Assembly (NCBI RefSeq): GCF_000763495.1
Contig: NZ_CP009576.1
Span: 630,001-694,000, forward strand
Direction of reading: 5' to 3'
DNA from: Listeria ivanovii subsp. londoniensis
GTDB taxonomy: Bacteria > Bacillota > Bacilli > Lactobacillales > Listeriaceae
DNA: 64,000 nt
The notes under the pieces are model-generated. The model did not search any database, was not told the DNA's origin, and was given only the letters and a program-made list of their open reading frames with translations. A program made the position numbers and the translations under genes. This document shows, one piece after another, positions 1 to 64,000 of this stretch (position 1 is its first letter; each line of letters starts with the position of its first letter).

Positions 1-140
1 TATTCACAGGTCAAAATATTTCCTTTTACGGACCGGTGATGGCAGGAACAGTTATTTCTATGTTGCCGTTATTAATTGTGTATATGTTTGCTCAAAAATA
101 CTTTGTACAAGGAACGGCAATGACTGGAATGAAAGAGTAG
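1..140 (+). CDS. Carbohydrate ABC transporter permease, C-terminal end (partial)
   Basis: The open frame enters from the left edge and stops at 138-140. Its last 45 residues carry the usual end of a MalG/AraQ-type permease: an EAA-region tail, one hydrophobic membrane segment (MLPLLIVYMFAQKYF) and the closing QGTAMTGMKE, which corresponds to the family motif QxxFVxG...GaVKG. It should be the inner-membrane subunit of a sugar importer. Its place nine bases before an arabinose operon suggests arabinose or arabino-oligosaccharide uptake, which is inference. The binding protein and second permease would lie to the left of the window. Confidence 0.8.
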   Translation, partial: FTGQNISFYGPVMAGTVISMLPLLIVYMFAQKYFVQGTAMTGMKE

Positions 141-149
141 GTTGGTCAA

Positions 150-722
150 ATGAAATTAGTAGAAACCCAATTTTATACAAAACTAATTGTACTCTCTGAT
201 TATCTTTTATTAGGTTTATTGTGGGTCGTGATTTCTTTACCTGTGATTACTGTAGTGCCTGCTTCTGTGGCAGTGTTGTATGTGTTGCGTCAATGGAAAG
301 GAGGGGCAACGGGACATATTTTGAATTACTTTTTTACAGGGATCCGTAAACATTTTTTTATCAACGTATTGTGGAGTTGCTTGACGGTGGGGATCTTTAC
401 AATAACGAATTTGTTGCTACAAGAAAACAATTTGTTCTTACTGATTAGTGGTTTTGTCGTATCGATCATGTATTTAATGCTTTTAATTTCGTGGACAAAT
501 AACTGTAGTCAAATGGAACAAGCGTCTTTCATCAGGATTTTTGAAGAAAGTGCTTTGGATTTGGTGGTTTCCTTTTTAAGAAATCTTAGTTGTAGTATGT
601 TGATTCTTTTGTTTACATTATTGGTCTTTTTATTTCCGCCGTTTATTTTCTTATTTGTCGGGGGATTGTGGAATTTAATGTTTTTAATATTATCAAGGAA
701 AGGGAGGTTGGAACATGAATGA
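150..722 (+). CDS. YesL-like (DUF624) membrane protein
   Basis: 190 residues with four to five hydrophobic segments (about residues 15-45, 70-90, 95-115 and 140-180) and the early LLLGLLWVVISLPVIT stretch typical of the DUF624/YesL family. Members sit next to sugar ABC importers and glycoside hydrolases in Firmicutes, but their biochemical role is not established. It starts 10 bases after the permease stop and overlaps the start of the arabinofuranosidase by 8 bases, so it belongs to the same transcript. Function in arabinan use is inferred from context only. Confidence 0.75.
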   Translation: MKLVETQFYTKLIVLSDYLLLGLLWVVISLPVITVVPASVAVLYVLRQWKGGATGHILNYFFTGIRKHFFINVLWSCLTVGIFTITNLLLQENNLFLLISGFVVSIMYLMLLISWTNNCSQMEQASFIRIFEESALDLVVSFLRNLSCSMLILLFTLLVFLFPPFIFLFVGGLWNLMFLILSRKGRLEHE

Positions 723-2235
723 AACAAAGATAAGCGTCAGACAAGCATTTGCAGTAGGAGAAATTAGTCCTCGTCTTTTTGGGTCTTTTGTGGAGCATAT
801 GGGAAGTGTAGTTTATACAGGTATTTATGAACCAGGGCATCCTACAGCAGATGAAAATGGTTTTCGCCAAGATGTATTGGAACTCGTCAAATCTTTAAAC
901 TTAGGTGTGATTCGTTATCCGGGAGGGAATTTTACTTCTGGTTATGATTGGCTGGATACCATTGGCCCAATCGATAAGCGACCGAAAAAAATTGATTTAG
1001 CTTGGCGCGGAATTGAACCAAATACATTTGGCATTCATGAATTTTTTCAATGGATACAACCAACAAATGCTGAACCTATTTTCACAGTTAATCTTGGAAC
1101 CAAAGGCATTGACGATGCTCGAAATTTAGTAGAATATTGCAACTTTGCAAAAGGCACTTATTGGAGTGATTTACGTCGGGAAAATGGTCAAGAAACTCCT
1201 TTTAATATCAAACTTTGGTGCCTCGGAAACGAACTTGATGGTCCGTGGCAAATTGGTGCTAAAAGTGCATATGAATACGGCCGTTTGGCAAATGAAGCAT
1301 CAAAAGTCATGAAGCTAGTAGACGATTCCATTGAAACCATTTTAGTAGGAAGTTCAACCCCGCGGCTAGCTAGTTATCCAAAATGGGATCGTGTTGCACT
1401 AGAACAAGCATACGAGCAGGTGGATTATTTAGCATTACACAACTATATCGATAAGTACGATGCAGATGATTTAACGCGACCACCTAAAAATGAACGGGAT
1501 GACACACCTACTTATTTAGCTAAAGCGTATCGTTTTGATCGGCAAATTGAAGAAATTATCGCGACTTGCGACTATGTAAAGGGTCTTTTACGGAGCGAGA
1601 AAACGATGTACTTAGCATTTGATGAATGGAACGTACATGCGCAACCTGAAAAAGAACATGAAGATTTTCAAATTGGGAGTCCTATTGATTGGTGTTATTT
1701 TACTATGGAAGATGCCTTGTTATTTGGTTCGCTAGGCTTAGCAATTTTGCGTCATGCAGATCGAGTGAAAATCGGTTGTCAATCTTTATTAGTAAATACG
1801 ATTCCGTTAATTTTGACAGATGCAGGAGGCCAAGCGTGGTGCAATCCAACCTATTATATTTTGGAACATCTATCCAATTATGCAACAGGAAAAGTATTAA
1901 AACAGGTAGCCACTGGGCCGACATATGATTCTGAAAAAGCACAAAATGTTCCGTTTGTAGACAGTGTCATTGTAGAAAATGAAGAAGACTTAGTTTTATT
2001 TTTTGTTAATCGTAGTCATGATAAGCAAACCGTGCAGCTAGATCACGATTTTTCTTTAGAAACTTCTGGTCAACAGATTGTCCTGAAAAGTGAACAATTA
2101 TCCGATAAAAATTTAAGGACCGCGCCAACTACACTTCTTCCACAAACAAAAACAATTAACTGCTTAGAGAACGGAAAAATAGTCGTTACACTGGACAAAT
2201 ATTCATGGAATGTTATTAAAATCAAAAAGTTATAG
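715..2235 (+). CDS. abfA: Alpha-L-arabinofuranosidase, GH51
   Basis: 506 residues, the normal length for an intracellular GH51 enzyme, which removes terminal L-arabinofuranosyl groups from arabino-oligosaccharides. The acid/base glutamate lies in WCLGNELDG (Glu173) and the nucleophile glutamate in LAFDEWNVH (about residue 304). The FGSFVEHMG and RYPGGNF motifs near the N-terminus are also family hallmarks. A C-terminal beta domain follows from about residue 380. There is no signal peptide, so substrates must first be imported. The start at 715 is preceded by AAGGGAGG. Confidence 0.93.
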   Translation: MNETKISVRQAFAVGEISPRLFGSFVEHMGSVVYTGIYEPGHPTADENGFRQDVLELVKSLNLGVIRYPGGNFTSGYDWLDTIGPIDKRPKKIDLAWRGIEPNTFGIHEFFQWIQPTNAEPIFTVNLGTKGIDDARNLVEYCNFAKGTYWSDLRRENGQETPFNIKLWCLGNELDGPWQIGAKSAYEYGRLANEASKVMKLVDDSIETILVGSSTPRLASYPKWDRVALEQAYEQVDYLALHNYIDKYDADDLTRPPKNERDDTPTYLAKAYRFDRQIEEIIATCDYVKGLLRSEKTMYLAFDEWNVHAQPEKEHEDFQIGSPIDWCYFTMEDALLFGSLGLAILRHADRVKIGCQSLLVNTIPLILTDAGGQAWCNPTYYILEHLSNYATGKVLKQVATGPTYDSEKAQNVPFVDSVIVENEEDLVLFFVNRSHDKQTVQLDHDFSLETSGQQIVLKSEQLSDKNLRTAPTTLLPQTKTINCLENGKIVVTLDKYSWNVIKIKKL

Positions 2236-2254
2236 GAAAAGTAGAGGGAAGTAT

Positions 2255-3235
2255 ATGAATAAAAAAGCGACGTACAAAAATCCGATTGTTATAGAGCGAG
2301 CTGATCCATGGATTTATAAACATACAGACGGGTTTTATTATTTTACTGGTTCGGTACCAGGATATCAGTCTATTGAACTTCGTAGAGCGAAAAATATCGA
2401 TGAACTAGGAAACGGAGAGTGCTTGTTGGTCTGGCAGGCACCGACAGAAGGCCCAATGAGTCAACTGATTTGGGCGCCAGAAATTCATTACATCAATGAG
2501 CGTTGGTATATTTACTTTGCTGCAAGCGACGATGAACAAATACGGGACCAACACCACCATCATCGAATGTTTGTAATTGAAAACCAACAAGCAGATCCTA
2601 TGAACACCGATTGGATTGAAAAAGGCCAAATTAAAACGGCTTTTGATAGTTTCAGTTTGGACGGTACAGCATTTCGACATCAAAATAAATTGTATTATGT
2701 CTGGGCACAACAAGATCCTAGAATTCCAGGAAATTCCAATCTTTATATTTCTGAAATGGAAAATCCTTGGACGCTAAAAGGCCCACAAGTTTTATTATCA
2801 ATTCCAGAATTTGAATGGGAAAAAATTGGTTTTTCTGTCAATGAAGGTGCGGCTGCCATAGTACGAAATGGCAAAGTATTTATCACCTATTCTGGAAGTG
2901 CCACAGATGAAAATTATGCGATTGGTTTACTGTGGGCAGATGAAAATGCCGATTTATTAAATGGCTATTCTTGGCATAAGGCCTCAGAACCCGTTTTTGT
3001 TTCCTCAGAAAAAAATAAACAATTCGGACCAGGACATAACTCGTTTACAAAAAGTGAAGATGACCAAGCTGATGTTCTTGTATACCATGCTCGACCAGAA
3101 AAAAATAAAGCAGGCGATCCGTTAGATAACCCCAATCGACATGCTAATGCACAAATTTTTTCATGGGATGAGGAAGGCTTCCCTGTTTTCGGTGAACCAA
3201 CAGGCTACACACGAAATATGAAAACAAATGAATGA
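2255..3235 (+). CDS. Glycoside hydrolase family 43 (arabinosidase/arabinanase type)
   Basis: 326 residues from the ATG at 2255, which follows GTAGAGGGAAG; an upstream in-frame start at 2210 would overlap abfA and is less likely. The five-bladed-propeller GH43 signs are visible: catalytic base in ERADPWIYKHTDGFYYFTGS (first Asp), the pKa-modulating Asp in FSLDGTAF and the general acid Glu in FSVNEGAAA. A C-terminal block FGPGHNSFTKS is also typical. No signal peptide. It probably releases arabinose from short arabinan or arabinoxylan pieces beside the GH51 enzyme; the exact linkage cannot be read from sequence. Confidence 0.88.
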   Translation: MNKKATYKNPIVIERADPWIYKHTDGFYYFTGSVPGYQSIELRRAKNIDELGNGECLLVWQAPTEGPMSQLIWAPEIHYINERWYIYFAASDDEQIRDQHHHHRMFVIENQQADPMNTDWIEKGQIKTAFDSFSLDGTAFRHQNKLYYVWAQQDPRIPGNSNLYISEMENPWTLKGPQVLLSIPEFEWEKIGFSVNEGAAAIVRNGKVFITYSGSATDENYAIGLLWADENADLLNGYSWHKASEPVFVSSEKNKQFGPGHNSFTKSEDDQADVLVYHARPEKNKAGDPLDNPNRHANAQIFSWDEEGFPVFGEPTGYTRNMKTNE

Positions 3236-3262
3236 TGAAATTCAGGTACAGGAGGCGTAATA

Positions 3263-4861
3263 ATGGACTCAAAAGCAGTAAAAGAAACAATTAGCCAAGG
3301 AAAGACATCATTAGGCATTGAATTTGGTTCCACTCGAATCAAAGCTGTTTTGATTGATGATTACCAACAACCAATCGCTTCAGGCACTTACGAATGGGAA
3401 AATCAATTAATCGACGGCATTTGGACCTATAGTTTGGAAGAAATCTGGCATGGATTACAAGAGAGTTATCAACAATTAAAAACAAATGTCCAAACAACCT
3501 ACGATGTAACCTTAACAACTGTAGGAGCATTAGGGTTTAGTGCTATGATGCATGGATACTTAGTTTTTGATCAATCCGATCGTTTACTGGTTCCTTTTCG
3601 AACATGGCGGAATACTATGACGGCCGCAGAAGAAAAAGAACTAACGGGATTATTTGATTACAATATCCCTCAACGCTGGAGTATTGCTCATTTATACCAT
3701 GCGATGTCGAACCAAGAAGAACATGTAAAAGACATAGCCTATATGACTACCTTAGCAGGATTTATTCATTGGCAACTCACTGGTGAAAAAGTGTTAGGAA
3801 TTGGCGATGCTTCAGGGATGTTTCCAATTGATTCTAAAACGAAGCAGTTTGATGCAGAAATGCTGGCACGTTTTGAGCAAAAAGTCATATCTGCTAAGTA
3901 CCCTTGGCAATTAAAAGAGATTATGCCACATGTCCTTATCGCTGGAAAGTCTGCAGGGATATTAACCGAAGAAGGAGCTAAACGGTTGGATCCTTCAGGT
4001 GATTTAAAGGCTGGGATTCCGTTATGTCCACCAGAAGGTGATGCAGGGACGGGGATGGTTGCTACCAACAGTGTCGCTATTCGTACCGGAAATGTTTCTG
4101 TGGGGACTTCGATTTTTGCTATGATTGTTTTGGAAAAAGAGTTAAAGAAAGTTCATACAGCATTGGACATGGTAACTACACCAGCTGGAGAATTAGTAGC
4201 GATGGTTCATGCGAATAACTGTTCTTCTGATATTAATGCTTGGATACAACTGTTTAATGAATTTGCAACACTTGGTGGACTTAACATCTCAACAAATCAG
4301 TTGTATGAACTGCTCTTCAAACAGGCTTTATTAGGGGATAAAGATTGTGGTGGTTTACTTCCTTATGGTTATTTATCTGGTGAAAACATTACGCAAGTGT
4401 CAAACGGGCGTCCGTTGTTTATTCGGACACCAGATAGTCAATTTAATTTGGCAAACTTTATGCGAAGCCACTTGTATTCAGCGTTTGGTGCATTGCACAT
4501 AGGCATGCAAATTTTAACAGATGAAGAACAGGTAGCCATTGATCAAGTGTTCGGGCACGGCGGTATTTTTAAAACTGCCGGGGTGGCACAAAAAATTTTA
4601 GCTGCGGCTATGAATACACCTGTCTCGTTAATGGAAACAGCTGGTGAAGGAGGCGCTTGGGGGATTGCTTTATTAGCAGATTATTTAAAATATGCCGAAA
4701 AAGATGTCACTTTAACAGATTATTTAGCGCAACAAGTTTTTGTACAAAGCCAAGCAATTGAGGAAAAACCTAATCCTGATGATGTTGCGGGCTTCCAACA
4801 GTTTATGCAACGCTATGAGGCGGGACTATCGATTGAAAAAACTGCAGAAGCATGGAACTAA
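3263..4861 (+). CDS. araB: Ribulokinase (FGGY carbohydrate kinase)
   Basis: 532 residues. It phosphorylates L-ribulose to L-ribulose-5-phosphate in the arabinose pathway. The FGGY kinase phosphate-1 motif is [16 protein letters not shown] near residue 17, and ATP-site blocks include [22 protein letters not shown] and GHGGIFKT. The sequence resembles xylulokinase-like kinases found with araDA in lactobacilli and enterococci more than the E. coli AraB type (from memory). The start is fixed by AGGAGG at 3249-3254. The neighbours araD and araA make the assignment as ribulokinase strong. Confidence 0.9.
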
Positions 4862-4882
4862 GGATTAAAGGAGGGGACAAAG

Positions 4883-5578
4883 ATGTTAGAAGCTTTAAAA
4901 GAAGAAGTTTATCAGGCAAATGTAGAATTACCTAAACAAGGGCTTATCAAATACACTTGGGGGAATGTCAGTGGCATTGATCGAGAAAAAGAGTTATTTG
5001 TAATTAAGCCATCTGGTGTGGATTATGATACGTTACAACCAGCAGATATGGTGGTTTGTGACTTGGCAGGTAACGTGGTAGAAGGAAAATTAAATCCGTC
5101 TTCTGATACACCTACCCATGCTATTTTGTATCAAAAATATCCAGAAATCGGAGGGATTGTTCATACACATTCAACTTGGGCAACAATTTGGGCACAAGCT
5201 GGCTTAGATGTGCCCGCCATGGGGACTACTCATGCAGATACTTTTTATGGGACAGTACCTTGTGCACGTTTTTTAACACAAGCAGAAATTGATCGAGGAT
5301 ATGAAAAAGAAACAGGAAATGTAATTGTTGAAACCTTCCAACAGCGAGGGATTGCTCCAATGGCTGTTCCAGGTGTGTTATTACATGGTCATGGATCTTT
5401 TACATGGGGCAAAGATGCTAAAAGTGCTGTAATGAACGCCGTGGTATTGGATGAAGTGTGTAAAATGAATTTATTCGCGCGACAATTGAATCATTTTTCA
5501 GAAGAGTTACCTCAGCGAATCTTAGATAAACATTATTTACGTAAACATGGTAAAGATGCCTATTACGGTCAAAAATAA
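4883..5578 (+). CDS. araD: L-ribulose-5-phosphate 4-epimerase
   Basis: 231 residues, the standard AraD length. It converts L-ribulose-5-phosphate to D-xylulose-5-phosphate, the link into the pentose phosphate pathway. Class II aldolase/adducin motifs are present: phosphate-binding [21 protein letters not shown], zinc ligands in [12 protein letters not shown] and [11 protein letters not shown], and the [10 protein letters not shown] loop. Start chosen at 4883 after AAAGGAGGGG. It lies 21 bases after araB and 43 before araA. Confidence 0.95.
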
Positions 5579-5621
5579 TCCAATAATTTTAGAATAGTCA
5601 AGAATGGAGAGGAAGAAAAAA

Positions 5622-7046
5622 ATGCTAACAATTAGTAAAAAAGAATTTTGGTTTGTCGTCGGTTCACAACATTTATACGGAGAAGAAGCATTACAAGAAG
5701 TTCGTACCCATGCAGAAGAAATGGTACAAGTGTTAAATGATAGTGGTCAATTACCTTATCCAATTAAACTACAAGAACTAGCTGTAACGGCAGAGACCAT
5801 TACGAAAATTATGAAAGAAGTCAATTATCGGGATGAAGTGGCTGGTGTCATTACGTGGATGCACACATTTTCCCCAGCTAAAATGTGGATTCGTGGCACA
5901 AAATTATTGCAAAAACCACTTCTTCATTTAGCGACCCAGTACAATGAAAGTATTCCTTGGAAAACTATAGATATGGACTTTATGAACTTAAATCAAGCAG
6001 CGCATGGCGATCGTGAATATGGTTTTATTAATGCTCGTTTAAACAAACAAAATAAAGTTGTTGTAGGCTACTGGCAACGTACGGAAATACAAAAACAAAT
6101 TGCTGAATGGATGGATGTAGCCGTAGCATATAATGAAAGCTTTGCTATTAAAGTGGCTCGTTTTGGGGATAACATGCGAAATGTAGCCGTGACAGAAGGA
6201 GATAAAGTAGAAGCACAAATTCAATTTGGTTGGGTAGTTGATTACTTTGGCATTGGGGATTTAGTTCAAGTCATTGATGCAGTAACAAAAGAAGAAGTGG
6301 ATACATTGTTTGCAGAATATCAAACGTTATACGATTTTGATTATGGGGAGTATGGCGAAGAAGAATGGACGGCACATGTAAAAGTACAAGCACGCCAAGA
6401 AATTGGTTTGCGTCGCTTTCTTGAAGCAGGAAATTACAATGCCTTCAGTACCAACTTTGAAGATTTATATGGTATGCAACAATTACCAGGTTTAGCTGTC
6501 CAACGTTTAATGGCAGAAGGTTATGGCTTTGCTGGCGAAGGAGATTGGAAAACAGCTGCGATTGATCGCTTAATGAAAATTATGGCTAGAAATGAAAACA
6601 CTGGATTTATGGAAGACTATACTTATGAATTAGCAGTAGGTCAAGAAGCGATTTTACAATCTCATATGATGGAAGTTGACCCAACGTTAGCTAATAATAA
6701 GCCGAAAATTGTTGTCTCTCCTCTTTCAATGGGGAATCGAGAAGACCCTGCTCGTTTAGTCTTTGATGGAAAGCCAGGTGCAGGTGTTGTCGTTTCTATG
6801 GCGGATTTTGGCACCCATTATAAATTATTGATTAACGAAGTAGATGTATTTGAGCCAACAGAAGCTGCACCAAATTTACCTGTTGCACGAGTAATGTGGC
6901 AACCAAAACCAAACTTCCATGAAGGCGTTCAGTCATGGATTGAAACCGGTGGCGGACATCATACCGTTATTTCTTTAAACTTAACCTCTGATCAAATGGA
7001 AATATGGGCAAAATTAGTTGATTTAGAGTACGTAACAATTAAATAA
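5622..7046 (+). CDS. araA: L-arabinose isomerase
   Basis: 474 residues, matching the family length when translation begins at the ATG at 5622; GGAGAGG sits 8 bases upstream, whereas the ATG at 5604 lies before that ribosome site. The enzyme isomerises L-arabinose to L-ribulose using Mn2+. Metal and catalytic residues are seen in [11 protein letters not shown] (Glu), FMEDYTYEL (Glu), [10 protein letters not shown] (His) and [10 protein letters not shown] (His). It completes an araB-araD-araA set encoding the whole conversion of arabinose to xylulose-5-phosphate. Confidence 0.96.
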
Positions 7047-7169
7047 AAAAAGGTCGATGTTGAGACAGGAGAGATTACTCCAAAAATCAAGTTTTTAAAT
7101 CTGCTCGATCGTTCATTTTAAATTTGAAGGTTTGGTGCATAATTTTTGTGGAAAAAAGGGGCGAATACA

Positions 7170-8201
7170 ATGGACATTCTTAAAAAGAGCTTTGGTAAAA
7201 CTGCTGATTTATTTATTTTAAAAAACAATCAAGGCTCGGAACTAGCTGTGTCAAACCAAGGAGCCCGTATCGTTTCTTTAAAAGTGATGGTAGATGGAAA
7301 ACTAAGAGAAACGGTTTTAGGATTTGATTCAATTGAAGAGTATTTAGAAAAAGATCCTTATATTGGTGCGTCAATTGGACGTTTTTCAGGCCGAATAAGA
7401 CAAGGAACATTTACCATTGAGCAGCAACAATATCAAGTTTCTGTAGATTCTGAAACGGGACATAACTTACACGGCGGTATCGGCTTTGACAAATATATGT
7501 GGGAAGCTACCGAAAAAATAGCAAAAGATTTTGTGGCTGTTACCTTCACTTTCACAAGTCCAGATGGAGATCAAGGCTTTCCGGGGAATCTAACAGCAAA
7601 AGTCACCTACACACTAACCAATAAGAATGAATGGAAAATCTTTTATACTGCGACAACTGACAAAGCGACCATATACAATCCTACCAATCATGTATATTTT
7701 AATTTGACAGGAGATAGTACAAAAGGAATCGATGAACATATTTTAAAAATGAACGCACAACGCTACATTGAAGTAGATAAACAAGTTATCCCAACAGGAA
7801 ATGTTAACAATGTCCAAGGAACGATTTTTGATTTCACTCAAGGGAAAAAAATGAGCGAACTATTTACGAATGTGGCATCAGAAGCAAGTAAAATTGATGG
7901 ACTGGATCACCCATTTTTATTAAATAAACAGTCGCCACAAGTCACACTCACTTCTCCAGATAAAAAAGTAATCATCGAAATGACAACAGACGATCCTGCT
8001 GTAGTGGTTTTTACAGCGAATTTTGGAGATGAAGGTCCTATCATGCATGGAAAAAAATTAGCGAACCATGGAGGAATTACTTTGGAAACCCAAGTTGCAC
8101 CAGGAGCAACCGATTATCCAGAGTGGGGCAACGTGATTTTAAAACCAAATGAACACTTTGAAAAAGAAACAGTTTTTAAACTAATTATTCAAGAGTCATA
8201 G
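7170..8201 (+). CDS. Aldose 1-epimerase (mutarotase)
   Basis: 343 residues from the ATG at 7170, preceded by AAAAAAGGGGCG; a TTG at 7146 is possible but lies upstream of that site. It interconverts alpha and beta anomers of a free aldose. GalM-family marks are NQGARIVSLKV near the N-terminus, YIGASIGRFSGRI, HNLHGGIGFDK and the closing LETQVAPGATDYPEWG with the catalytic Glu. It follows araA by 123 bases. It probably supplies the arabinose anomer needed by AraA; a role for another sugar cannot be excluded. Confidence 0.88.
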   Translation: MDILKKSFGKTADLFILKNNQGSELAVSNQGARIVSLKVMVDGKLRETVLGFDSIEEYLEKDPYIGASIGRFSGRIRQGTFTIEQQQYQVSVDSETGHNLHGGIGFDKYMWEATEKIAKDFVAVTFTFTSPDGDQGFPGNLTAKVTYTLTNKNEWKIFYTATTDKATIYNPTNHVYFNLTGDSTKGIDEHILKMNAQRYIEVDKQVIPTGNVNNVQGTIFDFTQGKKMSELFTNVASEASKIDGLDHPFLLNKQSPQVTLTSPDKKVIIEMTTDDPAVVVFTANFGDEGPIMHGKKLANHGGITLETQVAPGATDYPEWGNVILKPNEHFEKETVFKLIIQES

Positions 8202-8504
8202 GTGGGCAGGTGTCAATGAAGTAGACAGAAAACAAGTTAGTTTACAATGATTCAAAAAGGTTTCGTTCCTTCTGATTTGGCGTAAGCATTTTGTTGGCAG
8301 AATGCGGTCTCCTTGTTTTGAAACCCCATCAATGTATTGGCACTGCCACTAAAAAAATGAGAATAAAAGAAAAACACTTTCGTTGAATTCATGTAAAATG
8401 AAATTAATGGAGGTGTTTTTTGTGCGTACAAGAGTTATGTATCCAGTAGAAATAAAATAAGAAGCAACCAAATGAAGTAGCAAAATTGAACGGGGTTTAA
8501 AAAC
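8202..8504 (+). pseudogene. Remnant of an IS3-type transposase orfA region
   Basis: There is no intact gene in this stretch. A GGAGGTG ribosome site (8409-8415) precedes a GTG at 8422 that opens a frame reading VRTRVMYPVEIK, then TAA, then EATK and TGA. That opening resembles IS3-family (IS150-like) OrfA proteins as I remember them. Only about 18 codons are recognisable before stops and the junction with the recombinase fragment. The preceding 200 bases hold nothing I can assign. Confidence 0.45.
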
Positions 8505-8756
8505 GTGCTAGTTCGGTTTGGTAGAAATTACAAATTATCTATAACAATGAGATTTAGAAAGAGGAGACCGAAGCTTTATACTGCAAATGCAAAAGACCCA
8601 CAAAAACAAGCAGTTTATCATCAAATTGTTCGAATGTTAAATGATGAGCTATCTATAAAAGCGATTGCAGAAAAAAATAAAGTGACACGGATGACAGTAT
8701 ATCGAATAAAAAAAGAGTTGGACTCGAATCTTTCAAGTGAGTTGATTGATTCATAA
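8505..8756 (+). pseudogene. C-terminal fragment of a serine recombinase (resolvase/invertase)
   Basis: The frame gives 83 residues. From about residue 22 they read as the tail of a Tn552/Tn3-type resolvase: RRPKLYTANAKDPQKQAVYH followed by a helix-turn-helix (MLNDELSIKAIAEKNKVTRMTVYRIKKEL). The catalytic Ser domain (about 140 residues) is missing and no start with its own ribosome site is evident, so this is a decayed remnant. It marks past mobile-element activity at the right edge of the arabinose operon. Confidence 0.7.
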
Positions 8757-8784
8757 GTTCTAACGAATAGAAAAAATTAGAAGA

Positions 8785-9652
8785 ATGCTTAATTGTAGAT
8801 TATTTTTTGAGGGATTATATTGGACTGAAAATTCGTCAATTAGTAATTGTTCTATTTACTTGATTTATTTTTTTCCGATATTGTTTCAGCAAGATGAGAT
8901 AATTGTCTATAATGCTTTTGAAATGGCTATACATATTTTTAATGTATTAAAATATTATTACTTAGTCGCTCTTATTTTCATTATTATGTTTGTCTGTTTA
9001 ACCATATGGAATAATCGGACTTTTAAACAACATCTACAAAAAGAAGCAACTTATAATGTAATACAAACAGAAAGACGAAAGCAGTTTATGGAAAAATTAT
9101 ATCATGAACGTTTCGGTCCAAAGAAACAGCGTGAATTGGTTCGGTACTATTCTGTTTCTGAAGAAAAAAACTTCCTTGATGATGATATACCAAAAGAGGT
9201 AGAGCCATTTATAGCGATTATGATTCCAGTACATAATGAAGAACTTATCATTGAAGACACAATACACTATATGCTGAACAAGCTACATTATAGTAAGTAT
9301 GAAGTGCTTGTTATGGATGGCGGTTCAACAAATGGAACACCTGAAATTTTAGCATGATTACAAAAACAATATCACAATTTGAGCGTTGTTAGAGTAGAAA
9401 AAAATAAAGGAAAAGCACATGCCATTAATATTGGTGCCGGATTTGTTAGAGGAGAATTAATTTTGAGCCACAATGCAGATATCGTACCAGATGAAAAAAT
9501 ATGTTAACTATTTTATTCGGATGGAGAGCCGTAACATTGTGGCGATTACCTCCAATGCCGTAGTGCGAAATCAATCTACACTAGTTGGGAAATCACAAAC
9601 AGTAGAATTCGCGAAGATAGGTGGTATTATTAAACGTAATCAAACGGCTTGA
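8785..9652 (+). pseudogene. Broken GT2-family glycosyltransferase
   Basis: The first frame (8785-9357) has membrane segments near residues 20-40 and 50-70, then the GT-A opening FIAIMIPVHNEELIIEDTI and VLVMDGGSTNGT. A TGA at 9355-9357 interrupts it. The same frame resumes as LQKQYHNLSVVRVEKNKGKA...SHNADIVPDEK, a normal GT2 continuation. A frameshift near 9495-9502 moves the homology to the next frame (VNYFIRMESRNIVAITSNAVVRN...FAKIGGIIKRNQ), ending at 9650-9652 without the C-terminal catalytic and membrane parts. It resembles poly-N-acetylglucosamine or hyaluronan synthase-like enzymes. Confidence 0.75.
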
Positions 9653-9888
9653 GTAATTGTAGATTAACTAAATTTCTTGTTTTTTATGAAGCTATTTAAT
9701 ATGGAATAGAAAATATTGGCGTTTTCGTGTAGTATTGGGTCAATGAAATAGGAAAAAGCTCACCTAGAAGGAGAAAATGAGATATAGTTTATCGAAAGTG
9801 CAAACTGATTGCCGTTAAAATTGGGGATACAATAATTCCTGTAAGAGTTTATATATTTTTCCTTCTATTATGTTCGTTTTTTGTCATG
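9653..9888. other. Intergenic stretch without recognisable gene
   Basis: AT-rich sequence between the broken glycosyltransferase and the gdhA terminator. I see short open stretches only and no motif I can defend. It is probably part of the same degraded zone. Confidence 0.4.
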
Positions 9889-9926
9889 AAAAAGAAAGAC
9901 ACTCTTTTGGGGAGAGTGCCTTTTTT
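9889..9926 (-). terminator. gdhA terminator
   Basis: Hairpin with arms GACACTCT (9898-9905) and AGAGTGCC (9913-9920). On the minus strand it is followed by a U-rich tract (TTTCTTTTT). It lies directly after the gdhA stop; the plus-strand T tract (9921-9926) may let it work both ways. Confidence 0.8.
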
Positions 9927-9927
9927 A

Positions 9928-11322
<1,395 letters not shown>

Positions 11323-11441
11323 TTAAATATTTTGACTATATGGAAAAGTAGGAAACAAGATACAATACACGCGATGTTATAGAGTGAAAAACGATCGGCT
11401 ATTCTGTATCAAGTAGGTCAACTTTTCTTACCTATGTTGTT

Positions 11442-11470
11442 AGTTTACACATTGTTGAGAATATTTTCAA
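11442..11470 (-). promoter_or_regulatory. gdhA promoter (candidate)
   Basis: On the minus strand TTGAAA (11470-11465) and TAAACT (11447-11442) are separated by 17 bases, giving a sigma-A-type promoter about 140 bases before the gdhA start. Confidence 0.55.
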
Positions 11471-11513
11471 GCATAAAAACCAATTTTTCAGAAATTTTTT
11501 AAAATCTAGTTAA

Positions 11514-11528
11514 TGAGAACGTTTGCTT
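11514..11528. promoter_or_regulatory. cre-like site upstream of gdhA
   Basis: TGAGAACGTTTGCTT (minus-strand reading AAGCAAACGTTCTCA) matches the Gram-positive CcpA consensus WTGNAANCGNWNNCW at all but one fixed position. It lies about 45 bases upstream of the candidate gdhA -35 box, a position suited to activation. Prediction only. Confidence 0.4.
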
Positions 11529-11599
11529 ATGGAATGTTTGGAGGCAACCATCTTTTTGCGGCATTTAGAAAGCTTTAACAAACTAACATGGACATGTAA

Positions 11600-11636
11600 A
11601 TATAAAAAATTAACCGCACCAGGGGGATGCGGTTAA
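11600..11636 (-). terminator. Probable his operon terminator
   Basis: Arms TTAACCGCA (11610-11618) and TGCGGTTAA (11628-11636) form a perfect 9-bp stem. In the minus direction it is followed by TTTTTTATATTT. It is the first good terminator downstream of hisE, leaving a 3' leader-like tail of about 200 bases. Confidence 0.75.
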
Positions 11637-11653
11637 AGGGAGTATTAGGGAGT

Positions 11654-11809
11654 TCATAATGCTAAAGCAACGCCAAGGGATAAGACGAATTTGAATTTAA
11701 AAATCAATGCTTTAACACCATTCGCTTTCTTTTGGGTAAAAGCGCTCCATGGAAATAAGTATATAAGAGAAATTCCAAATAATCCTGCGTTTTTTCTTAC
11801 AATAGTAAT
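11654..11809 (-). other. Open frame without start in the hisE 3' region
   Basis: A 51-codon minus-strand frame between stops reads as a hydrophobic peptide (for example RKNAGLFGISLIYLFPWSAF and FVLSLGVALAL). It has no ATG, GTG or TTG at its beginning and no ribosome site, so it looks like the tail of a decayed membrane-protein gene or chance. I do not recognise it. Confidence 0.25.
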
Positions 11810-11835
11810 CTACAATGTGACGAAATTGTCATGTA

Positions 11836-12147
11836 TTATAATTCATCAATTTTTTTACGGTCGCGTGTAGTACTTAGTTTACCAGTGCGGTTTTTTAATT
11901 CTACCTCAACAGCGGCTAGGGGGATATTTTTTTCAGCCAAAAGGACGAGCAGGTGGTAGGTGAGGTCGGATATTTCGGAAATAAGTTCTTGATTGTTGTT
12001 TTTAGCGGCGATGACGACTTCTGTTGTTTCTTCTCCGACCTTTTTTAGAATTTTATCGAGACCTTTATCAAATAAATAGTTGGTATAAGATCCTTCTTTT
12101 GGTTGTGCTTTACGAAGATTAATTTCTTCATATAATTTAGTTAGCAT
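11836..12147 (-). CDS. hisE: Phosphoribosyl-ATP pyrophosphatase
   Basis: 103 residues. Second step of histidine synthesis: hydrolysis of phosphoribosyl-ATP to phosphoribosyl-AMP. The MazG-like metal site is [14 protein letters not shown] with a second acidic block in [15 protein letters not shown]. It is the last gene of the his operon and abuts hisI (start 12147, hisI stop at 12148). HisI and HisE are separate proteins here, not fused as in E. coli. Confidence 0.95.
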
Positions 12148-12465
12148 TTAAATTTCCTCCTTGATAAGCTTGAAAAAGCAACTTCTTTTTCCTGTATGAC
12201 ATGCTGGGCCAGTTTGAATTACTCGGATGAGCAAAGTATCGCTATCGCAGTCTGTCCAGATTTCTTTTACTTTTTGGATGTGGCCGCTTGATGCCCCCTT
12301 GTTCCATAGTTCATCTCTAGAACGAGAGTAGAACCATGTGAAGCCTGTTTGGAGGGTTTTTTGATAACTTTCTTCATTCATGTAAGCGAGCATCAATACT
12401 TCGCCATTTTCATCGTCTAGGATAATGGTGGGGACAAGACCTTTCGAAAAATCAATCGACTTCAT
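12148..12465 (-). CDS. hisI: Phosphoribosyl-AMP cyclohydrolase
   Basis: 105 residues. Third step of the pathway: opens the purine ring of phosphoribosyl-AMP. Metal-binding residues lie in [13 protein letters not shown] and in [13 protein letters not shown], both diagnostic. Its start overlaps the hisF stop by 4 bases (ATGA type), indicating translational coupling. Confidence 0.95.
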
Positions 12466-13217
12466 GGGCGGATATTCACTCCTTTATCAAGCAATGTTTT
12501 TTTGACATTTTGGATGCTAAGTTCGCCGTAATGGAAAATACTTGCTGCAAGTGCGGCGGTTGCATTTGTTTGTTCTAACACTTCAGCTATATGGTCGGCA
12601 TTTCCACAACCACCAGAAGCAATGACTGGGACTGGGACGACTTCAGAAATAGCTTTTGTAAGTGGTATATCGTAACCGTTTTTGGTTCCATCACCGTCCA
12701 TACTAGTTAGGAGGATTTCGCCAGCTCCTAGTTTAACCGCTTCTTTTGCCCACTTGATGGCATCAAGACCAGTGTCATTTCGTCCACCTTTTGTATAGAC
12801 ACTCCAATTGGTGCCATTCCATTTAGCATCAATAGCGACAACAATGCATTGATTACCAAACTTTGCAGCTCCTTCTTGGATAAGCTCAGGGCGTTGAATT
12901 GCTGCTGAATTAAGCGAGATTTTATCGGCGCCGGCTTGAAGGAGCTTTTTCATATCGGAAACACTGCTGATTCCTCCGCCAACCGTAAGTGGAATGAATA
13001 CTTGTTCGGCCGTTCGTTCGACAACATCAATCATTGTTTCGCGAAGCTCGACTGTTGCGGTGATATCTAAGAAAATAATTTCATCGGCGCCGGCTTTATT
13101 GTAGGCTTTTGCAATTTCAACAGGATCGCCGACATCTGTTAATGAAACAAAATTGACACCTTTTACTACTCGACCAGCAGTGACATCAAGACAAGGAATG
13201 ATTCGTTTAGTAAGCAA
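12462..13217 (-). CDS. hisF: Imidazole glycerol phosphate synthase, cyclase subunit
   Basis: 251 residues from the TTG at 13217 (reading [12 protein letters not shown]), preceded by GAGGTGG; the open frame runs further upstream but the TTG gives the standard HisF length. It forms IGP and AICAR using ammonia channelled from HisH. The (beta/alpha)8 barrel shows the catalytic aspartates in IIPCLDV (Asp11) and [12 protein letters not shown] (about Asp130), with phosphate loops VGGGIS and ASGGCGN. It overlaps hisA by 11 bases. Confidence 0.94.
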
Positions 13218-13929
13218 ATTGTTCCACCTCGATGACATCAGACATGGAAATATTGTTGTTGTAAAGAGCTTTACCGGCAATGGCTCCGTAAAGATTAAGT
13301 TTGGCAAGTGCTTCTAAGTCTTGGCGACTACTTACTCCTCCAGATGCTATAAGGTTTACAGAAACATGCTTTTTTAAGGCTTCCATTTGTTCGAGATTAG
13401 GGCCAGTTAATGTACCATCACGACTGATATCTGTATAGATAATTGTTTCTACCTGCATGGTTTCCATTTCTTTCGCCAAGTCTAAGTAAGATACTTGACT
13501 AATATCTAACCAGCCGCTTGTTGCGACAAAACCATTTTTAGCATCAATTCCGGCGGCGATTTTAGGGCCATATTTTTGAACAGCTGCTTGTAAGAAAGCA
13601 GGGTCTGTAAGGGCAGCGGAACCAATGATGACACGGTTAATACCGGATTGTAGATAGTAATCCACTTGTGCCATGCTCCGGATACCTCCACCAACTTGGA
13701 CGGGAATCCCAGCGACTTTTTTCATTTCTTTAATAATTTCAAGATTTACTGGCCGTCCTTCTAATGCACCGTCTAGATCAACTATGTGTAAATAAGAGGC
13801 ACCATCTTTGGCAAATGTGCTTGCTTGAGCGACAGGATCTGGATTGACGACTAATTTTTTTGTAAAATCACCCTGGAAAAGTCTCACGCATTGACCGTTT
13901 TTTAAATCTATTGCTGGGAAGATTTGCAT
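13207..13929 (-). CDS. hisA: ProFAR isomerase
   Basis: 240 residues. Fourth step: 1-(5-phosphoribosyl)-5-[(5-phosphoribosylamino)methylideneamino]imidazole-4-carboxamide isomerase. Catalytic aspartates lie in [15 protein letters not shown] (Asp8) and [13 protein letters not shown]; phosphate loops are VGGGIRS and ASGGVSS. The ATG at 13929 follows AAGGAGGTC and overlaps the end of hisH by 22 bases. Confidence 0.95.
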
Positions 13930-14534
13930 GTTGCGATGACCTCCTTAAAACCGGTTAAAATTTGTAATCCAATTTCGCCGCTTTTTTCAGGATGGAATTG
14001 TGCTCCGTAAATATTTCCATTTCTTATCATGCTTGGAATTTCTACTGAATAGCTACTAGTGGCGATAATATATTCGGGAGTACATTTTGCATAATACGAG
14101 TGGACATAATATACATATTCTCCATTTAAATTGGTAGTTAAAGGAGTTGTTTGCTGGATATTTAGTTCGTTCCATCCCATGTGCGGTACTGCAAATGTGG
14201 GTTTGGTTGGTAGTTTTTCGACGCAACCTGGAATGAGCCCGAGTCCGTTTGTGAAAGTATGCTCGCGGCTTGATTCGAGCAAGAGTTGCATGCCGAGACA
14301 AACGCCAAGTATAGGTTTCCCCATGGTGGCGATGTTTTTGAGTGTGATATCAAGTCCTCGCTGAATTAGTTCTTGCATTGCTTCAGGGTAGGCGCCGACA
14401 CCAGGAAGAATAATACCGTCTGCTTCTATCATGGCAGCTTTACTACTAGAAATTTTATTTGGTAAGCCAATAAAATCAAATGCTTTGCTAATGCTCTTCG
14501 TATTTCCAGTATCATAATCAACAATAACAATCAT
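13908..14534 (-). CDS. hisH: Imidazole glycerol phosphate synthase, glutaminase subunit
   Basis: 208 residues. It releases ammonia from glutamine for HisF. The class I amidotransferase triad is visible: nucleophile Cys in LGVCLGMQLL, and His and Glu in FHPEKSG. The oxyanion motif is LPGVGAYPEA. It is one base from the hisB stop and overlaps hisA, so HisH, HisA and HisF are coupled in translation. Confidence 0.95.
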   Translation of the reverse strand: MIVIVDYDTGNTKSISKAFDFIGLPNKISSSKAAMIEADGIILPGVGAYPEAMQELIQRGLDITLKNIATMGKPILGVCLGMQLLLESSREHTFTNGLGLIPGCVEKLPTKPTFAVPHMGWNELNIQQTTPLTTNLNGEYVYYVHSYYAKCTPEYIIATSSYSVEIPSMIRNGNIYGAQFHPEKSGEIGLQILTGFKEVIATCKSSQQ

Positions 14535-15119
14535 TTACAGGACTCCTTTAGTTGAATTGATGCCTTGGATATCTGGATTAATCGTGATAGCCTCCCGGAG
14601 AGCACGTCCAAAGGCTTTAAAAAGAGCTTCAATTTTATGATGGGTATTTTTGCCATAAAGAACCCGCAGATGTAAATTCATTTCGGCATTGAAAGCGACT
14701 GCTTGGAAAAATTCTTCGACAAGCTCAGTGTCAAAATCACCTAATTTAGGATTTATTAACTCCGCATCGAAAACTAGATACGAGCGACCACTTAAGTCAA
14801 GGGCAGCAAAACCGAGCGATTCATCCATTGGAACATATGCGGAACCGTAACGATTGATACAAGTTTTGTCACCAAGTGCTTCTTTTAAACAAATACCAAG
14901 TGTGATACCAATATCTTCTACAGTATGGTGAGCATCGACATAAGTATCTCCATCTGCTTTAACGTGCAAAGTAATACGGCTGTGTTTGGCAAGGAGTGTA
15001 AGCATATGGTCTAAAAATCCAACTCCCGTAGAAATAGTAGCTTCTTCTTGTGTGTCCAAGTTGAGTGCAAGTTCAATCGATGTTTCTGCAGTAGTTCGTG
15101 TTTTCGTTGCAGTTCTCAT
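14535..15119 (-). CDS. hisB: Imidazoleglycerol-phosphate dehydratase
   Basis: 194 residues, the monofunctional form without the N-terminal phosphatase domain of E. coli HisB. It dehydrates IGP to imidazole acetol phosphate. Mn-binding motifs are [25 protein letters not shown] and [17 protein letters not shown]. The missing histidinol-phosphatase activity is supplied by hisJ across the divergent promoter. Confidence 0.96.
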
Positions 15120-16403
15120 TTACTTTTCCTCCTTAAAACGAATTTGGATAGCTCTGGCGTGTGCATCTAATCCTTCTTTGTTTGCGAGTAAAATAATCGC
15201 CTCTTTCTCTTTTGCTAAAGCTTCTTTTGTATAGGAAATGAAAGCGGAGCGTTTAGTAAAGTCTTCTACACCAAGTGGCGAGAAAAATTTGGCGGTTCCA
15301 CTTGTTGGTAGTACATGATTAGGTCCAGCAAAATAATCTCCAAGTGGTTCTGACGCATAACTGCCTAGAAAAATCGATCCAGCATTTTTTATTTGGTGTA
15401 AATAATTCATAGGATTTTCTAGTTGGACTTCTAAATGTTCTGGGGCGATTTCATTCATAATTTCGAACATATCTGCTAAGTTATCAGTAAGGATAATTTT
15501 TCCTTCTGAGCGAATCGCTTCTGCTGCGATTCTTTTTCTTGGAAGTGATGCTAGTTGGCTGTATATTTCTGCTTGGGTTTCTTTAGCGATTTTTTCGCTC
15601 GTGGTTATTAAGATAGCACGGGATAAAGTATCGTGTTCTGCTTGGGAGAGTAAGTCTGCAGCGATAAATGCTGGGTTTGCTGAATCGTCAGCGAGCACAA
15701 CGATTTCAGATGGACCGGCAATCATATCGATATCTACTATGCCAAAAACTTCTCGTTTGGCGGTGGCGACATAAATATTACCTGGACCAACGATTTTAGC
15801 TACTTTCGGAATGGATTCTGTACCATAAGCAAGAGCGGCAATTCCTTGAGCCCCGCCAACTTGATAAATTTCATCAACGCCAGCAATTTGGGCAGCAGCG
15901 AGGACATGTGGATTAATCCCATTTTCGCCTGGTGGGGTAATCATAACGATTCTTTTTACTCCAGCAATTTTAGCTGGTAAAACATTCATTAATACGGATG
16001 AGGGATAGGCAGCAGTACCACCTGGAACATAAACGCCGACTTTTTCTAAAGGGCGAATAAGTTGTCCGCGAATGACACCTGGTTTTTCATTATCTATAAA
16101 AGCAGTTTGTTGTTGTTTAAAATGGAAGCTTTCAATATTTGCTTTTGCTTGTTTTAATGCCTCTAAAAAGGCTTCATCCACTTCGGCTAAAGCTGTCGTT
16201 ATAGTTTCTTTAGGAATACGTAAATTTTGGATGGAGACATGATCGAATTGTCTTGTGTAATCAAATAAAGCTTGGTCACCATCTGTTGCTACTTTTTGAA
16301 TAATCGCTTTTACTTGGACTCCGATAGTAGCGGAAGTATCGGCTGATGAGGCGGATGAAAGTTCTTGTAAAATGTCTTCTGGTGTTCCAGTTAAATAATT
16401 CAT
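15120..16403 (-). CDS. hisD: Histidinol dehydrogenase
   Basis: 427 residues. It oxidises L-histidinol to histidine in two NAD-dependent steps. The Zn-site signature lies in [20 protein letters not shown], with LSQAEHD and [16 protein letters not shown] further on. The start overlaps the hisG stop by 4 bases. Full length with no damage. Confidence 0.96.
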
Positions 16404-17041
16404 TTCCTGCGTTCCTCCTTTATTACTTTTTCGAGTTGGTCTATTAATTCAAAGATTTGGATCTTATTTTGTTTTAAGGAAGCTTTATTAACAATCACTC
16501 GTGCTGAAATTGGATACATTTTTTCATAGATTTGTAAGCCGTTTTCTTTTAAAGTAGAGCCGGTTTCAACTATATCAATAATGGCATCGGCTAAACCAAG
16601 GACAGGTGCGATTTCAACGGAGCCTTCGATTTTAATAATTTCGACATCCTCCCCTTTTTCACGGAAGTATTTAGATGCGACATTAGGATATTTCGTGGCG
16701 ATGATTTTTCGGCGGTAACTACTTGGCTCAAATTCTGATGTTGAAGCAAGACAAAACTGACATTTCCCAATTTCTAAATCGAGCATTTCGTAATGTGATT
16801 TAGATGCTTCAAGCAAAACGTCCTTACCCACAATACCAATATCAGCTACCCCATGCTTTACATAAGTCATTACATCGACAGCTTTCACAAGGATAAAAGA
16901 AATTGGTTGGGTTGTGCTGTGAAAAATAAGCTTTCGTTTTTTATCTTCCATAGAAGAACAATCAATCCCCGCTTTTTGTAAAAGTGAAATGGCATCTTTC
17001 TCAAGGCGACCTTTTGTTAAAGCAATTTTAAGTACTTTCAT
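16400..17041 (-). CDS. hisG: ATP phosphoribosyltransferase, short form
   Basis: 213 residues: the short HisG that lacks the C-terminal histidine-sensing domain and needs HisZ for activity and feedback control. It makes phosphoribosyl-ATP from ATP and PRPP, the committed step. Family blocks seen are [29 protein letters not shown] and the PRPP loop [19 protein letters not shown]. It overlaps hisZ by 4 bases, as expected for subunits of one hetero-octamer. Confidence 0.96.
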
Positions 17042-18219
17042 TGTTCGGCCTCCTTACCAAAAATAGTCGTAATTCCTTCTGTTGATACGTGAACCACACT
17101 TGGGATTTTCCATTTTTTGGCGAAAGAAATCGCATTGGCCGCTTCTTCAAAAAAACTTAATTCGCTATTTGGCGTTTGTTGCATTAATTTCTCTGCTTCA
17201 GGTAATGCCGCCAAGTCATAGTGGATTAAAAGAGTTGTACCTGCTTTTTTTTTGAAAATGCCAGCGCGATTTTGTAGGTTGGTAAGCAAGTCAAGGTTGA
17301 GTGCCAAACCGACTGCTGGTGAGGAGGAGCTGGTGAATTGTTCTAGGAGGTGGTCATAACGTCCGCCGCTTAAAAAATGATCCGCCGCAAGATCAGCATA
17401 TCCTCTAAAAATAGTACCAGTGTAGTAATGGAAGTCTTGTACTAAACCTAAATCAACACTTATATCAGCAGCATAATGCACAGCTTTAACAATAGTTTCC
17501 ATTTCAGTTAGAGCAGTTAGAATCCCTTGATCCGTCGTTAGTTTCTTAGCTTGAGCTAGAATAGTTGTAGCAGGCCCAAACAACCTAGGAAGTGCCAAAA
17601 TAAAGGCATCAAGCGAGCTAGGATTACTAGCAACAAACGCTTGTATACCAGTTAAACTTTTATTTTGAATCAAAAGTCGGAATTCCATTTCAGTAGTTTC
17701 GGAAAGATGTAAAAGGTGAACAACTCGGCGATAAATGGCAGCGTGACCGAGTTCAATTTGAAAATTCGGAATTTGGAGATCATTTAATACTCCAATACCA
17801 CTTAAAATGCATTCGATTTCTGCTTTAATAGAAGGATAACCAATAAGTTCAATCCCTGCTTGGGTTTGTTCATTTTGCTCTCCACCAAAGTCGTCGTTGG
17901 CTCGAAAAATTTTTCCACTATAAGAAAGTTTCAAAGGTAGGGTGACACCAGTTGTACTAACCACTCGACCAATCGGCAAAGTCATATCTGGCCGAAGAAC
18001 TGTCAAGCGACCTTTTTCATCAAAGAAGCGATACAGTTTGGTGTCTGCCTGGTTTTCAGAGGAGAAGACATCCAAAAATTCGATGACAGGTGTTTCAATT
18101 CGCTTAAAACCTCGAGCTTCAAAATATTGATTTACTTGTTGTTCAATTTGATAGGCGACCTGTGCTTCGCGAAATAATTTATCGCGTGTTCCAGTTGGCA
18201 AGTTCCGGTTTAAGTTCAT
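17038..18219 (-). CDS. hisZ: ATP phosphoribosyltransferase regulatory subunit
   Basis: 393 residues, a histidyl-tRNA-synthetase-like protein without aminoacylation function that activates short HisG. Class II synthetase motif 2 is recognisable in [13 protein letters not shown] and the histidine-binding region in [19 protein letters not shown]. It heads the nine-gene operon hisZGDBHAFIE. Start at 18219 follows AAGGAGC. Confidence 0.94.
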
Positions 18220-18229
18220 CTGGTTAGCT

Positions 18230-18369
18230 CCTTTTTATATTTTAGTTTATTAGCATATTAGCACGTTAAAGTGTTTTTGTAAATAATGAATAGAAAAATG
18301 GTTCCTTATGGTATAATTAGTGTACCATTTGCTTATGCGCTGGAGAAAGAATTTTGAGGGGGGAAGAGT
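18230..18369. promoter_or_regulatory. Divergent hisZ/hisJ control region
   Basis: This 150-base gap must hold the promoters of both hisZ (-) and hisJ (+). TTAGCA occurs twice in tandem (18250-18255 and 18258-18263), followed by ACGTTAAAGTG. A TATAAT-like box (ggTATAATt, about 18310-18315) could serve hisJ. It is too short for a T-box leader and I see none. The TTAGCA repeats could be an operator for a histidine repressor of the YerC/HisR type; this is a guess. Confidence 0.35.
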
Positions 18370-19197
18370 ATGAAACGAGATGGACATACGCATACAGAAT
18401 TTTGTCCGCATGGGACGCGAGAAGATGTAGAAGAAATGATTTTAAGAGCAATCGAACTAGATTTTGATGAATACTCCATTGTTGAGCATGCACCACTTCC
18501 TAATGAATTTATACAAGAAACAGCCGGAGATAAAGAAGCAGTTGAGACGGCAAGTATGGCGTTTAGTGATGTGCCTTACTATTTGAAAAAAATGACACAT
18601 TTGAAGAAAAAATATGCGAGGGATTTATTAATACATATTGGTTTTGAAGTGGATTATTTAATAGGATATGAAGATTTTACACAGGATTTTTTAAATGAGT
18701 ATGGACCGCAAACAGATGATGGGATTTTATCGCTGCATTTTTTAGCGGGACAAGGAGGCTATCGTTCGATTGATTTCTCAGCGGAAGATTATGACACCGG
18801 TATTGTTCAATTTTACGCGGGTTTTGAACAAGCACAACTTGCTTATTTGGAAGGAATCAAGCAGTCGATTGAAGTAGACTTAGGAAACTATAAGCCGACC
18901 AGGATAGGACATATTTCTTTGTGTCAAAAATTTTGGCAGTATTTTGGACCAGAAAAAAATCTGCTCTCTAGTGAGGTGAAAGCACAGTTTCAACAGGTGC
19001 TTTCATTAGTGAAAAAGCGAGGTTATGAACTTGATTTTAATACAGCGGGATTATTTAAACCACTATGCGGAGAGACTTACCCGCCAAAAGAGATTGTTCT
19101 TTTAGCTAATCAATTACAAATTCCGTTTATATATGGTTCGGATTCGCATGGCGTTCAGGATGTTGGGCGTGGTTATCAAGTTTATTGCCAAAAGTAA
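18370..19197 (+). CDS. hisJ: Histidinol-phosphatase, PHP family
   Basis: 275 residues. It dephosphorylates histidinol phosphate, supplying the only step not encoded in the opposite operon. The PHP metal site is RDGHTHTEFCPHGT at the N-terminus, with EHAPLP, HIGFEVDYL, GHISLCQKF and the closing YGSDSHGVQDVG. Start at 18370 after GAGGGGGGAAG. Its last 16 bases overlap the convergent MGMT-like gene. Confidence 0.93.
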   Translation: MKRDGHTHTEFCPHGTREDVEEMILRAIELDFDEYSIVEHAPLPNEFIQETAGDKEAVETASMAFSDVPYYLKKMTHLKKKYARDLLIHIGFEVDYLIGYEDFTQDFLNEYGPQTDDGILSLHFLAGQGGYRSIDFSAEDYDTGIVQFYAGFEQAQLAYLEGIKQSIEVDLGNYKPTRIGHISLCQKFWQYFGPEKNLLSSEVKAQFQQVLSLVKKRGYELDFNTAGLFKPLCGETYPPKEIVLLANQLQIPFIYGSDSHGVQDVGRGYQVYCQK

Positions 19198-19478
19198 GTT
19201 TTTAAATCGACATGACCATTTGCCTTCAATTGAACACCTTCTGACATAAGTAATTCGCGTTGTTCATCCCAATTTGGAACAAGCCGACCAGCTGCATTTA
19301 CGACACGATGGCATGGGGTGATTTTGTCACGCTTAGAGTGTTTTAGCGTGGCACCAACGAGCCTAGAATTTTTGGGAAAACCGATTTTATATGCGATTTG
19401 ACCATAAGTAGTTACTTTGCCAAGTGGGATTTGTCGAACTACCTCGTATACACGATCTTCAAAATCTACGGGAACCAT
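19182..19478 (-). CDS. MGMT-family DNA alkyl-lesion protein (short, PCHR-type)
   Basis: 98 residues, only the DNA-binding/active-site domain of O6-methylguanine-DNA methyltransferase. YEVVRQIPLGKVTTYGQIA and GATLKHS (in place of the usual AVG..L..NP) precede TPCHRVVNAAG, so the acceptor Cys is kept, unlike Trp-type alkyltransferase-like proteins. Whether it transfers alkyl groups or flags lesions for excision repair is open. Start after AAAGGAGG. It is convergent with, and overlaps, hisJ. Confidence 0.85.
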   Translation of the reverse strand: MVPVDFEDRVYEVVRQIPLGKVTTYGQIAYKIGFPKNSRLVGATLKHSKRDKITPCHRVVNAAGRLVPNWDEQRELLMSEGVQLKANGHVDLKTYFWQ

Positions 19479-19557
19479 TGTTTTCGCCTCCTTTTTGCGG
19501 ATAATAAAATTAGTATACAGGAAATAACCATTTTATAAAAGATAGGATGATAAAGAA

Positions 19558-20589
19558 ATGCCAGATTTTTCTTATGCAAAAATAACCAAACTCGTAGTCC
19601 ATTTTGCGGGGAATAAAGCGAGAGAAGAGGGGACAGAAGTATCTTCCAATGTACTTGCTGATATTGGTTCCGAAATGAATCAAACACTTGCTTCGATTTT
19701 TTTGGAGCCATTTAAAAAAGATGAATACTATCAGTTTACCCATGAAACCGATTTGGATTTTAATGAAGTCCGAACTTATGCGGCCAATATGTTTCTCTAT
19801 GAAGAAGAATTTCTAGATGAATCAAAGAAGATATTGGAACATTTATATCGAGAAACAACCCATCCGAACATTAAAAGCGGTGACGTGTGGCTCTTCTTCA
19901 TTGAAGGTTGTGTTGTGGACGGAGATTTCACAAATGGTATCGGAATTTTTAAAGTCGAAAATAAAGAAGTCTTTTTAAAAAATGATTTTAATGGCCAGGA
20001 ATTCCAAATTGGTTATGATAAAGGGATTACGGGGACAGATTTAGATAAGGGGTGCTTAATTTTTAATTTAGAACAAGACTCAGGTAATAAAGTATTAATC
20101 CTTGATAGGCTTAATCGAGGGGATTCGGTTTATTGGAAAGATAAGTTTTTAGGAATAGAAAAGATTACGGATGAAAAATTCTATACCGAGGGATTTGTAG
20201 AAGTTTGTACTGATTATATTAAACAACGCGAGGAATCGTTACTTGATAAATCTAACTTTGTCAAAGCAACAACAGAATATTTAGCAGGTGAAGAGACACT
20301 CAATATAGCTGAATTTGCTCGAACAACGATTGAAAAGCCAGAAGAAATTACGGAATTTAATACAATGGTGGATACCTTTGAAAAGGAAAATAATGTACGC
20401 TTTCCAGAAAGTTTTCAATTAGATGAAGAAAAACGGGAAAGATTATCGAAAAAAATCCGTAAGACAATGAAATTAGGAAAAAATATTTCAGTTGTTGTGA
20501 AAGATTTAGAGCAACTAGAAGAAACTGATTTTGTACAAGGATATGACGAAGAACGAGGCAAAAATTTTATGATTGTCTATTATGATTAA
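19558..20589 (+). CDS. Nucleoid-associated protein, YejK/NdpA (NA37) family
   Basis: 343 residues with the family opening (KITKLVVHFAGNKAREEG) and the mid-region blocks SGDVWLFFIEG and GIGIFKVENKEVFLK, ending in an acidic and lysine-rich tail. E. coli YejK associates with the nucleoid, but function in Firmicutes is not well defined. It is divergent from the MGMT-like gene with a short shared promoter gap and ends in a strong terminator. Confidence 0.8.
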   Translation: MPDFSYAKITKLVVHFAGNKAREEGTEVSSNVLADIGSEMNQTLASIFLEPFKKDEYYQFTHETDLDFNEVRTYAANMFLYEEEFLDESKKILEHLYRETTHPNIKSGDVWLFFIEGCVVDGDFTNGIGIFKVENKEVFLKNDFNGQEFQIGYDKGITGTDLDKGCLIFNLEQDSGNKVLILDRLNRGDSVYWKDKFLGIEKITDEKFYTEGFVEVCTDYIKQREESLLDKSNFVKATTEYLAGEETLNIAEFARTTIEKPEEITEFNTMVDTFEKENNVRFPESFQLDEEKRERLSKKIRKTMKLGKNISVVVKDLEQLEETDFVQGYDEERGKNFMIVYYD

Positions 20590-20627
20590 AAAAAGACTGC
20601 GGACAGGTAACTATCCGCGGTCTTTTG
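20590..20627. terminator. Bidirectional terminator between yejK-like gene and purine permease
   Basis: Stem GACTGCGGA / TCCGCGGTC flanked by A7 on the left and TTTTG on the right, between two convergent genes. Confidence 0.8.
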
Positions 20628-20631
20628 CGTT

Positions 20632-21927
20632 TTAAACGACAAATATGAAATACAATATAAACAGCACCATCATCACATACATAATCGGATGGACTTCTTT
20701 ATAGCGTCCCTTAAGCGCCATTGTAATTGGATAAAAGATGAAGCCGATTGCGATACCAGTTGCGATGGAGAAAGTAAGTACCATCATTAGTACAACGAAG
20801 AATGCAGGCACAGCAACTTCAAATTTCGTCCAATCAATATGTGCTACATTTCCAATCATTAATATTCCTACAATCACGAGTGCTGGTGTTGTAACAGCAC
20901 TTGTAATAACACCAAGAAGCGGAGAAAAGAAGAGCGATAAAGAGAAACAAATCGCGATAACAACGGCAGTTAAACCAGTCCGACCGCCAACAGCAACACC
21001 GGCAGTAGATTCTACATAAGAAGTAGTCGTTGATGTTCCGAAGATTGCCCCAAATACGGTTGCAATCGAGTCAGAGAAAAGCGAACGTCCAGCACGCGGA
21101 ATCTTGTTATCTTTTACAAACCCAGCTTGTGTCGCAACGGCAACGAGAGTTCCTGCTGTGTCAAAGAAATCAATGAAGAAAAAGGTTAAAATAACAATTA
21201 ACATTTGTGGGGTGAAAATATCTGGTAAATGAATAACTGCTTGACCAAAAGTTGGTGCAATACTTGGTACGGAAGAAACAACTTGTGTAGGTACATCAAT
21301 TAGTCCGAAAATCATTCCTGCAATAGCAGTCGTTGCCATTCCAAAGAAAATCGCGCCTTTCCAACCAAGTGTCATATAACAAACGGTAATAATGATTCCA
21401 AAAACAGCAAGCAAAACTGGTCCAGAATGCAAGTCACCTAATGCAACGATTGTAGAATCATTTGGTACAATAATTCCAGCATTTTTCAGCCCTAGAAAAG
21501 CAATGAAAAAGCCGATTCCAGCACCAACAGCAAATTTTAGTTCAGAAGGGATTGCATTGACAATTTTTTCACGAATACCGGAAAGTGTTAAACAAATGAA
21601 AACTAATCCGGAAACTAGAACGCCAGCGAGTGCCGTCTGCCAAGGAATACCCCACTGCGCACATACAGTATAAGCAAAAAATGCGTTTAATCCCATACCT
21701 GGTGCGAGCCCGATTGGATAGTTGGCGATTAATCCCATTGCAAGGGAACCAACTACCGAAGCTAGTATGGTTGCTACAAATACTGCTTTTAATTCCATTC
21801 CTGTTGTTGCCAGCATAGATGGATTGACGAAAAGTACATAAGCCATTGATAAAAAAGTCGTTAGCCCCGCGAGTATCTCTGTTCGAACAGTCGTCTTATT
21901 CTCGCGTAATTTGAAAAATTTTTCCAT
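20632..21927 (-). CDS. AzgA-family adenine/guanine/hypoxanthine permease
   Basis: 431 residues with about 12 to 14 membrane segments. It imports purine bases by proton symport. Family motifs are GLTTFLSMAYVLFVNP near residue 24, GLAPGMGLNAFFAYT, DFFDTAGTLVAVA and GTSTTTSYVESTAGVAVGGRTGL. It is preceded by a purine riboswitch, so uptake should be shut off when guanine or hypoxanthine is plentiful. Closest named relative is PbuG of Bacillus. Confidence 0.92.
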   Translation of the reverse strand: MEKFFKLRENKTTVRTEILAGLTTFLSMAYVLFVNPSMLATTGMELKAVFVATILASVVGSLAMGLIANYPIGLAPGMGLNAFFAYTVCAQWGIPWQTALAGVLVSGLVFICLTLSGIREKIVNAIPSELKFAVGAGIGFFIAFLGLKNAGIIVPNDSTIVALGDLHSGPVLLAVFGIIITVCYMTLGWKGAIFFGMATTAIAGMIFGLIDVPTQVVSSVPSIAPTFGQAVIHLPDIFTPQMLIVILTFFFIDFFDTAGTLVAVATQAGFVKDNKIPRAGRSLFSDSIATVFGAIFGTSTTTSYVESTAGVAVGGRTGLTAVVIAICFSLSLFFSPLLGVITSAVTTPALVIVGILMIGNVAHIDWTKFEVAVPAFFVVLMMVLTFSIATGIAIGFIFYPITMALKGRYKEVHPIMYVMMVLFILYFIFVV

Positions 21928-22034
21928 TAAAAAAAGCCTCCCTATTTATGTTGTCGCACATAACGGAAAGAGCATAGGTAAAAAAGGGAATAAAAAATAA
22001 AAATAGCAAAAAATCCCTATGAAATTTACATTAG

Positions 22035-22101
22035 CTCGTAGCCTGGCATTTTACGGTTGCCTGGTAGAAACGATCGGTCCATATTACCGAACTTATACGA
22101 C
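22035..22101 (-). promoter_or_regulatory. Purine riboswitch (guanine/hypoxanthine class)
   Basis: On the minus strand P1 pairs TCGTA with TACGA, loop 2 stem pairs CGGT with ACCG around AATATGG, then the core GTTTCTACC, and the P3 stem CAGGCA/TGCCAGG closed by ACCGTAAAA. The base before UA in the J3/1 joining region is C (equivalent to xpt C74), which selects guanine or hypoxanthine over adenine. It is 108 bases ahead of the permease start. The downstream expression platform is AT-rich and I could not assign a firm terminator. Confidence 0.92.
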
Positions 22102-22241
22102 TTTTTTATTGTAGACGATTAGCGCATTTTTGGCAATACCATATGAAATAAAAATTAAAAACAAACTTTTGAATAAATAAGTTTATACTTTTAAAAAAAT
22201 AAGGTATAATGAAAGCAAATAATTATTGGAGGTAAGAAATA

Positions 22242-23636
22242 ATGACTTATAAATTTCCAGAAAATTTTTGGTGGGGTAGTGCCGCTTCCGGACCTCAAAC
22301 AGAAGGTGCAGCAAATGTAGATGGCAGAAAACCTAGTATTTGGGACCATTGGTATGATATGGAACCAGGACGTTTCTTTAATGATGTTGGACCTGCGAAT
22401 ACTTCCAACTTCTATTATCAATACAAAGAAGATATTGCTTTAATGAAACAAACAGGACATAACTCGTTCCGGACATCTATTCAGTGGTCTCGTCTAATCC
22501 CAGATGGTATCGGTGAAATAAATCCCAAAGCGGTAGATTTTTATAATCGTGTTATTGATGAAATGTTAGCAAATAACGTTGAACCATTTATGAATTTATA
22601 CCACTTCGATATGCCAATGTCGATGCAAGAAAAAGGTGGCTTTGAAAGTCGTGAAGTAGTAGATGCTTATGCTACTTTTGCTAAAACTTGTTTTGAATTA
22701 TTCGGTGACCGCGTGAAACATTGGTTTACTTTTAACGAACCAATTGTACCAGTAGAAGCAGGATATTTATATGATATGCATTTCCCAAATGTAGTTGACT
22801 TTAAGCGCGCAGTACAAGTGGCTTATCATACGACACTTGCACATGCATTGGCAGTTAAAGAATTCCATGATCTAAAGATTCCTAGCGGTCAAATCGGGAT
22901 TATCTTAAACTTAACACCATCTTATCCACGTAGCCAAAACCCAGCAGATGTCAAAGCAGCTCACATAGCTGATTTGATTTTTAATCGTAGTTTCTTAGAT
23001 CCAGTTACAAAAGGAGAATTCCCAGCAGATCTTGTAGAAATTATTCGTGAACATGATGCACTTCCAACTTATACAGAAGAAGATTTAGCGATAATTAAAA
23101 ACAACATTATTGATATTTTAGGAGTCAATTACTATCAACCACGCCGTGTGAAAGCAAAAGAATACGCAGCACATCCGGATGCTCCATTTATGCCAGAACA
23201 TCTTTTTGATAATTACGAAATGCCTTATCGTAAAATGAATCCATATCGCGGTTGGGAAATTTTTGAAAGAGCGATTTATGATATTGCGATTAATTTGCGT
23301 GATAACTACGACAATATTCCGTTCTTTATTTCTGAAAATGGCATGGGTGTGGAAGGAGAAAGCCGCTACCGGAATGTGGACGGGATGATTGAAGATACTT
23401 ACCGGATTGATTTTATTAAGAGTCATTTGAAATGGTTGCATAAAGCAATAGAAGAAGGCGCGAATTGTAATGGTTACCACCTTTGGACATTTATGGATTG
23501 TTGGAGCTGGGCAAATGCTTACAAAAACCGCTATGGCTTAGTAGAAGTTGACTTGGATAATAACTTCAGACGAACAATTAAAGCATCTGGTCATTGGTAC
23601 AAAGAACTTGCAAAAAACAATGGATTTGAAGACTAA
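22242..23636 (+). CDS. Beta-glucosidase / 6-phospho-beta-glucosidase, GH1
   Basis: 464 residues. Hydrolyses (phospho-)beta-glucosides in the cytoplasm. The acid/base Glu is in HWFTFNEPIVP and the nucleophile in FFISENGMGVEG; the start FPENFWWGSAASGPQTEG is the family signature. The gene starts after TTGGAGG. A GntR/UbiC-type regulator follows immediately, likely controlling it. Whether substrates are phosphorylated depends on an importer not in this window. Confidence 0.92.
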   Translation: MTYKFPENFWWGSAASGPQTEGAANVDGRKPSIWDHWYDMEPGRFFNDVGPANTSNFYYQYKEDIALMKQTGHNSFRTSIQWSRLIPDGIGEINPKAVDFYNRVIDEMLANNVEPFMNLYHFDMPMSMQEKGGFESREVVDAYATFAKTCFELFGDRVKHWFTFNEPIVPVEAGYLYDMHFPNVVDFKRAVQVAYHTTLAHALAVKEFHDLKIPSGQIGIILNLTPSYPRSQNPADVKAAHIADLIFNRSFLDPVTKGEFPADLVEIIREHDALPTYTEEDLAIIKNNIIDILGVNYYQPRRVKAKEYAAHPDAPFMPEHLFDNYEMPYRKMNPYRGWEIFERAIYDIAINLRDNYDNIPFFISENGMGVEGESRYRNVDGMIEDTYRIDFIKSHLKWLHKAIEEGANCNGYHLWTFMDCWSWANAYKNRYGLVEVDLDNNFRRTIKASGHWYKELAKNNGFED

Positions 23637-23679
23637 ATATGATAAAATAAAACTATTATGTGTAAAGAGGTGAACTTCC

Positions 23680-24408
23680 GTGGCTCAGAATCAAACAAAA
23701 TATAGTTTCATAGCTGAAGAAATCCGAAAAAGAATTATGAATCACGCATATCCGCTCAATCAACCTATTCCTGACGAGATAACTTTGGCGAAAGAGTTTG
23801 ATTGTAGTCGAATGACAATGAAAAAAGCGCTTGAGGTACTTGTACTTGAAGGATTGCTTTACCGGAAACGTGGACATGGTACTTTCATTATCAAATCGGC
23901 ACTGGACGCGGACCGATTGCAGATTCACAACCAAGAAGTAAATGGCTTCACAAAACTTTTAAATGGCAAAAAAGTGATTAGCAAGGTTATTGAATTTAAA
24001 GTTATTTTTCCAACTGAAGAAATTGCCGAACGTCTTCACATCGAAATGGAAACACCGATTTATGATATTTTACGTGTGCGCCTAGTAAAAGATGAACCAT
24101 ATGTACTCGAGCATACGTATATGCCTGTTGGTGTTATTCCCGGAATTAACCAACAAATTTTGGAAGGCTCGATTTATTCCTACATTCAAGATAATCTCAA
24201 TTTGAAAATTGCGAGTTCTTATAAACAAATTCGCGCAGATAAAGCGACCTTGCTTGATCAGCAATATTTAGACTGTGCTTCTGATGATCCGGTTGTCGAA
24301 GTAGAGCAAACCGTGTATTTAAATAATGGGCTTGCTTTTGAATTTTCGAAGTCGCGGCACCGTTATGATAAATTCGTGTTTACAACTGTGAATATCGCTC
24401 GACGTTAA
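23680..24408 (+). CDS. GntR-family regulator with UTRA domain
   Basis: 242 residues from the GTG at 23680 after AAAGAGGTGAA. The N-terminal winged helix (EIRKRIMNHAYPLNQPIPDEITLAKEFDCSRMTMKKAL) is followed by a UTRA ligand domain from about residue 85 (FTKLLNGKKVISKVIEF, LHIEMETPIYDILRVRLVKDEPYVLEHTYMP). Such HutC-type repressors bind sugar phosphates. Being 43 bases after the GH1 gene, it probably controls that gene and itself. Confidence 0.9.
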   Translation: MAQNQTKYSFIAEEIRKRIMNHAYPLNQPIPDEITLAKEFDCSRMTMKKALEVLVLEGLLYRKRGHGTFIIKSALDADRLQIHNQEVNGFTKLLNGKKVISKVIEFKVIFPTEEIAERLHIEMETPIYDILRVRLVKDEPYVLEHTYMPVGVIPGINQQILEGSIYSYIQDNLNLKIASSYKQIRADKATLLDQQYLDCASDDPVVEVEQTVYLNNGLAFEFSKSRHRYDKFVFTTVNIARR

Positions 24409-24413
24409 AAATC

Positions 24414-24451
24414 GGAAGCTAAAATGATAATTCGTTTTAGCTTCTTTTTTT
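24414..24451 (+). terminator. Terminator after the GntR gene
   Basis: GAAGCTAAAA (24415-24424) and TTTTAGCTTC (24435-24444) form a perfect 10-bp stem followed by seven T. Confidence 0.9.
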
Positions 24452-24468
24452 GGCGTATACATAGGCTC

Positions 24469-24483
24469 ATTTATTTGTTGAAA
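24469..24483. repeat. 15-bp repeat, copy upstream of xylR
   Basis: ATTTATTTGTTGAAA occurs here and again identically at 25756-25770 upstream of xylA. It may be a promoter or upstream element, or a regulator half-site. Confidence 0.5.
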
Positions 24484-24541
24484 AATGTGATATACTTTTT
24501 AGTAGAAAATAAAACGAGTGGTAAGAAAGGATTATGTAAGT

Positions 24542-25705
24542 ATGACTCAAAAAACAGATCAAGATGTGATGCGAGAGAACAATAAGAAGTTAGTATTAAA
24601 AACGCTTTTTAATGCTGGACCAACCTCTCGAAGTGCGATTGCGAGTTCCATTCATCTACAAAAATCTACTGTTTCATCAATTGTTCGTGAGCTTCATGAG
24701 CTTGGTCTTATCGAGGAACTTGGCATTGGCGAATCTAGTAATGTTGGTGGACGCAAACCAAATTTAATCCAATTTAACTATCACTACGGTTATGTTTTAG
24801 CTTTCGATATGGGGGCCAGGCATTTAAGATATTCTGTCAATTATTTAAATGGCGAAGTAATTCAAAAAGAATCTCTTAGACTAATTGGGAAGAGCATAAA
24901 AGATGTTTTTCAAATGATGAAAAAGATTATCGGTCTACTACCAACATTTGATACGAAGAAAGGGCTTTTAGGAATTGCTGTATCGACCCATGCGCCTGTT
25001 TATGATAATAAGATCCGCTATAGCCCGTTTTTAGAATTAGATTCTTTTTCGTTACTTGATGCATTGCAAGAAGTAGTCAAGGTACCGATTCGTTTTGAAA
25101 ATGAGGCGAATTTAACAGCTATTTCGATTCGAGATTTTTGGAATCATGCAGATGCGGAACCGCTAAACAATTTGATTGCGCTTAATATCCATAATGGAAT
25201 TGGCGTTGGAACAATTATTAACGAGCAACTTTATCATGGTGTAGAGGGTTTGGCTGGTGAAATAGGTCGCTCTGTTATTTGGAAAGATAAGCAAGTATAT
25301 CGATTAGAAGAACTTTACTCCGAAAAAGCAATCATCGAAAAAGTGGCCAAACATGAAAAAAAAGCAGATTTAACCGTGGACGAATTCGTAGCATTAATTA
25401 AAACAGGCAATGAATACGTGTTAGCAGTTGTAGATGAATGGATTTCGGCTATTTCGCAGATCACCTATAATCTAGTGCAATATAGCGCTCCTGATGCGAT
25501 ATTCTTATCGTCGCGTTCTTTATCGCAATTTCCGGAGTTATTGGAACGTATTTCAGTGAAGTATAAGGAACTGAATCCATTAGGTGAGACGCAAATAAAG
25601 TTTACGGAGCATGATATTTACGATTCCTCTTTACTTGGTGGAGTAGCACTTATTACAAGACAAGTACTCGGTCTTGAATCGCAAAAAATCATTTTCAAGA
25701 AATGA
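24542..25705 (+). CDS. xylR: Xylose operon repressor, ROK family
   Basis: 387 residues from the ATG at 24542 (GAAAGGA about 11 bases upstream; a GTG at 24518 is in frame but unsupported). An N-terminal winged helix (LFNAGPTSRSAIASSIHLQKSTVSSIVREL) precedes a ROK sugar-binding fold with the FDMGARHLRYS and NIHNGIGVGTIINEQLYHGVEGLAGEIG blocks. It lies directly ahead of xylA in the same direction and should release the xylA operator on binding D-xylose. Confidence 0.92.
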   Translation: MTQKTDQDVMRENNKKLVLKTLFNAGPTSRSAIASSIHLQKSTVSSIVRELHELGLIEELGIGESSNVGGRKPNLIQFNYHYGYVLAFDMGARHLRYSVNYLNGEVIQKESLRLIGKSIKDVFQMMKKIIGLLPTFDTKKGLLGIAVSTHAPVYDNKIRYSPFLELDSFSLLDALQEVVKVPIRFENEANLTAISIRDFWNHADAEPLNNLIALNIHNGIGVGTIINEQLYHGVEGLAGEIGRSVIWKDKQVYRLEELYSEKAIIEKVAKHEKKADLTVDEFVALIKTGNEYVLAVVDEWISAISQITYNLVQYSAPDAIFLSSRSLSQFPELLERISVKYKELNPLGETQIKFTEHDIYDSSLLGGVALITRQVLGLESQKIIFKK

Positions 25706-25713
25706 ATTTTAGT

Positions 25714-25750
25714 AAAAAAACTGTAGAGGTGTTTATCTCTGCAGTTTTTA
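25714..25750 (+). terminator. Terminator between xylR and xylA
   Basis: AAAACTGTAGAG / CTCTGCAGTTTT stem followed by TTTA; separates the repressor transcript from xylAB. Confidence 0.8.
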
Positions 25751-25755
25751 TTTAT

Positions 25756-25770
25756 ATTTATTTGTTGAAA
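25756..25770. repeat. 15-bp repeat, copy upstream of xylA
   Basis: Identical to 24469-24483, here ending 4 bases before the candidate xylA -35 box. Confidence 0.5.
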
Positions 25771-25774
25771 CTGC

Positions 25775-25804
25775 TTTACAAAGAAGTAGGGAAAAGGGTA
25801 TTAT
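25775..25804 (+). promoter_or_regulatory. xylAB promoter (candidate)
   Basis: TTTACA (25775-25780) and TATTAT (25799-25804) with 18-base spacing. The -10 box runs into the left arm of the XylR palindrome, so repressor and polymerase would compete. Confidence 0.65.
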
Positions 25805-25837
25805 ATAGTTAGTTCGACGAAACAACTAACTATATAA
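25801..25837. promoter_or_regulatory. XylR operator
   Basis: Perfect 14-bp inverted repeat TTATATAGTTAGTT / AACTAACTATATAA with a 9-base spacer (CGACGAAAC). The core TTAGTT...AACTAA closely matches the Bacillus xyl operator pattern. It lies between the -10 box and the xylA ribosome site. Confidence 0.9.
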
Positions 25838-25866
25838 ATGATAAATCTAAAAGGAGGATATATACA

Positions 25867-27180
25867 ATGAGCTATTTTCCACAAGTAGAAAAAATTCAAT
25901 TTGAAGGTAAGAATACGAGAAACAGCTTGGCATTTCGGCACTATCAAGCAGACGAGGTAGTTCTAGGAAAACCAATGAAAGAACATTTGCGTTTTGCAGT
26001 AGCTTACTGGCATACGATGACACAAGATGGTAGTGATCCGTTCGGTATGGCTATAAATGAGCGGACTTGGATTGGTCAAACGGAGATGGAAACAGCGAAG
26101 AATCGTGTGGAAGCATTTTTTGAAATTCTTGAAAAATTGGGCGTGGAATATTTTTGTTTCCATGATATTGACGTAGCACCAGCAGGCAATTCTATTGAGG
26201 ATTTCATGGATAACTTAGACGAAATTACTGATTTAATTAGAGTGAAAATGGACGAAACTGGTATTAAATTACTATGGAACACAGCGAATATGTTTTCTCA
26301 TCCTCGTTTTAATAATGGCGCCGGCTCGACAAATGACCCAGAAGTATTTGCTTATGCAGCAGCGCAAGTGAAAAAAGGGCTAGACATCTCTAAGAAACTA
26401 GATGGGGCAAACTATGTATTTTGGGGTGGTCGCGAGGGTTACGAAACGCTTTTAAACACGGATATGAAATTTGAACAAGACAACATTGCTCGTTTATTTA
26501 AAATGGTAGTTGCCTATGCCGAAAAGATTGGTCATAAACCGCAATTTTTAATTGAACCAAAACCGAAAGAACCGTCCAAACATCAATATGATTTTGATGC
26601 GGCAACAACCATGGCATTTATCCAAAAATATGGTTTAGCAGGTGATTTTAAGCTGAACTTAGAAGCAAACCATGCCACACTTGCTGGACACACTTTTGAA
26701 CATGAATTACGTGTAGCTCGTGATTACGACGCTCTTGGCTCAATTGATGCCAACCAAGGAGATATGTTACTTGGGTGGGATACCGATGAATTTCCGACAA
26801 ATGTTGTTGATGTAACACTTGCGATGTATGAAATTTTACAAAACGGCGGCATCGCACCAGGTGGTATTAATTTTGATGCAAAAGTGAGACGTTCTTCGTT
26901 TGCGATGGAAGACTTATTACTTGCACATATTGCAGGAATGGACACGTTCGCACGAGGGTTAAAAGCAGCAGCTAAATTAACAGAAGATAAGTTTATCGAG
27001 AATATCCTTCGTGAACGCTATGGTAAATGGGTGGATACAGAGATTGGGAAATCCATTCTAGAAAACAAAGAGGATTTGGAATCACTCTCAAAATATGCGT
27101 ATCAACATGGAGATGATATTCAACTGAAATCTAGCCATATCGAACATGTAAAATCGGTGTTGAATGATTATATCTTTTAA
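25867..27180 (+). CDS. xylA: D-xylose isomerase
   Basis: 437 residues, the class II length. Converts D-xylose to D-xylulose with two divalent metals. Visible motifs are FCFHDIDVAP with the catalytic His, VFWGGREGYETL, FLIEPKPKEPSKHQYDFD with the first metal Glu, NLEANHATLAGHTFEHEL and GSIDANQGDMLLGWDTDEFP. AAGGAGG at 25851-25857 sets the start. xylB follows 18 bases later. Confidence 0.97.
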   Translation: MSYFPQVEKIQFEGKNTRNSLAFRHYQADEVVLGKPMKEHLRFAVAYWHTMTQDGSDPFGMAINERTWIGQTEMETAKNRVEAFFEILEKLGVEYFCFHDIDVAPAGNSIEDFMDNLDEITDLIRVKMDETGIKLLWNTANMFSHPRFNNGAGSTNDPEVFAYAAAQVKKGLDISKKLDGANYVFWGGREGYETLLNTDMKFEQDNIARLFKMVVAYAEKIGHKPQFLIEPKPKEPSKHQYDFDAATTMAFIQKYGLAGDFKLNLEANHATLAGHTFEHELRVARDYDALGSIDANQGDMLLGWDTDEFPTNVVDVTLAMYEILQNGGIAPGGINFDAKVRRSSFAMEDLLLAHIAGMDTFARGLKAAAKLTEDKFIENILRERYGKWVDTEIGKSILENKEDLESLSKYAYQHGDDIQLKSSHIEHVKSVLNDYIF

Positions 27181-27198
27181 ATAAAGGAGTTTTAGCAA

Positions 27199-28695
27199 AT
27201 GGGTTACGTACTAGGAATTGATCTTGGAACAAGTTCACTAAAAGGAATTGTTATGAATAAGGCGGGCCACTTAATTGCTGAGGCTTCTTCGGAGTATACT
27301 ATCGACTCACCGGCGCCTGGATTTTCGGAGCAGCATCCAGAATACTGGGTGATTGGGCTGGAAAAAGTAATGACAAAGCTTGGTTTTGTTGTAGCGGATT
27401 TCGGTGCTGAACTAGAGGCAATCAGTTTTTCTGGACAGATGCATTCACTAGTGACGTTAGGCGCAGAAGAAGAAGTAGTATATCCAGCGATTTTATGGAA
27501 TGATGTACGGACAACCAAACAGTGCACAGAAATTATGGAACGATATGGAGAGGAAATAATTAACATCACCAAAAATATCGTTCTAGAAGGCTTTACTTTG
27601 CCAAAAATTTTATGGTTAAAACAAAATAAACCAGAAGTTTGGGCGAAAGTACGTAAAATTATGTTACCAAAAGATTATCTAGCATTTGTCTTAACTGGAA
27701 ATATGTCATGTGAATACTCAGATGCTGCTGGAACATCTTTATTTGATATAGAAAAACAACAATGGTCAACTGCTATTTGTGATAAATTTGAAATTGATAG
27801 CGAGATTTTACCGGCTGTGGTTTCTTCTTTAGAACAAGTTGGTGTAGTGAAGGAAGAATATGTAAAACGTTTTGGATTAAAACAAGTAGTGAAAGTTTTT
27901 GCAGGTGGAGCAGATAATGCTTGTGCAGCACTTGGAGCCGGAATAGTAAACGAGGATTATGCACTTGTTTCACTTGGAACGAGTGGCGTTTTCAGTGCGT
28001 TTGAGCGTGATATAGTAAATTATCAAGGGAAATTACACTTTTTCAATCATATTGTTCCAGAAGTATATTATTCGATGGGAGTAACGCTTGCGGCTGGAAA
28101 CTCGCTTAATTGGTTTAAAAATACTTTTGGAAGAGATTTGAGTTTCCAAGAATTGCTTGCCAGTGTTCATACTGTTGCCCCAGGGAGTGAAGGTCTACTT
28201 TTTACTCCTTATATCGTTGGCGAGCGAACACCTCATATTGATGCAAAAATTCGTGGTAGTTTTATTGGAATCGATACGCGCCATGAGTTGAAACATTTTG
28301 CCCGTGCGGTTTTAGAAGGTATTACATTTAGTTTGAAGGATGCACAGGTCTTAATGGAAGCGGCTAAAAACAAAAAATTCAAGCGGATTATCAGTGTTGG
28401 TGGAGGGGCAAGGAACGCAGATTGGATGCAAATGCAGGCTGATATTTTTAATGCAGAAATTATTCGTATAGAGGTGGAACAAGGTCCGGGTGTTGGAGCG
28501 TGTATGATTGCTGCGGTTGGAACTGCTTGGTTTAAAGATTTTGAAAGCTGTCGAGATGTTTTCGTTCAATATAAAAAAGACACGTTTAAACCGAAAAAGG
28601 AAAATGTCGAGAAATATCGAAAACTATATGATGTATATAGCGAGGTCTACCCAGCTACGAAAAAGATTTGCGCAACATTATCCAATCTAAAATAA
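27199..28695 (+). CDS. xylB: Xylulokinase
   Basis: 498 residues. FGGY kinase making D-xylulose-5-phosphate. The phosphate motif GIDLGTSSLKGIVM is near the start, GQMHSLVTL is the substrate block, FAGGADNACAALGAG and SLGTSGVFSAF form the ATP site, and VGGGARNADWMQMQADI is the C-terminal signature. Cotranscribed with xylA and ended by a terminator. No xylose transporter gene lies beside it. Confidence 0.96.
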   Translation: MGYVLGIDLGTSSLKGIVMNKAGHLIAEASSEYTIDSPAPGFSEQHPEYWVIGLEKVMTKLGFVVADFGAELEAISFSGQMHSLVTLGAEEEVVYPAILWNDVRTTKQCTEIMERYGEEIINITKNIVLEGFTLPKILWLKQNKPEVWAKVRKIMLPKDYLAFVLTGNMSCEYSDAAGTSLFDIEKQQWSTAICDKFEIDSEILPAVVSSLEQVGVVKEEYVKRFGLKQVVKVFAGGADNACAALGAGIVNEDYALVSLGTSGVFSAFERDIVNYQGKLHFFNHIVPEVYYSMGVTLAAGNSLNWFKNTFGRDLSFQELLASVHTVAPGSEGLLFTPYIVGERTPHIDAKIRGSFIGIDTRHELKHFARAVLEGITFSLKDAQVLMEAAKNKKFKRIISVGGGARNADWMQMQADIFNAEIIRIEVEQGPGVGACMIAAVGTAWFKDFESCRDVFVQYKKDTFKPKKENVEKYRKLYDVYSEVYPATKKICATLSNLK

Positions 28696-28701
28696 AGCTA
28701 T

Positions 28702-28747
28702 AAAAAAACGGCTAAATCCGCCTTGTTACCGGTTTTAGTCGTTTTTT
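28702..28747. terminator. Terminator after xylB
   Basis: Arms AAAAACGGCTAAA and TTTTAGTCGTTTTT flank a 16-base loop region; lies between convergent xylB and the ThrE-like genes. Confidence 0.75.
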
Positions 28748-29204
28748 AAATTCGTTCTTTTCGTTCTCTAAAGGTGCGAATACTATGATTGAAGACTTCT
28801 GAAAGCATAAGTCCTGCTGCGATAGCTCCTGCAACCACTGTTACTTGAACAGAAAAGCCAATTGCCTCCGTATAGTTACCTAACACGAAATTACGTACTG
28901 CTTGGTATGCAAGCCCCCCAGGAACAAGTGGAACAATTCCCGGAACATTAAAAATCGTAATCGGCATTTTTTTATATTTGGCAAAAAAATGGCTAAGAAC
29001 AGCAACAACAAAAGCTCCAGCTAATGAAGAGGCACCTGTTCCAGAATCCATTTGCATTAAAGTCCAGTAAGCCATCCAACCGAATGTACCGGTAATACCA
29101 CAAGCATTAAGTGCTCTTTTGGGTACATTGGTGATAATGGCAAAGGTAACCGTCGCCACATAACTCAGTACTAATTGAATGATTATCGTCCATACTAAAT
29201 CCAT
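28746..29204 (-). CDS. ThrE-type exporter, C-terminal-domain subunit (DUF3815 family)
   Basis: 152 residues from the ATG at 29204, which has AAAGGAGG before it; a longer frame to 29240 overlaps the upstream gene without a ribosome site. Four to five membrane segments and the motif FNVPGIVPLVPGGLAYQ identify the ThrE_2 half of threonine/serine exporters. Paired with the next gene it would rebuild the single-chain ThrE of Corynebacterium. Substrate in Listeria is unproven. Confidence 0.85.
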   Translation of the reverse strand: MDLVWTIIIQLVLSYVATVTFAIITNVPKRALNACGITGTFGWMAYWTLMQMDSGTGASSLAGAFVVAVLSHFFAKYKKMPITIFNVPGIVPLVPGGLAYQAVRNFVLGNYTEAIGFSVQVTVVAGAIAAGLMLSEVFNHSIRTFRERKERI

Positions 29205-29217
29205 ATTGCGACCTCCT

Positions 29218-29970
29218 TTATAAGAAAAAGCGGAAGACAACCGCTATTCCAATTCCGATTGCACAAGAAGTAAGGAGTGCTTCTGTTCCACGTGCCATTC
29301 CGCTAAGTAAATGTCCTGCGATTAAATCCCGAACAGCATTGGTAATTGGAACTCCTGGAACAAGTGGCATCACTCCACCGATAATCATCTTATCCAAATT
29401 AATACCTAATCCGATAGAAATAGTAAATACAGCTAATAATCCAACTGTTAAAGAGGCTAAAAATTCCGCCAAAAATTTTACTTTCATAAAGATTTGCGTG
29501 TAATAGAAAATGATAAATCCAATCGCTCCCATTATACAAGTAGGAATAAAATCAAACCAGCTTCCGCCAAAAATAATCATTAACGAGCCACTAACTAGTG
29601 AGGCAGCAAAAATTTGCAACCAAAGTGGAAAATGGCGAACATCTTTATCTAAATATGTAAGTTTTGTATGTAAATCTTTTAAATTAATCCTTTTTTCAGC
29701 AAAATCTCTTGATAATTCATTAACTAAGGAAACTTTTTCTAAATTAATTGTTCTTGTTGGGATTTGCTGCAATTGTACATTTCGTTCGCCTTCAAGTGAC
29801 ATGAAAATGCCCGTTGGTGTCACAAAGCTAATCCCTTTTTTGTTACTAGCAATGTTGGCAATCCGGTTCATTGTATCTTCCACTCGGTACATTTCTGCAC
29901 CACTTTCCATCATAATTTTACCTGCCATTAAGCACGTTTCTAGTAAATAGTCCGTTGTTTCGTTTTTCAA
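29218..29970 (-). CDS. ThrE-type exporter, N-terminal-domain subunit (DUF1212 family)
   Basis: 250 residues. The soluble N-terminal part carries CLMAGKIMMESGAEMYRVEDTM, the conserved GAE.xRVE motif of the ThrE family. About five membrane segments follow from residue 125, with MIIGGVMPLVPGVPITNAVRDLIAG mirroring the partner gene motif. First gene of a two-gene operon with 28746-29204; exports small amino acids by family knowledge. Confidence 0.87.
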   Translation of the reverse strand: MKNETTDYLLETCLMAGKIMMESGAEMYRVEDTMNRIANIASNKKGISFVTPTGIFMSLEGERNVQLQQIPTRTINLEKVSLVNELSRDFAEKRINLKDLHTKLTYLDKDVRHFPLWLQIFAASLVSGSLMIIFGGSWFDFIPTCIMGAIGFIIFYYTQIFMKVKFLAEFLASLTVGLLAVFTISIGLGINLDKMIIGGVMPLVPGVPITNAVRDLIAGHLLSGMARGTEALLTSCAIGIGIAVVFRFFL

Positions 29971-30136
29971 TTTTAAGCACCTCCAAACTATTTCCTACTT
30001 TTCTAATCGTAACGCAATCAATTCAAAAATTCTAGTAGGAAGGGTGTTTTTTTATAATTAACGATTGTTTGAATGTTATTTGGGGTAAATATTTGATAGT
30101 ATGATAATTATAGAAACAGAAAAGGTAGGGGTTATT

Positions 30137-30343
30137 TTGGCTAATATTGAATACGAAATTATCGAAGAAGTTGGTGTATTATCCGAAAATGCGCGTGGCT
30201 GGCGAAAAGAACTAAATCGAATAAGTTGGAACGGTCGCCCTGCTAAATACGATATTCGCGACTGGGCAGAAGACCATGAAAAAATGGGAAAAGGGATTAC
30301 ACTAACTGATGAAGAAGCAGAAGTTCTAAAAAAACTGTTATAA
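30137..30343 (+). CDS. YdbC/PC4-like single-stranded DNA-binding protein
   Basis: 68 residues from the TTG at 30137, preceded by AAAGGTAGGGG; an ATG at 30101 lies upstream of that site. The sequence (NARGWRKELNRISWN, KYDIRDWAEDHEKMGKGITLTDEE) matches the YdbC family, whose lactococcal member has a PC4-like fold and binds single-stranded nucleic acid. 13 bases separate it from the next gene, so they are likely cotranscribed. Confidence 0.82.
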   Translation: MANIEYEIIEEVGVLSENARGWRKELNRISWNGRPAKYDIRDWAEDHEKMGKGITLTDEEAEVLKKLL

Positions 30344-30356
30344 GGCTGGTGTAGAA

Positions 30357-31037
30357 ATGAGAATGTATGCGTATGATATTTATGAACCAATTGGAAGGAA
30401 AAAGGGAGAAACGTTCCCAGTAATATTCGGAATTCATGGTTTTGGTGGCGATGAGCTTGATATGGCTGGACGTCTTGAATTACTGATGGACCGGTTTGTG
30501 GTTGTTTCGCTACGTGGAGATATTGAATATGGACCTAGTTTTGGGTTTTATCATATGGTTCTTGAAGGGGATCCAAATGTGCATGAGATAGATTTTACAA
30601 GCCTACGTGTGGCAGAATTTATTGGTGATATTTGTAAAAACTACGATTCGATTGATAAAAATCAGATTTTCCTAGCAGGCTTTGATCAAGGCGCTATTTT
30701 GACTACAGCGATTATGCAAAGTTATGGTGGTCAGTATAAAGCTGCGGCAATTTTAAGTGGTCGTTTGCCAACATTTATGGAAACTCGACCTGCGAATTTA
30801 ATGCTTAAAAACAAGCGGATATTTATTGGTCATGGCTTAGAAGATGCTGTCTTTCAAGTAAAAGAAGCGGATAAAATTGCAGCGCACTTTGCAAAAATGG
30901 GCTGTGATGTTGAAAAACATCGCTATTTTATCGGTCATAATATCAATGAAGCAGAAGAAGACGATTTGAACGACTGGTTTGAAAGTTTTCTTCCCAATCA
31001 AACTGTTAAAAGTAAAACTGAAAAACAGCGTCCTTAA
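30357..31037 (+). CDS. Alpha/beta-hydrolase (phospholipase/carboxylesterase fold) with Asp at nucleophile position
   Basis: 226 residues resembling the Abhydrolase_2/YtpA-EstB-type carboxylesterases: FGIHGFGGDE as oxyanion strand, LAGFDQGAILTTAIM as nucleophile elbow, FIGHGLEDAVFQV with the acid Asp (about 163) and YFIGHNI with His (about 194). The elbow reads G-F-D-Q-G rather than G-F-S-Q-G, so the nucleophile (residue 110, codon GAT) is Asp. Either the protein uses a dehalogenase/epoxide-hydrolase-like Asp or it is a non-esterase. Cotranscribed with the PC4-like gene. Confidence 0.8.
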   Translation: MRMYAYDIYEPIGRKKGETFPVIFGIHGFGGDELDMAGRLELLMDRFVVVSLRGDIEYGPSFGFYHMVLEGDPNVHEIDFTSLRVAEFIGDICKNYDSIDKNQIFLAGFDQGAILTTAIMQSYGGQYKAAAILSGRLPTFMETRPANLMLKNKRIFIGHGLEDAVFQVKEADKIAAHFAKMGCDVEKHRYFIGHNINEAEEDDLNDWFESFLPNQTVKSKTEKQRP

Positions 31038-31060
31038 TAAATGGATACTGTTGACTAGTT

Positions 31061-31107
31061 AAAAAAAGCAATTCTCAGAAGAAAGACATGAGAATTGCTT
31101 TTTTTTA
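31061..31107 (+). terminator. Terminator after the hydrolase gene
   Basis: AAAAAAAGCAATTCTCA / TGAGAATTGCTTTTTTT, an essentially perfect 17-bp stem with U tract in both directions. Confidence 0.9.
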
Positions 31108-31458
31108 ATGCCTATTTTTAACTTTCAACACGGATGAAAGTTAAATCAGAATAGCGACAATACTAATTTCAATAAGAACTATAGAAGTAGCATACCCCCC
31201 TTTTTTATCAAAAAACAACGCATTTTTTGTAATGGCTCTAAATAAAACGTGGTGAAAGCCAAGAAACGATATAAGTACAGATTAACACTTATTAAATTAA
31301 GCTATTTCAAGACAACGCTAAAAATTATTGTAAATAGGATTTATTTGATTAAATTTGGAACAATATGAAATAAATTGAAATAAAATGAAAAAATATGATT
31401 GTAAGCGATTCATTTATATGATATGCTTATCTCATCTTAAAAATATGGAGGGAAACAA
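31108..31458 (+). promoter_or_regulatory. Upstream region of the PTS operon with 10-bp phased repeats and cre-like site
   Basis: No gene is visible here. TGAAATAAAT, TGAAATAAAA and TGAAAAAATA lie head to tail at 31366, 31376 and 31386, exactly one helical turn apart. TTGTAAGCGATTCA (31399-31412) resembles a CcpA cre site but is one base short of consensus. GGAGGG before the ATG is the ribosome site. The rest (31108-31360) is AT-rich without assignable features. Confidence 0.5.
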
Positions 31459-32394
31459 ATGAAATTAGCAACAAGGATTAATTCATTTTTACCAGTTTAT
31501 GAAAATGATTTAAAAAAAGTATTTGAACAGTTTAAACAATTAGGTTTAGGATATGTAGATTTGAACTACCCAGAGCATATTGAAAAATTTGAAGCTTCTG
31601 AAATTAAAACAATGATGGAAGCGCATGATTTAAAGTTAAACGGTGTAGCATTACGCTTCCGAGGAGAATTTATTAACGGTGAATTGGGAAATGCTGATGC
31701 GAAAATTTCCGCACATGCGTTAGAGCTTTGTAAAAACGCTGCTGATTATTGCCGCAGTGCTGGCGGAAAAGTGGTTACTATTTGGTTAGGATTTGATGGC
31801 TTCGACTACAGTTTTCAAATTAATTACCAAAAGGTTTGGAACCAAATTAGAGATGCTTTCATTGAAATTGCAGACTATGCGCCAGATTTGAAAATTAGCA
31901 TTGAGTATAAACCATTTCAACCGAGAGCATATGCTTTTATCGATAGTATGGGGCTAGCTGGAATGATGTTAAATGAAATTAACCGAGATAATGTGGGTAT
32001 TACACTAGATTATTGTCATATGTTAATGAAACATGAGAATCCTGCTTTTGCTGCTGAAATTTTTGGGAGTCGAGATAAATTATTTGGTATTCACCTAAAT
32101 GATGGATACGGCTTAAATGATGATGGCTTAATGATTGGTTCTGCAACTCCTTTTAAAACACTAGAATTCTTGTATTATATTAGAAAACATCAATATGATG
32201 GCGTTATTTATTTTGATACCTTCCCAGTAATCGAAAATGCTACTAAGGAATGTGAACAAAATATTCGAATGATCACACAACTTAATAAGATAATTGATCA
32301 GGTGGGATTAAACCGTATTCAAACGATAATTGATAAAAATGATGCTATCGAAGCTAATCAATTAATGCTTGCATTTTTAACGAGCTCTAATTAA
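31459..32394 (+). CDS. Sugar phosphate isomerase/epimerase-like TIM-barrel protein
   Basis: 311 residues of the AP-endonuclease-2/xylose-isomerase-like barrel. Probable metal ligands are the Glu in KISIEYKPF, the Asp in GITLDYCHM and the His in FGIHLNDGYG. These enzymes isomerise or epimerise ketoses or their phosphates. As first gene before PTS IIBC and IIA genes, it likely processes the sugar they import. The identity of the sugar cannot be read from the sequence. Confidence 0.82.
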   Translation: MKLATRINSFLPVYENDLKKVFEQFKQLGLGYVDLNYPEHIEKFEASEIKTMMEAHDLKLNGVALRFRGEFINGELGNADAKISAHALELCKNAADYCRSAGGKVVTIWLGFDGFDYSFQINYQKVWNQIRDAFIEIADYAPDLKISIEYKPFQPRAYAFIDSMGLAGMMLNEINRDNVGITLDYCHMLMKHENPAFAAEIFGSRDKLFGIHLNDGYGLNDDGLMIGSATPFKTLEFLYYIRKHQYDGVIYFDTFPVIENATKECEQNIRMITQLNKIIDQVGLNRIQTIIDKNDAIEANQLMLAFLTSSN

Positions 32395-32424
32395 TAAATA
32401 CTAACTTAAAAGGATGTGGACAGA

Positions 32425-33795
32425 ATGGATTATAAATTAATGGCAAAAGAAATTCTCGAACATATTGGTGGAGCAGAAAATATTGCTAATATGACGCATT
32501 GTGCTACTAGGCTAAGATTAACCTTAAAAGATACGTCCAAGGCAAATGATGAAGAAGTAAAAAGTATCGAAGGCGTCATTAATGTCGTAAATAAAGCGGG
32601 ACAGTACCAACTGTTGATTGGAACAGAAGTACCCAAACTATATGACGAATTTGAAAATTTGGTTAAGGGCACTGGGAATTTAGAACCAAATGATAATAAT
32701 ACTTCTTCTGAAAGTGTGATAAGTAAGATATTCTCCTCCGTTTCAGCAATTTTTGCCCCCTTATTGCCAGCTTTAGCAGGCTCAGGGATTTTACGTGGTT
32801 TGTTAATCTTATGTGTACAATTAGGATGGATTAGCGAAAATAGTGGGACTTATACGATAATATATGCAACAAGTATGAGTGTATTTTACTTCTTACCTGT
32901 TTTACTAGCATTTACTTCTGCGAGACGCTTTGGCGCAAGTCCTTATCTCTCAGCCTTGATTGGAGCGGCTTTAATAAATCCAGACTTTATTGGGTTATTA
33001 GGGAATGCAGGAAATGGTGCAACGACAGATTTCTTCGGGATACCAGTAGTTTTAATGAATTATAATTCGACAGTAGTTCCAATTATTTTGTCTATTTGGG
33101 CATTTTCTTATTTGTATAAATTTCTTGATAAAAAAGTTCCAGAAAATCTTAAACTAGTGTTAATTCCGCTTGTATCATTAGCAATTATGGTTCCTTTAAC
33201 TGTCATTATTATCGGGCCAATTGGTGTGTATGGTGGGGAATTAGTAGCAAATGGGGTTAACTGGTTAATAGAAAGAAGTAGCATTTTAACAGGAATCCTT
33301 GTTGGTGGAGGTTGGAGTGTACTAGTTAGTTTAGGTATTCACTGGGCAGTTAATCCAATTATGATTAATAATATTTCTACATACGGATTTGATTATATCG
33401 TACCTTTCACCTTTGCATGTAACTTTGCAGTAATGGGAACAACAATCGGTGTTTATTTGAAAGCTAAAAATTCCCAATTACGTAGTTTTGCAATGACCGG
33501 TTTTATTACAATCGCATTATCAGCTATTATTGAAGCTACTTTATTCGGTCTTTTAGTAAAAAATAAAAAATTGTTTTTAGCACAAATTATTGGTGGGGCA
33601 GCAGGTGGAGCCTACTTAGGACTGATGCAAGTTGTGGCAAACTCCTTTGTATTTGGTAGTGTGATTACTTTACCAGCATTTTTCGGTGAAGACTCATCTA
33701 ACTTCATCCAAGCGATTATTGGTCTACTGATTTCTATGATGGTTTCGATGATACTAGCTTATATATTTACAAATAGAGAGGAAAAACTAGCTTAG
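32425..33795 (+). CDS. PTS transporter IIBC component, glucose/sucrose superfamily
   Basis: 456 residues from the ATG at 32425 (AAAGGATG upstream). The IIB domain covers residues 1-85 with the phosphorylated Cys26 in MTHCATRLRL; the IIC domain (from about 105) has ten membrane segments. IIB and IIC order and blocks such as FAPLLPALAGSGILRGLL are typical of the sucrose/beta-glucoside/trehalose families. It lacks its own IIA domain, which the next gene supplies. Confidence 0.9.
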   Translation: MDYKLMAKEILEHIGGAENIANMTHCATRLRLTLKDTSKANDEEVKSIEGVINVVNKAGQYQLLIGTEVPKLYDEFENLVKGTGNLEPNDNNTSSESVISKIFSSVSAIFAPLLPALAGSGILRGLLILCVQLGWISENSGTYTIIYATSMSVFYFLPVLLAFTSARRFGASPYLSALIGAALINPDFIGLLGNAGNGATTDFFGIPVVLMNYNSTVVPIILSIWAFSYLYKFLDKKVPENLKLVLIPLVSLAIMVPLTVIIIGPIGVYGGELVANGVNWLIERSSILTGILVGGGWSVLVSLGIHWAVNPIMINNISTYGFDYIVPFTFACNFAVMGTTIGVYLKAKNSQLRSFAMTGFITIALSAIIEATLFGLLVKNKKLFLAQIIGGAAGGAYLGLMQVVANSFVFGSVITLPAFFGEDSSNFIQAIIGLLISMMVSMILAYIFTNREEKLA

Positions 33796-33828
33796 AATAT
33801 ATCGGTATTTAAAAGGAGCAGGATCAAT

Positions 33829-34290
33829 TTGAAAATTTTTAAGAAAAAAACAATTATCTATTCTCCCGCAAATGGAGTTATAAAATCAATTGATAAAGTA
33901 AAAGATGAAGTTTTTTCTTCTAAAGCTTTGGGGGATGGTTTTGCACTGGAAACAACTGAGAAAAGTATTTATTCTCCAGTGGAAGGAGAAATTACTTCTA
34001 TCTTCCCTACTAAACATGCTATCTCTATTAAAACAGCAACTGGTTTAGAGATATTAATCCATATTGGAATTGATACGGTAGAACTAGACGGTGAGGGCTT
34101 TACAATGAAAGTGGCAGAAGGAGACAAAGTTAGTAAAGATACGGAATTAGTTACAGTAGATTTCCCTTATTTGGAATCAAAAGGAAAAGATACAGATGTA
34201 CTAGTTATTTTCACAAATTTAAAAGATAGTTCACTTAGTATCACAGAAGGAGGTGCATTTTTCAAACAGGTAATAGGAATGGCTAAATAA
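33829..34290 (+). CDS. PTS IIA component, glucose (Crr) type
   Basis: 153 residues from a TTG at 33829 with AAAGGAGC upstream. The phosphoryl-accepting His78 lies in LEILIHIGIDTV and the partner His63 in PTKHAISI; SPVEGEI is also conserved. It accepts phosphate from HPr and passes it to the IIB domain of the preceding gene. It starts 33 bases after that gene and ends in a terminator. Confidence 0.92.
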   Translation: MKIFKKKTIIYSPANGVIKSIDKVKDEVFSSKALGDGFALETTEKSIYSPVEGEITSIFPTKHAISIKTATGLEILIHIGIDTVELDGEGFTMKVAEGDKVSKDTELVTVDFPYLESKGKDTDVLVIFTNLKDSSLSITEGGAFFKQVIGMAK

Positions 34291-34297
34291 AATCTAT

Positions 34298-34339
34298 CAA
34301 AGCTACGAAAAACGTCCAAAAGTTTTTCGTAGCTTTTTT
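34298..34339 (+). terminator. Terminator after the PTS IIA gene
   Basis: AAAGCTACGAAAAAC / GTTTTTCGTAGCTTTTTT: 15-bp perfect stem with U tract. Confidence 0.92.
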
Positions 34340-34377
34340 GTATTTGGATAAAATTGAAAAATAGTGATAAAATATAA

Positions 34378-34391
34378 CTAAATATAAAATT
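34378..34391. repeat. 14-bp repeat upstream of deoR-type gene
   Basis: CTAAATATAAAATT, identical to 35217-35230. It ends 41 bases before the regulator start. Confidence 0.5.
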
Positions 34392-34431
34392 TAATGACAT
34401 TATAAAGAGCTAGCTATTTTTGGAGGTATAT

Positions 34432-35184
34432 ATGATTCCCTATGAAAGGCAAGAAAGAATTATCACATTTCTAGAAACAAAAGAAATTATAAAGATTGAT
34501 GAATTGCAAAAAGTTATTCCTAATATTTCTATATCCACTTTAAGAAGAGATTTAAAAGAACTGGAAAAGTTAGGAAAAGTAAATATGCTTATTGGTGGTG
34601 CTGTCAAACTATCCTCTAGTACGAGCGAATTACCAATTTCTGCTAAAAGTATAATTCAAACAGAACAAAAAGAAATCATCGCCAGTTTAGCTGCAAGTGA
34701 AATTAATGATGGTGATGTTATTTATTTGGATTCAGGTTCTACTTGTACGGCATTACTAAACAAAATTTTAGACAAAAAAATAAGTATTTTCACTACCAAT
34801 ACAAGTATCTTTAATATATCAACAGAAATACGTGCGGAAATCACTATTTTAGGCGGAAGATATAGCCCATTTATCTCTTCTATTAACGGTCCATTAACAG
34901 ATAGTAATATCCAACTTTTTAATTTTGATAAAGCATTTTTAGGAGCAAATGGGGTTGATATCGTTCGCGGTGTAAGCACACCAACTTTAACAGAAGCCAA
35001 CAAGAAAAAAGAAATTTTAAAAGCTGCGAAAAAAGCATTTTTACTTTGCGACAGCTCAAAAATACATAAATCATCTGCCGTAAAAGCATTTGAGCTAAAT
35101 GAAGTCACTTTAATAACGGACCAATATGACAAAGATATTGCCGAATTAACAAGTTTAATTGCCCCAGAGAGTGGAATAAATTAA
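34432..35184 (+). CDS. DeoR-family sugar regulator
   Basis: 250 residues from the ATG at 34432 (TGGAGGT upstream). N-terminal helix-turn-helix MIPYERQERIITFLETKEIIKIDELQKVIPNISISTLRRDLKEL (shown in two parts: residues 1-20, then the SISTLRRDLKEL recognition helix) is followed by the DeoR sensor domain with IYLDSGSTCTALL, FTTNTSI, and LLCDSSKIHKSSAV. These repressors respond to sugar phosphates. It probably controls the preceding isomerase-PTS operon and perhaps itself. Confidence 0.9.
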   Translation: MIPYERQERIITFLETKEIIKIDELQKVIPNISISTLRRDLKELEKLGKVNMLIGGAVKLSSSTSELPISAKSIIQTEQKEIIASLAASEINDGDVIYLDSGSTCTALLNKILDKKISIFTTNTSIFNISTEIRAEITILGGRYSPFISSINGPLTDSNIQLFNFDKAFLGANGVDIVRGVSTPTLTEANKKKEILKAAKKAFLLCDSSKIHKSSAVKAFELNEVTLITDQYDKDIAELTSLIAPESGIN

Positions 35185-35216
35185 TAATAAAATTTTTAAA
35201 TTACCTTACAAAAAGT

Positions 35217-35230
35217 CTAAATATAAAATT
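35217..35230. repeat. 14-bp repeat upstream of ICMT-like gene
   Basis: CTAAATATAAAATT, identical to 34378-34391, ending 39 bases before the next start, so at nearly the same distance from its gene. Confidence 0.5.
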
Positions 35231-35268
35231 GATATTATTCGTACTCTTTAAAAAGGGGGAAGTGGAAA

Positions 35269-35913
35269 ATGTATGGTATAAAAAAACGCACACTATCTGC
35301 TAAAATATTTATTTTAATTGCGCAATTGTGCTATTTAGGTATAGCTGTTTTCTTATTTAATCATTGGCAAACAGATACTATCATTCGTTATAGTATTTAC
35401 TTTTGCTTAATAATTGTCTTTATACGTCTAAATGGAATGATGTTTTTATGGCTTCCACGAGGGATAAGCTGGAAAGAAGCCACTGGTAATAGTATTGCTT
35501 TTGGTTTGTATTACTTAGGTTTTCCATTATTTGCTATTTTCGGGCCTCAAAATATTCAGCCAATTGTATATATATTAGGGATAGTGCTATTTATTGTTGG
35601 TAGCCTACTTAATACTGTGTCTGAACTATTGAGAAAACCATTTAAAGATGATCCAGCTAATAAAGGAAAGCTGTACACAAAAGGATTATTTCGATATGCA
35701 ATTCATATCAACTATTTAGGCGATATTCTTTGGGTGGCTGGTTTTGCATTACTCACTTTTAATTGGTGGGCATTACTAATACCACTAGGCTTAACCTGCC
35801 TATTTATATTTTCTTATATACCAAATGCAAATGACTACTTGCGTCAAAAATATGGAGAACAATTCGAAACTTATGAGAAAACAACAAAACAATTAATTCC
35901 ATTTATTTGGTAA
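35269..35913 (+). CDS. Isoprenylcysteine carboxyl methyltransferase-like membrane protein
   Basis: 214 residues with about five membrane segments and the C-terminal ICMT/PEMT block: LYTKGLFRYAIHINYLGDILW, then YIPNANDYLRQKYGEQFETYEKTTKQLIPFIW, which forms the SAM pocket in the family. Bacterial members are of unknown substrate. It starts after AAAGGGGGAAG. It is a single gene with no clear terminator before the oxidoreductase. Confidence 0.8.
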   Translation: MYGIKKRTLSAKIFILIAQLCYLGIAVFLFNHWQTDTIIRYSIYFCLIIVFIRLNGMMFLWLPRGISWKEATGNSIAFGLYYLGFPLFAIFGPQNIQPIVYILGIVLFIVGSLLNTVSELLRKPFKDDPANKGKLYTKGLFRYAIHINYLGDILWVAGFALLTFNWWALLIPLGLTCLFIFSYIPNANDYLRQKYGEQFETYEKTTKQLIPFIW

Positions 35914-36136
35914 TATTTTTGGTTCTTAGAAATGAATAGCATTGAAAAAATTTTAACTCACATAACCAAAAAGGCTAGAATAATACCAGATGGGGAATTT
36001 AACCGCAATGTTTTATCAAAAATAAAATGAGTAAACTAATTTAAAAGCATTAGAGTCATCATGTTTCCTGTCCTATTTGTTACAAAGACAGGTTTATATT
36101 TTGCGTTAATTATTTGGAATGAATGGAGATCAATAT

Positions 36137-37807
36137 ATGAAAATAGTCATTATAGGCTCAGTAGCTGCTGGGACAAGTGTTGCTGCAAAAGCAAGAAGAA
36201 ATACAGAAGAAGCAGAAATTGTTGTATACGAACAAGATAAAGATATTTCTTATTCAGTCTGTGGAATTCCTTATTATATAGGCGGAGAAGTTGAGTCGAT
36301 GGATACGTTGACACCAAGGGATGCCGCATGGTTTCAAAAACGATATAATGTGGCTATTTTTACCGAGCATCAGGTACAGAAAATTTATCCTCAACAAAAG
36401 AAATTAGCGATATTAAATGTAAAAACAGGAGAGATTTTGCATGACTCATATGACGAGTTAGTTCTTGCGACAGGAGCAAAACCTGTTATACCAGAAGTCT
36501 TTAAAAAATATTCTGAAACGACCAATCTTTTTCAAGTTAGAAATATTCAAGATACTGCTAAAATAGATCAATTTATGAAAGAAAAACGACCAAAAAAAGC
36601 CCTAATTATAGGGGCAGGATTTATTGGACTAGAAATGGCAGAACAATTGAGGTTGCAAAATATCGAAGTAACAATCTTGCAACGAGGCAACCAAATTATG
36701 AAACATCTAGATAAAGATATGGCTTTTCGCGTACAAAAAGTATTAACGCAAGCAGGTGTGGAGGTTATTTTAAATACTACTGTGGAAAAAGTAAGTTTAG
36801 CACCAGATGGAAAACAAATTTCTGCTGTATGGGATAATCAACAAAAAGAGTACCAAACAGATATGATAATTTTAGCGGCTGGAGTTATGCCCAATACAGA
36901 TTTAATAGCGAGAACGGGTATTGAACTTGGTATTTCTAAGGCCATTTCCGTGGATGAACAGATGCAAACGAATATTCCCCATATTTCCGCTGTTGGAGAT
37001 GTGGCAGAAAGCTATTCATTGATCACGGGAAAACCATTGTATCGTCCATTAGGTTCAACAGCCAATAAGATGGGACGTATTGCTGGCGATAGTTTGACGG
37101 GCGGCTCGCTAAAACATCAAGGCATTCTTGGAACAGGAATTATTCGTGTTTTTGATACAGCAGTTGCATACACAGGTTTAACAGAACAGGAAGCACATGA
37201 AGAAGGCATTGATATAGAAGTATTGTACAATATAAAACCAGATAAGGCAGACTATCTAGGTGGGAAAGAATTAACGATTAAAGCAATTGCTGCTAAAGAA
37301 TCAGGGCGTATTTTAGGTGCTCAAATAATTGGGACAAGTGGGGTGGATAAAAGAATTGACGTGCTTGCCACAGCGATTACTTTTAAAGCAACAGCAGCAG
37401 ATTTATTTCACTTAGATTTAGCCTATGCACCACCATTTGCAACAACAAAGGATCCCATTTTATATACTGGTATGGCTTTGAATAACGCACTACATGATAA
37501 TCCGCTTATTACTCCAGAAGCGCTCATTCGAAAACAAAATAATGGTGAAGAAATACAAATTATTGATACAAGATCTAAAAAACAATTCGAAAAATCCGCA
37601 GTTAAAGGTGCTATTCATATCCCATTAGCTGAATTACGTGAGAAGATTACCTCGCTAGATGCCAATTTGCCAACCATAACATATTGTAATAAAGGAGTAA
37701 CAGGGAATGCGGCCCAAAATATACTTCGGAATAATGGTTTTAGTGAAGTTTATAATTTATCGGGAGGAAATAAAAACTATCAATTGTATATAGAGTCAAT
37801 TAAATAA
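36137..37807 (+). CDS. CoA-disulfide reductase-type flavoprotein with C-terminal rhodanese domain
   Basis: 556 residues from the ATG at 36137 (GGAG 8 bases upstream). FAD site IIGSVAAGTSVAAKARR, active-site Cys42 in SVCGIPYYIGG, second dinucleotide fold LIIGAGFIGLEMAEQL, FAD-contact SAVGDVAES. The last ~90 residues are a rhodanese domain with Cys517 in TYCNKGVTG. This matches the CoADR-RHD architecture known in Bacillus, which reduces CoA disulfides or persulfides. Its exact substrate here is inferred. Confidence 0.9.
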   Translation: MKIVIIGSVAAGTSVAAKARRNTEEAEIVVYEQDKDISYSVCGIPYYIGGEVESMDTLTPRDAAWFQKRYNVAIFTEHQVQKIYPQQKKLAILNVKTGEILHDSYDELVLATGAKPVIPEVFKKYSETTNLFQVRNIQDTAKIDQFMKEKRPKKALIIGAGFIGLEMAEQLRLQNIEVTILQRGNQIMKHLDKDMAFRVQKVLTQAGVEVILNTTVEKVSLAPDGKQISAVWDNQQKEYQTDMIILAAGVMPNTDLIARTGIELGISKAISVDEQMQTNIPHISAVGDVAESYSLITGKPLYRPLGSTANKMGRIAGDSLTGGSLKHQGILGTGIIRVFDTAVAYTGLTEQEAHEEGIDIEVLYNIKPDKADYLGGKELTIKAIAAKESGRILGAQIIGTSGVDKRIDVLATAITFKATAADLFHLDLAYAPPFATTKDPILYTGMALNNALHDNPLITPEALIRKQNNGEEIQIIDTRSKKQFEKSAVKGAIHIPLAELREKITSLDANLPTITYCNKGVTGNAAQNILRNNGFSEVYNLSGGNKNYQLYIESIK

Positions 37808-37854
37808 TAAAAATAGGCATATTTTTATAATGATTATCCGCTTTTAGCCATAGA

Positions 37855-37887
37855 AAAACACCACTGTTAGTAACAATGGTGTTTTAA
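37855..37887. terminator. Bidirectional terminator
   Basis: AAACACCA and TGGTGTTTT arms with an inner TGTT/AACA pairing, between convergent genes. Confidence 0.8.
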
Positions 37888-37900
37888 ATTTGGTCAATAT

Positions 37901-39085
37901 TTATCTATCCAAAGTCAAAAATAGCACTTTTAAATAGTTCCCTTCAGGAAAGTTTTTATCTATTGTAAAATCAGCAGGGAGGGAGTGGCTTTCTGTAATT
38001 TTATAAGTTCGCTCTGTTGATTCAAAAGCTGTCGCAATCATTTTCTTAAAAGCTTTCATTCCAAAGCCAGCATAGTTTGTAGAAGCAATTATTGTTCCAC
38101 CAGTAGCGGTTATATCTATAATTTCCCGAAGTAAATTAGGATAATCTTTGGCAGCTCGGAATGTGACTTTTTTTGTGCGGGCAAAGCTGGGTGGATCCAC
38201 AATAATTAAATCAAAAGTGAGTTGTTTTCGTAAAGCGTACTTGAAATAATGAAACACATCTTCCACAATGATGCTTTGTGTCGCTGGATCAAGGCCGTTC
38301 ACTTCAAGTTGCTCTTTTGTTTTAGCAAGTGAACGTCCAGCCACATCTACACTAGTCGTCTTACTAGCTCCACCAAACAAAGCAGCAACAGAAAACGCCC
38401 CAGTATAAGAAAACGTATTTAAAACGTTTTTAGAGATAGCGTAGTCCTCGCTAATACGACGCCTAACATCACGTTGATCAAGAAAAATACCAGTCATCCA
38501 ACCATCATCTAAATAAGTTGCGTAATTAATACCATTTTCCTTAATGATTAGTGGGAAAGCAGCTTTTTGACCAGCGACAAAATCATCTTTTGTATCTTCT
38601 TGAAAACGTCTTTTTTCGTAGATGCCTTTGATTTCTGGGAGTGACATAAAAATATCCAAAATCATTTTCTGAAAAGAGTAAATGCCGATACTGTACCACT
38701 GAATGACAAGATACCCATCATAATAGTCTGCGGTAAAGCCACCAAATCCATCACCTTCCCCATTAAAAATGCGAAAAGCCGTCGTTGAATCATCTGCAAA
38801 TAAAAACTGTCTTTTGTCTTTTGCAGTGGTAATTAAGTTGGTTAAAAAAGTTTCATCAAGCTGTTCTTTTTTGTCCCAAGTAAAAAGCCAGCCATCCCCT
38901 TTATTTTGCTTACCGTGATAGCCACGAGCTACAAACTTGCCAGACGCATCGATTAATTCTAATGTATCGCCTTCTTCAAGTTCTTTTGGCCATTTTTCCA
39001 TGCGTTCTTTAAGAATCAAGGGATAACCTTCTTTATAGCCTTTAGTGAATTTGGGAAATATTTTTACTTTAATGGAGTTTTTCAT
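37901..39085 (-). CDS. Class I rRNA large-subunit methyltransferase (RlmI-like, PUA + SAM domain)
   Basis: 394 residues from the ATG at 39085; longer in-frame starts would run through the iap terminator and are rejected. An N-terminal PUA-like domain (residues 1-80, LELIDASGKFVARGYHG) precedes the central RlmI-like domain and a Rossmann methyltransferase with FSYTGAFSVAALFGGA (SAM loop), SVDVAGRSLAKT and the catalytic DPPSFAR. By family it makes 5-methylcytidine in 23S rRNA. Lies just downstream of iap in the same direction. Confidence 0.88.
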   Translation of the reverse strand: MKNSIKVKIFPKFTKGYKEGYPLILKERMEKWPKELEEGDTLELIDASGKFVARGYHGKQNKGDGWLFTWDKKEQLDETFLTNLITTAKDKRQFLFADDSTTAFRIFNGEGDGFGGFTADYYDGYLVIQWYSIGIYSFQKMILDIFMSLPEIKGIYEKRRFQEDTKDDFVAGQKAAFPLIIKENGINYATYLDDGWMTGIFLDQRDVRRRISEDYAISKNVLNTFSYTGAFSVAALFGGASKTTSVDVAGRSLAKTKEQLEVNGLDPATQSIIVEDVFHYFKYALRKQLTFDLIIVDPPSFARTKKVTFRAAKDYPNLLREIIDITATGGTIIASTNYAGFGMKAFKKMIATAFESTERTYKITESHSLPADFTIDKNFPEGNYLKVLFLTLDR

Positions 39086-39115
39086 AGAGCACCGTCTTTC
39101 ATCAAGATAAAATTC

Positions 39116-39158
39116 CAACAAAAAACCTGTGAAGCGAAATTCCTGCTCCACAGGTTTC
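39116..39158 (-). terminator. iap terminator
   Basis: Minus-strand stem AAACCTGTGGAGC / GCTTCACAGGTTT followed by TTTG, 14 bases after the iap stop. Confidence 0.88.
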
Positions 39159-39171
39159 ATTCAATTATTAA

Positions 39172-40734
39172 TTATACGCGACCGAAGCCAACTAGATATT
39201 GACCCCATCCAGAGCCGTGAATATTATCATACTGAACACCATTGTCTTGTGCGTTAATCATTTGACCGTTACCAACATAAATACCAACGTGAGCAATTCC
39301 GTTACCATAATCAAAGAATACTAAATCACCAGCTTTTGCTTGAGATTCAGAGATCTTTGTTGAGCTAGCATATTGAGCTCCGGAAGTACGTGGTAAAGTA
39401 ACGCCAGATTTAGCAAAGACATATTTAGTGAATCCGGAGCAATCGAATGTAGTTGGTCCGTTACCACCCCATGAATAAGCTTTTCCCAGATGTTTTTGAG
39501 CTTCAGCGATTAATGAGCTTGCACTTGCGCTGCTGCTAGATCCTTGGTTAGCATTAGAGTTTGTATTGGTGTTTTTAGAAGGTGTACTTGTATTTGAAGT
39601 ATTATTATTTGTATTCGTTGTTGGAGCAGTAGCATTGCTATTACTGTTTGTATTAGTAGTTGGTACTGTGCCTTTTACTTTTAACACTTGTCCAACTTGA
39701 AGATTATCACTATTTAAGCCGTTAAGTGCTTTAATTTTGGAAACTGTAGTTCCAAATGTAGAAGCAATTTTGCCTAATGTATCGCCACTTTTTACTGTAT
39801 ATGAAGAAGCGTTAGTGTTAACAGTTGGAGCAGGGGCAGGAGCTGGTTTCGCAGCTTGTGCCGGTGCTTGTGTATTTGTTTGTTTTTGAGGTGTAACTTC
39901 TTTTTTCTCTGTTGTAGTTTGAGTATTTTCTTTTACTACTGGAGTAGACACTTGTTTTTCAGCTGTTGGAGTTTCCGTTTTTACTTCCGCTTTTGGTGAA
40001 GCGGTTTTAGCAGCTTCCTGTTTAACAGCAAGAACTTGTCCTACATAAATAGAAGAAGAAGATAAATTATTCCATGACATTATGTTTTGAACAGAAGTGC
40101 CATATTTACTGGATAATGCCCAAATTGTGTCGCCACTTTTAACAGTATATGTTGTAGCAGTTGTATCTACAGCAGGAGTTTCTGTTTTTGTTTCCGCTTT
40201 AGGAAGAGCGGTTGCTTCAGTAGATTGTTTTACTTCCGCTTTCGTTTCAGCAGCAGGTGCCACTTGAGTTGTTGTTTCTTCTTTTACTTCAGGAGCAGGG
40301 GCACTTGTTACAGCAGTACCTAAGTATTTGCCATTAACATAACCAGTTTTTCCTTCGCCATATGAAATTTTGTTCCAGCCATTTGCTTCAGTAGATTCAA
40401 CAGTTACTTTCGTGCCACCTTTTAAAGAAGTGACGATACTGTTATCAACTCCAGCGCCAGAACGTACGTTTAACCAAGTAGCGGTAACAGATTTCTCTGT
40501 TTGTTCGCTTGCTACCTCAGTTATTTGCAATTTTTGACCAGGTACGATTTTATCAGATGTTAGATTGTTCGCTTTTTTAAGTGCGTCAACAGTTGTCCCC
40601 TTATCTTGAGCAATACCCCAAAGAGTATCTCCAGCTTCAACTACTACAGTGCTTGCGGATGCGATAGTTGGTGCAGCAAATGCTGTAACCGCAATCCCAG
40701 CTGTAGCCGCGATAGTTGCTTTTTTCATATTCAT
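39172..40734 (-). CDS. iap: p60 cell-wall endopeptidase (invasion-associated protein)
   Basis: 520 residues. A signal peptide ([20 protein letters not shown]...ASAS) is followed by LysM 1 (residues about 28-72), an SH3b domain ([14 protein letters not shown], about 83-140), LysM 2 ([11 protein letters not shown], about 197-240), a Thr/Lys/Pro-rich linker, LysM 3 ([13 protein letters not shown], about 312-355), an Asn/Thr/Ser-rich stretch, and a C-terminal NlpC/P60 domain with Cys432 in TFDCSG and His482 in IAHVGIYVG. It splits D-iGlu-mDAP peptides for daughter-cell separation and is exported via SecA2. Confidence 0.97.
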
Positions 40735-40872
40735 AAAACTCCTCTCTTTTTTCAGAAAATCCCATACGTAATTAAGTATTTAAGAATTAATTTTATAGTG
40801 ATTAATACTAAGTTTACCCAGTTTTAACGTAAAAAACAAACAAAGAGATAACAAGGAAAAAGTAGAAAGCGG

Positions 40873-40881
40873 ACTATACCA
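40873..40881 (-). promoter_or_regulatory. iap extended -10 promoter (candidate)
   Basis: Minus-strand TGG-TATAGT with no strong -35 box. It predicts a 5' untranslated region of about 130 bases. The iap start follows GAGAGGAG. Confidence 0.4.
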
Positions 40882-41099
40882 GATGTTTGTAATAACTTTG
40901 TAACAATAATAAAAACGAACGTGTATTCTTAGGGCTTGGGATGTACTGCTAGGGAGTCCATTGAGATGTAGGGGAGTGATGCATAACAATCAACAACTTT
41001 CGCTATGGGAAACCTATTGTTATTTGTTAATAGAAAAATTTAATATATTTGTAATATGAAATGGAGGTTGTTTTTTGGTGGATAAAGGCTCGAAATGAA

Positions 41100-41129
41100 T
41101 TGCCAGATGACTTTATGGTATTCTATAAT
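41100..41129 (+). promoter_or_regulatory. secA2 promoter (candidate)
   Basis: TTGCCA (41100-41105), 18-base spacer, consensus TATAAT (41124-41129). The transcript would start about 18 bases before the secA2 ATG, just ahead of its GGAGG. Confidence 0.65.
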
Positions 41130-41153
41130 AGAAGGTATGGAGGATGTTATTTG

Positions 41154-43481
41154 ATGAAACAGAACTTTGATGATCGAAAAATTGTAAAACAGTATCGTGA
41201 AATTGCTCGCCAGATTGTAAAAAAAGAAGGCTTATATAAAAATATGGACCAAGATGAACTTTGCGAACAAACAAATTATTGGCGTGAAAAGTTCCAAACA
41301 AAACAGATGACAGATCGAGATAAAATTAATATTTTTGCTTTGGCACGAGAAGCTGCTAGCAGAATTATTGGACTCGATGCGGTAGTCGTTCAATTAATTG
41401 GTGCACTTGTACTCGGTGATGGTAAAGTGGCAGAAATGAAAACCGGTGAGGGTAAAACATTGATGTCGTTATTTGTGATGTTTATAGAAGTAATACGTGG
41501 TAACAAAGTGCATCTCGTTACAGCCAATGAATACTTAGCGAGACGTGACCGTGAAGAAATTGGACAAGTGCTAGAATATTTAGGTATTTCGGTTGCGCTA
41601 AATGAATCTGGGCTAGATAAGGCACAGAAAAAAGCTATTTATACAGCAGATGTCATTTATGGAACAGCTTCTGAGTTTGGCTTTGATTATTTACGAGATA
41701 ATATGGTGCGACAAATGGAAGATAAAGTACAAAGCGGATTAGATTTTGTATTGATAGACGAAGCTGACTCTATTTTAATAGATGAAGCTCGTACACCACT
41801 GCTTATTTCAGACCGTAAAGAAGAAGATTTATCGCTTTACCTAACAGCTAATAAACTAGTGAAAACAATGATGAAAGATGATTACGAAATAGAAGAACAC
41901 AAGCGTTTTGTTTGGCTCAATGATGCGGGGATAGAAAAAGCACAGAAGTTTTGGGGGGTAGAATCACTATACTCAACTGAAGCGCAATCCGTACTTCGGA
42001 TTACTATGCTTTTAATGCGGGCTCACTTTTTAATGCATAAAGATAAAGATTATGTAGTACTTGATGATGAAGTGCTAATAATTGACCCCCACACAGGGCG
42101 AGCATTACCAGGACGCCGTTTTAATGATGGACTTCACCAAGCAATTGAAGCAAAAGAAGGTGTCGAAGTGAAGGAAGAATCACGAACACTTGCGACCATT
42201 ACAATTCAAAACTATTTCCGAATGTACAAGAAAATCTCTGGAATGACTGGGACAGCTAAAACTGAAGAAGAAGAGTTTAGACAAATTTATAACATGGATG
42301 TCGTTGTAATTCCAACTAATTTGCGGATCAACCGGGAAGATGTACCAGATGATATTTTTTATACAAAGAAAGAAAAAGGACGGGCGATTGTATACGAAGT
42401 TTCCTGGCGTTATGAAAAAGGCCAACCGACATTAATCGGAACTTCTTCGATAAAAAGCAACGAGTGGATTAGCGGGTTGCTTGATGCTGCTGGAATTCCA
42501 CACCAAGTTTTAAATGCCAAAAACCACGCACAAGAAGCTGAAATTATTGCTAAAGCAGGAAAACGTGGCATGGTTACTTTGGCGACTAATATGGCTGGAC
42601 GAGGTACTGATATCAAACTCGACCCAGATGTTCATAAACTCGGCGGATTAGCTGTTATTGGAACAGAACGCCATGAAAGTCGCCGTATTGATTTGCAGTT
42701 AATGGGGCGTTCTGGTCGACGTGGAGATCCAGGTTTTAGTAAGTTTATGATTTCACTGGAGGACGATTTATTAGAACAATTCGAAAGTAAAAGCTGGGAA
42801 AAATTATCTGCCAAACTAAAACGAAAAGCGCCACGTGATGGCAAACCAGTAAATTCAAGTAAAATCCATGCAGTGGTTGTTAATGCGCAGAAACGATTAG
42901 AGGGAGCTAATTATGACATTCGTAAAGATTTACTTTCTTATGATGAAGTAATCGATTTACAACGAAAAATGGTGTACAAAGAACGAGATCAATTGCTAGA
43001 ACGAAATAAACTGGGTGTATCTTCTGAGAAAATTCTTCGTGAAGTTGCCGAGTATGCCTTTATCCATACTGAAACTGACCCAGAAAAAATGGAAAAATAT
43101 TACGCCCGTCAAAAAGAATTTCTTGGTGGAACCAAATTTCCGATTTCTTTTGACGAAGTATCGCTGATGGAACCTACCGAAGTCGTAGAAAAAATTGTCG
43201 CCTGGCATAAAAAAGAACGTGATAAATTCCCGTTAGAAACTATCAATGCAATCGAAAAAGAAGTGTATTTAAACTTAATGGATCAAATGTGGGTGATGCA
43301 CTTAGATGCGATGGTGCAACTTCGAGAAGGAATTCATTTACGTGCATATGGACAACAAGATCCACTTGTCATGTATCAAAAGGAAGGCGCTCAGTTATTT
43401 GAGAAATTCCAAGCGGATTATCATTTTTATTTTGCTCATGCGCTACTTGAATTAGATCCAGAAGGGTTAGTCCAAGGTTGA
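41154..43481 (+). CDS. secA2: Accessory Sec translocase ATPase
   Basis: 775 residues from the ATG at 41154 with GGAGG at 41139-41143; the frame is open 31 codons further upstream but without a ribosome site. Walker A is MKTGEGKTLMSLF, Walker B DEADSILIDEAR, with MSGMTGTAKTEEEEF and TNMAGRGTDIKL conserved. It is shorter than housekeeping SecA and lacks the C-terminal zinc-binding tail. It drives export of p60 and other autolysins, and iap lies divergent next to it. Confidence 0.97.
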   Translation: MKQNFDDRKIVKQYREIARQIVKKEGLYKNMDQDELCEQTNYWREKFQTKQMTDRDKINIFALAREAASRIIGLDAVVVQLIGALVLGDGKVAEMKTGEGKTLMSLFVMFIEVIRGNKVHLVTANEYLARRDREEIGQVLEYLGISVALNESGLDKAQKKAIYTADVIYGTASEFGFDYLRDNMVRQMEDKVQSGLDFVLIDEADSILIDEARTPLLISDRKEEDLSLYLTANKLVKTMMKDDYEIEEHKRFVWLNDAGIEKAQKFWGVESLYSTEAQSVLRITMLLMRAHFLMHKDKDYVVLDDEVLIIDPHTGRALPGRRFNDGLHQAIEAKEGVEVKEESRTLATITIQNYFRMYKKISGMTGTAKTEEEEFRQIYNMDVVVIPTNLRINREDVPDDIFYTKKEKGRAIVYEVSWRYEKGQPTLIGTSSIKSNEWISGLLDAAGIPHQVLNAKNHAQEAEIIAKAGKRGMVTLATNMAGRGTDIKLDPDVHKLGGLAVIGTERHESRRIDLQLMGRSGRRGDPGFSKFMISLEDDLLEQFESKSWEKLSAKLKRKAPRDGKPVNSSKIHAVVVNAQKRLEGANYDIRKDLLSYDEVIDLQRKMVYKERDQLLERNKLGVSSEKILREVAEYAFIHTETDPEKMEKYYARQKEFLGGTKFPISFDEVSLMEPTEVVEKIVAWHKKERDKFPLETINAIEKEVYLNLMDQMWVMHLDAMVQLREGIHLRAYGQQDPLVMYQKEGAQLFEKFQADYHFYFAHALLELDPEGLVQG

Positions 43482-43507
43482 TGCTACAACTTTGGGCTGA
43501 TTTTTTT
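43469..43507 (+). terminator. secA2 terminator overlapping the coding end
   Basis: AGTCCAAGGTTG (43469-43480) pairs with CAACTTTGGGCT with two wobble pairs, followed by seven T. The left arm is the last codons plus part of the stop codon of secA2. Confidence 0.75.
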
Positions 43508-43597
43508 CAAAAAAATGGGTAATTAAGTGAGAACGAGGGTAAAATTATATATAATGGTAACAAATGAAAATCAATATACAAAAAAGAGGGTGGTAAA

Positions 43598-44767
43598 GTG
43601 AAGGGATCGTTAACAAAATTTAAGCAGTTTTTTATTGATAACAAATTTGTACTCGGGTTATTAATTTTTCTATTAGTTGCACTTGATATTTACGTATTAA
43701 CCAAGATAGCGTTTATTTTTGATCCGCTAATGGTTATTCTCAAAACCGTCGCTGCGCCAATTATTCTAGCAGGGATTTCTTACTACTTATTTAATCCAAT
43801 AATTGACTGGTTAGAGAAGAAAAAATGGAAGCGCGGTTGGGCAATAGCTTTGTTATACGTAGTAATCATTGGTTTAATTATTCTATTATTTAGTTTTGTT
43901 ATTCCAGCTGTAAAAGACCAAATTATTAGCCTATTTAAAACGTTTCCAGGGTACTGGGATCAAATCACACAAAAATTCAATGAGTTCAGTCAGTCAAGTC
44001 TGTTTGACCAGTTGAAAGATAAACTAAGTACTAACATGAGTGATATTATGAAAACCATCTCTGAAAAAGGCACTTCCGTATTAAATGGCGCAATTACAAG
44101 CATCGGTAGCATTGTCGGAACTGTAACAGAAGTGATACTAGCAATTGTAACTACACCACTTGTTCTATTCTATTTATTAAAAGATGGCAAGAAATTACCT
44201 GACTTTTTACTGAAAATGTTGCCAGTCAATGGCCGGGCCCATACACGTCAAGTTCTTGGTGAAGCAAACCATCAAATCAGTTCGTATATTCGTGGACAAA
44301 TCATTGTTAGTTTATGTATTGGTATTCTTTTGTTTATCGGTTATCTAATTATTGGTTTACCTTACGCACTGACGTTAGCGATCATTGCAGCATGTACTAG
44401 TATTGTTCCGTATCTAGGGCCAGCAATTGCGATTACACCAGCTATCATTATAGCGATTGTCACATCTCCTTGGTTACTAGTTAAATTAATTATTGTCTGG
44501 TGTGTTGTCCAATTACTTGAAGGTAAATTTATTTCTCCACAAGTAATGGGTAAAACACTAAAAGTACACCCAATAACCATTTTATTTGTTATTTTAATTG
44601 CTGGAAACTTGTTCGGCGTACTAGGAGTAATCTTTGCTGTACCGGGTTATGCAGTCCTTAAAGTAATCGTGACACACGTATTCATTTGGTTCAAACGCGT
44701 ATCAGGTTTATATGGTGAACAACCAGAAAGCGAATTTGTAACTACGCAGGAAGAATCAAAAGAGTAA
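43598..44767 (+). CDS. AI-2E family transporter (YdiK/PerM-type permease)
   Basis: 389 residues from a GTG at 43598 after GAGGGTGG. Eight membrane segments with a long extracytoplasmic loop (about residues 110-160) and the family motif TSIVPYLGPAIAITPAIIIAIV. It ends in a charged cytoplasmic tail. Family members export peptides or exchange Na+/H+; the AI-2 role implied by the name is not general. Own terminator follows. Confidence 0.85.
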   Translation: MKGSLTKFKQFFIDNKFVLGLLIFLLVALDIYVLTKIAFIFDPLMVILKTVAAPIILAGISYYLFNPIIDWLEKKKWKRGWAIALLYVVIIGLIILLFSFVIPAVKDQIISLFKTFPGYWDQITQKFNEFSQSSLFDQLKDKLSTNMSDIMKTISEKGTSVLNGAITSIGSIVGTVTEVILAIVTTPLVLFYLLKDGKKLPDFLLKMLPVNGRAHTRQVLGEANHQISSYIRGQIIVSLCIGILLFIGYLIIGLPYALTLAIIAACTSIVPYLGPAIAITPAIIIAIVTSPWLLVKLIIVWCVVQLLEGKFISPQVMGKTLKVHPITILFVILIAGNLFGVLGVIFAVPGYAVLKVIVTHVFIWFKRVSGLYGEQPESEFVTTQEESKE

Positions 44768-44772
44768 TTTAT

Positions 44773-44819
44773 AAAATCCTACTAGCGGAAAAAATATTTC
44801 TGTTTAGTAGGATTTTTTT
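44773..44819 (+). terminator. Terminator after AI-2E family gene
   Basis: AAATCCTACTA / TAGTAGGATTT arms, U tract of seven. Confidence 0.88.
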
Positions 44820-45075
44820 GTGTGTTTTTTACTGTTTAACTACATATAATGCATAAAAATAACGATTTTGAATGTATAAAGAGATAAAATTCGCTAAATT
44901 GACACAATTTTATGCTTTACAACCTTAAACTAGTAATAGTGCAGTTTCTATGAAAGGTTGTTCTTGAAAAGCACTAGAGGAAGTGGGATTTATAGACAGT
45001 TTAACAATTTGTTCATTGAATTGTATTTTGTTTCATCATACGATAAATGCAGCGCGAAAACGAAAGGAGAAAATA

Positions 45076-45789
45076 ATGCTATTCAAAAAACAAATCATTT
45101 TAGGGGTAGTTTGTGTTGGTTCGATAACTCTAATGGCACCAACTGCATTTGCAGCAACATCTTTAGGAGATTCAAAAGCTTCTGTGAATTTTAAAGCAGG
45201 AACTGGAATGGTGAATCCAGTTGATCCAACAGATCCTGCTAATCCACTAGATCCTTTAGACCCAAGTAATCCTACAGACCCAGGAACCGGAAATACAGGT
45301 CCACTAACACTTGACTATGTTTCTTCCGTTGCCTTTGGTGAGCAAGAGGTCTCATCTAATGAGCAAACATATTCTTCTACTTCAAGAAAGCCCTTCATCC
45401 AAGTTAGTGACCGTCGTGGAACTGGCAAGGGGTGGAGCGTAACAGCAACAGCAAGTGGTTTCCAAAACGAAGATAATGCGGCTTCCTTAGCTGGGGCAAC
45501 TTTATCATTCCAAAACGGAGAATCTGCTTCTGCTAGTACTACGACAACTTCGCCAACTGCTTCCAAACAAGTGGATCTTCCGACTGACGGAGCTTCGATT
45601 GTAAAAGTTGTATCCGCTAAAGAAACAGAAGGAATGGGAACTTGGATTAATCGCTGGTTTGGAGCTACTCCAGATGATGCGGATAGTTTGAACGATAACG
45701 TTAAGTTAACTATCCCAGGTGGTAGTGCAACACTTGGTAGCCATGAAGCAACCATTACGTGGACATTATCCGACGCACCTGGAATCTAA
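45076..45789 (+). CDS. WxL-domain cell-surface protein (small)
   Basis: 237 residues from the ATG at 45076 after AAAGGAGAAA. Signal peptide ending near AFAAT, then a PxDP-rich spacer (PVDPTDPANPLDPLDPSNP, about residues 48-72) and a WxL domain whose two marks are GKGWSVTATASGF and the C-terminal TITWTLSDAPGI. WxL domains bind peptidoglycan non-covalently. It leads a three-gene surface cluster and ends in its own terminator. Confidence 0.93.
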   Translation: MLFKKQIILGVVCVGSITLMAPTAFAATSLGDSKASVNFKAGTGMVNPVDPTDPANPLDPLDPSNPTDPGTGNTGPLTLDYVSSVAFGEQEVSSNEQTYSSTSRKPFIQVSDRRGTGKGWSVTATASGFQNEDNAASLAGATLSFQNGESASASTTTTSPTASKQVDLPTDGASIVKVVSAKETEGMGTWINRWFGATPDDADSLNDNVKLTIPGGSATLGSHEATITWTLSDAPGI

Positions 45790-45836
45790 AAAAAGGCGCC
45801 TGAGAAAACTTACTAACCATCTTAGGCGCCATTTTT
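45789..45836 (+). terminator. Terminator after the first WxL gene
   Basis: GGCGCCTGAGA / TCTTAGGCGCC stem and ATTTTT; may be partial, allowing readthrough into the next two genes. Confidence 0.82.
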
Positions 45837-45876
45837 ATGAAATAAACCTAGTATTCCTAAAGAAAGGAAGATACGT

Positions 45877-46896
45877 GTGAAAAAATTTTTTCTAAGTCTA
45901 TTTTTAATGATTCCATTGTTAATTAGTCTTTTTCCTACGCTTGAAGTTAAAGCGGCTGAAGGAGATGTTGGTTATTCAGTCCAAGCGAGAATTCCAGCCA
46001 ATCAAGTAGATAAAAAACAAACATACTTTGACTTAAGAATGGAACCAGAACAAAAACAGACGGTAGAAATTGAAGTGAAAAATAGCTCCAACGAAGAAAT
46101 ACAAGTAGAAACTAACATAACTTACGCAACAACAAGCAGAACCGGAACGATTGACTATACAAAAAATGATTTAAACAAAACAGACAAAAGTATGCTGCAT
46201 CCATTACCCGAAATCGCCAAAATTCCAGAGAATCAAAGAGTACTAACTATTCCGGTAAATGGAACGAAAGTAGTGCAAGTAAATATAGCAATGCCTGAAG
46301 AAACTATCGATGGAGTTATTTTAGGTGCAGTGCAGTTTAAAAAGCGAGCAACAACGGAGACAGAAAAAACAGATGGCGTCTCTCTTAAAAATGAATATTC
46401 CTATATTGTCGGCATGCAGTTATCTGAAAATGACAAACAAGTCACCCCTAATATAAATTTAAAAAGTATCAAACCAACACTTGTAAACTATCGTACAGCG
46501 ATTGTTGCAAAATTACAAAATGACCAATCAGTAATCATCAAAGATTTAAGTGTCGATGCAAAAGTGTACAAACAAGCTTCAAATACTGTATTACACCAAA
46601 CGAAAAAAACGGATATGACAATTGCCCCAAATTCCAGCCTTGATTATGATATTGACTGGGAAAACCAACCATTAGAAGCTGGCGATTATCGGTTGAAAAT
46701 GACGGCAACAAATGGCAGCGAAACTTGGAAATGGGATGAAAAATTCGCCATTGTCGATAAGGATCAAAATTTAAATAAAGAAGCAGTTAACATCGAACAA
46801 TCTAATCCATGGCTGTATGTAGTGATTGCTATCAGTATTTTCCTGATTTTCTTCGTTATTATATTAATTACTAGGAAACGAAGAAAAAGACAATAA
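45877..46896 (+). CDS. WxL-interacting membrane protein (DUF916/DUF3324)
   Basis: 339 residues from a GTG at 45877 after AAAGGAAG. Signal peptide, then a DUF916 domain (residues about 30-150, QTYFDLRMEPEQKQTVEIEVKNSS read in part) and a DUF3324 domain (about 160-290), one C-terminal membrane helix (VVIAISIFLIFFVIILI) and a basic tail. In enterococci such proteins bind WxL proteins and anchor them to the membrane. It lies between two WxL genes as in known WxL loci. Confidence 0.9.
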   Translation: MKKFFLSLFLMIPLLISLFPTLEVKAAEGDVGYSVQARIPANQVDKKQTYFDLRMEPEQKQTVEIEVKNSSNEEIQVETNITYATTSRTGTIDYTKNDLNKTDKSMLHPLPEIAKIPENQRVLTIPVNGTKVVQVNIAMPEETIDGVILGAVQFKKRATTETEKTDGVSLKNEYSYIVGMQLSENDKQVTPNINLKSIKPTLVNYRTAIVAKLQNDQSVIIKDLSVDAKVYKQASNTVLHQTKKTDMTIAPNSSLDYDIDWENQPLEAGDYRLKMTATNGSETWKWDEKFAIVDKDQNLNKEAVNIEQSNPWLYVVIAISIFLIFFVIILITRKRRKRQ

Positions 46897-46917
46897 AAGA
46901 TGAAAGGAGCTAGCAAC

Positions 46918-49380
46918 ATGTCTCTTAAAAAAATAATCGTTCTAATGGCACTAGCAGCTCTTTTCCTTAGCTTTGAAGTTGTAGCCGATGCAGAGACAGA
47001 AAACGCAACATTAGCAGCAAATGAAGCGGTTGTCACAACTTTTGATGAATTAAAGAAGGCTATTTCAGAAAATAACGGAATTGACACAGTCTACCTTGGA
47101 GCAGATATCCCGCTTTCTAGTGGAATTAAAATACCAGATGCGAAAAAAACATTTACTTTATCTGGTAAAAACCCTGTAACTAATGAAATTCACACGTTAA
47201 CAGAAACAATGGCAAGTGCGGGGGCGCAGAGTAGTGTCATAACAGTTGATACAAACAATGGAGCAAAAGAAACTACTTTAAAAGACATTAACATTATTGG
47301 GAAAAACTATTACGGAACAATCTCTGTTTTAGGTGCTGCAAAAAATGTAGTCCAAAACTATGAAAACATTCATTATCAAGGTCCACAATTGATATATAAT
47401 TTGAATGGAGTAGCAGTTTTTTCTGGCGATAATGATATTAGAATAGCATCAGTAGTTTCAGGATCAGCAGCAAATGAAGTTGGTGAAGTAAAAGGAGTAA
47501 ATGTTTTTGGTAAACTAAAAATCGATCATGCAAATTCCAATGCCAATAGTGTTTTTTGGTTTGGAAGCGGGACAGCGGAATTAAATACTTTTACGGTGGA
47601 AGAAAATGCCGATGTAACGATACTATCAAATGGGACAGGGATGTTTTATCGATCAGGCGCAAAACCAATTGATATAGATGTGAAGAAAAATGCTAAATTA
47701 GCTATTAGTTCTAATAATAATATTTTCCGTGATACAGTTGGTGGAACGGTGAATGTTGCAGTAGGTGCTGATGTTACAATAACGAAGACAGCAGGAATCA
47801 ATCCACTTCTTTGGATGTCAGGTGATATTAATGTAAATCCAGATGCACGTTTTATCTTGAAAAAAACAGGTGGTACAGGCAATATTCTTTATTTTAGCAC
47901 TGCGACAGCTAAGTTAGATGTCCAAAATCCGCGGAGCTTTTTAATCGCCACAACACCAGACAATGCAATGCTTTACTGGCCATATGCGAACACATTTAAT
48001 TTCGAAACACAGATGGTGAATTATTGGAATACAGCAGGAACCATTGACCGGACAGATGCGCCTCAGCAAAGTTTTAGTTTGCCAGCTGGTGATAATGTCA
48101 TTGGGAGCTTAACTTATAGTGGGACGACAACGAAAATCGTTTCCACTAATGTCGATATGACTGCAGCAAATTTTAATCAAAATACGGCACGAATGATAGC
48201 GATGGGACGCTTAGAAGGTACAATAAATTCAGTGAATGATAGCGATGCAAACATTTCAGGAATGGCAACTCTAGATGCTTATATTACGGTTTCTTATACT
48301 GAAAATGGCGTAGATAAACAGCTCAAAGGTCAAGCTGATAAAACTGGAAATTATCAAATAATGATTCCAGATGGCTTCATAAGACCATATACCGACTTAA
48401 CAACGACCATTTCACAAGATCAAAGAACGATTACTTTAGAAAAAGCTACTGTAGCAGACGTGACACCACCAAGCGGAAAACCAGTACCACAAGTTTTGAC
48501 TATTGGAGATCCATTTCCAGATGTAGCGGATTTAGTGACAGATGTTTATGACCATTCCGATAATACAAGTGGCGCAGGAATTATAAAGACACTTCAAACT
48601 ACGCCAGATACCAATGTATTTGGTCCACAGCAGGCAATTGTTCGCTTAGAAGATAAAGCCAATAATTATGTAGATATTATTGTGCCTGTATTTATCAAAG
48701 ACGACAAAACAAACATACAAGATAATAAAGCGCTTAGAGCAACGGATTTTTCTATCCATTTAAGTGAGATTAGTAGTCTAAATGAAGCAGAACTGAGCGA
48801 ACTGATTATCAAAGAATCTAGCGCGAAAGCATTTAACGTAACAACCGGTGTTGACTTATCAGATGAAGTAATCGTCGCGAATACTGATATCGAAAAAACA
48901 TCAGGCATGTTTAAAGCGACACTTCAAATAGGTGAGTTAACGAAAGAAATTACAATACAAGTAACCGGAGAATTAAAATTTAATCAAGTTCCGGAAACGA
49001 TTTCCTTTGAAACAACCGAACTGGCGACTCAACAAAATATTGCTAAGCGTAATGCTGATTTTGATATGTCTGTATTAGACTCAAGAGGAGCCGGCAAGTC
49101 ATTTCGAGTGACAGCCAGAATTCCGTCACCATTAACCTCCACCATAAACAGTGCTCATACTTTACCAGAAGGACTTATTTTCATTGATAGAAGTGGCGAA
49201 AAAAAGATACTTTCAGAGGAACCAACAACCGTTTTCGAAGCACAAGCGACAGATGAAATAATTGTTCCTATCAAGTGGGAAGAAAATCAAGGTGTTTTAG
49301 TGGAAGCAAATACAGCAGAAACCTATGCAGATGAAAATTATGAAACAACTATTGAATGGACTTTAACAGATGCTCCGTAA
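46918..49380 (+). CDS. Large WxL-domain surface protein
   Basis: 820 residues from the ATG at 46918 with AAAGGAG upstream. After a signal peptide comes a right-handed-repeat adhesin-like region (about 40-380: TTFDELKKAISENNGIDTVYL, shortened; repeated AELNTFTVEENADVTI-type units), then Ig-like/DUF5011-type modules (about 500-640), and a C-terminal WxL domain with GAGKSFRVTARIPSP and TIEWTLTDAP. The residue ending matches the small WxL gene. It probably presents a ligand-binding region on the wall. Confidence 0.88.
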   Translation: MSLKKIIVLMALAALFLSFEVVADAETENATLAANEAVVTTFDELKKAISENNGIDTVYLGADIPLSSGIKIPDAKKTFTLSGKNPVTNEIHTLTETMASAGAQSSVITVDTNNGAKETTLKDINIIGKNYYGTISVLGAAKNVVQNYENIHYQGPQLIYNLNGVAVFSGDNDIRIASVVSGSAANEVGEVKGVNVFGKLKIDHANSNANSVFWFGSGTAELNTFTVEENADVTILSNGTGMFYRSGAKPIDIDVKKNAKLAISSNNNIFRDTVGGTVNVAVGADVTITKTAGINPLLWMSGDINVNPDARFILKKTGGTGNILYFSTATAKLDVQNPRSFLIATTPDNAMLYWPYANTFNFETQMVNYWNTAGTIDRTDAPQQSFSLPAGDNVIGSLTYSGTTTKIVSTNVDMTAANFNQNTARMIAMGRLEGTINSVNDSDANISGMATLDAYITVSYTENGVDKQLKGQADKTGNYQIMIPDGFIRPYTDLTTTISQDQRTITLEKATVADVTPPSGKPVPQVLTIGDPFPDVADLVTDVYDHSDNTSGAGIIKTLQTTPDTNVFGPQQAIVRLEDKANNYVDIIVPVFIKDDKTNIQDNKALRATDFSIHLSEISSLNEAELSELIIKESSAKAFNVTTGVDLSDEVIVANTDIEKTSGMFKATLQIGELTKEITIQVTGELKFNQVPETISFETTELATQQNIAKRNADFDMSVLDSRGAGKSFRVTARIPSPLTSTINSAHTLPEGLIFIDRSGEKKILSEEPTTVFEAQATDEIIVPIKWEENQGVLVEANTAETYADENYETTIEWTLTDAP

Positions 49381-49412
49381 AAAGAACGCTATTATACATA
49401 GTGTTCTTTTTT
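49381..49412 (+). terminator. Terminator after the WxL cluster
   Basis: AAAGAACGCTAT / ATAGTGTTCTTT with T6. Confidence 0.88.
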
Positions 49413-49488
49413 GGGGCTCTTTATTTTCTAAATTATCAAGGTTCTCGTATAATATAGTCATAAGTAATTTACAGAAAGAGGTGCCAAA

Positions 49489-50904
49489 ATGACTTCAGTA
49501 ATGTGGTTTCGGAGAGATTTGCGATTAAGTGATAACACGGCACTTTATCAAGCGTGTAAAGATAATGATGAGTTAATCTTGCTATTTCAAGTCAATCCAG
49601 AGCAATTCATAACAAAAAGCCCGAGTCATCAGGCATTTTTCTCCAGTGTCGCTTATTTCAAACAACAAGTCGATAAAATAGCGCATTCACAAATAATGTT
49701 TGGAGAACCAATCAATCTCTTAGAAAAACTAAAAGAAAAAGTTCCATCTTGGGACAAAGTGTATTTTAATCGCGATGAGACAGGTTATGGGGCAAAACGG
49801 GATGAAACAGCATTACGCTTTTTTGCGCAAGCGGGAATGACAGTTTTCGCTTTTGACGATGCCTATCTCCATCATGCAGATGCTGTGAAAAAATCGACCA
49901 GCGAGTTCTATAAAATTTTTACTCCTTACTACAAAAAATGGCGGGAGGAAATAAAAGAATTTCCTATACAAGTTACAGTGAACCCAGCAAAAATCCAGAA
50001 AGCAATTTTATTTCCAGAAGATGAGGAGCAGTTTGTCCAGATGGCACAAGCGCTTCCCTTGTTAGCTGAAAATATGCTTGGTGAAACAGTGGCTAACAAT
50101 CAATTAAATCATTTTGTGAAAGAAAACTTAGCCCAGTATAAGGAAGTTAGAGATTTTCCAGACCTTGATAAAACCAGCCATTTATCGCGTTTTTTACGGA
50201 CAGGAGAACTTTCGATTCGAACGGTTTGGCAAGCGGTTCAAAAAGCAGAACCTACAGACGGAAGGACAACATTCGAAAAAGAGCTTTGTTGGCGCGACTT
50301 TTATAATATGATTTATGTTTCTTTCCCTAATCAAAAAAATGAAGCGATTCAGACTAATTATCGTTTTATTGAATGGGAAAATAATCGCAACTACTTTCAA
50401 AAATGGCAACAAGGTGCGACGGGATATCCGCTTGTTGATGCAGCAATGCGTCAGCTAAAAGAAACTGGTTGGATGCATAATCGTTTACGAATGATTACGG
50501 CTTCTTTTTTAACGAAAGATCTTTTGATTGATTGGCGCTGGGGAGAAAAATATTTCCAACAAATGCTAGTTGACTATGATCCAGCAAGTAATATCGGTGG
50601 TTGGCAATGGGCAGCGTCAACGGGAACAGATGCTGTACCATATTTTCGGATTTTTAACCCAACAACTCAATCAGAAAAATTTGATTCATTGGGAAACTTT
50701 ATTCGGAAGTATGTACAAGAGTTAGCAAATTTACCAGACAAATTCATTCACCAACCCGAAAAAATGACAGCAAAAGAACAAACAGAATTTAAGGTGATTT
50801 TAGGAGAAGATTACCCATTTCCGATAATTAATCATCAAGAACGCCGAAAAGAAGCTATTGCGCGCTATGAATTCAGTAAAGCATATGCCTCTCAAAATTT
50901 ATAA
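49489..50904 (+). CDS. phrB: Deoxyribodipyrimidine photolyase
   Basis: 471 residues. Repairs cyclobutane pyrimidine dimers with blue light. The N-terminal MWFRRDLRLSDNTAL motif binds the antenna domain; the FAD site shows SHLSRFLRTGELSIR, ELCWRDFYNM and MHNRLRMITASFLTKDLLIDWRWGE (shortened here as MHNRLRM...WRWGE). The Trp chain motif GGWQWAASTGTDA is present. Single-gene unit. Confidence 0.95.
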   Translation: MTSVMWFRRDLRLSDNTALYQACKDNDELILLFQVNPEQFITKSPSHQAFFSSVAYFKQQVDKIAHSQIMFGEPINLLEKLKEKVPSWDKVYFNRDETGYGAKRDETALRFFAQAGMTVFAFDDAYLHHADAVKKSTSEFYKIFTPYYKKWREEIKEFPIQVTVNPAKIQKAILFPEDEEQFVQMAQALPLLAENMLGETVANNQLNHFVKENLAQYKEVRDFPDLDKTSHLSRFLRTGELSIRTVWQAVQKAEPTDGRTTFEKELCWRDFYNMIYVSFPNQKNEAIQTNYRFIEWENNRNYFQKWQQGATGYPLVDAAMRQLKETGWMHNRLRMITASFLTKDLLIDWRWGEKYFQQMLVDYDPASNIGGWQWAASTGTDAVPYFRIFNPTTQSEKFDSLGNFIRKYVQELANLPDKFIHQPEKMTAKEQTEFKVILGEDYPFPIINHQERRKEAIARYEFSKAYASQNL

Positions 50905-50907
50905 ATA

Positions 50908-50946
50908 AAGAATCAATCGTTTAACGAAGAAACGGTTGATTCTTTT
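50908..50946 (+). terminator. Terminator after phrB
   Basis: AAGAATCAATCGTTT / AAACGGTTGATTCTT arms with TTTG. Confidence 0.88.
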
Positions 50947-51041
50947 GCGCCGAAATTCACATGAGGAAATATGAGCAACCTTCTAGGGAGAACTACTTAG
51001 GTATGTTAAAATTCACTTATCAGGTGATAAGGAGGATTGTA

Positions 51042-51452
51042 ATGACACAATTTTTGAAGCTTTTCATAACGAGCGCCGTTATTTTTTTGATATTTGATCT
51101 TTTTTGGTTACTCGTTGTTTCTAAAAAAATGTATCAGCATTTTATCGGGGAGTTAATGGGAGATGTCCGAATATGGCCAGCTGTTATTTTCTATCTACTT
51201 TATGTGATTGGTGTTACCTTTTTCGTTTTAATTCCAGGAACCGAAAAAGGTAGTATTGGTTATGTCATCTTAGCAGCTGCATTATTTGGTTTAATTTGTT
51301 ACGCGACATACGATTTGACGAACTTAGCAACATTAAAAGATTGGCCAGTTGCGATGACTGTAATGGATCTTATTTGGGGAACTGCAGTGACGACGGTTAC
51401 TTCTGTGATTGTTTACTTTATTAATATGAATTTCTTTGGAGGGGTTTCGTAA
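51042..51452 (+). CDS. DUF2177-family membrane protein
   Basis: 136 residues from the ATG at 51042 (AAGGAGGATTGTA upstream). Four membrane segments and the family blocks FDLFWLLVVSKKMYQHFIG, shortened as FDLFWL, and ATYDLTNLATLKDWP. Function unknown. It is 2 bases before the DhaL/DegV gene and so probably shares its operon. Confidence 0.8.
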   Translation: MTQFLKLFITSAVIFLIFDLFWLLVVSKKMYQHFIGELMGDVRIWPAVIFYLLYVIGVTFFVLIPGTEKGSIGYVILAAALFGLICYATYDLTNLATLKDWPVAMTVMDLIWGTAVTTVTSVIVYFINMNFFGGVS

Positions 51453-51454
51453 CA

Positions 51455-53230
51455 ATGACAGAAGTAGGAAATAATCGCTTATTACAAGGCATGTTAAATG
51501 GTGCTAGAGAGGTAATAAGCAAAAAAGATGAACTAAATCGGATTAATGTTTTTCCTGTAGCAGATGGTGACACTGGTAGTAATTTAGCTTCATTAATGCA
51601 ATCAATTATTGACAATGTGGCCCACAAAGAATATTCCACGAAAGAGCTATTAGATGAAGTTGCTTCGGCTGCACTAATTGGAGCTCGAGGAAATTCAGGA
51701 ATGATATTTGCACAATATTTAAATGCCGTTGCCGAAAATTATCATCACCTAGAATCAACTGTGGAAGAATTAGTGCAAGCTTTTCAAAAGGCTGTAAACA
51801 AGGCATATGAAGCATTACTCGATCCAAAAGAAGGAACAATTTTGTCAGTGATGAGCGCTTGGTCAGAAGCACTTTCGAAAAATTACTCAAAAGAGCGGTC
51901 TCTCGATCATTCCCTATTAAACGCACAAGCAGTCGCAGAAAAAGCTTTGGCTCATACGCAGTTTCAAATGCCTATTTTAAAGAAAAATCGGTTAGTAGAT
52001 TCGGGAGCAAAAGGTTTTTACTATTTTATTGTTGGGCTAACGAATGCTTACTGTGAAAAAGTAGCAGTAATGACCGAAGTGGTGGAAAACGATCAAACAA
52101 TAATCGAACATTTGGAAACTACCGAGCCGCGATACAGATACTGTTCAGAATTTATTATCAAAGATCCCACGGTTACAAAACAAACCATTCAAACTAATCT
52201 AGCCACTAAAGGAGATTCTTTAGTCATCGCTTGTAATGAGGCGCAAATAAAACTCCACATCCATACCAATGAACCTAAAGATGTATTAGCTATACTAGCA
52301 AAGTTTGGCACAATGACCTACCAAAAAGTAGATGATATGAGTCTTCAATATCTTGTAACTAAAAAACCTCGAGCAAAAATAGCTATTGTGACCGATTCTA
52401 TTGCTGATTTACCCGAGGAATTCTTACTAAAGCACCAAATACATGTACTACCAATGAATATTTTATCAGAAGACGAAAATTTTTTGGATAAATTGACAGT
52501 CGGGCCAGAATTGATAAAAGAAAAGCTGGCACAAAAAACTAAAATGAGTACAGCGCAACCAACCATCCATTCAGTAGATGCTTTACTGTCCTTTTTAGAA
52601 AGTAAGTATGAGCATGTCCTAGTCATCACAGTTTCCGCCCAATTAAGTGGAACTTATCAATTAATCCAGCAACGGATAAAAGACAAGAAGCTATCATCCG
52701 ATTGGATACAAGTAATTGATTCACGATTAAACTCGGTTGCCGAGGGACTTTTAGTGAAGCAAGCAGTGGAACTCATCGAAGCAGGAAGTTCATTTGCAAC
52801 AGTTACGAGGCAAATGGAACAAGTAGCTAGCCGCAGTTTTATCTATGTGGCAGTTGCAGATTTATCACCAATGGTAGAATCCGGGAGAATTCCTCGATTT
52901 TTAGGGAAACTGGCGCAAAAAATGTCACTATATCCAATCGTTAGCCTTGATGAGGTTGGTTCTGGAAAACTAATTGGTGTATCGTTTAGCCAAAAGCAAA
53001 GTATGAAAAGAATCATAAAAAAAGTCAGGAAAATCCATCAGGAAAATCCATTATTAGATTTGGCAGTTACACATGTTTGTTCTGCTGAAATTGCTCACGA
53101 TTGGAGCACGCAGCTAAAGAAGAAAATAGGACAAATGAGTTATATAGTAGATAGTTCAGCAGCAATCGCGATTAGCGCGGGAATTGGAAGCGTAGCAGTT
53201 GCTGGTATTAAAAAGGAGGGGGCACTATGA
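51455..53230 (+). CDS. Fused DhaL (FakA-like) / DegV (FakB-like) protein
   Basis: 591 residues. Residues 1-200 form a DhaL kinase domain with [19 protein letters not shown] and [10 protein letters not shown] middle DegV-associated region (about 220-305) ends in [14 protein letters not shown]. The rest is a DegV fatty-acid-binding fold ([47 protein letters not shown]). In Staphylococcus, FakA and FakB act as separate proteins phosphorylating fatty acids; here both halves are joined. Its activity is inference. Confidence 0.9.
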
Positions 53231-54000
53231 TATATTGGCTTGTAGCTGGAACATTACTAGTTTATTTTGTTATCTGGTTTATTATTTCAAAAATAAAGCA
53301 AAAATATTCATTAGTGGATATTGCATGGGGTGGTGGTTTTGTTGTCGTAGCATGGACTGGCTTTTTGGCAACTTTTAGTATGACTACTCAAAACATCACG
53401 ATACTTATATTAGTCACTATATGGGGAGTACGCTTATTTTGGCACTTAGCTCGTCGAAATTGGAATAAACCTGAGGACTATCGGTATGTAAATATGCGAA
53501 AACGCTGGGGAACTAGTTGGGTTAATGTAAAAGCCTTTTTAAATGTCTTTGTTTTACAAGGAGTATTATTATTTATTATTGCTTTACCGATTACACATAC
53601 CTTTGCAAATGAAACAACAACTTTTCAGTGGTGGCAAATGGTTGGAATCATTTTATGGCTGATTGGTTTTATTTTTGAAGTAGGAGGAGATCTTCAATTA
53701 GAAAACTTTAAAAAGAATTCGGTAAACAAAGGAAAATTACTAACGACTGGATTTTGGTCACTAACAAGGCATCCGAATTACTTTGGAGAAGCACTCAGCT
53801 GGTGGGGCGTATTTTTGGTTGCTTATACAGAAATAACGGATAGTTGGTTACTTATTAGCCCAGTGCTGATTACCTTATTGCTATTATTTGTTTCCGGAGT
53901 TCCTTTGCTTGAAAAAAAATATCAAGACCGAGAAGATTTTAAGAAATATGCCAAAAAAACTTCGAAATTTTTTCCAATCATTGGTAAGAAGGGGCTTTAG
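53227..54000 (+). CDS. DUF1295 (steroid-reductase-like) membrane protein
   Basis: 257 residues with about six membrane segments. The ATG overlaps the previous stop (ATGA). The family signs are [45 protein letters not shown] and [20 protein letters not shown]. It resembles lipid-modifying 5-alpha-reductase-fold enzymes, but the bacterial substrates are not known. Confidence 0.83.
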
Positions 54001-54075
54001 TAAAAGTGCGATGGGCTCGTAAATCTTACTAATGCTATTAATTGCTATTTACCATGTAAAACGAGTAGAATAACA

Positions 54076-54099
54076 ATAGGTATTATAAAACGTACCTAT
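54076..54099. promoter_or_regulatory. Inverted repeat upstream of DUF1269 gene
   Basis: ATAGGTA and TACCTAT, spaced by 10 bases, lie 33 bases before the gene. The size and spacing suit a dimeric regulator. No family can be named. Confidence 0.4.
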
Positions 54100-54131
54100 A
54101 CAATACTTATGATGCGAAAGGGGTACAACAA

Positions 54132-54674
54132 ATGAAAAAAGAAAAGACAGTGTTAATTATGAACTTCGATGAGGAAAGTATTTCTTATCAAGCATTTTCT
54201 GAAATGAAAAGATTACACCAGGAACGTAAAATCATTGGCTATCAAATGGCAGTTGTGAAACATGAACCTGGGAATAAACTTGAAGCACAAGATTTTCTTG
54301 ACTTTACTGGTGCCGACAAAAATTTGAAAGACAGCCTTATCGGGATGTTAATCGGTATTCTAGGTGGTCCATTTGGTATTTTAATCGGTTGGATGATTGG
54401 TGCAATCGTTGGTACTACAAAAGATGCTGGCGAAGTGAAAAACGCTTTAACCATCTTTGAAAAAACATTAAAAACAATTCCAGAAGGTTCCACAGGCGTT
54501 ATCTTAATCGCGACAGAACAAGAATTAGGAAACGTAAATGATGTAGCTATTGATGAGTTACATGGTCGCGTTCAACGTATGGATGAAGCTATCGTAGCAC
54601 AAGAAATCAAAGATGCTCAAGCTACAGAAGGTAAAGCAAAAGATTCTGCTAAGAAACACTGGTTTAGTAAATAA
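54132..54674 (+). CDS. DUF1269-family membrane-associated protein
   Basis: 180 residues. An N-terminal ferredoxin-like half (VLIMNFDEESISYQAFSEM) is followed by a glycine-rich hydrophobic stretch (LIGMLIGILGGPFGILIGWMIG, given only in part: residues about 68-92) and a C-terminal acidic/lysine tail. Family role is not settled, and members are often stress-inducible. Single gene with terminator. Confidence 0.8.
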   Translation: MKKEKTVLIMNFDEESISYQAFSEMKRLHQERKIIGYQMAVVKHEPGNKLEAQDFLDFTGADKNLKDSLIGMLIGILGGPFGILIGWMIGAIVGTTKDAGEVKNALTIFEKTLKTIPEGSTGVILIATEQELGNVNDVAIDELHGRVQRMDEAIVAQEIKDAQATEGKAKDSAKKHWFSK

Positions 54675-54682
54675 GTCACTCC

Positions 54683-54715
54683 AAAGAGGATAGAGCAATC
54701 TATTCTCTTTTTTTG
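54683..54715 (+). terminator. Terminator after DUF1269 gene
   Basis: AAAGAGGATAGA / TCTATTCTCTTT arms, T tract. Confidence 0.85.
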
Positions 54716-54908
54716 TTTTAAAAAGCTGTAAATCGGGAAATAAAAACAAAATAATCACTAAAATTTGTCCAGATAAAATTTTTCTTCAGATGGTAACGCT
54801 TTACTTATTTTTATTTTCTGAAAGCTATTTTCATAAAATTAAAAACATGCTACAATGAACAAGTTGTGATTTTCACAAGAATAATTCTTTATTTGGAGTT
54901 GAAGTAAC

Positions 54909-55709
54909 TTGGATGTAGAAAGTAGTCCATTAATGCAGAAAATTGATTATAGTACGCGCAAAAAAATTGATTTAGTAAATAATAGTATTCTTCGTTATAT
55001 TGTGCGCGCCATGTTAGCATGTTTATTTTTAACACTTGGAACCGCTGTTGCTGTTATGATTGGTGATAAAGTCGATCATTTCGCACCAGGACTTGGAAAA
55101 ATTGTCTATGCCTTTATGTTCAGTTGGTCGCTTGTAATGATTATTTATATGAACGCCGAACTTGGAACTTCTAATATGATGTATATGACAACAGGTGTGT
55201 ATCAAAAAATTATCAAACCAGGAAAAGCGTTGCAAATTTTATTCTTATGTATTATTTGTAACTTACTTGGTGGAATCTTGGCTGGGTATTTAGTATCCTT
55301 AACGTCTGCATTCCAAAATTTACCAGCAGATCACTTCTTGTTTACTGCAGTTACGGGCAAGCTGGAAAAAGCACCACTCGAAATTTTTGTTGAAGGTATT
55401 TTTGCCAACATTGTTGTAAATACGGCCGTGCTTTGTACATTACGAATGAAGGATGATGCTGGGAAAGTTATTGCGATGATATTTATTATTTTCATCTTTG
55501 CTTTCTTAGGATTTGAACACGTTATCGCCAATTTCTCTTCATTCTCGTTAGCGTTTTTCGCATCAGGCGGAACACTTGCTGCAATGACAGTCGGAAATGT
55601 TTCTGTCAATTTAGTACTCGCGCTATTAGGGAATTTTGTAGGAGGAGGCCTCGTTATCGGTTTAGGGTATGCTTGGCTTAACCGAACGAAATCCATTTAT
55701 AAAGATTAA
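54909..55709 (+). CDS. Formate/nitrite transporter (FNT) family channel
   Basis: 266 residues from a TTG at 54909 (GGAG about 10 bases upstream); the next ATG (codon 9) is possible. Six membrane segments; FNT loop signs are AELGTSNMMYMTTG in the first half and FEGIF-type second-half region (LEIFVEGIFANIVVNTAVLC). These pentamers pass formate, nitrite or hydrosulfide. Which one cannot be decided; the adjacent met genes give no clear hint. Confidence 0.88.
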   Translation: MDVESSPLMQKIDYSTRKKIDLVNNSILRYIVRAMLACLFLTLGTAVAVMIGDKVDHFAPGLGKIVYAFMFSWSLVMIIYMNAELGTSNMMYMTTGVYQKIIKPGKALQILFLCIICNLLGGILAGYLVSLTSAFQNLPADHFLFTAVTGKLEKAPLEIFVEGIFANIVVNTAVLCTLRMKDDAGKVIAMIFIIFIFAFLGFEHVIANFSSFSLAFFASGGTLAAMTVGNVSVNLVLALLGNFVGGGLVIGLGYAWLNRTKSIYKD

Positions 55710-55710
55710 T

Positions 55711-55746
55711 AAAAAAGATAGCTCAGAAATTTCTGAGCTATCTTTT

Positions 55747-55748
<2 letters not shown>
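55711..55748. terminator. Bidirectional terminator, FNT gene and metX
   Basis: A perfect 19-bp palindrome (AAAAAAGATAGCTCAGAAA and its complement). The metX stop codon lies at its right end. Confidence 0.95.
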
Positions 55749-56859
<1,111 letters not shown>

Positions 56860-56869
56860 TCACTTCCCC

Positions 56870-58147
56870 CTATATTTGCTTGAGTGCTTGTGTTAAGTCT
56901 TGGATAATATCATCCGCATTCTCGATTCCAATCGATAAACGAATTGATTCTGGTTTTACGCCAGCTGTAAGTTGTTGCTCTTCACTTAATTGTTGGTGTG
57001 TAGTAGATGCAGGATGGATAATCAGTGATTTTGCATCCCCGACATTCGCTAAGTGGGAGAATAAGTTAACGGACTCGATTACTTTCTTCCCAGCTTCATA
57101 ACCACCTTTAACCCCAAAAGTGAAAATAGAGCCAGGACCCTTTGGTAAATATTTTTGCGCTAAATCAAAATATTTATTTTCTTTTAATCCAGGATAGTTA
57201 ACCCAAGCGACTTTTGGATGATTATTTAAGAAAGTTGCGACCAATTTGGCATTTTTTACGTGTTGTTCTAGACGAAGCGAAAGGGTCTCTAAGCCAAGGA
57301 TAAGTAAAAAAGCATTGAATGGTGAAAGCGCTGCCCCTGTATCGCGGAGAAGGGAAACACGAAGCTTCGTAATATAGGCTGCTGCCCCAACATCATTCGT
57401 ATATGATAAGCCATTATAACTATCATCTGGAACAACTAATTTGGGGAATTTGCCATTCGCCCAGTTGAACTTCCCGGAATCAATAACAGCCCCACCAATA
57501 GCAACTCCATGACCGCCGATAAATTTAGTAGCCGAATAGACAACGATATCTGCCCCAAAATCAAATGGACGATTTAAATATGCGGTCGCGAAAGTATTAT
57601 CAATAATAAGCGGAATATCTGAAGCATGTGCAATCTTAGCAACTTTTTCGATATCAATAATGTTAATATCTGGATTTCCGATTGTTTCAACAAAGACTGC
57701 TTTCGTGTTTGCCTTTATTTCTTTTTCAAAATTTTCTGGCTCATTTGGGTCTACAAAAGTAACATCGATTCCGAAAGTTTTGAATGTATGAGAGAAAAGG
57801 GTATGGGTACCACCATATAATGTTGCTGCAGCGACAATGTGATCTCCAGAACCGGCAATATTTAAAATCGAATAAGTAATCGCAGCCATCCCAGAAGCGG
57901 TAGCAACTGCGCCAACTCCATCTTCAAGCAAAGTTAATCGTTCCTCTAAAACAGCGGTTGTTGGGTTCATAATTCGTGTATAAATATTTCCTGTTTCTTG
58001 TAAACCGAATAATGCCGCCGCATGTTCTGGACTATCAAATGTGTACGAGGTTGTTTGGTAGATAGGAACAGCTCTTGAGTGCGTGTCCACATCTGGTGCA
58101 TGTCCCCCGTGTACTTGAATTGTCTCAAATTTATACTCATTGCTCAT
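56870..58147 (-). CDS. metY: O-acetylhomoserine sulfhydrylase / aminocarboxypropyltransferase
   Basis: 425 residues from the ATG at 58147 with GGGGAGTGG upstream; an ATG at 58156 is within that site. PLP-dependent conversion of O-acetylhomoserine and sulfide to homocysteine. The PLP lysine is in [13 protein letters not shown]; other signs are [26 protein letters not shown] and [14 protein letters not shown]. Controlled by the SAM riboswitch just upstream. Confidence 0.95.
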
Positions 58148-58189
58148 AAAATCCACTCCCCATCAAAATGTATTTATCAGTAGATTCCA

Positions 58190-58353
58190 TCAAAAAACCT
58201 CCCTAGCAGTATATAAGCCGCCAGAGAGGATAAGATTCCTAAACTTGGATTTCCGACTTATCTTTCAGAAAATACTGCTGGAATTAGCACCGTGAATATA
58301 TATTCCGGTTGCTAAGGCTTCAAAGGGCCAGTCCCTCCACCTTTCTTGATAAG
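58190..58353 (-). promoter_or_regulatory. SAM-I (S-box) riboswitch with terminator
   Basis: Reading the minus strand: aptamer 58353-58257 starts CTTATCAAGAAAGGTGGAGGGACTGGCCC and continues to CTTAGCAACC, GGTGCTAATTCC and GAAAGATAAG, all S-box hallmarks (each quoted separately, first one spanning 58353-58325). P1 pairs CTTATC with GATAAG (58262-58257). A second CTTATC at 58234-58229 can take GATAAG to form the antiterminator. The terminator is CCTCTCTGGC / GCTAGGGAGG with T6 (about 58232-58190). Confidence 0.96.
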
Positions 58354-58479
58354 AAAATACTATTAAATTAAGTTATATAATACGCTGGATAATCGAAATT
58401 GTCAAATAAGGGCATAAAGAAACTGAAATTCGCTCATTTTGTGTGAATTTTATGACATGGCAATGATTTAAATGCTTTT

Positions 58480-58520
58480 TTTGAAAATAAAAGGGTTTTA
58501 AATATACATTTTTAGGTTAT
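58480..58520 (+). promoter_or_regulatory. Promoter region of the HdeD-like gene
   Basis: TTGAAA (58481-58486) and TATACA (58503-58508) with a 16-base spacer suit sigma A. Within it GTTT (58495-58498) and GGTTAT (58515-58520), 16 bases apart, resemble a sigma-B promoter (GTTT...GGGTAT) with one mismatch. Confidence 0.4.
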
Positions 58521-58593
58521 TATAGTTAAGACTAATAATATTTCATTAAAAGTGAGGTTGAATTAGAACAAATTAAGGGAGTTGAAATAAAAG

Positions 58594-59121
58594 ATGAAAA
58601 CATTTACACGTATTCTTGTTTTATTAGCAGGGATTGCAATGATTGCACTAGGGATTTGGTTCTTATTCCATCCGGGGATTTCGTTACTAACCTCAACATT
58701 AATGTTTGGTTTCTTGCTACTAATTTCTGGTATCTTTCATACAGTTTCTTATTTCTCAGACAAGAAAATGCAGAAAGTTTCTGGTTGGGTTCTAGCTGAT
58801 GGTATTTTATCTATCTTATTAGGTTTCTTGCTATTATTTAATGAATTTGCAGGTACAGCAACACTCGTATTACTATTTGGTATGTGGGTATTATTTGCTG
58901 GTATTATGCGTACAATTGGTGCGTTTACTGCTAAACAAAACAATGTTCAAGGATGGGGCTGGATTTTAACAATCGGTATCATTGGTATTATTGTTGGGTT
59001 TATCGCACTTTTCAATCCAGTTGTTTCCGCAATTGGTATCGTACTTATCGTTGGTATCTTCTTCATTGTTCAAGGTATCAGTGCAATCGCAACATTTTTC
59101 TTTATTGGAAAAGCCAACTAA
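58594..59121 (+). CDS. HdeD-family membrane protein
   Basis: 175 residues after AAGGGAGTTG. Six short membrane segments built as three hairpins of repeated form (IALGIWFLFHPG, SILLGFLLLFNEFAG, IIVGFIALFNPV) diagnostic of the HdeD/DUF308 family. E. coli HdeD is linked to acid resistance; in Listeria the homologue I recall is stress-inducible. Its terminator is split by the IS element that follows. Confidence 0.88.
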   Translation: MKTFTRILVLLAGIAMIALGIWFLFHPGISLLTSTLMFGFLLLISGIFHTVSYFSDKKMQKVSGWVLADGILSILLGFLLLFNEFAGTATLVLLFGMWVLFAGIMRTIGAFTAKQNNVQGWGWILTIGIIGIIVGFIALFNPVVSAIGIVLIVGIFFIVQGISAIATFFFIGKAN

Positions 59122-59138
59122 TAAAAAAACGAACCCAG
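59122..59138 (+). terminator. Left arm of an interrupted terminator
   Basis: AAAAAACGAACCCA here pairs perfectly with TGGGTTCGTTTTTT at 60659-60672 beyond the IS. Without the IS and one CAG copy this is a standard hairpin right after the HdeD-like stop. Confidence 0.85.
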
Positions 59139-59166
59139 TGTAGTGCGCCCCCAAAGTTAGACCAAA
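59139..59166 (+). repeat. IS left inverted repeat
   Basis: TGTAGTGCGCCCCCAAAGTT begins this 28-base end; it differs at three positions from the right end read on the opposite strand. Confidence 0.92.
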
Positions 59167-59193
59167 AAATCTAACTTTGGAGGCGTATTTTAA

Positions 59194-59748
59194 TTGGCTA
59201 AATATGATGATGGATTCAAGAGAAAAGTAGTGGAAGCTTACCAAAACAGCGAAGGTGGTTATGGCACACTCGCTCAGCGCTTTGGTATATCACATTTTTC
59301 TCTGGTTAGAAAATGGGTGAAGATTGTAGAGAAACGGGGGTTTGAAGCATTACAAAGGCGAAGAACGAAACAACATTACACTTCCCAATTCAAGCAAAAT
59401 GTCCTACACTATTACTTAAATAGCGGTGACTCTTACCTGGATGTTGCCTTGCAGTATGGTTTGCCTTCAGGGTATTTACTTCAAAGTTGGCATCAAAAAT
59501 TTCTGCGAGAAGGCATCGAAGGTCTTTCACCAAAACAGAAAGGACGACCTTCGATGTCCAAGAAAAAGAAACAAATTCAGCCCAAGAAACCCATGACACG
59601 GGAACAAGCATTAGAACGAGAAAACGAATTATTACGTGCAGAACTTGCTTTTATAAAAAAGCTCCGCGCTTTAGGAATGGATGTCCCAGAACGACTCAAG
59701 AACGAGATGCCCGAATCATCCACGAACTCCGAAGTGAGTTCCGATTAA
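59194..59748 (+). CDS. IS3-family transposase OrfA
   Basis: 184 residues from a TTG at 59194 with GGAGGCG upstream. Two helix-turn-helix segments of the IS150/InsJ kind (GTLAQRFGISHFSLVRKWVK; DVALQYGLPSGYLLQSWHQK) and a C-terminal leucine-heptad coiled coil (REQALERENELLRAELAFIKKL). Binds the IS ends and supplies the N-terminus of the OrfAB transposase after frameshifting. Confidence 0.93.
   Translation: MAKYDDGFKRKVVEAYQNSEGGYGTLAQRFGISHFSLVRKWVKIVEKRGFEALQRRRTKQHYTSQFKQNVLHYYLNSGDSYLDVALQYGLPSGYLLQSWHQKFLREGIEGLSPKQKGRPSMSKKKKQIQPKKPMTREQALERENELLRAELAFIKKLRALGMDVPERLKNEMPESSTNSEVSSD
59655..59661 (+). promoter_or_regulatory. Programmed -1 frameshift site
   Basis: A-AAA-AAG read in the orfA frame as ATA AAA AAG. 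Slippage by -1 joins ...ELAFIKK to APRFRNGCPR of orfB. Confidence 0.85.
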
Positions 59749-60587
59749 CGATTCTTCTACAAGCCACAAAATTTCCTAAAGCGACCTACATGTATTGGCA
59801 AAAACGATTAGAACAGAAAAATCCAAATGCATCATTAGAGAAAAAGATTCAAGAAATTTTTGATGAGCATCACGGAAACTATGGCTATCGCCGGATTCAA
59901 CTAGCGTTGAAGGCACAAGGAATAAAGGTCAATCAGAAAAAAGTTCGACGAATTATGGGTAAACTTGGGCTAAAAGGATCCAAGTTTATTCGGAAATCTC
60001 GCAGATATAATTCTTACAAAGGAACTATTGGACGAGTGGCAAAAAACCGTATTCGTCGACGTTTTTATACATCCATTCCTCATCAAAAAGTGACCACGGA
60101 TACATCGGAATTCAAATATTACGAGCGTGATAAAAACAAGCAGCTAGTTATCAAAAAATTGTATTTAGATCCTTTCCTTGATATGTTTAACGGAGAAATT
60201 TTATCGTATCGAATTTCTGAGCGTCCCAACGCTAAAGCCATTATGGATGCCCAAAAAGAAGCGATGGACCGTACCGATGATTGCCCCTATCGTCGTACGT
60301 TCCACTCTGACCAAGGATGGGCTTACCAAATGAAAGCATACAAAAAGCAGTTAACCAAGCAAAACATCTTTCAAAGTATGTCACGAAAAGGGAATTGTTT
60401 TGACAATTCTCCGATGGAGAATTTCTTTGGACTGTTAAAGCAAGAAATGTATTACGGGGTAATTTATGCCAGCTTTAAACAATTGAAGCAAGCAATAGAA
60501 GATTGGATACATTACTACAATCATCATCGAATTAAAACGAAACTTGGTTGTAGTCCTATTCAGTACCGCGAACAGATGACCGCATAA
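59660..60587 (+). CDS. IS3-family transposase OrfB (DDE integrase)
   Basis: The frame is open from 59487, but the useful product starts at the frameshift. HTH_21-type block EIFDEHHGNYGYRRIQLAL, then rve integrase core with D in VTTDTSEFKYY, D in RTFHSDQGWAYQ and E in NSPMENFFGLLKQEMYYG, followed by YYNHHRIKTKLGCSPIQYR. The DDE triad and closing motif are complete. Confidence 0.93.
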
Positions 60588-60617
60588 AAAATACCAACCA
60601 GATTTCTCTGGTCGGCA

Positions 60618-60645
60618 TTTGGTCTAACTTTTGGGTCTCACTACA
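60618..60645 (-). repeat. IS right inverted repeat
   Basis: On the minus strand it begins TGTAGTGAGACCCAAAAGTT and matches the left end at 25 of 28 positions. Confidence 0.92.
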
Positions 60646-60673
60646 CAGTTGTCAAAATTGGGTTCGTTTTTTA
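60646..60673 (+). terminator. Right arm of the interrupted terminator
   Basis: CAG target-site copy, then loop TTGTCAAAAT and the arm TGGGTTCGTTTTTT that once closed with 59124-59137. Confidence 0.85.
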
Positions 60674-60696
60674 GTTTTATTGAGTGAAATGATTTC

Positions 60697-60746
60697 CAAA
60701 ATAAAGATAAGTAGCTATCTAAATCACTTGGATAGCTGCTTTTTTA
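60697..60746. terminator. Terminator of the LPXTG gene
   Basis: GTAGCTATC / GATAGCTGC arms; U-rich on both sides, overlapping the gene stop at 60744. Confidence 0.75.
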
Positions 60747-62057
60747 TGCTTGTTTTTTACGCAGCATAATCACCGCTCCACTTGCTAAAAGAAGACCAGC
60801 AAATGAGAGTGGAAGAGAGGTGGCATCGCCAGTTTTTGGTAATTTTTTTAATGTTTCTTTTTTATTTACAATTTTAATCATTGGTTTCACTTCTGACTTA
60901 GGTTCTAAAGGACGCAAGTTATGAATTTGATTTATAAATTCATCCAATTCATTATAGCTATATATCGCTTCTTCACTATAAGCAAATAAAGCTGCATAAG
61001 CAATTAGGCTAAATTCATCCCCCGATTTTAGGGGCTTTTCTAAAGTTAAGATAAAATCTCCATTTTCATCGGAGTATGTATCCGCAAGTATATTTCCATC
61101 AAGATCATTCATTTCTACTAAGGCATAAGGAGATGTAGTTCCATAAATAGTGGAAGCAGTACTCGTTGTTGTATTAAATGTTGGTGTTTTAAGTGTGGGT
61201 ACATTATTGACTACAAGGTATGAGATGGATGCTTCTCTTTTGTTCCCAGCTGGGTCTGTCGCAATAATAATTGCTTCATGGTAACCTAGTGCAGTACTAC
61301 GAGCTTCATGTCCTGGTTTGTAGGATAATTTGACCTTCCCTGAGTTATCAGAAACTTTAACAAAGCCACTGTAGTCTAGAGTGCCACCTTTTGGTATCAC
61401 AGGTAGAATTGATTGAATTAAAATTGTCGGTGGAGTTTGATCTGTAACAGAGAAAGTGGCAACCAACTCTTCTATAACCTCCCCTTTAGTTGCGACAATA
61501 GTCGTTGTAAAGGAGCCAGTTTTTTTAGTAGAGGGGGCGTCAGATTTAAATTTCAAAGTTACGTCAGGTGCAGCGTCTACGAACTGATTTGGTTTAGGTT
61601 TAGAATCTTGGGCAATGATTGGTGTAGTTGTTTTTAAATTTGCTAGTGGTGTTGCTGCGTTTACAGTATAGTTAACGGTGAGTTCGGTTGATGTAGCATC
61701 ATCAAAATTTACAACAATAATTGTGGAGTAATTTCCAGATGTAGTTGTAACTGGCTGTCCATTTTTAAAGGCAAAAGTTGGATTGTTGCTGTCATCATTA
61801 ATTGTTACAAAATTACTTGCCGCTGAATTAACACCAATATCAAATGTAAGTCCTGCTTTTGCAATAACGGCATTTGGTGAAGCTTTTAAATTATTTTGTT
61901 TTTTTTCTTCCGGAGTATTTATTTCTGTTCCTTCAGGTGTTACAATAGTTCCCGTTTCTTTTGTCTCTTCTGTGTCTGTTGCATAAGCAGGTGTACTAAT
62001 TGAAAAAGCAAAACCAAATGCTAATGTTAGTGCTATCCCTTTTTTTAAGTTCTTCAT
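60744..62057 (-). CDS. LPXTG-anchored surface protein with Ig-like modules
   Basis: 437 residues. Signal peptide (to about residue 27), spacer rich in Thr/Glu, several Ig-like modules (including DUF5011-like KLSYKPGHEARSTALGYHEAII, shortened, and a Big-type module about 290-370 with YGTTSPYALVEMNDLDG), then LPKTGDA, a hydrophobic helix and RKKQA. Sortase A would anchor it to peptidoglycan. No leucine-rich repeats, so not an internalin. Possibly accessory at this site. Confidence 0.9.
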   Translation of the reverse strand: MKNLKKGIALTLAFGFAFSISTPAYATDTEETKETGTIVTPEGTEINTPEEKKQNNLKASPNAVIAKAGLTFDIGVNSAASNFVTINDDSNNPTFAFKNGQPVTTTSGNYSTIIVVNFDDATSTELTVNYTVNAATPLANLKTTTPIIAQDSKPKPNQFVDAAPDVTLKFKSDAPSTKKTGSFTTTIVATKGEVIEELVATFSVTDQTPPTILIQSILPVIPKGGTLDYSGFVKVSDNSGKVKLSYKPGHEARSTALGYHEAIIIATDPAGNKREASISYLVVNNVPTLKTPTFNTTTSTASTIYGTTSPYALVEMNDLDGNILADTYSDENGDFILTLEKPLKSGDEFSLIAYAALFAYSEEAIYSYNELDEFINQIHNLRPLEPKSEVKPMIKIVNKKETLKKLPKTGDATSLPLSFAGLLLASGAVIMLRKKQA

Positions 62058-62176
62058 TTGCTGTCCTCGTTTCTTTATTTATGTAGTATAGTACTAATTA
62101 ATTATAACTGGGGGAACTTTCAAAAGAAAGCGATAACATATTATTTATAAAATTATATTACAAAAATGTGACAATG

Positions 62177-62214
62177 AAAAAAGCACATATTCTTGTTGAA
62201 TACATGCTTTTTAA
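62177..62214 (-). terminator. Terminator of the Crp/Fnr gene
   Basis: Minus-strand AAAAGCATGTATTC / GAATATGTGCTTTT with T tract, just after the stop. Confidence 0.85.
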
Positions 62215-62219
62215 GGCAA

Positions 62220-62921
62220 CTATAAATATGACTTATATGTATTAGTTAAATTTTGCTTATGGGTTTCAAAATCGTTTATCCGCCAAGGCTTTGGTGATAA
62301 AGTAAGAATGCCTTCTTCCTCTAATTTACGTAAATTTGTTGCCACATAAGCGCGCGCTAAATTTAAATAGTTACCTAATATTTTTTGAGTAAAATAGTAT
62401 GGGATAAGGCATGATCCATCTGATTCAATCCTACCAAAACGTTCGCCACAAGCAATTAATCCTGCTAATACTTTCTCGTTAGAAGGTAAATTGACATAAG
62501 CTTCTCGTTCTAAAATTGGTTGAATCATACTTTGCATTAATGCGTTCATTTGCCAAAAAACATCTGGGGAGCTTAAAAACTTGCCAAGCACATACTTACG
62601 CTCAAATTGATACACGCTAACTTCACTAATTGTCGTATAGTTAACAGGTGATTTAGCGTCACCTAGCATTGTAAGTGGCCCGATAGAATCTTTCTTTCCT
62701 AGGAAGCTAATAATGCTATCTTCTTTACATGTGTTTTTGCTCATGGAGACAACCCCTTCTTCAATTATATAGAAGTGGGTAGTTTCTTCTCCTTCTGTTA
62801 AAATCTTTTGGTTGCGTCTGAAGCGAATTCTTTTATATGGAAGAACTGCTTCATTAGAATCTTTTAACAAATCAAGTAAATCTGCGCTGTAAAAATTATT
62901 TTCCTCGTTTAATAATGACAT
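62220..62921 (-). CDS. Crp/Fnr-family transcription regulator
   Basis: 233 residues. A cyclic-nucleotide-binding fold (IRFRRNQKILTEGEETTHFYIIEEGVVSM, in part; ISFLGKKDSIGPLTMLG) joined to a winged helix (TQKILGNYLNLARAYVATNLRKLEEEGIL). It lacks the Cys cluster of Fnr. Same overall build as PrfA but it is not PrfA. Target genes are unknown; the neighbouring LPXTG and BioY genes are candidates only by position. Confidence 0.88.
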   Translation of the reverse strand: MSLLNEENNFYSADLLDLLKDSNEAVLPYKRIRFRRNQKILTEGEETTHFYIIEEGVVSMSKNTCKEDSIISFLGKKDSIGPLTMLGDAKSPVNYTTISEVSVYQFERKYVLGKFLSSPDVFWQMNALMQSMIQPILEREAYVNLPSNEKVLAGLIACGERFGRIESDGSCLIPYYFTQKILGNYLNLARAYVATNLRKLEEEGILTLSPKPWRINDFETHKQNLTNTYKSYL

Positions 62922-62996
62922 AAACCGAGTCCCCTTTTCTCAGTATGAATCATTATTATTATATAGGAGAAAAGGTGAAATGTGTATTAATGGGGC

Positions 62997-63545
62997 TTAT
63001 GAAGCTTTAAGTAGTTTTGCTTTGAGTAAACGGTCGCGAATCAGGATACCTAAAACGGCAGCAAAAACTGCTTTAATAATACCAGGAATTACAAATGGCA
63101 CCATTCCTGTTAAAAAGGCAGTAGGCCAATCAAGACCTGTGCTAATTTTAAGCCATAGCACTCCAAATATAAGTGTAACTATTGCGCCTAAAATATTGGC
63201 AACAATGGCAAAAGGAACAGTGAATTTAGTTCTTTGCAGAAACCAACCCGTAAGAAGGGCGTTAAAAATAAAGCCAATAATAAAGCCGCCAGTTGGTCCA
63301 AAAATAATACCAATTCCTGCGGTCATACCTTGAAATACAGGAATACCAACAGAACCAAGAACAATATAAACTAAAACGGAAATCGTACCATGTCTAGCTC
63401 CAAGAATAGTTGCTGCTAGACCAACTGCAAAAGTCTGTCCAGTAAGTGGAATTGGACCAAGTGGAATGGCTACTTGAGCTAGTATTGCAATAATGACTGC
63501 AAAGAGTGCATCTACTACTAAAAATTTCAATTTCTGATCACGCAT
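62997..63545 (-). CDS. bioY: Biotin transporter BioY (ECF S component)
   Basis: 182 residues from the ATG at 63545 with AAGGAGAG upstream. Six membrane segments; BioY signatures PIPLTGQTFAVGLAATILGARHG (in part), GRRG-equivalent AGIGIIFGPTGGFIIGF. Captures biotin and works with the shared ECF energising module encoded elsewhere. Its upstream region has a BirA operator. Confidence 0.93.
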   Translation of the reverse strand: MRDQKLKFLVVDALFAVIIAILAQVAIPLGPIPLTGQTFAVGLAATILGARHGTISVLVYIVLGSVGIPVFQGMTAGIGIIFGPTGGFIIGFIFNALLTGWFLQRTKFTVPFAIVANILGAIVTLIFGVLWLKISTGLDWPTAFLTGMVPFVIPGIIKAVFAAVLGILIRDRLLKAKLLKAS

Positions 63546-63562
63546 AAATAAATCTCTCCTTA

Positions 63563-63593
63563 ATGTAAACTTATTACTAAAACAGGTTAACAT
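63563..63593. promoter_or_regulatory. BirA operator upstream of bioY
   Basis: ATGTAAAC, 15-base spacer, GTTAACAT: a match to the biotin repressor site pattern (TTGTAAAC-N14-16-GTTTACAA class). Located 18 bases ahead of the bioY start. Confidence 0.85.
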
Positions 63594-63685
63594 TTATCGA
63601 TTAGAAAAACAATACTATTTTTTTCGGTTAGTACCTTGCATTGAATACTAGTGTATGATAAACTATAGCAGTACTGAATAATATT

Positions 63686-63707
63686 TAGTAGTGACTTGTC
63701 ATTACTA
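63686..63707. promoter_or_regulatory. Palindrome upstream of the padR gene
   Basis: TAGTAGTGAC-TT-GTCATTACTA, 9 of 10 arm positions complementary, 32 bases before the start. PadR regulators commonly repress their own genes through such ATGT/TGAC-rich dyads. Confidence 0.6.
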
Positions 63708-63738
63708 GTAGGAAATAATCCAGAATGGAGGAGTTAGC

Positions 63739-64000
63739 ATGGAGGTTAACCCACAATTCAAAAAAGGTGTACTGGAACTTTGCTGTTTATTTTTAATTCA
63801 AAAGAAAGATTGCTATGGATATGAATTGGCCAATCAAGTCTCGAAATATATTGAGGTAGCAGAAGGTGCTATTTATCCCGTACTTAGAAGACTAGTCAAA
63901 GAAGAATATTGTTCTACTTACTTAGTGGAGTCAAATGAAGGACCATCAAGGAAATATTACCAACTAACCGTAAAAGGTGAGATTTACTTAAACGAGCTTA
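63739..64000 (+). CDS. PadR-family transcription regulator (partial)
   Basis: 87 residues are visible before the right edge. PadR winged helix: VLELCCLFLIQKKDCYGYELANQV, in part, then EGAIYPVLRRLVKEEYCSTYL and GPSRKYYQLTVKGEIYL. Start at 63739 after GGAGGAG. In many Firmicutes such a gene is followed by a membrane protein it controls; that part is outside the window. Confidence 0.92.
   Translation, partial: MEVNPQFKKGVLELCCLFLIQKKDCYGYELANQVSKYIEVAEGAIYPVLRRLVKEEYCSTYLVESNEGPSRKYYQLTVKGEIYLNEL

Follow-up and report, generated by a model that had tools for sequence, protein, structure and literature searches.

A putative arabino-oligosaccharide operon with Enterococcus affinities between corA and gdhA in Listeria ivanovii subsp. 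londoniensis

Gene content and layout

We describe here a cluster of 11 genes on one strand, together with an opposed regulator gene, that lies intact in the interval between corA and gdhA of Listeria ivanovii subsp. londoniensis. The window, by which we mean the whole stretch of 64,000 nucleotides that was analysed (positions 630,001 to 694,000 of contig NZ_CP009576.1), opens inside this cluster, whose start is about 5.6 kb further to the left; the binding protein, both permeases, the first GH51 and the divergent regulator are mostly upstream. The features are as follows, in window coordinates unless stated.

Genome 624369–630140, upstream block: divergent ArsR-type regulator, GH51 no. 1, lipoprotein binding protein, permease 1
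1–140, plus strand: 3' end of the second ABC permease, its remainder upstream of the window
150–722, plus strand: DUF624 membrane protein (PF04854, E 6.6e-8)
715–2235, plus strand: GH51 alpha-L-arabinofuranosidase no. 2, predicted intracellular (PF06964)
2255–3235, plus strand: GH43 (PF04616, E 1e-63)
3263–4861, plus strand: FGGY-family sugar kinase in the AraB position (PF00370/PF02782)
4883–5578, plus strand: AraD, L-ribulose-5-phosphate 4-epimerase (NF006047, 390 bits, cut-off 257)
5604–7046, plus strand: AraA, L-arabinose isomerase (NF002795, 765 bits, cut-off 622)
7170–8201, plus strand: galM, aldose 1-epimerase (mutarotase) (PF01263, E 4e-79)
8320–8476, no strand assigned: ISLmo1-like IS3 remnant (85–87% to ISLmo1 of Listeria plasmids)
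8505–8756, plus strand: C-terminal remnant of a plasmid-type serine resolvase (PF02796)
8785–9652, plus strand: broken family 2 glycosyltransferase (PF00535), broken in L. immobilis too
9928–11304, minus strand: gdhA, core gene and right border of the insertion

All of the genes that a sequence-only reading of this DNA had named beside gdhA are present with open frames. Its 'importer end' is rejected for the open reading frame at 150–722, whose PF04854 match marks it as the DUF624 membrane protein; the last importer gene stops at position 140. Start codons were re-judged from ribosome sites, and the GH43 and galM starts are likely at 2255 rather than 2210 and at 7170 rather than 7146; araA probably begins at 5622 and not at 5604. 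GdhA has a match in all 25 genomes of the genus that were compared.

The assignments vary in firmness. AraA and AraD exceed the cut-offs given above, with AraD narrowly under a further model, TIGR00760 (370 vs 389 bits). GH51 no. 2 scores 577 bits against NCBIfam ArfA, below the curated cut-off of 625; its closest solved structure is 1pz3, and it retains WCLGNE and FDEWN, which we take to be catalytic-region motifs of GH51. The closest solved relatives of the GH43 (3k1u, 5m8e, 5m8b, 9nxj, 9nxg and 3akf) are named beta-xylosidase or alpha-L-arabinofuranosidase, and the protein is best read as a putative exo-arabinofuranosidase. The FGGY kinase reaches 53.6 and 26.9 against two curated ribulokinase models with cut-offs of 428 and 583 respectively, and it is presumed to be the L-ribulokinase 'araB' from its position.

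Predicted uptake and hydrolysis, and reported phenotypes

The importer genes encode a binding protein and two permeases, and the operon has no ATPase gene. A single OB_MalK-type ATPase match (366 aa) is present in the genome, outside the operon, and this MsmX-like protein would serve the cluster importer. The binding protein has no arabinose-specific proteins among its closest solved relatives, and in NCBIfam it matches best the galacto-oligosaccharide protein GanS, far under the cut-off. The N-termini of both GH51 enzymes and of the GH43 have no signal peptide as judged by eye, and we predict all three to be intracellular exo-arabinofuranosidases. No secreted GH43 arabinanase was found, the only GH43 in the genome being this one without a signal peptide (again by eye); a relative genome, G013, has none. 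In the label 'arabinan/L-arabinose operon' given by the sequence-only reading, 'arabinan' is therefore too strong.

The 'L-arabinose operon' part of the label is only partly right, as the locus combines an ABC importer with predicted intracellular hydrolases and is missing an AraE-type permease and an AraR-type regulator. No orthologue of AraE or AraR was found in the genome, where the best matches are a partial-length one at 28% identity and a full-length one at 25% respectively. Matches are likewise weak in L. immobilis and in genomes G013 and G020, and reach 84–91% (AraE) and 74–76% (AraR) in Listeria genomes G023, G007 and G001. Growth on L-arabinose is thus not the outcome expected from these genes, given the missing orthologues and the negative record of L. 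immobilis, which carries the cluster too.

In Bacillus subtilis, AraNPQ-MsmX is accompanied by AbfA and AraBDA, and there is a secreted GH43 endo-arabinanase. The cluster resembles that system in predicted ABC import of arabino-oligosaccharides, a shared ATPase (in B. subtilis MsmX, which the AraNPQ importer shares; PMC5730181), intracellular arabinofuranosidases and the isomerase route. It differs in missing AraR, AraE and the secreted GH43, and the likeness to AraN, AraP and AraQ is drawn at the level of protein families and predicted route. By this scheme, enzymes of other organisms would release short arabinan pieces, which the lipoprotein-based ABC importer would take up, powered by the shared MsmX-like ATPase encoded elsewhere. 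The two GH51 enzymes and the GH43 would cut these to L-arabinose in the cytoplasm, and the mutarotase, AraA, FGGY kinase and AraD would convert it to D-xylulose 5-phosphate, which feeds the pentose phosphate pathway. Free L-arabinose would be used poorly because AraE is absent.

The reported phenotypes bear on the reading that this is instead a complete L-arabinose fermentation operon, whose importer also takes the monosaccharide and whose negative records reflect strain choice or non-induction. The open pathway frames agree with it, the specificity of the binding protein leaves room for monosaccharide uptake, and the reported phenotypes come from other strains. However, AraE and AraR are lacking, three isolates of L. 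immobilis including the type strain, which carries the cluster, are reported as L-arabinose negative (PMC8289207), and reviews describe the sensu stricto group as a whole as unable to ferment L-arabinose (PMC10865800 and PMC4875933). We regard full fermentation as unlikely. AraE is itself an incomplete predictor of phenotype, because L. portnoyi is recorded as L-arabinose negative despite having araR-araE-araBDA.

The promoter region of L. immobilis coincides with an assembly break, and a broken promoter might account for the negative phenotype of that species. An insertion there is a possible cause, with low coverage of very AT-rich DNA as likely an origin of the break; by eye, the two contig ends resemble plain homologous sequence.

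Insertion site and origin of the cluster

Among 14 other genomes with a GdhA at least 95% identical, corA and gdhA are adjacent and the site is empty in 13, which favours the earlier proposal of acquisition by transfer over a position shared by all sensu stricto Listeria. The fourteenth is L. immobilis, in which strain FSL L7-1519 has the same genes in the same order at the same site. The two clusters are about 98% identical, vs about 87% for the flanking gdhA, and dS between them is 0.029–0.134 for the 12 cluster genes, some 5- to 33-fold below the 0.687–0.945 of four neighbouring core genes (gdhA, gpm1, gpm2 and a lactonase gene).

The similarity extends into corA, whose last 316 bases have 7 differences between the two species vs 54 of 608 before them (Fisher p 4e-5), with the cut at 11770 picked after viewing the alignment. 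These corA ends are equally distant from G013 (21 and 22 of 316 for the source and L. immobilis), and neither they nor base composition favour one direction of the recent transfer. Among arbitrary stretches of the source genome set against G013, one pair did not align and one aligned over 2440 bases at 95.66%. The left border is more than a simple crossover, since directly after corA the two copies carry unrelated sequence (about 113 vs 340 bases).

Mobile-element debris had been noted beside the cluster, and it is real, comprising the IS3 remnant, the plasmid-resolvase tail and the broken glycosyltransferase within 8202–9927. The uninterrupted match to L. immobilis stops at 8323, and the right-side IS, resolvase and glycosyltransferase remnants are more complete in that species, where the resolvase is an open frame of 219 aa and is 84–88% identical to plasmids of L. 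seeligeri and L. ivanovii. Debris of Listeria-plasmid type suggests a plasmid vehicle. No plasmid bearing the cluster was found in a plasmid collection, where none of 56 matching records covers 80% of the query.

The AraA, AraD and AraB trees do not place the genes inside Listeria. AraA groups with Enterococcus larvae and Enterococcus sp. BWR-S5 (support 100/96), and the AraD and AraB trees agree in placing these proteins with E. larvae and its kin, the AraB clade including Enterococcus BWB1-3. E. larvae BWM-S5 and BWR-S5 share the order permeases, DUF624, GH51, GH43, FGGY kinase, AraD, AraA and mutarotase, with protein identities of 89–91% for the permeases, 89–90% for AraA and AraD, 71–74% for the kinase and mutarotase, and 67% for DUF624. 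In both, one more GH51-like gene lies between the GH43 and kinase genes, and the stretches compared begin to the right of the regulator and first GH51. Base composition, suggested earlier as a check on transfer, is uninformative, as gene GC is 0.325–0.402 vs 0.369 for the window.

Two other sources within Listeria were considered. The sensu lato loci (L. valentina, L. floridensis, L. rustica, L. riparia, L. booriae, L. portnoyi and genome G001) have the same araB, araD, araA order, but all seven place a sugar-porter (AraE-type) permease and a GntR/LacI-type (AraR-type) regulator beside araBDA, both of which the source locus does not have, and the stretches compared contain no homologue of its ABC importer, GH51 or GH43. 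Their AraA proteins form a separate clade, the AU test rejects one common clade for all Listeria AraA (p-AU 0.0066), and descent from these loci is ruled out. Vertical inheritance of a cluster already present in the ancestor of sensu stricto Listeria, with loss from most species, would account for its presence at this site in L. immobilis and for the decayed debris that the two species have in common. We consider this highly improbable, and rule it out in its simple form, as the high cluster identity and low dS misfit vertical descent and the AraA test excludes a single clade. It is also conceivable that a cluster of ancestral age was homogenised when the two species exchanged it recently.

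Horizontal transfer in two steps is well supported, the first from an Enterococcus-like source to Listeria and the second, a recent one, between two species of the sensu stricto group. In the history we propose, an Enterococcus-like cluster would have entered Listeria together with plasmid and IS DNA, with a later move between the L. immobilis and L. ivanovii lineages by recombination at the corA-gdhA site. As far as sequence can tell, the cluster is probably an arabino-oligosaccharide scavenging operon of Enterococcus-like origin; the genes and their open frames, the empty site, the step in identity, the position in the trees, the lack of AraE and AraR orthologues and the conserved promoter are observed, and we infer what the substrate is, how the regulator acts, which ATPase pairs with the importer, what the vehicle was and why the phenotype is negative.

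Two sensu stricto members thus combine an importer of the oligosaccharide type with an arabinose pathway whose frames are open, and a standard sugar strip would therefore miss the trait. If functional, the cluster would point to plant matter as a niche for a Listeria lineage associated with animals. It would also provide what looks like a recent exchange between two species of the sensu stricto group, and a testable reason for the mismatch of genotype and phenotype. The titles and abstract openings found, mostly from outside the subscription literature, do not describe the cluster in sensu stricto Listeria, and the main text of PMC3019230, an analysis of another L. ivanovii subsp. londoniensis strain, has 0 occurrences of 'arabin'.

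Divergent promoter and regulator

The regulator has an ArsR-type winged helix fused to a beta-rich C-terminal domain, for which no covering match was found in Pfam or among solved structures, and its predicted structure is weak (mean pLDDT 59.5). The divergent promoter contains the palindrome TTAACAT-NN-ATGTTAA twice, at a spacing of 51 bp; at a match of at least 12 of 14 there are three sites in 82 kb, including these two, with the consensus derived from the same sequences that were then scored with it. Sites at this level are absent from four of eight relative loci (E. larvae, BWR-S5, L028 and L. immobilis), which says little for the first three, where the compared stretches stop short of the left end of the cluster. 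In L. immobilis, 40 promoter bases overlap the left palindrome, which falls under 12 of 14. A promoter of the form TTGACA-17-TATNAT with a cre-like overlap is present in four of the eight loci scanned, and for the other four (E. larvae, BWR-S5, L028 and L042) the compared stretches do not reach the promoter region.

These elements also bear on whether the island is silent or decaying, with open frames but a cluster that is unexpressed or has no working partner. The decay of the adjoining plasmid, IS and glycosyltransferase genes and the negative phenotypes fit such a state, and comparison of the two copies gives a dN/dS that is not uniformly low, being 0.0169/0.029 for DUF624 and 0.0097/0.031 for araA. 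The other ten cluster genes, however, have dN of 0.0014–0.0147 vs dS of 0.044–0.134, as under purifying selection, and the promoter and palindromes are retained in the source genome. We think decay improbable, and slightly more so than full L-arabinose fermentation.

For the scavenging operon that we favour, the ArsR-type protein would repress the divergent promoter at the two paired palindromes until an oligosaccharide or arabinose binds, and the cre-like site overlapping the -35 box would add glucose repression. The best-known ArsR proteins are metal sensors. A tentative proposal, which falls a little short of being probable, is that it represents a novel type of regulator responding to sugar, which would take the place of AraR in the arabino-oligosaccharide operons of Enterococcus, Tetragenococcus and Listeria. 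Its C-terminal domain would sense arabinose or its oligomers, and the protein would bind two palindromes spaced 50–51 bp, located upstream of a promoter that a cre-like site overlaps. Palindrome pairs at 50 and 51 bp spacing are also seen in E. lemanii and Tetragenococcus.

Extent and content of the cluster

The query chromosome is a single 3,045,035-base contig with the window at 630001-694000, and reading it leftward from there (L090, with its own coordinates) shows a larger cluster, of which the operon described in the sequence-only reading makes up the right-hand ~60%. The importer-arabinose gene set beside gdhA is confirmed and extended leftward to 11 same-strand genes and an opposed regulator, with gene families checked by Pfam, NCBIfam and solved-structure matches.

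Genes of the cluster, from left to right
corA: flanking gene, to the left of the regulator
L090 12369-13268, minus: regulator gene, divergent from the cluster
L090 13461-14960, plus: GH51, first copy
L090 14973-16265, plus: lipoprotein sugar-binding protein
L090 16360-17265, plus: permease, first of two
L090 17277-18140 (end at window 140), plus: permease, second of two
Inside the window, plus, in this order: DUF624, GH51 (second copy), GH43, FGGY kinase, AraD, AraA, mutarotase

The kinase (window 3263-4861) is an FGGY protein that lies outside the curated ribulokinase models, this being the only copy scanned, and its homologues at 55-74% precede araD in related loci.

Insertion site, phylogeny and transfer

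Acquisition by horizontal transfer, as proposed from the sequence alone, is well supported. GdhA has a match in 25 of 25 genus genomes, and the corA-gdhA flanks were compared in 14 others plus L. immobilis. In 13 of the 14 (G013, G016, G019, G018, G022, G017, G002, G024, G012, G020, G005, G003 and G015) gdhA directly follows corA, with GdhA at 96-99%; the fourteenth, G008 (GdhA 76%), is without corA at the site and was left out of the count; of the remaining nine genus genomes (GdhA 70-80%), the site comparison took in G008 alone. The only other genome with GdhA of at least 95% is L. immobilis, and it carries the cluster. The corA-gdhA gap is 15.8 kb in the query genome, where the gdhA flank is 94.9% identical to that of G013, the nearest relative among the genomes compared. 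AraA is present in five of the 25 genomes: the query, L. immobilis (98%) and three others at 80-83%.

In a tree of 82 AraA proteins the query and L. immobilis group with Enterococcus larvae and Enterococcus sp. BWR-S5 (support 100/96), and seven sensu lato Listeria rows, including G001, lie apart from them. A Listeria-internal phylogeny, named in the sequence-only reading as evidence against transfer, was not found, and a single Listeria clade for AraA was rejected by a constraint test run after the tree had been seen (p-AU 0.0066). FastTree trees agree for AraD (support 0.95) and AraB (0.99, BWB1-3 included). The comparison drew on 80 loci, the top-ranking ones among 335 relatives. We read the history as two transfers. 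The AraA of Sedimentibacter sp. SX930 (L074) is nested within the Trichococcus clade and its branch is very short, suggesting that this assembly is contaminated or misnamed.

Age and possible vehicle

Over window 1-8201 the query and L. immobilis differ at 134 of 8200 aligned bases (98.4% identity); for gdhA the identity is 87.4%. The corresponding dS values are 0.029-0.134 for 12 cluster genes and 0.687-0.945 for gdhA, gpm1, gpm2 and the lactonase gene, with corA in between at 0.288; the end of corA is part of the low-divergence tract of the cluster. We note that L. immobilis corA (L149 8290-9213) is 93.5% identical to the query copy, ranging from 87 to 99% by window, and four neighbouring core genes are at 83-87%, a pattern hinting at an older exchange at this spot. 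The debris between mutarotase and gdhA is 92.9-96.7% identical to that of L. immobilis, gaps not counted, which is near the synonymous divergence of the cluster and makes a single age for cluster and debris plausible.

In the debris lie the remnant of an ISLmo1-like element and a resolvase; the L. immobilis copy of the latter shares 84-88% identity with resolvases on plasmids of L. seeligeri and L. ivanovii. A glycosyltransferase there matches E. faecium plasmids at 67%. These remnants suggest that the cluster arrived on a plasmid; none carrying it was found in the plasmid collection searched. An 18-base inverted pair (78%; window 8305-8322 and 8553-8570) surrounds part of the IS/resolvase debris and may be a relic of element ends, or chance. 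Between cluster and IS remnant in L. immobilis lies a gene (L010 13228-13746) whose 172-residue product matches no Pfam family and, judged by eye, carries a signal peptide; the matching stretch is missing from the query debris.

Regulation and uptake

The divergent promoter is of the form TTGACA-17-TATTAT, overlapped by a cre-like site. The same layout occurs in Enterococcus ZJ1622, E. lemanii and E. moraviensis, that is, in four of eight loci scanned including the query, the other four sequences stopping short of the region. It contains a pair of palindromes resembling TTAACAT-NN-ATGTTAA, spaced by 51 bp; the best score, 13 of 14 against a consensus derived from the same sequences, was reached by two of 2000 Markov controls of the stretch, and the available part of the L. 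immobilis promoter scores below 12 of 14. Regulator homologues (70-81%) adjoin arabinosidase or importer genes in three relatives' loci (L021, L030 and L078), and in a fourth (L042) one lies near a mutarotase gene at a contig end. A low-confidence structure model of the L021 copy has a winged helix and a beta-rich remainder. The cluster belongs to a known kind, and its regulator is modestly novel.

In all seven sensu lato loci examined (L. valentina, floridensis, rustica, riparia, booriae, portnoyi and G001) araBDA adjoins an AraE-type permease and an AraR-type regulator, so named from position and resemblance; NCBIfam places the L. riparia copies as a sugar porter and a GntR/LacI-like regulator. 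Neither an AraE nor an AraR orthologue was found in the query genome, L. immobilis, G013 or G020. Fermentation of L-arabinose itself, a prospect raised by the sequence-only reading, is not predicted. Table 3 of PMC8289207 gives five of the six named sensu lato species as L-arabinose positive, with L. portnoyi, L. immobilis and L. ivanovii negative. No secreted GH43 was found in the query genome, so the cluster would be expected to rely on oligosaccharides released by other organisms.

Open-frame araR, araE and araBDA are present in L. portnoyi (L034 1696-8228) despite its reported L-arabinose-negative phenotype in that table (PMC8289207). In G001 (L094 7593-12966), a genome 89% complete, araE, araB and araA are interrupted, through either assembly error or real decay. 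In Enterococcus lactis (L028 13-11425) an ABC-GH51-GH43 set resembling the one in the window directly adjoins an araR-araE-araBDA set, and both uptake routes are therefore united in one locus.
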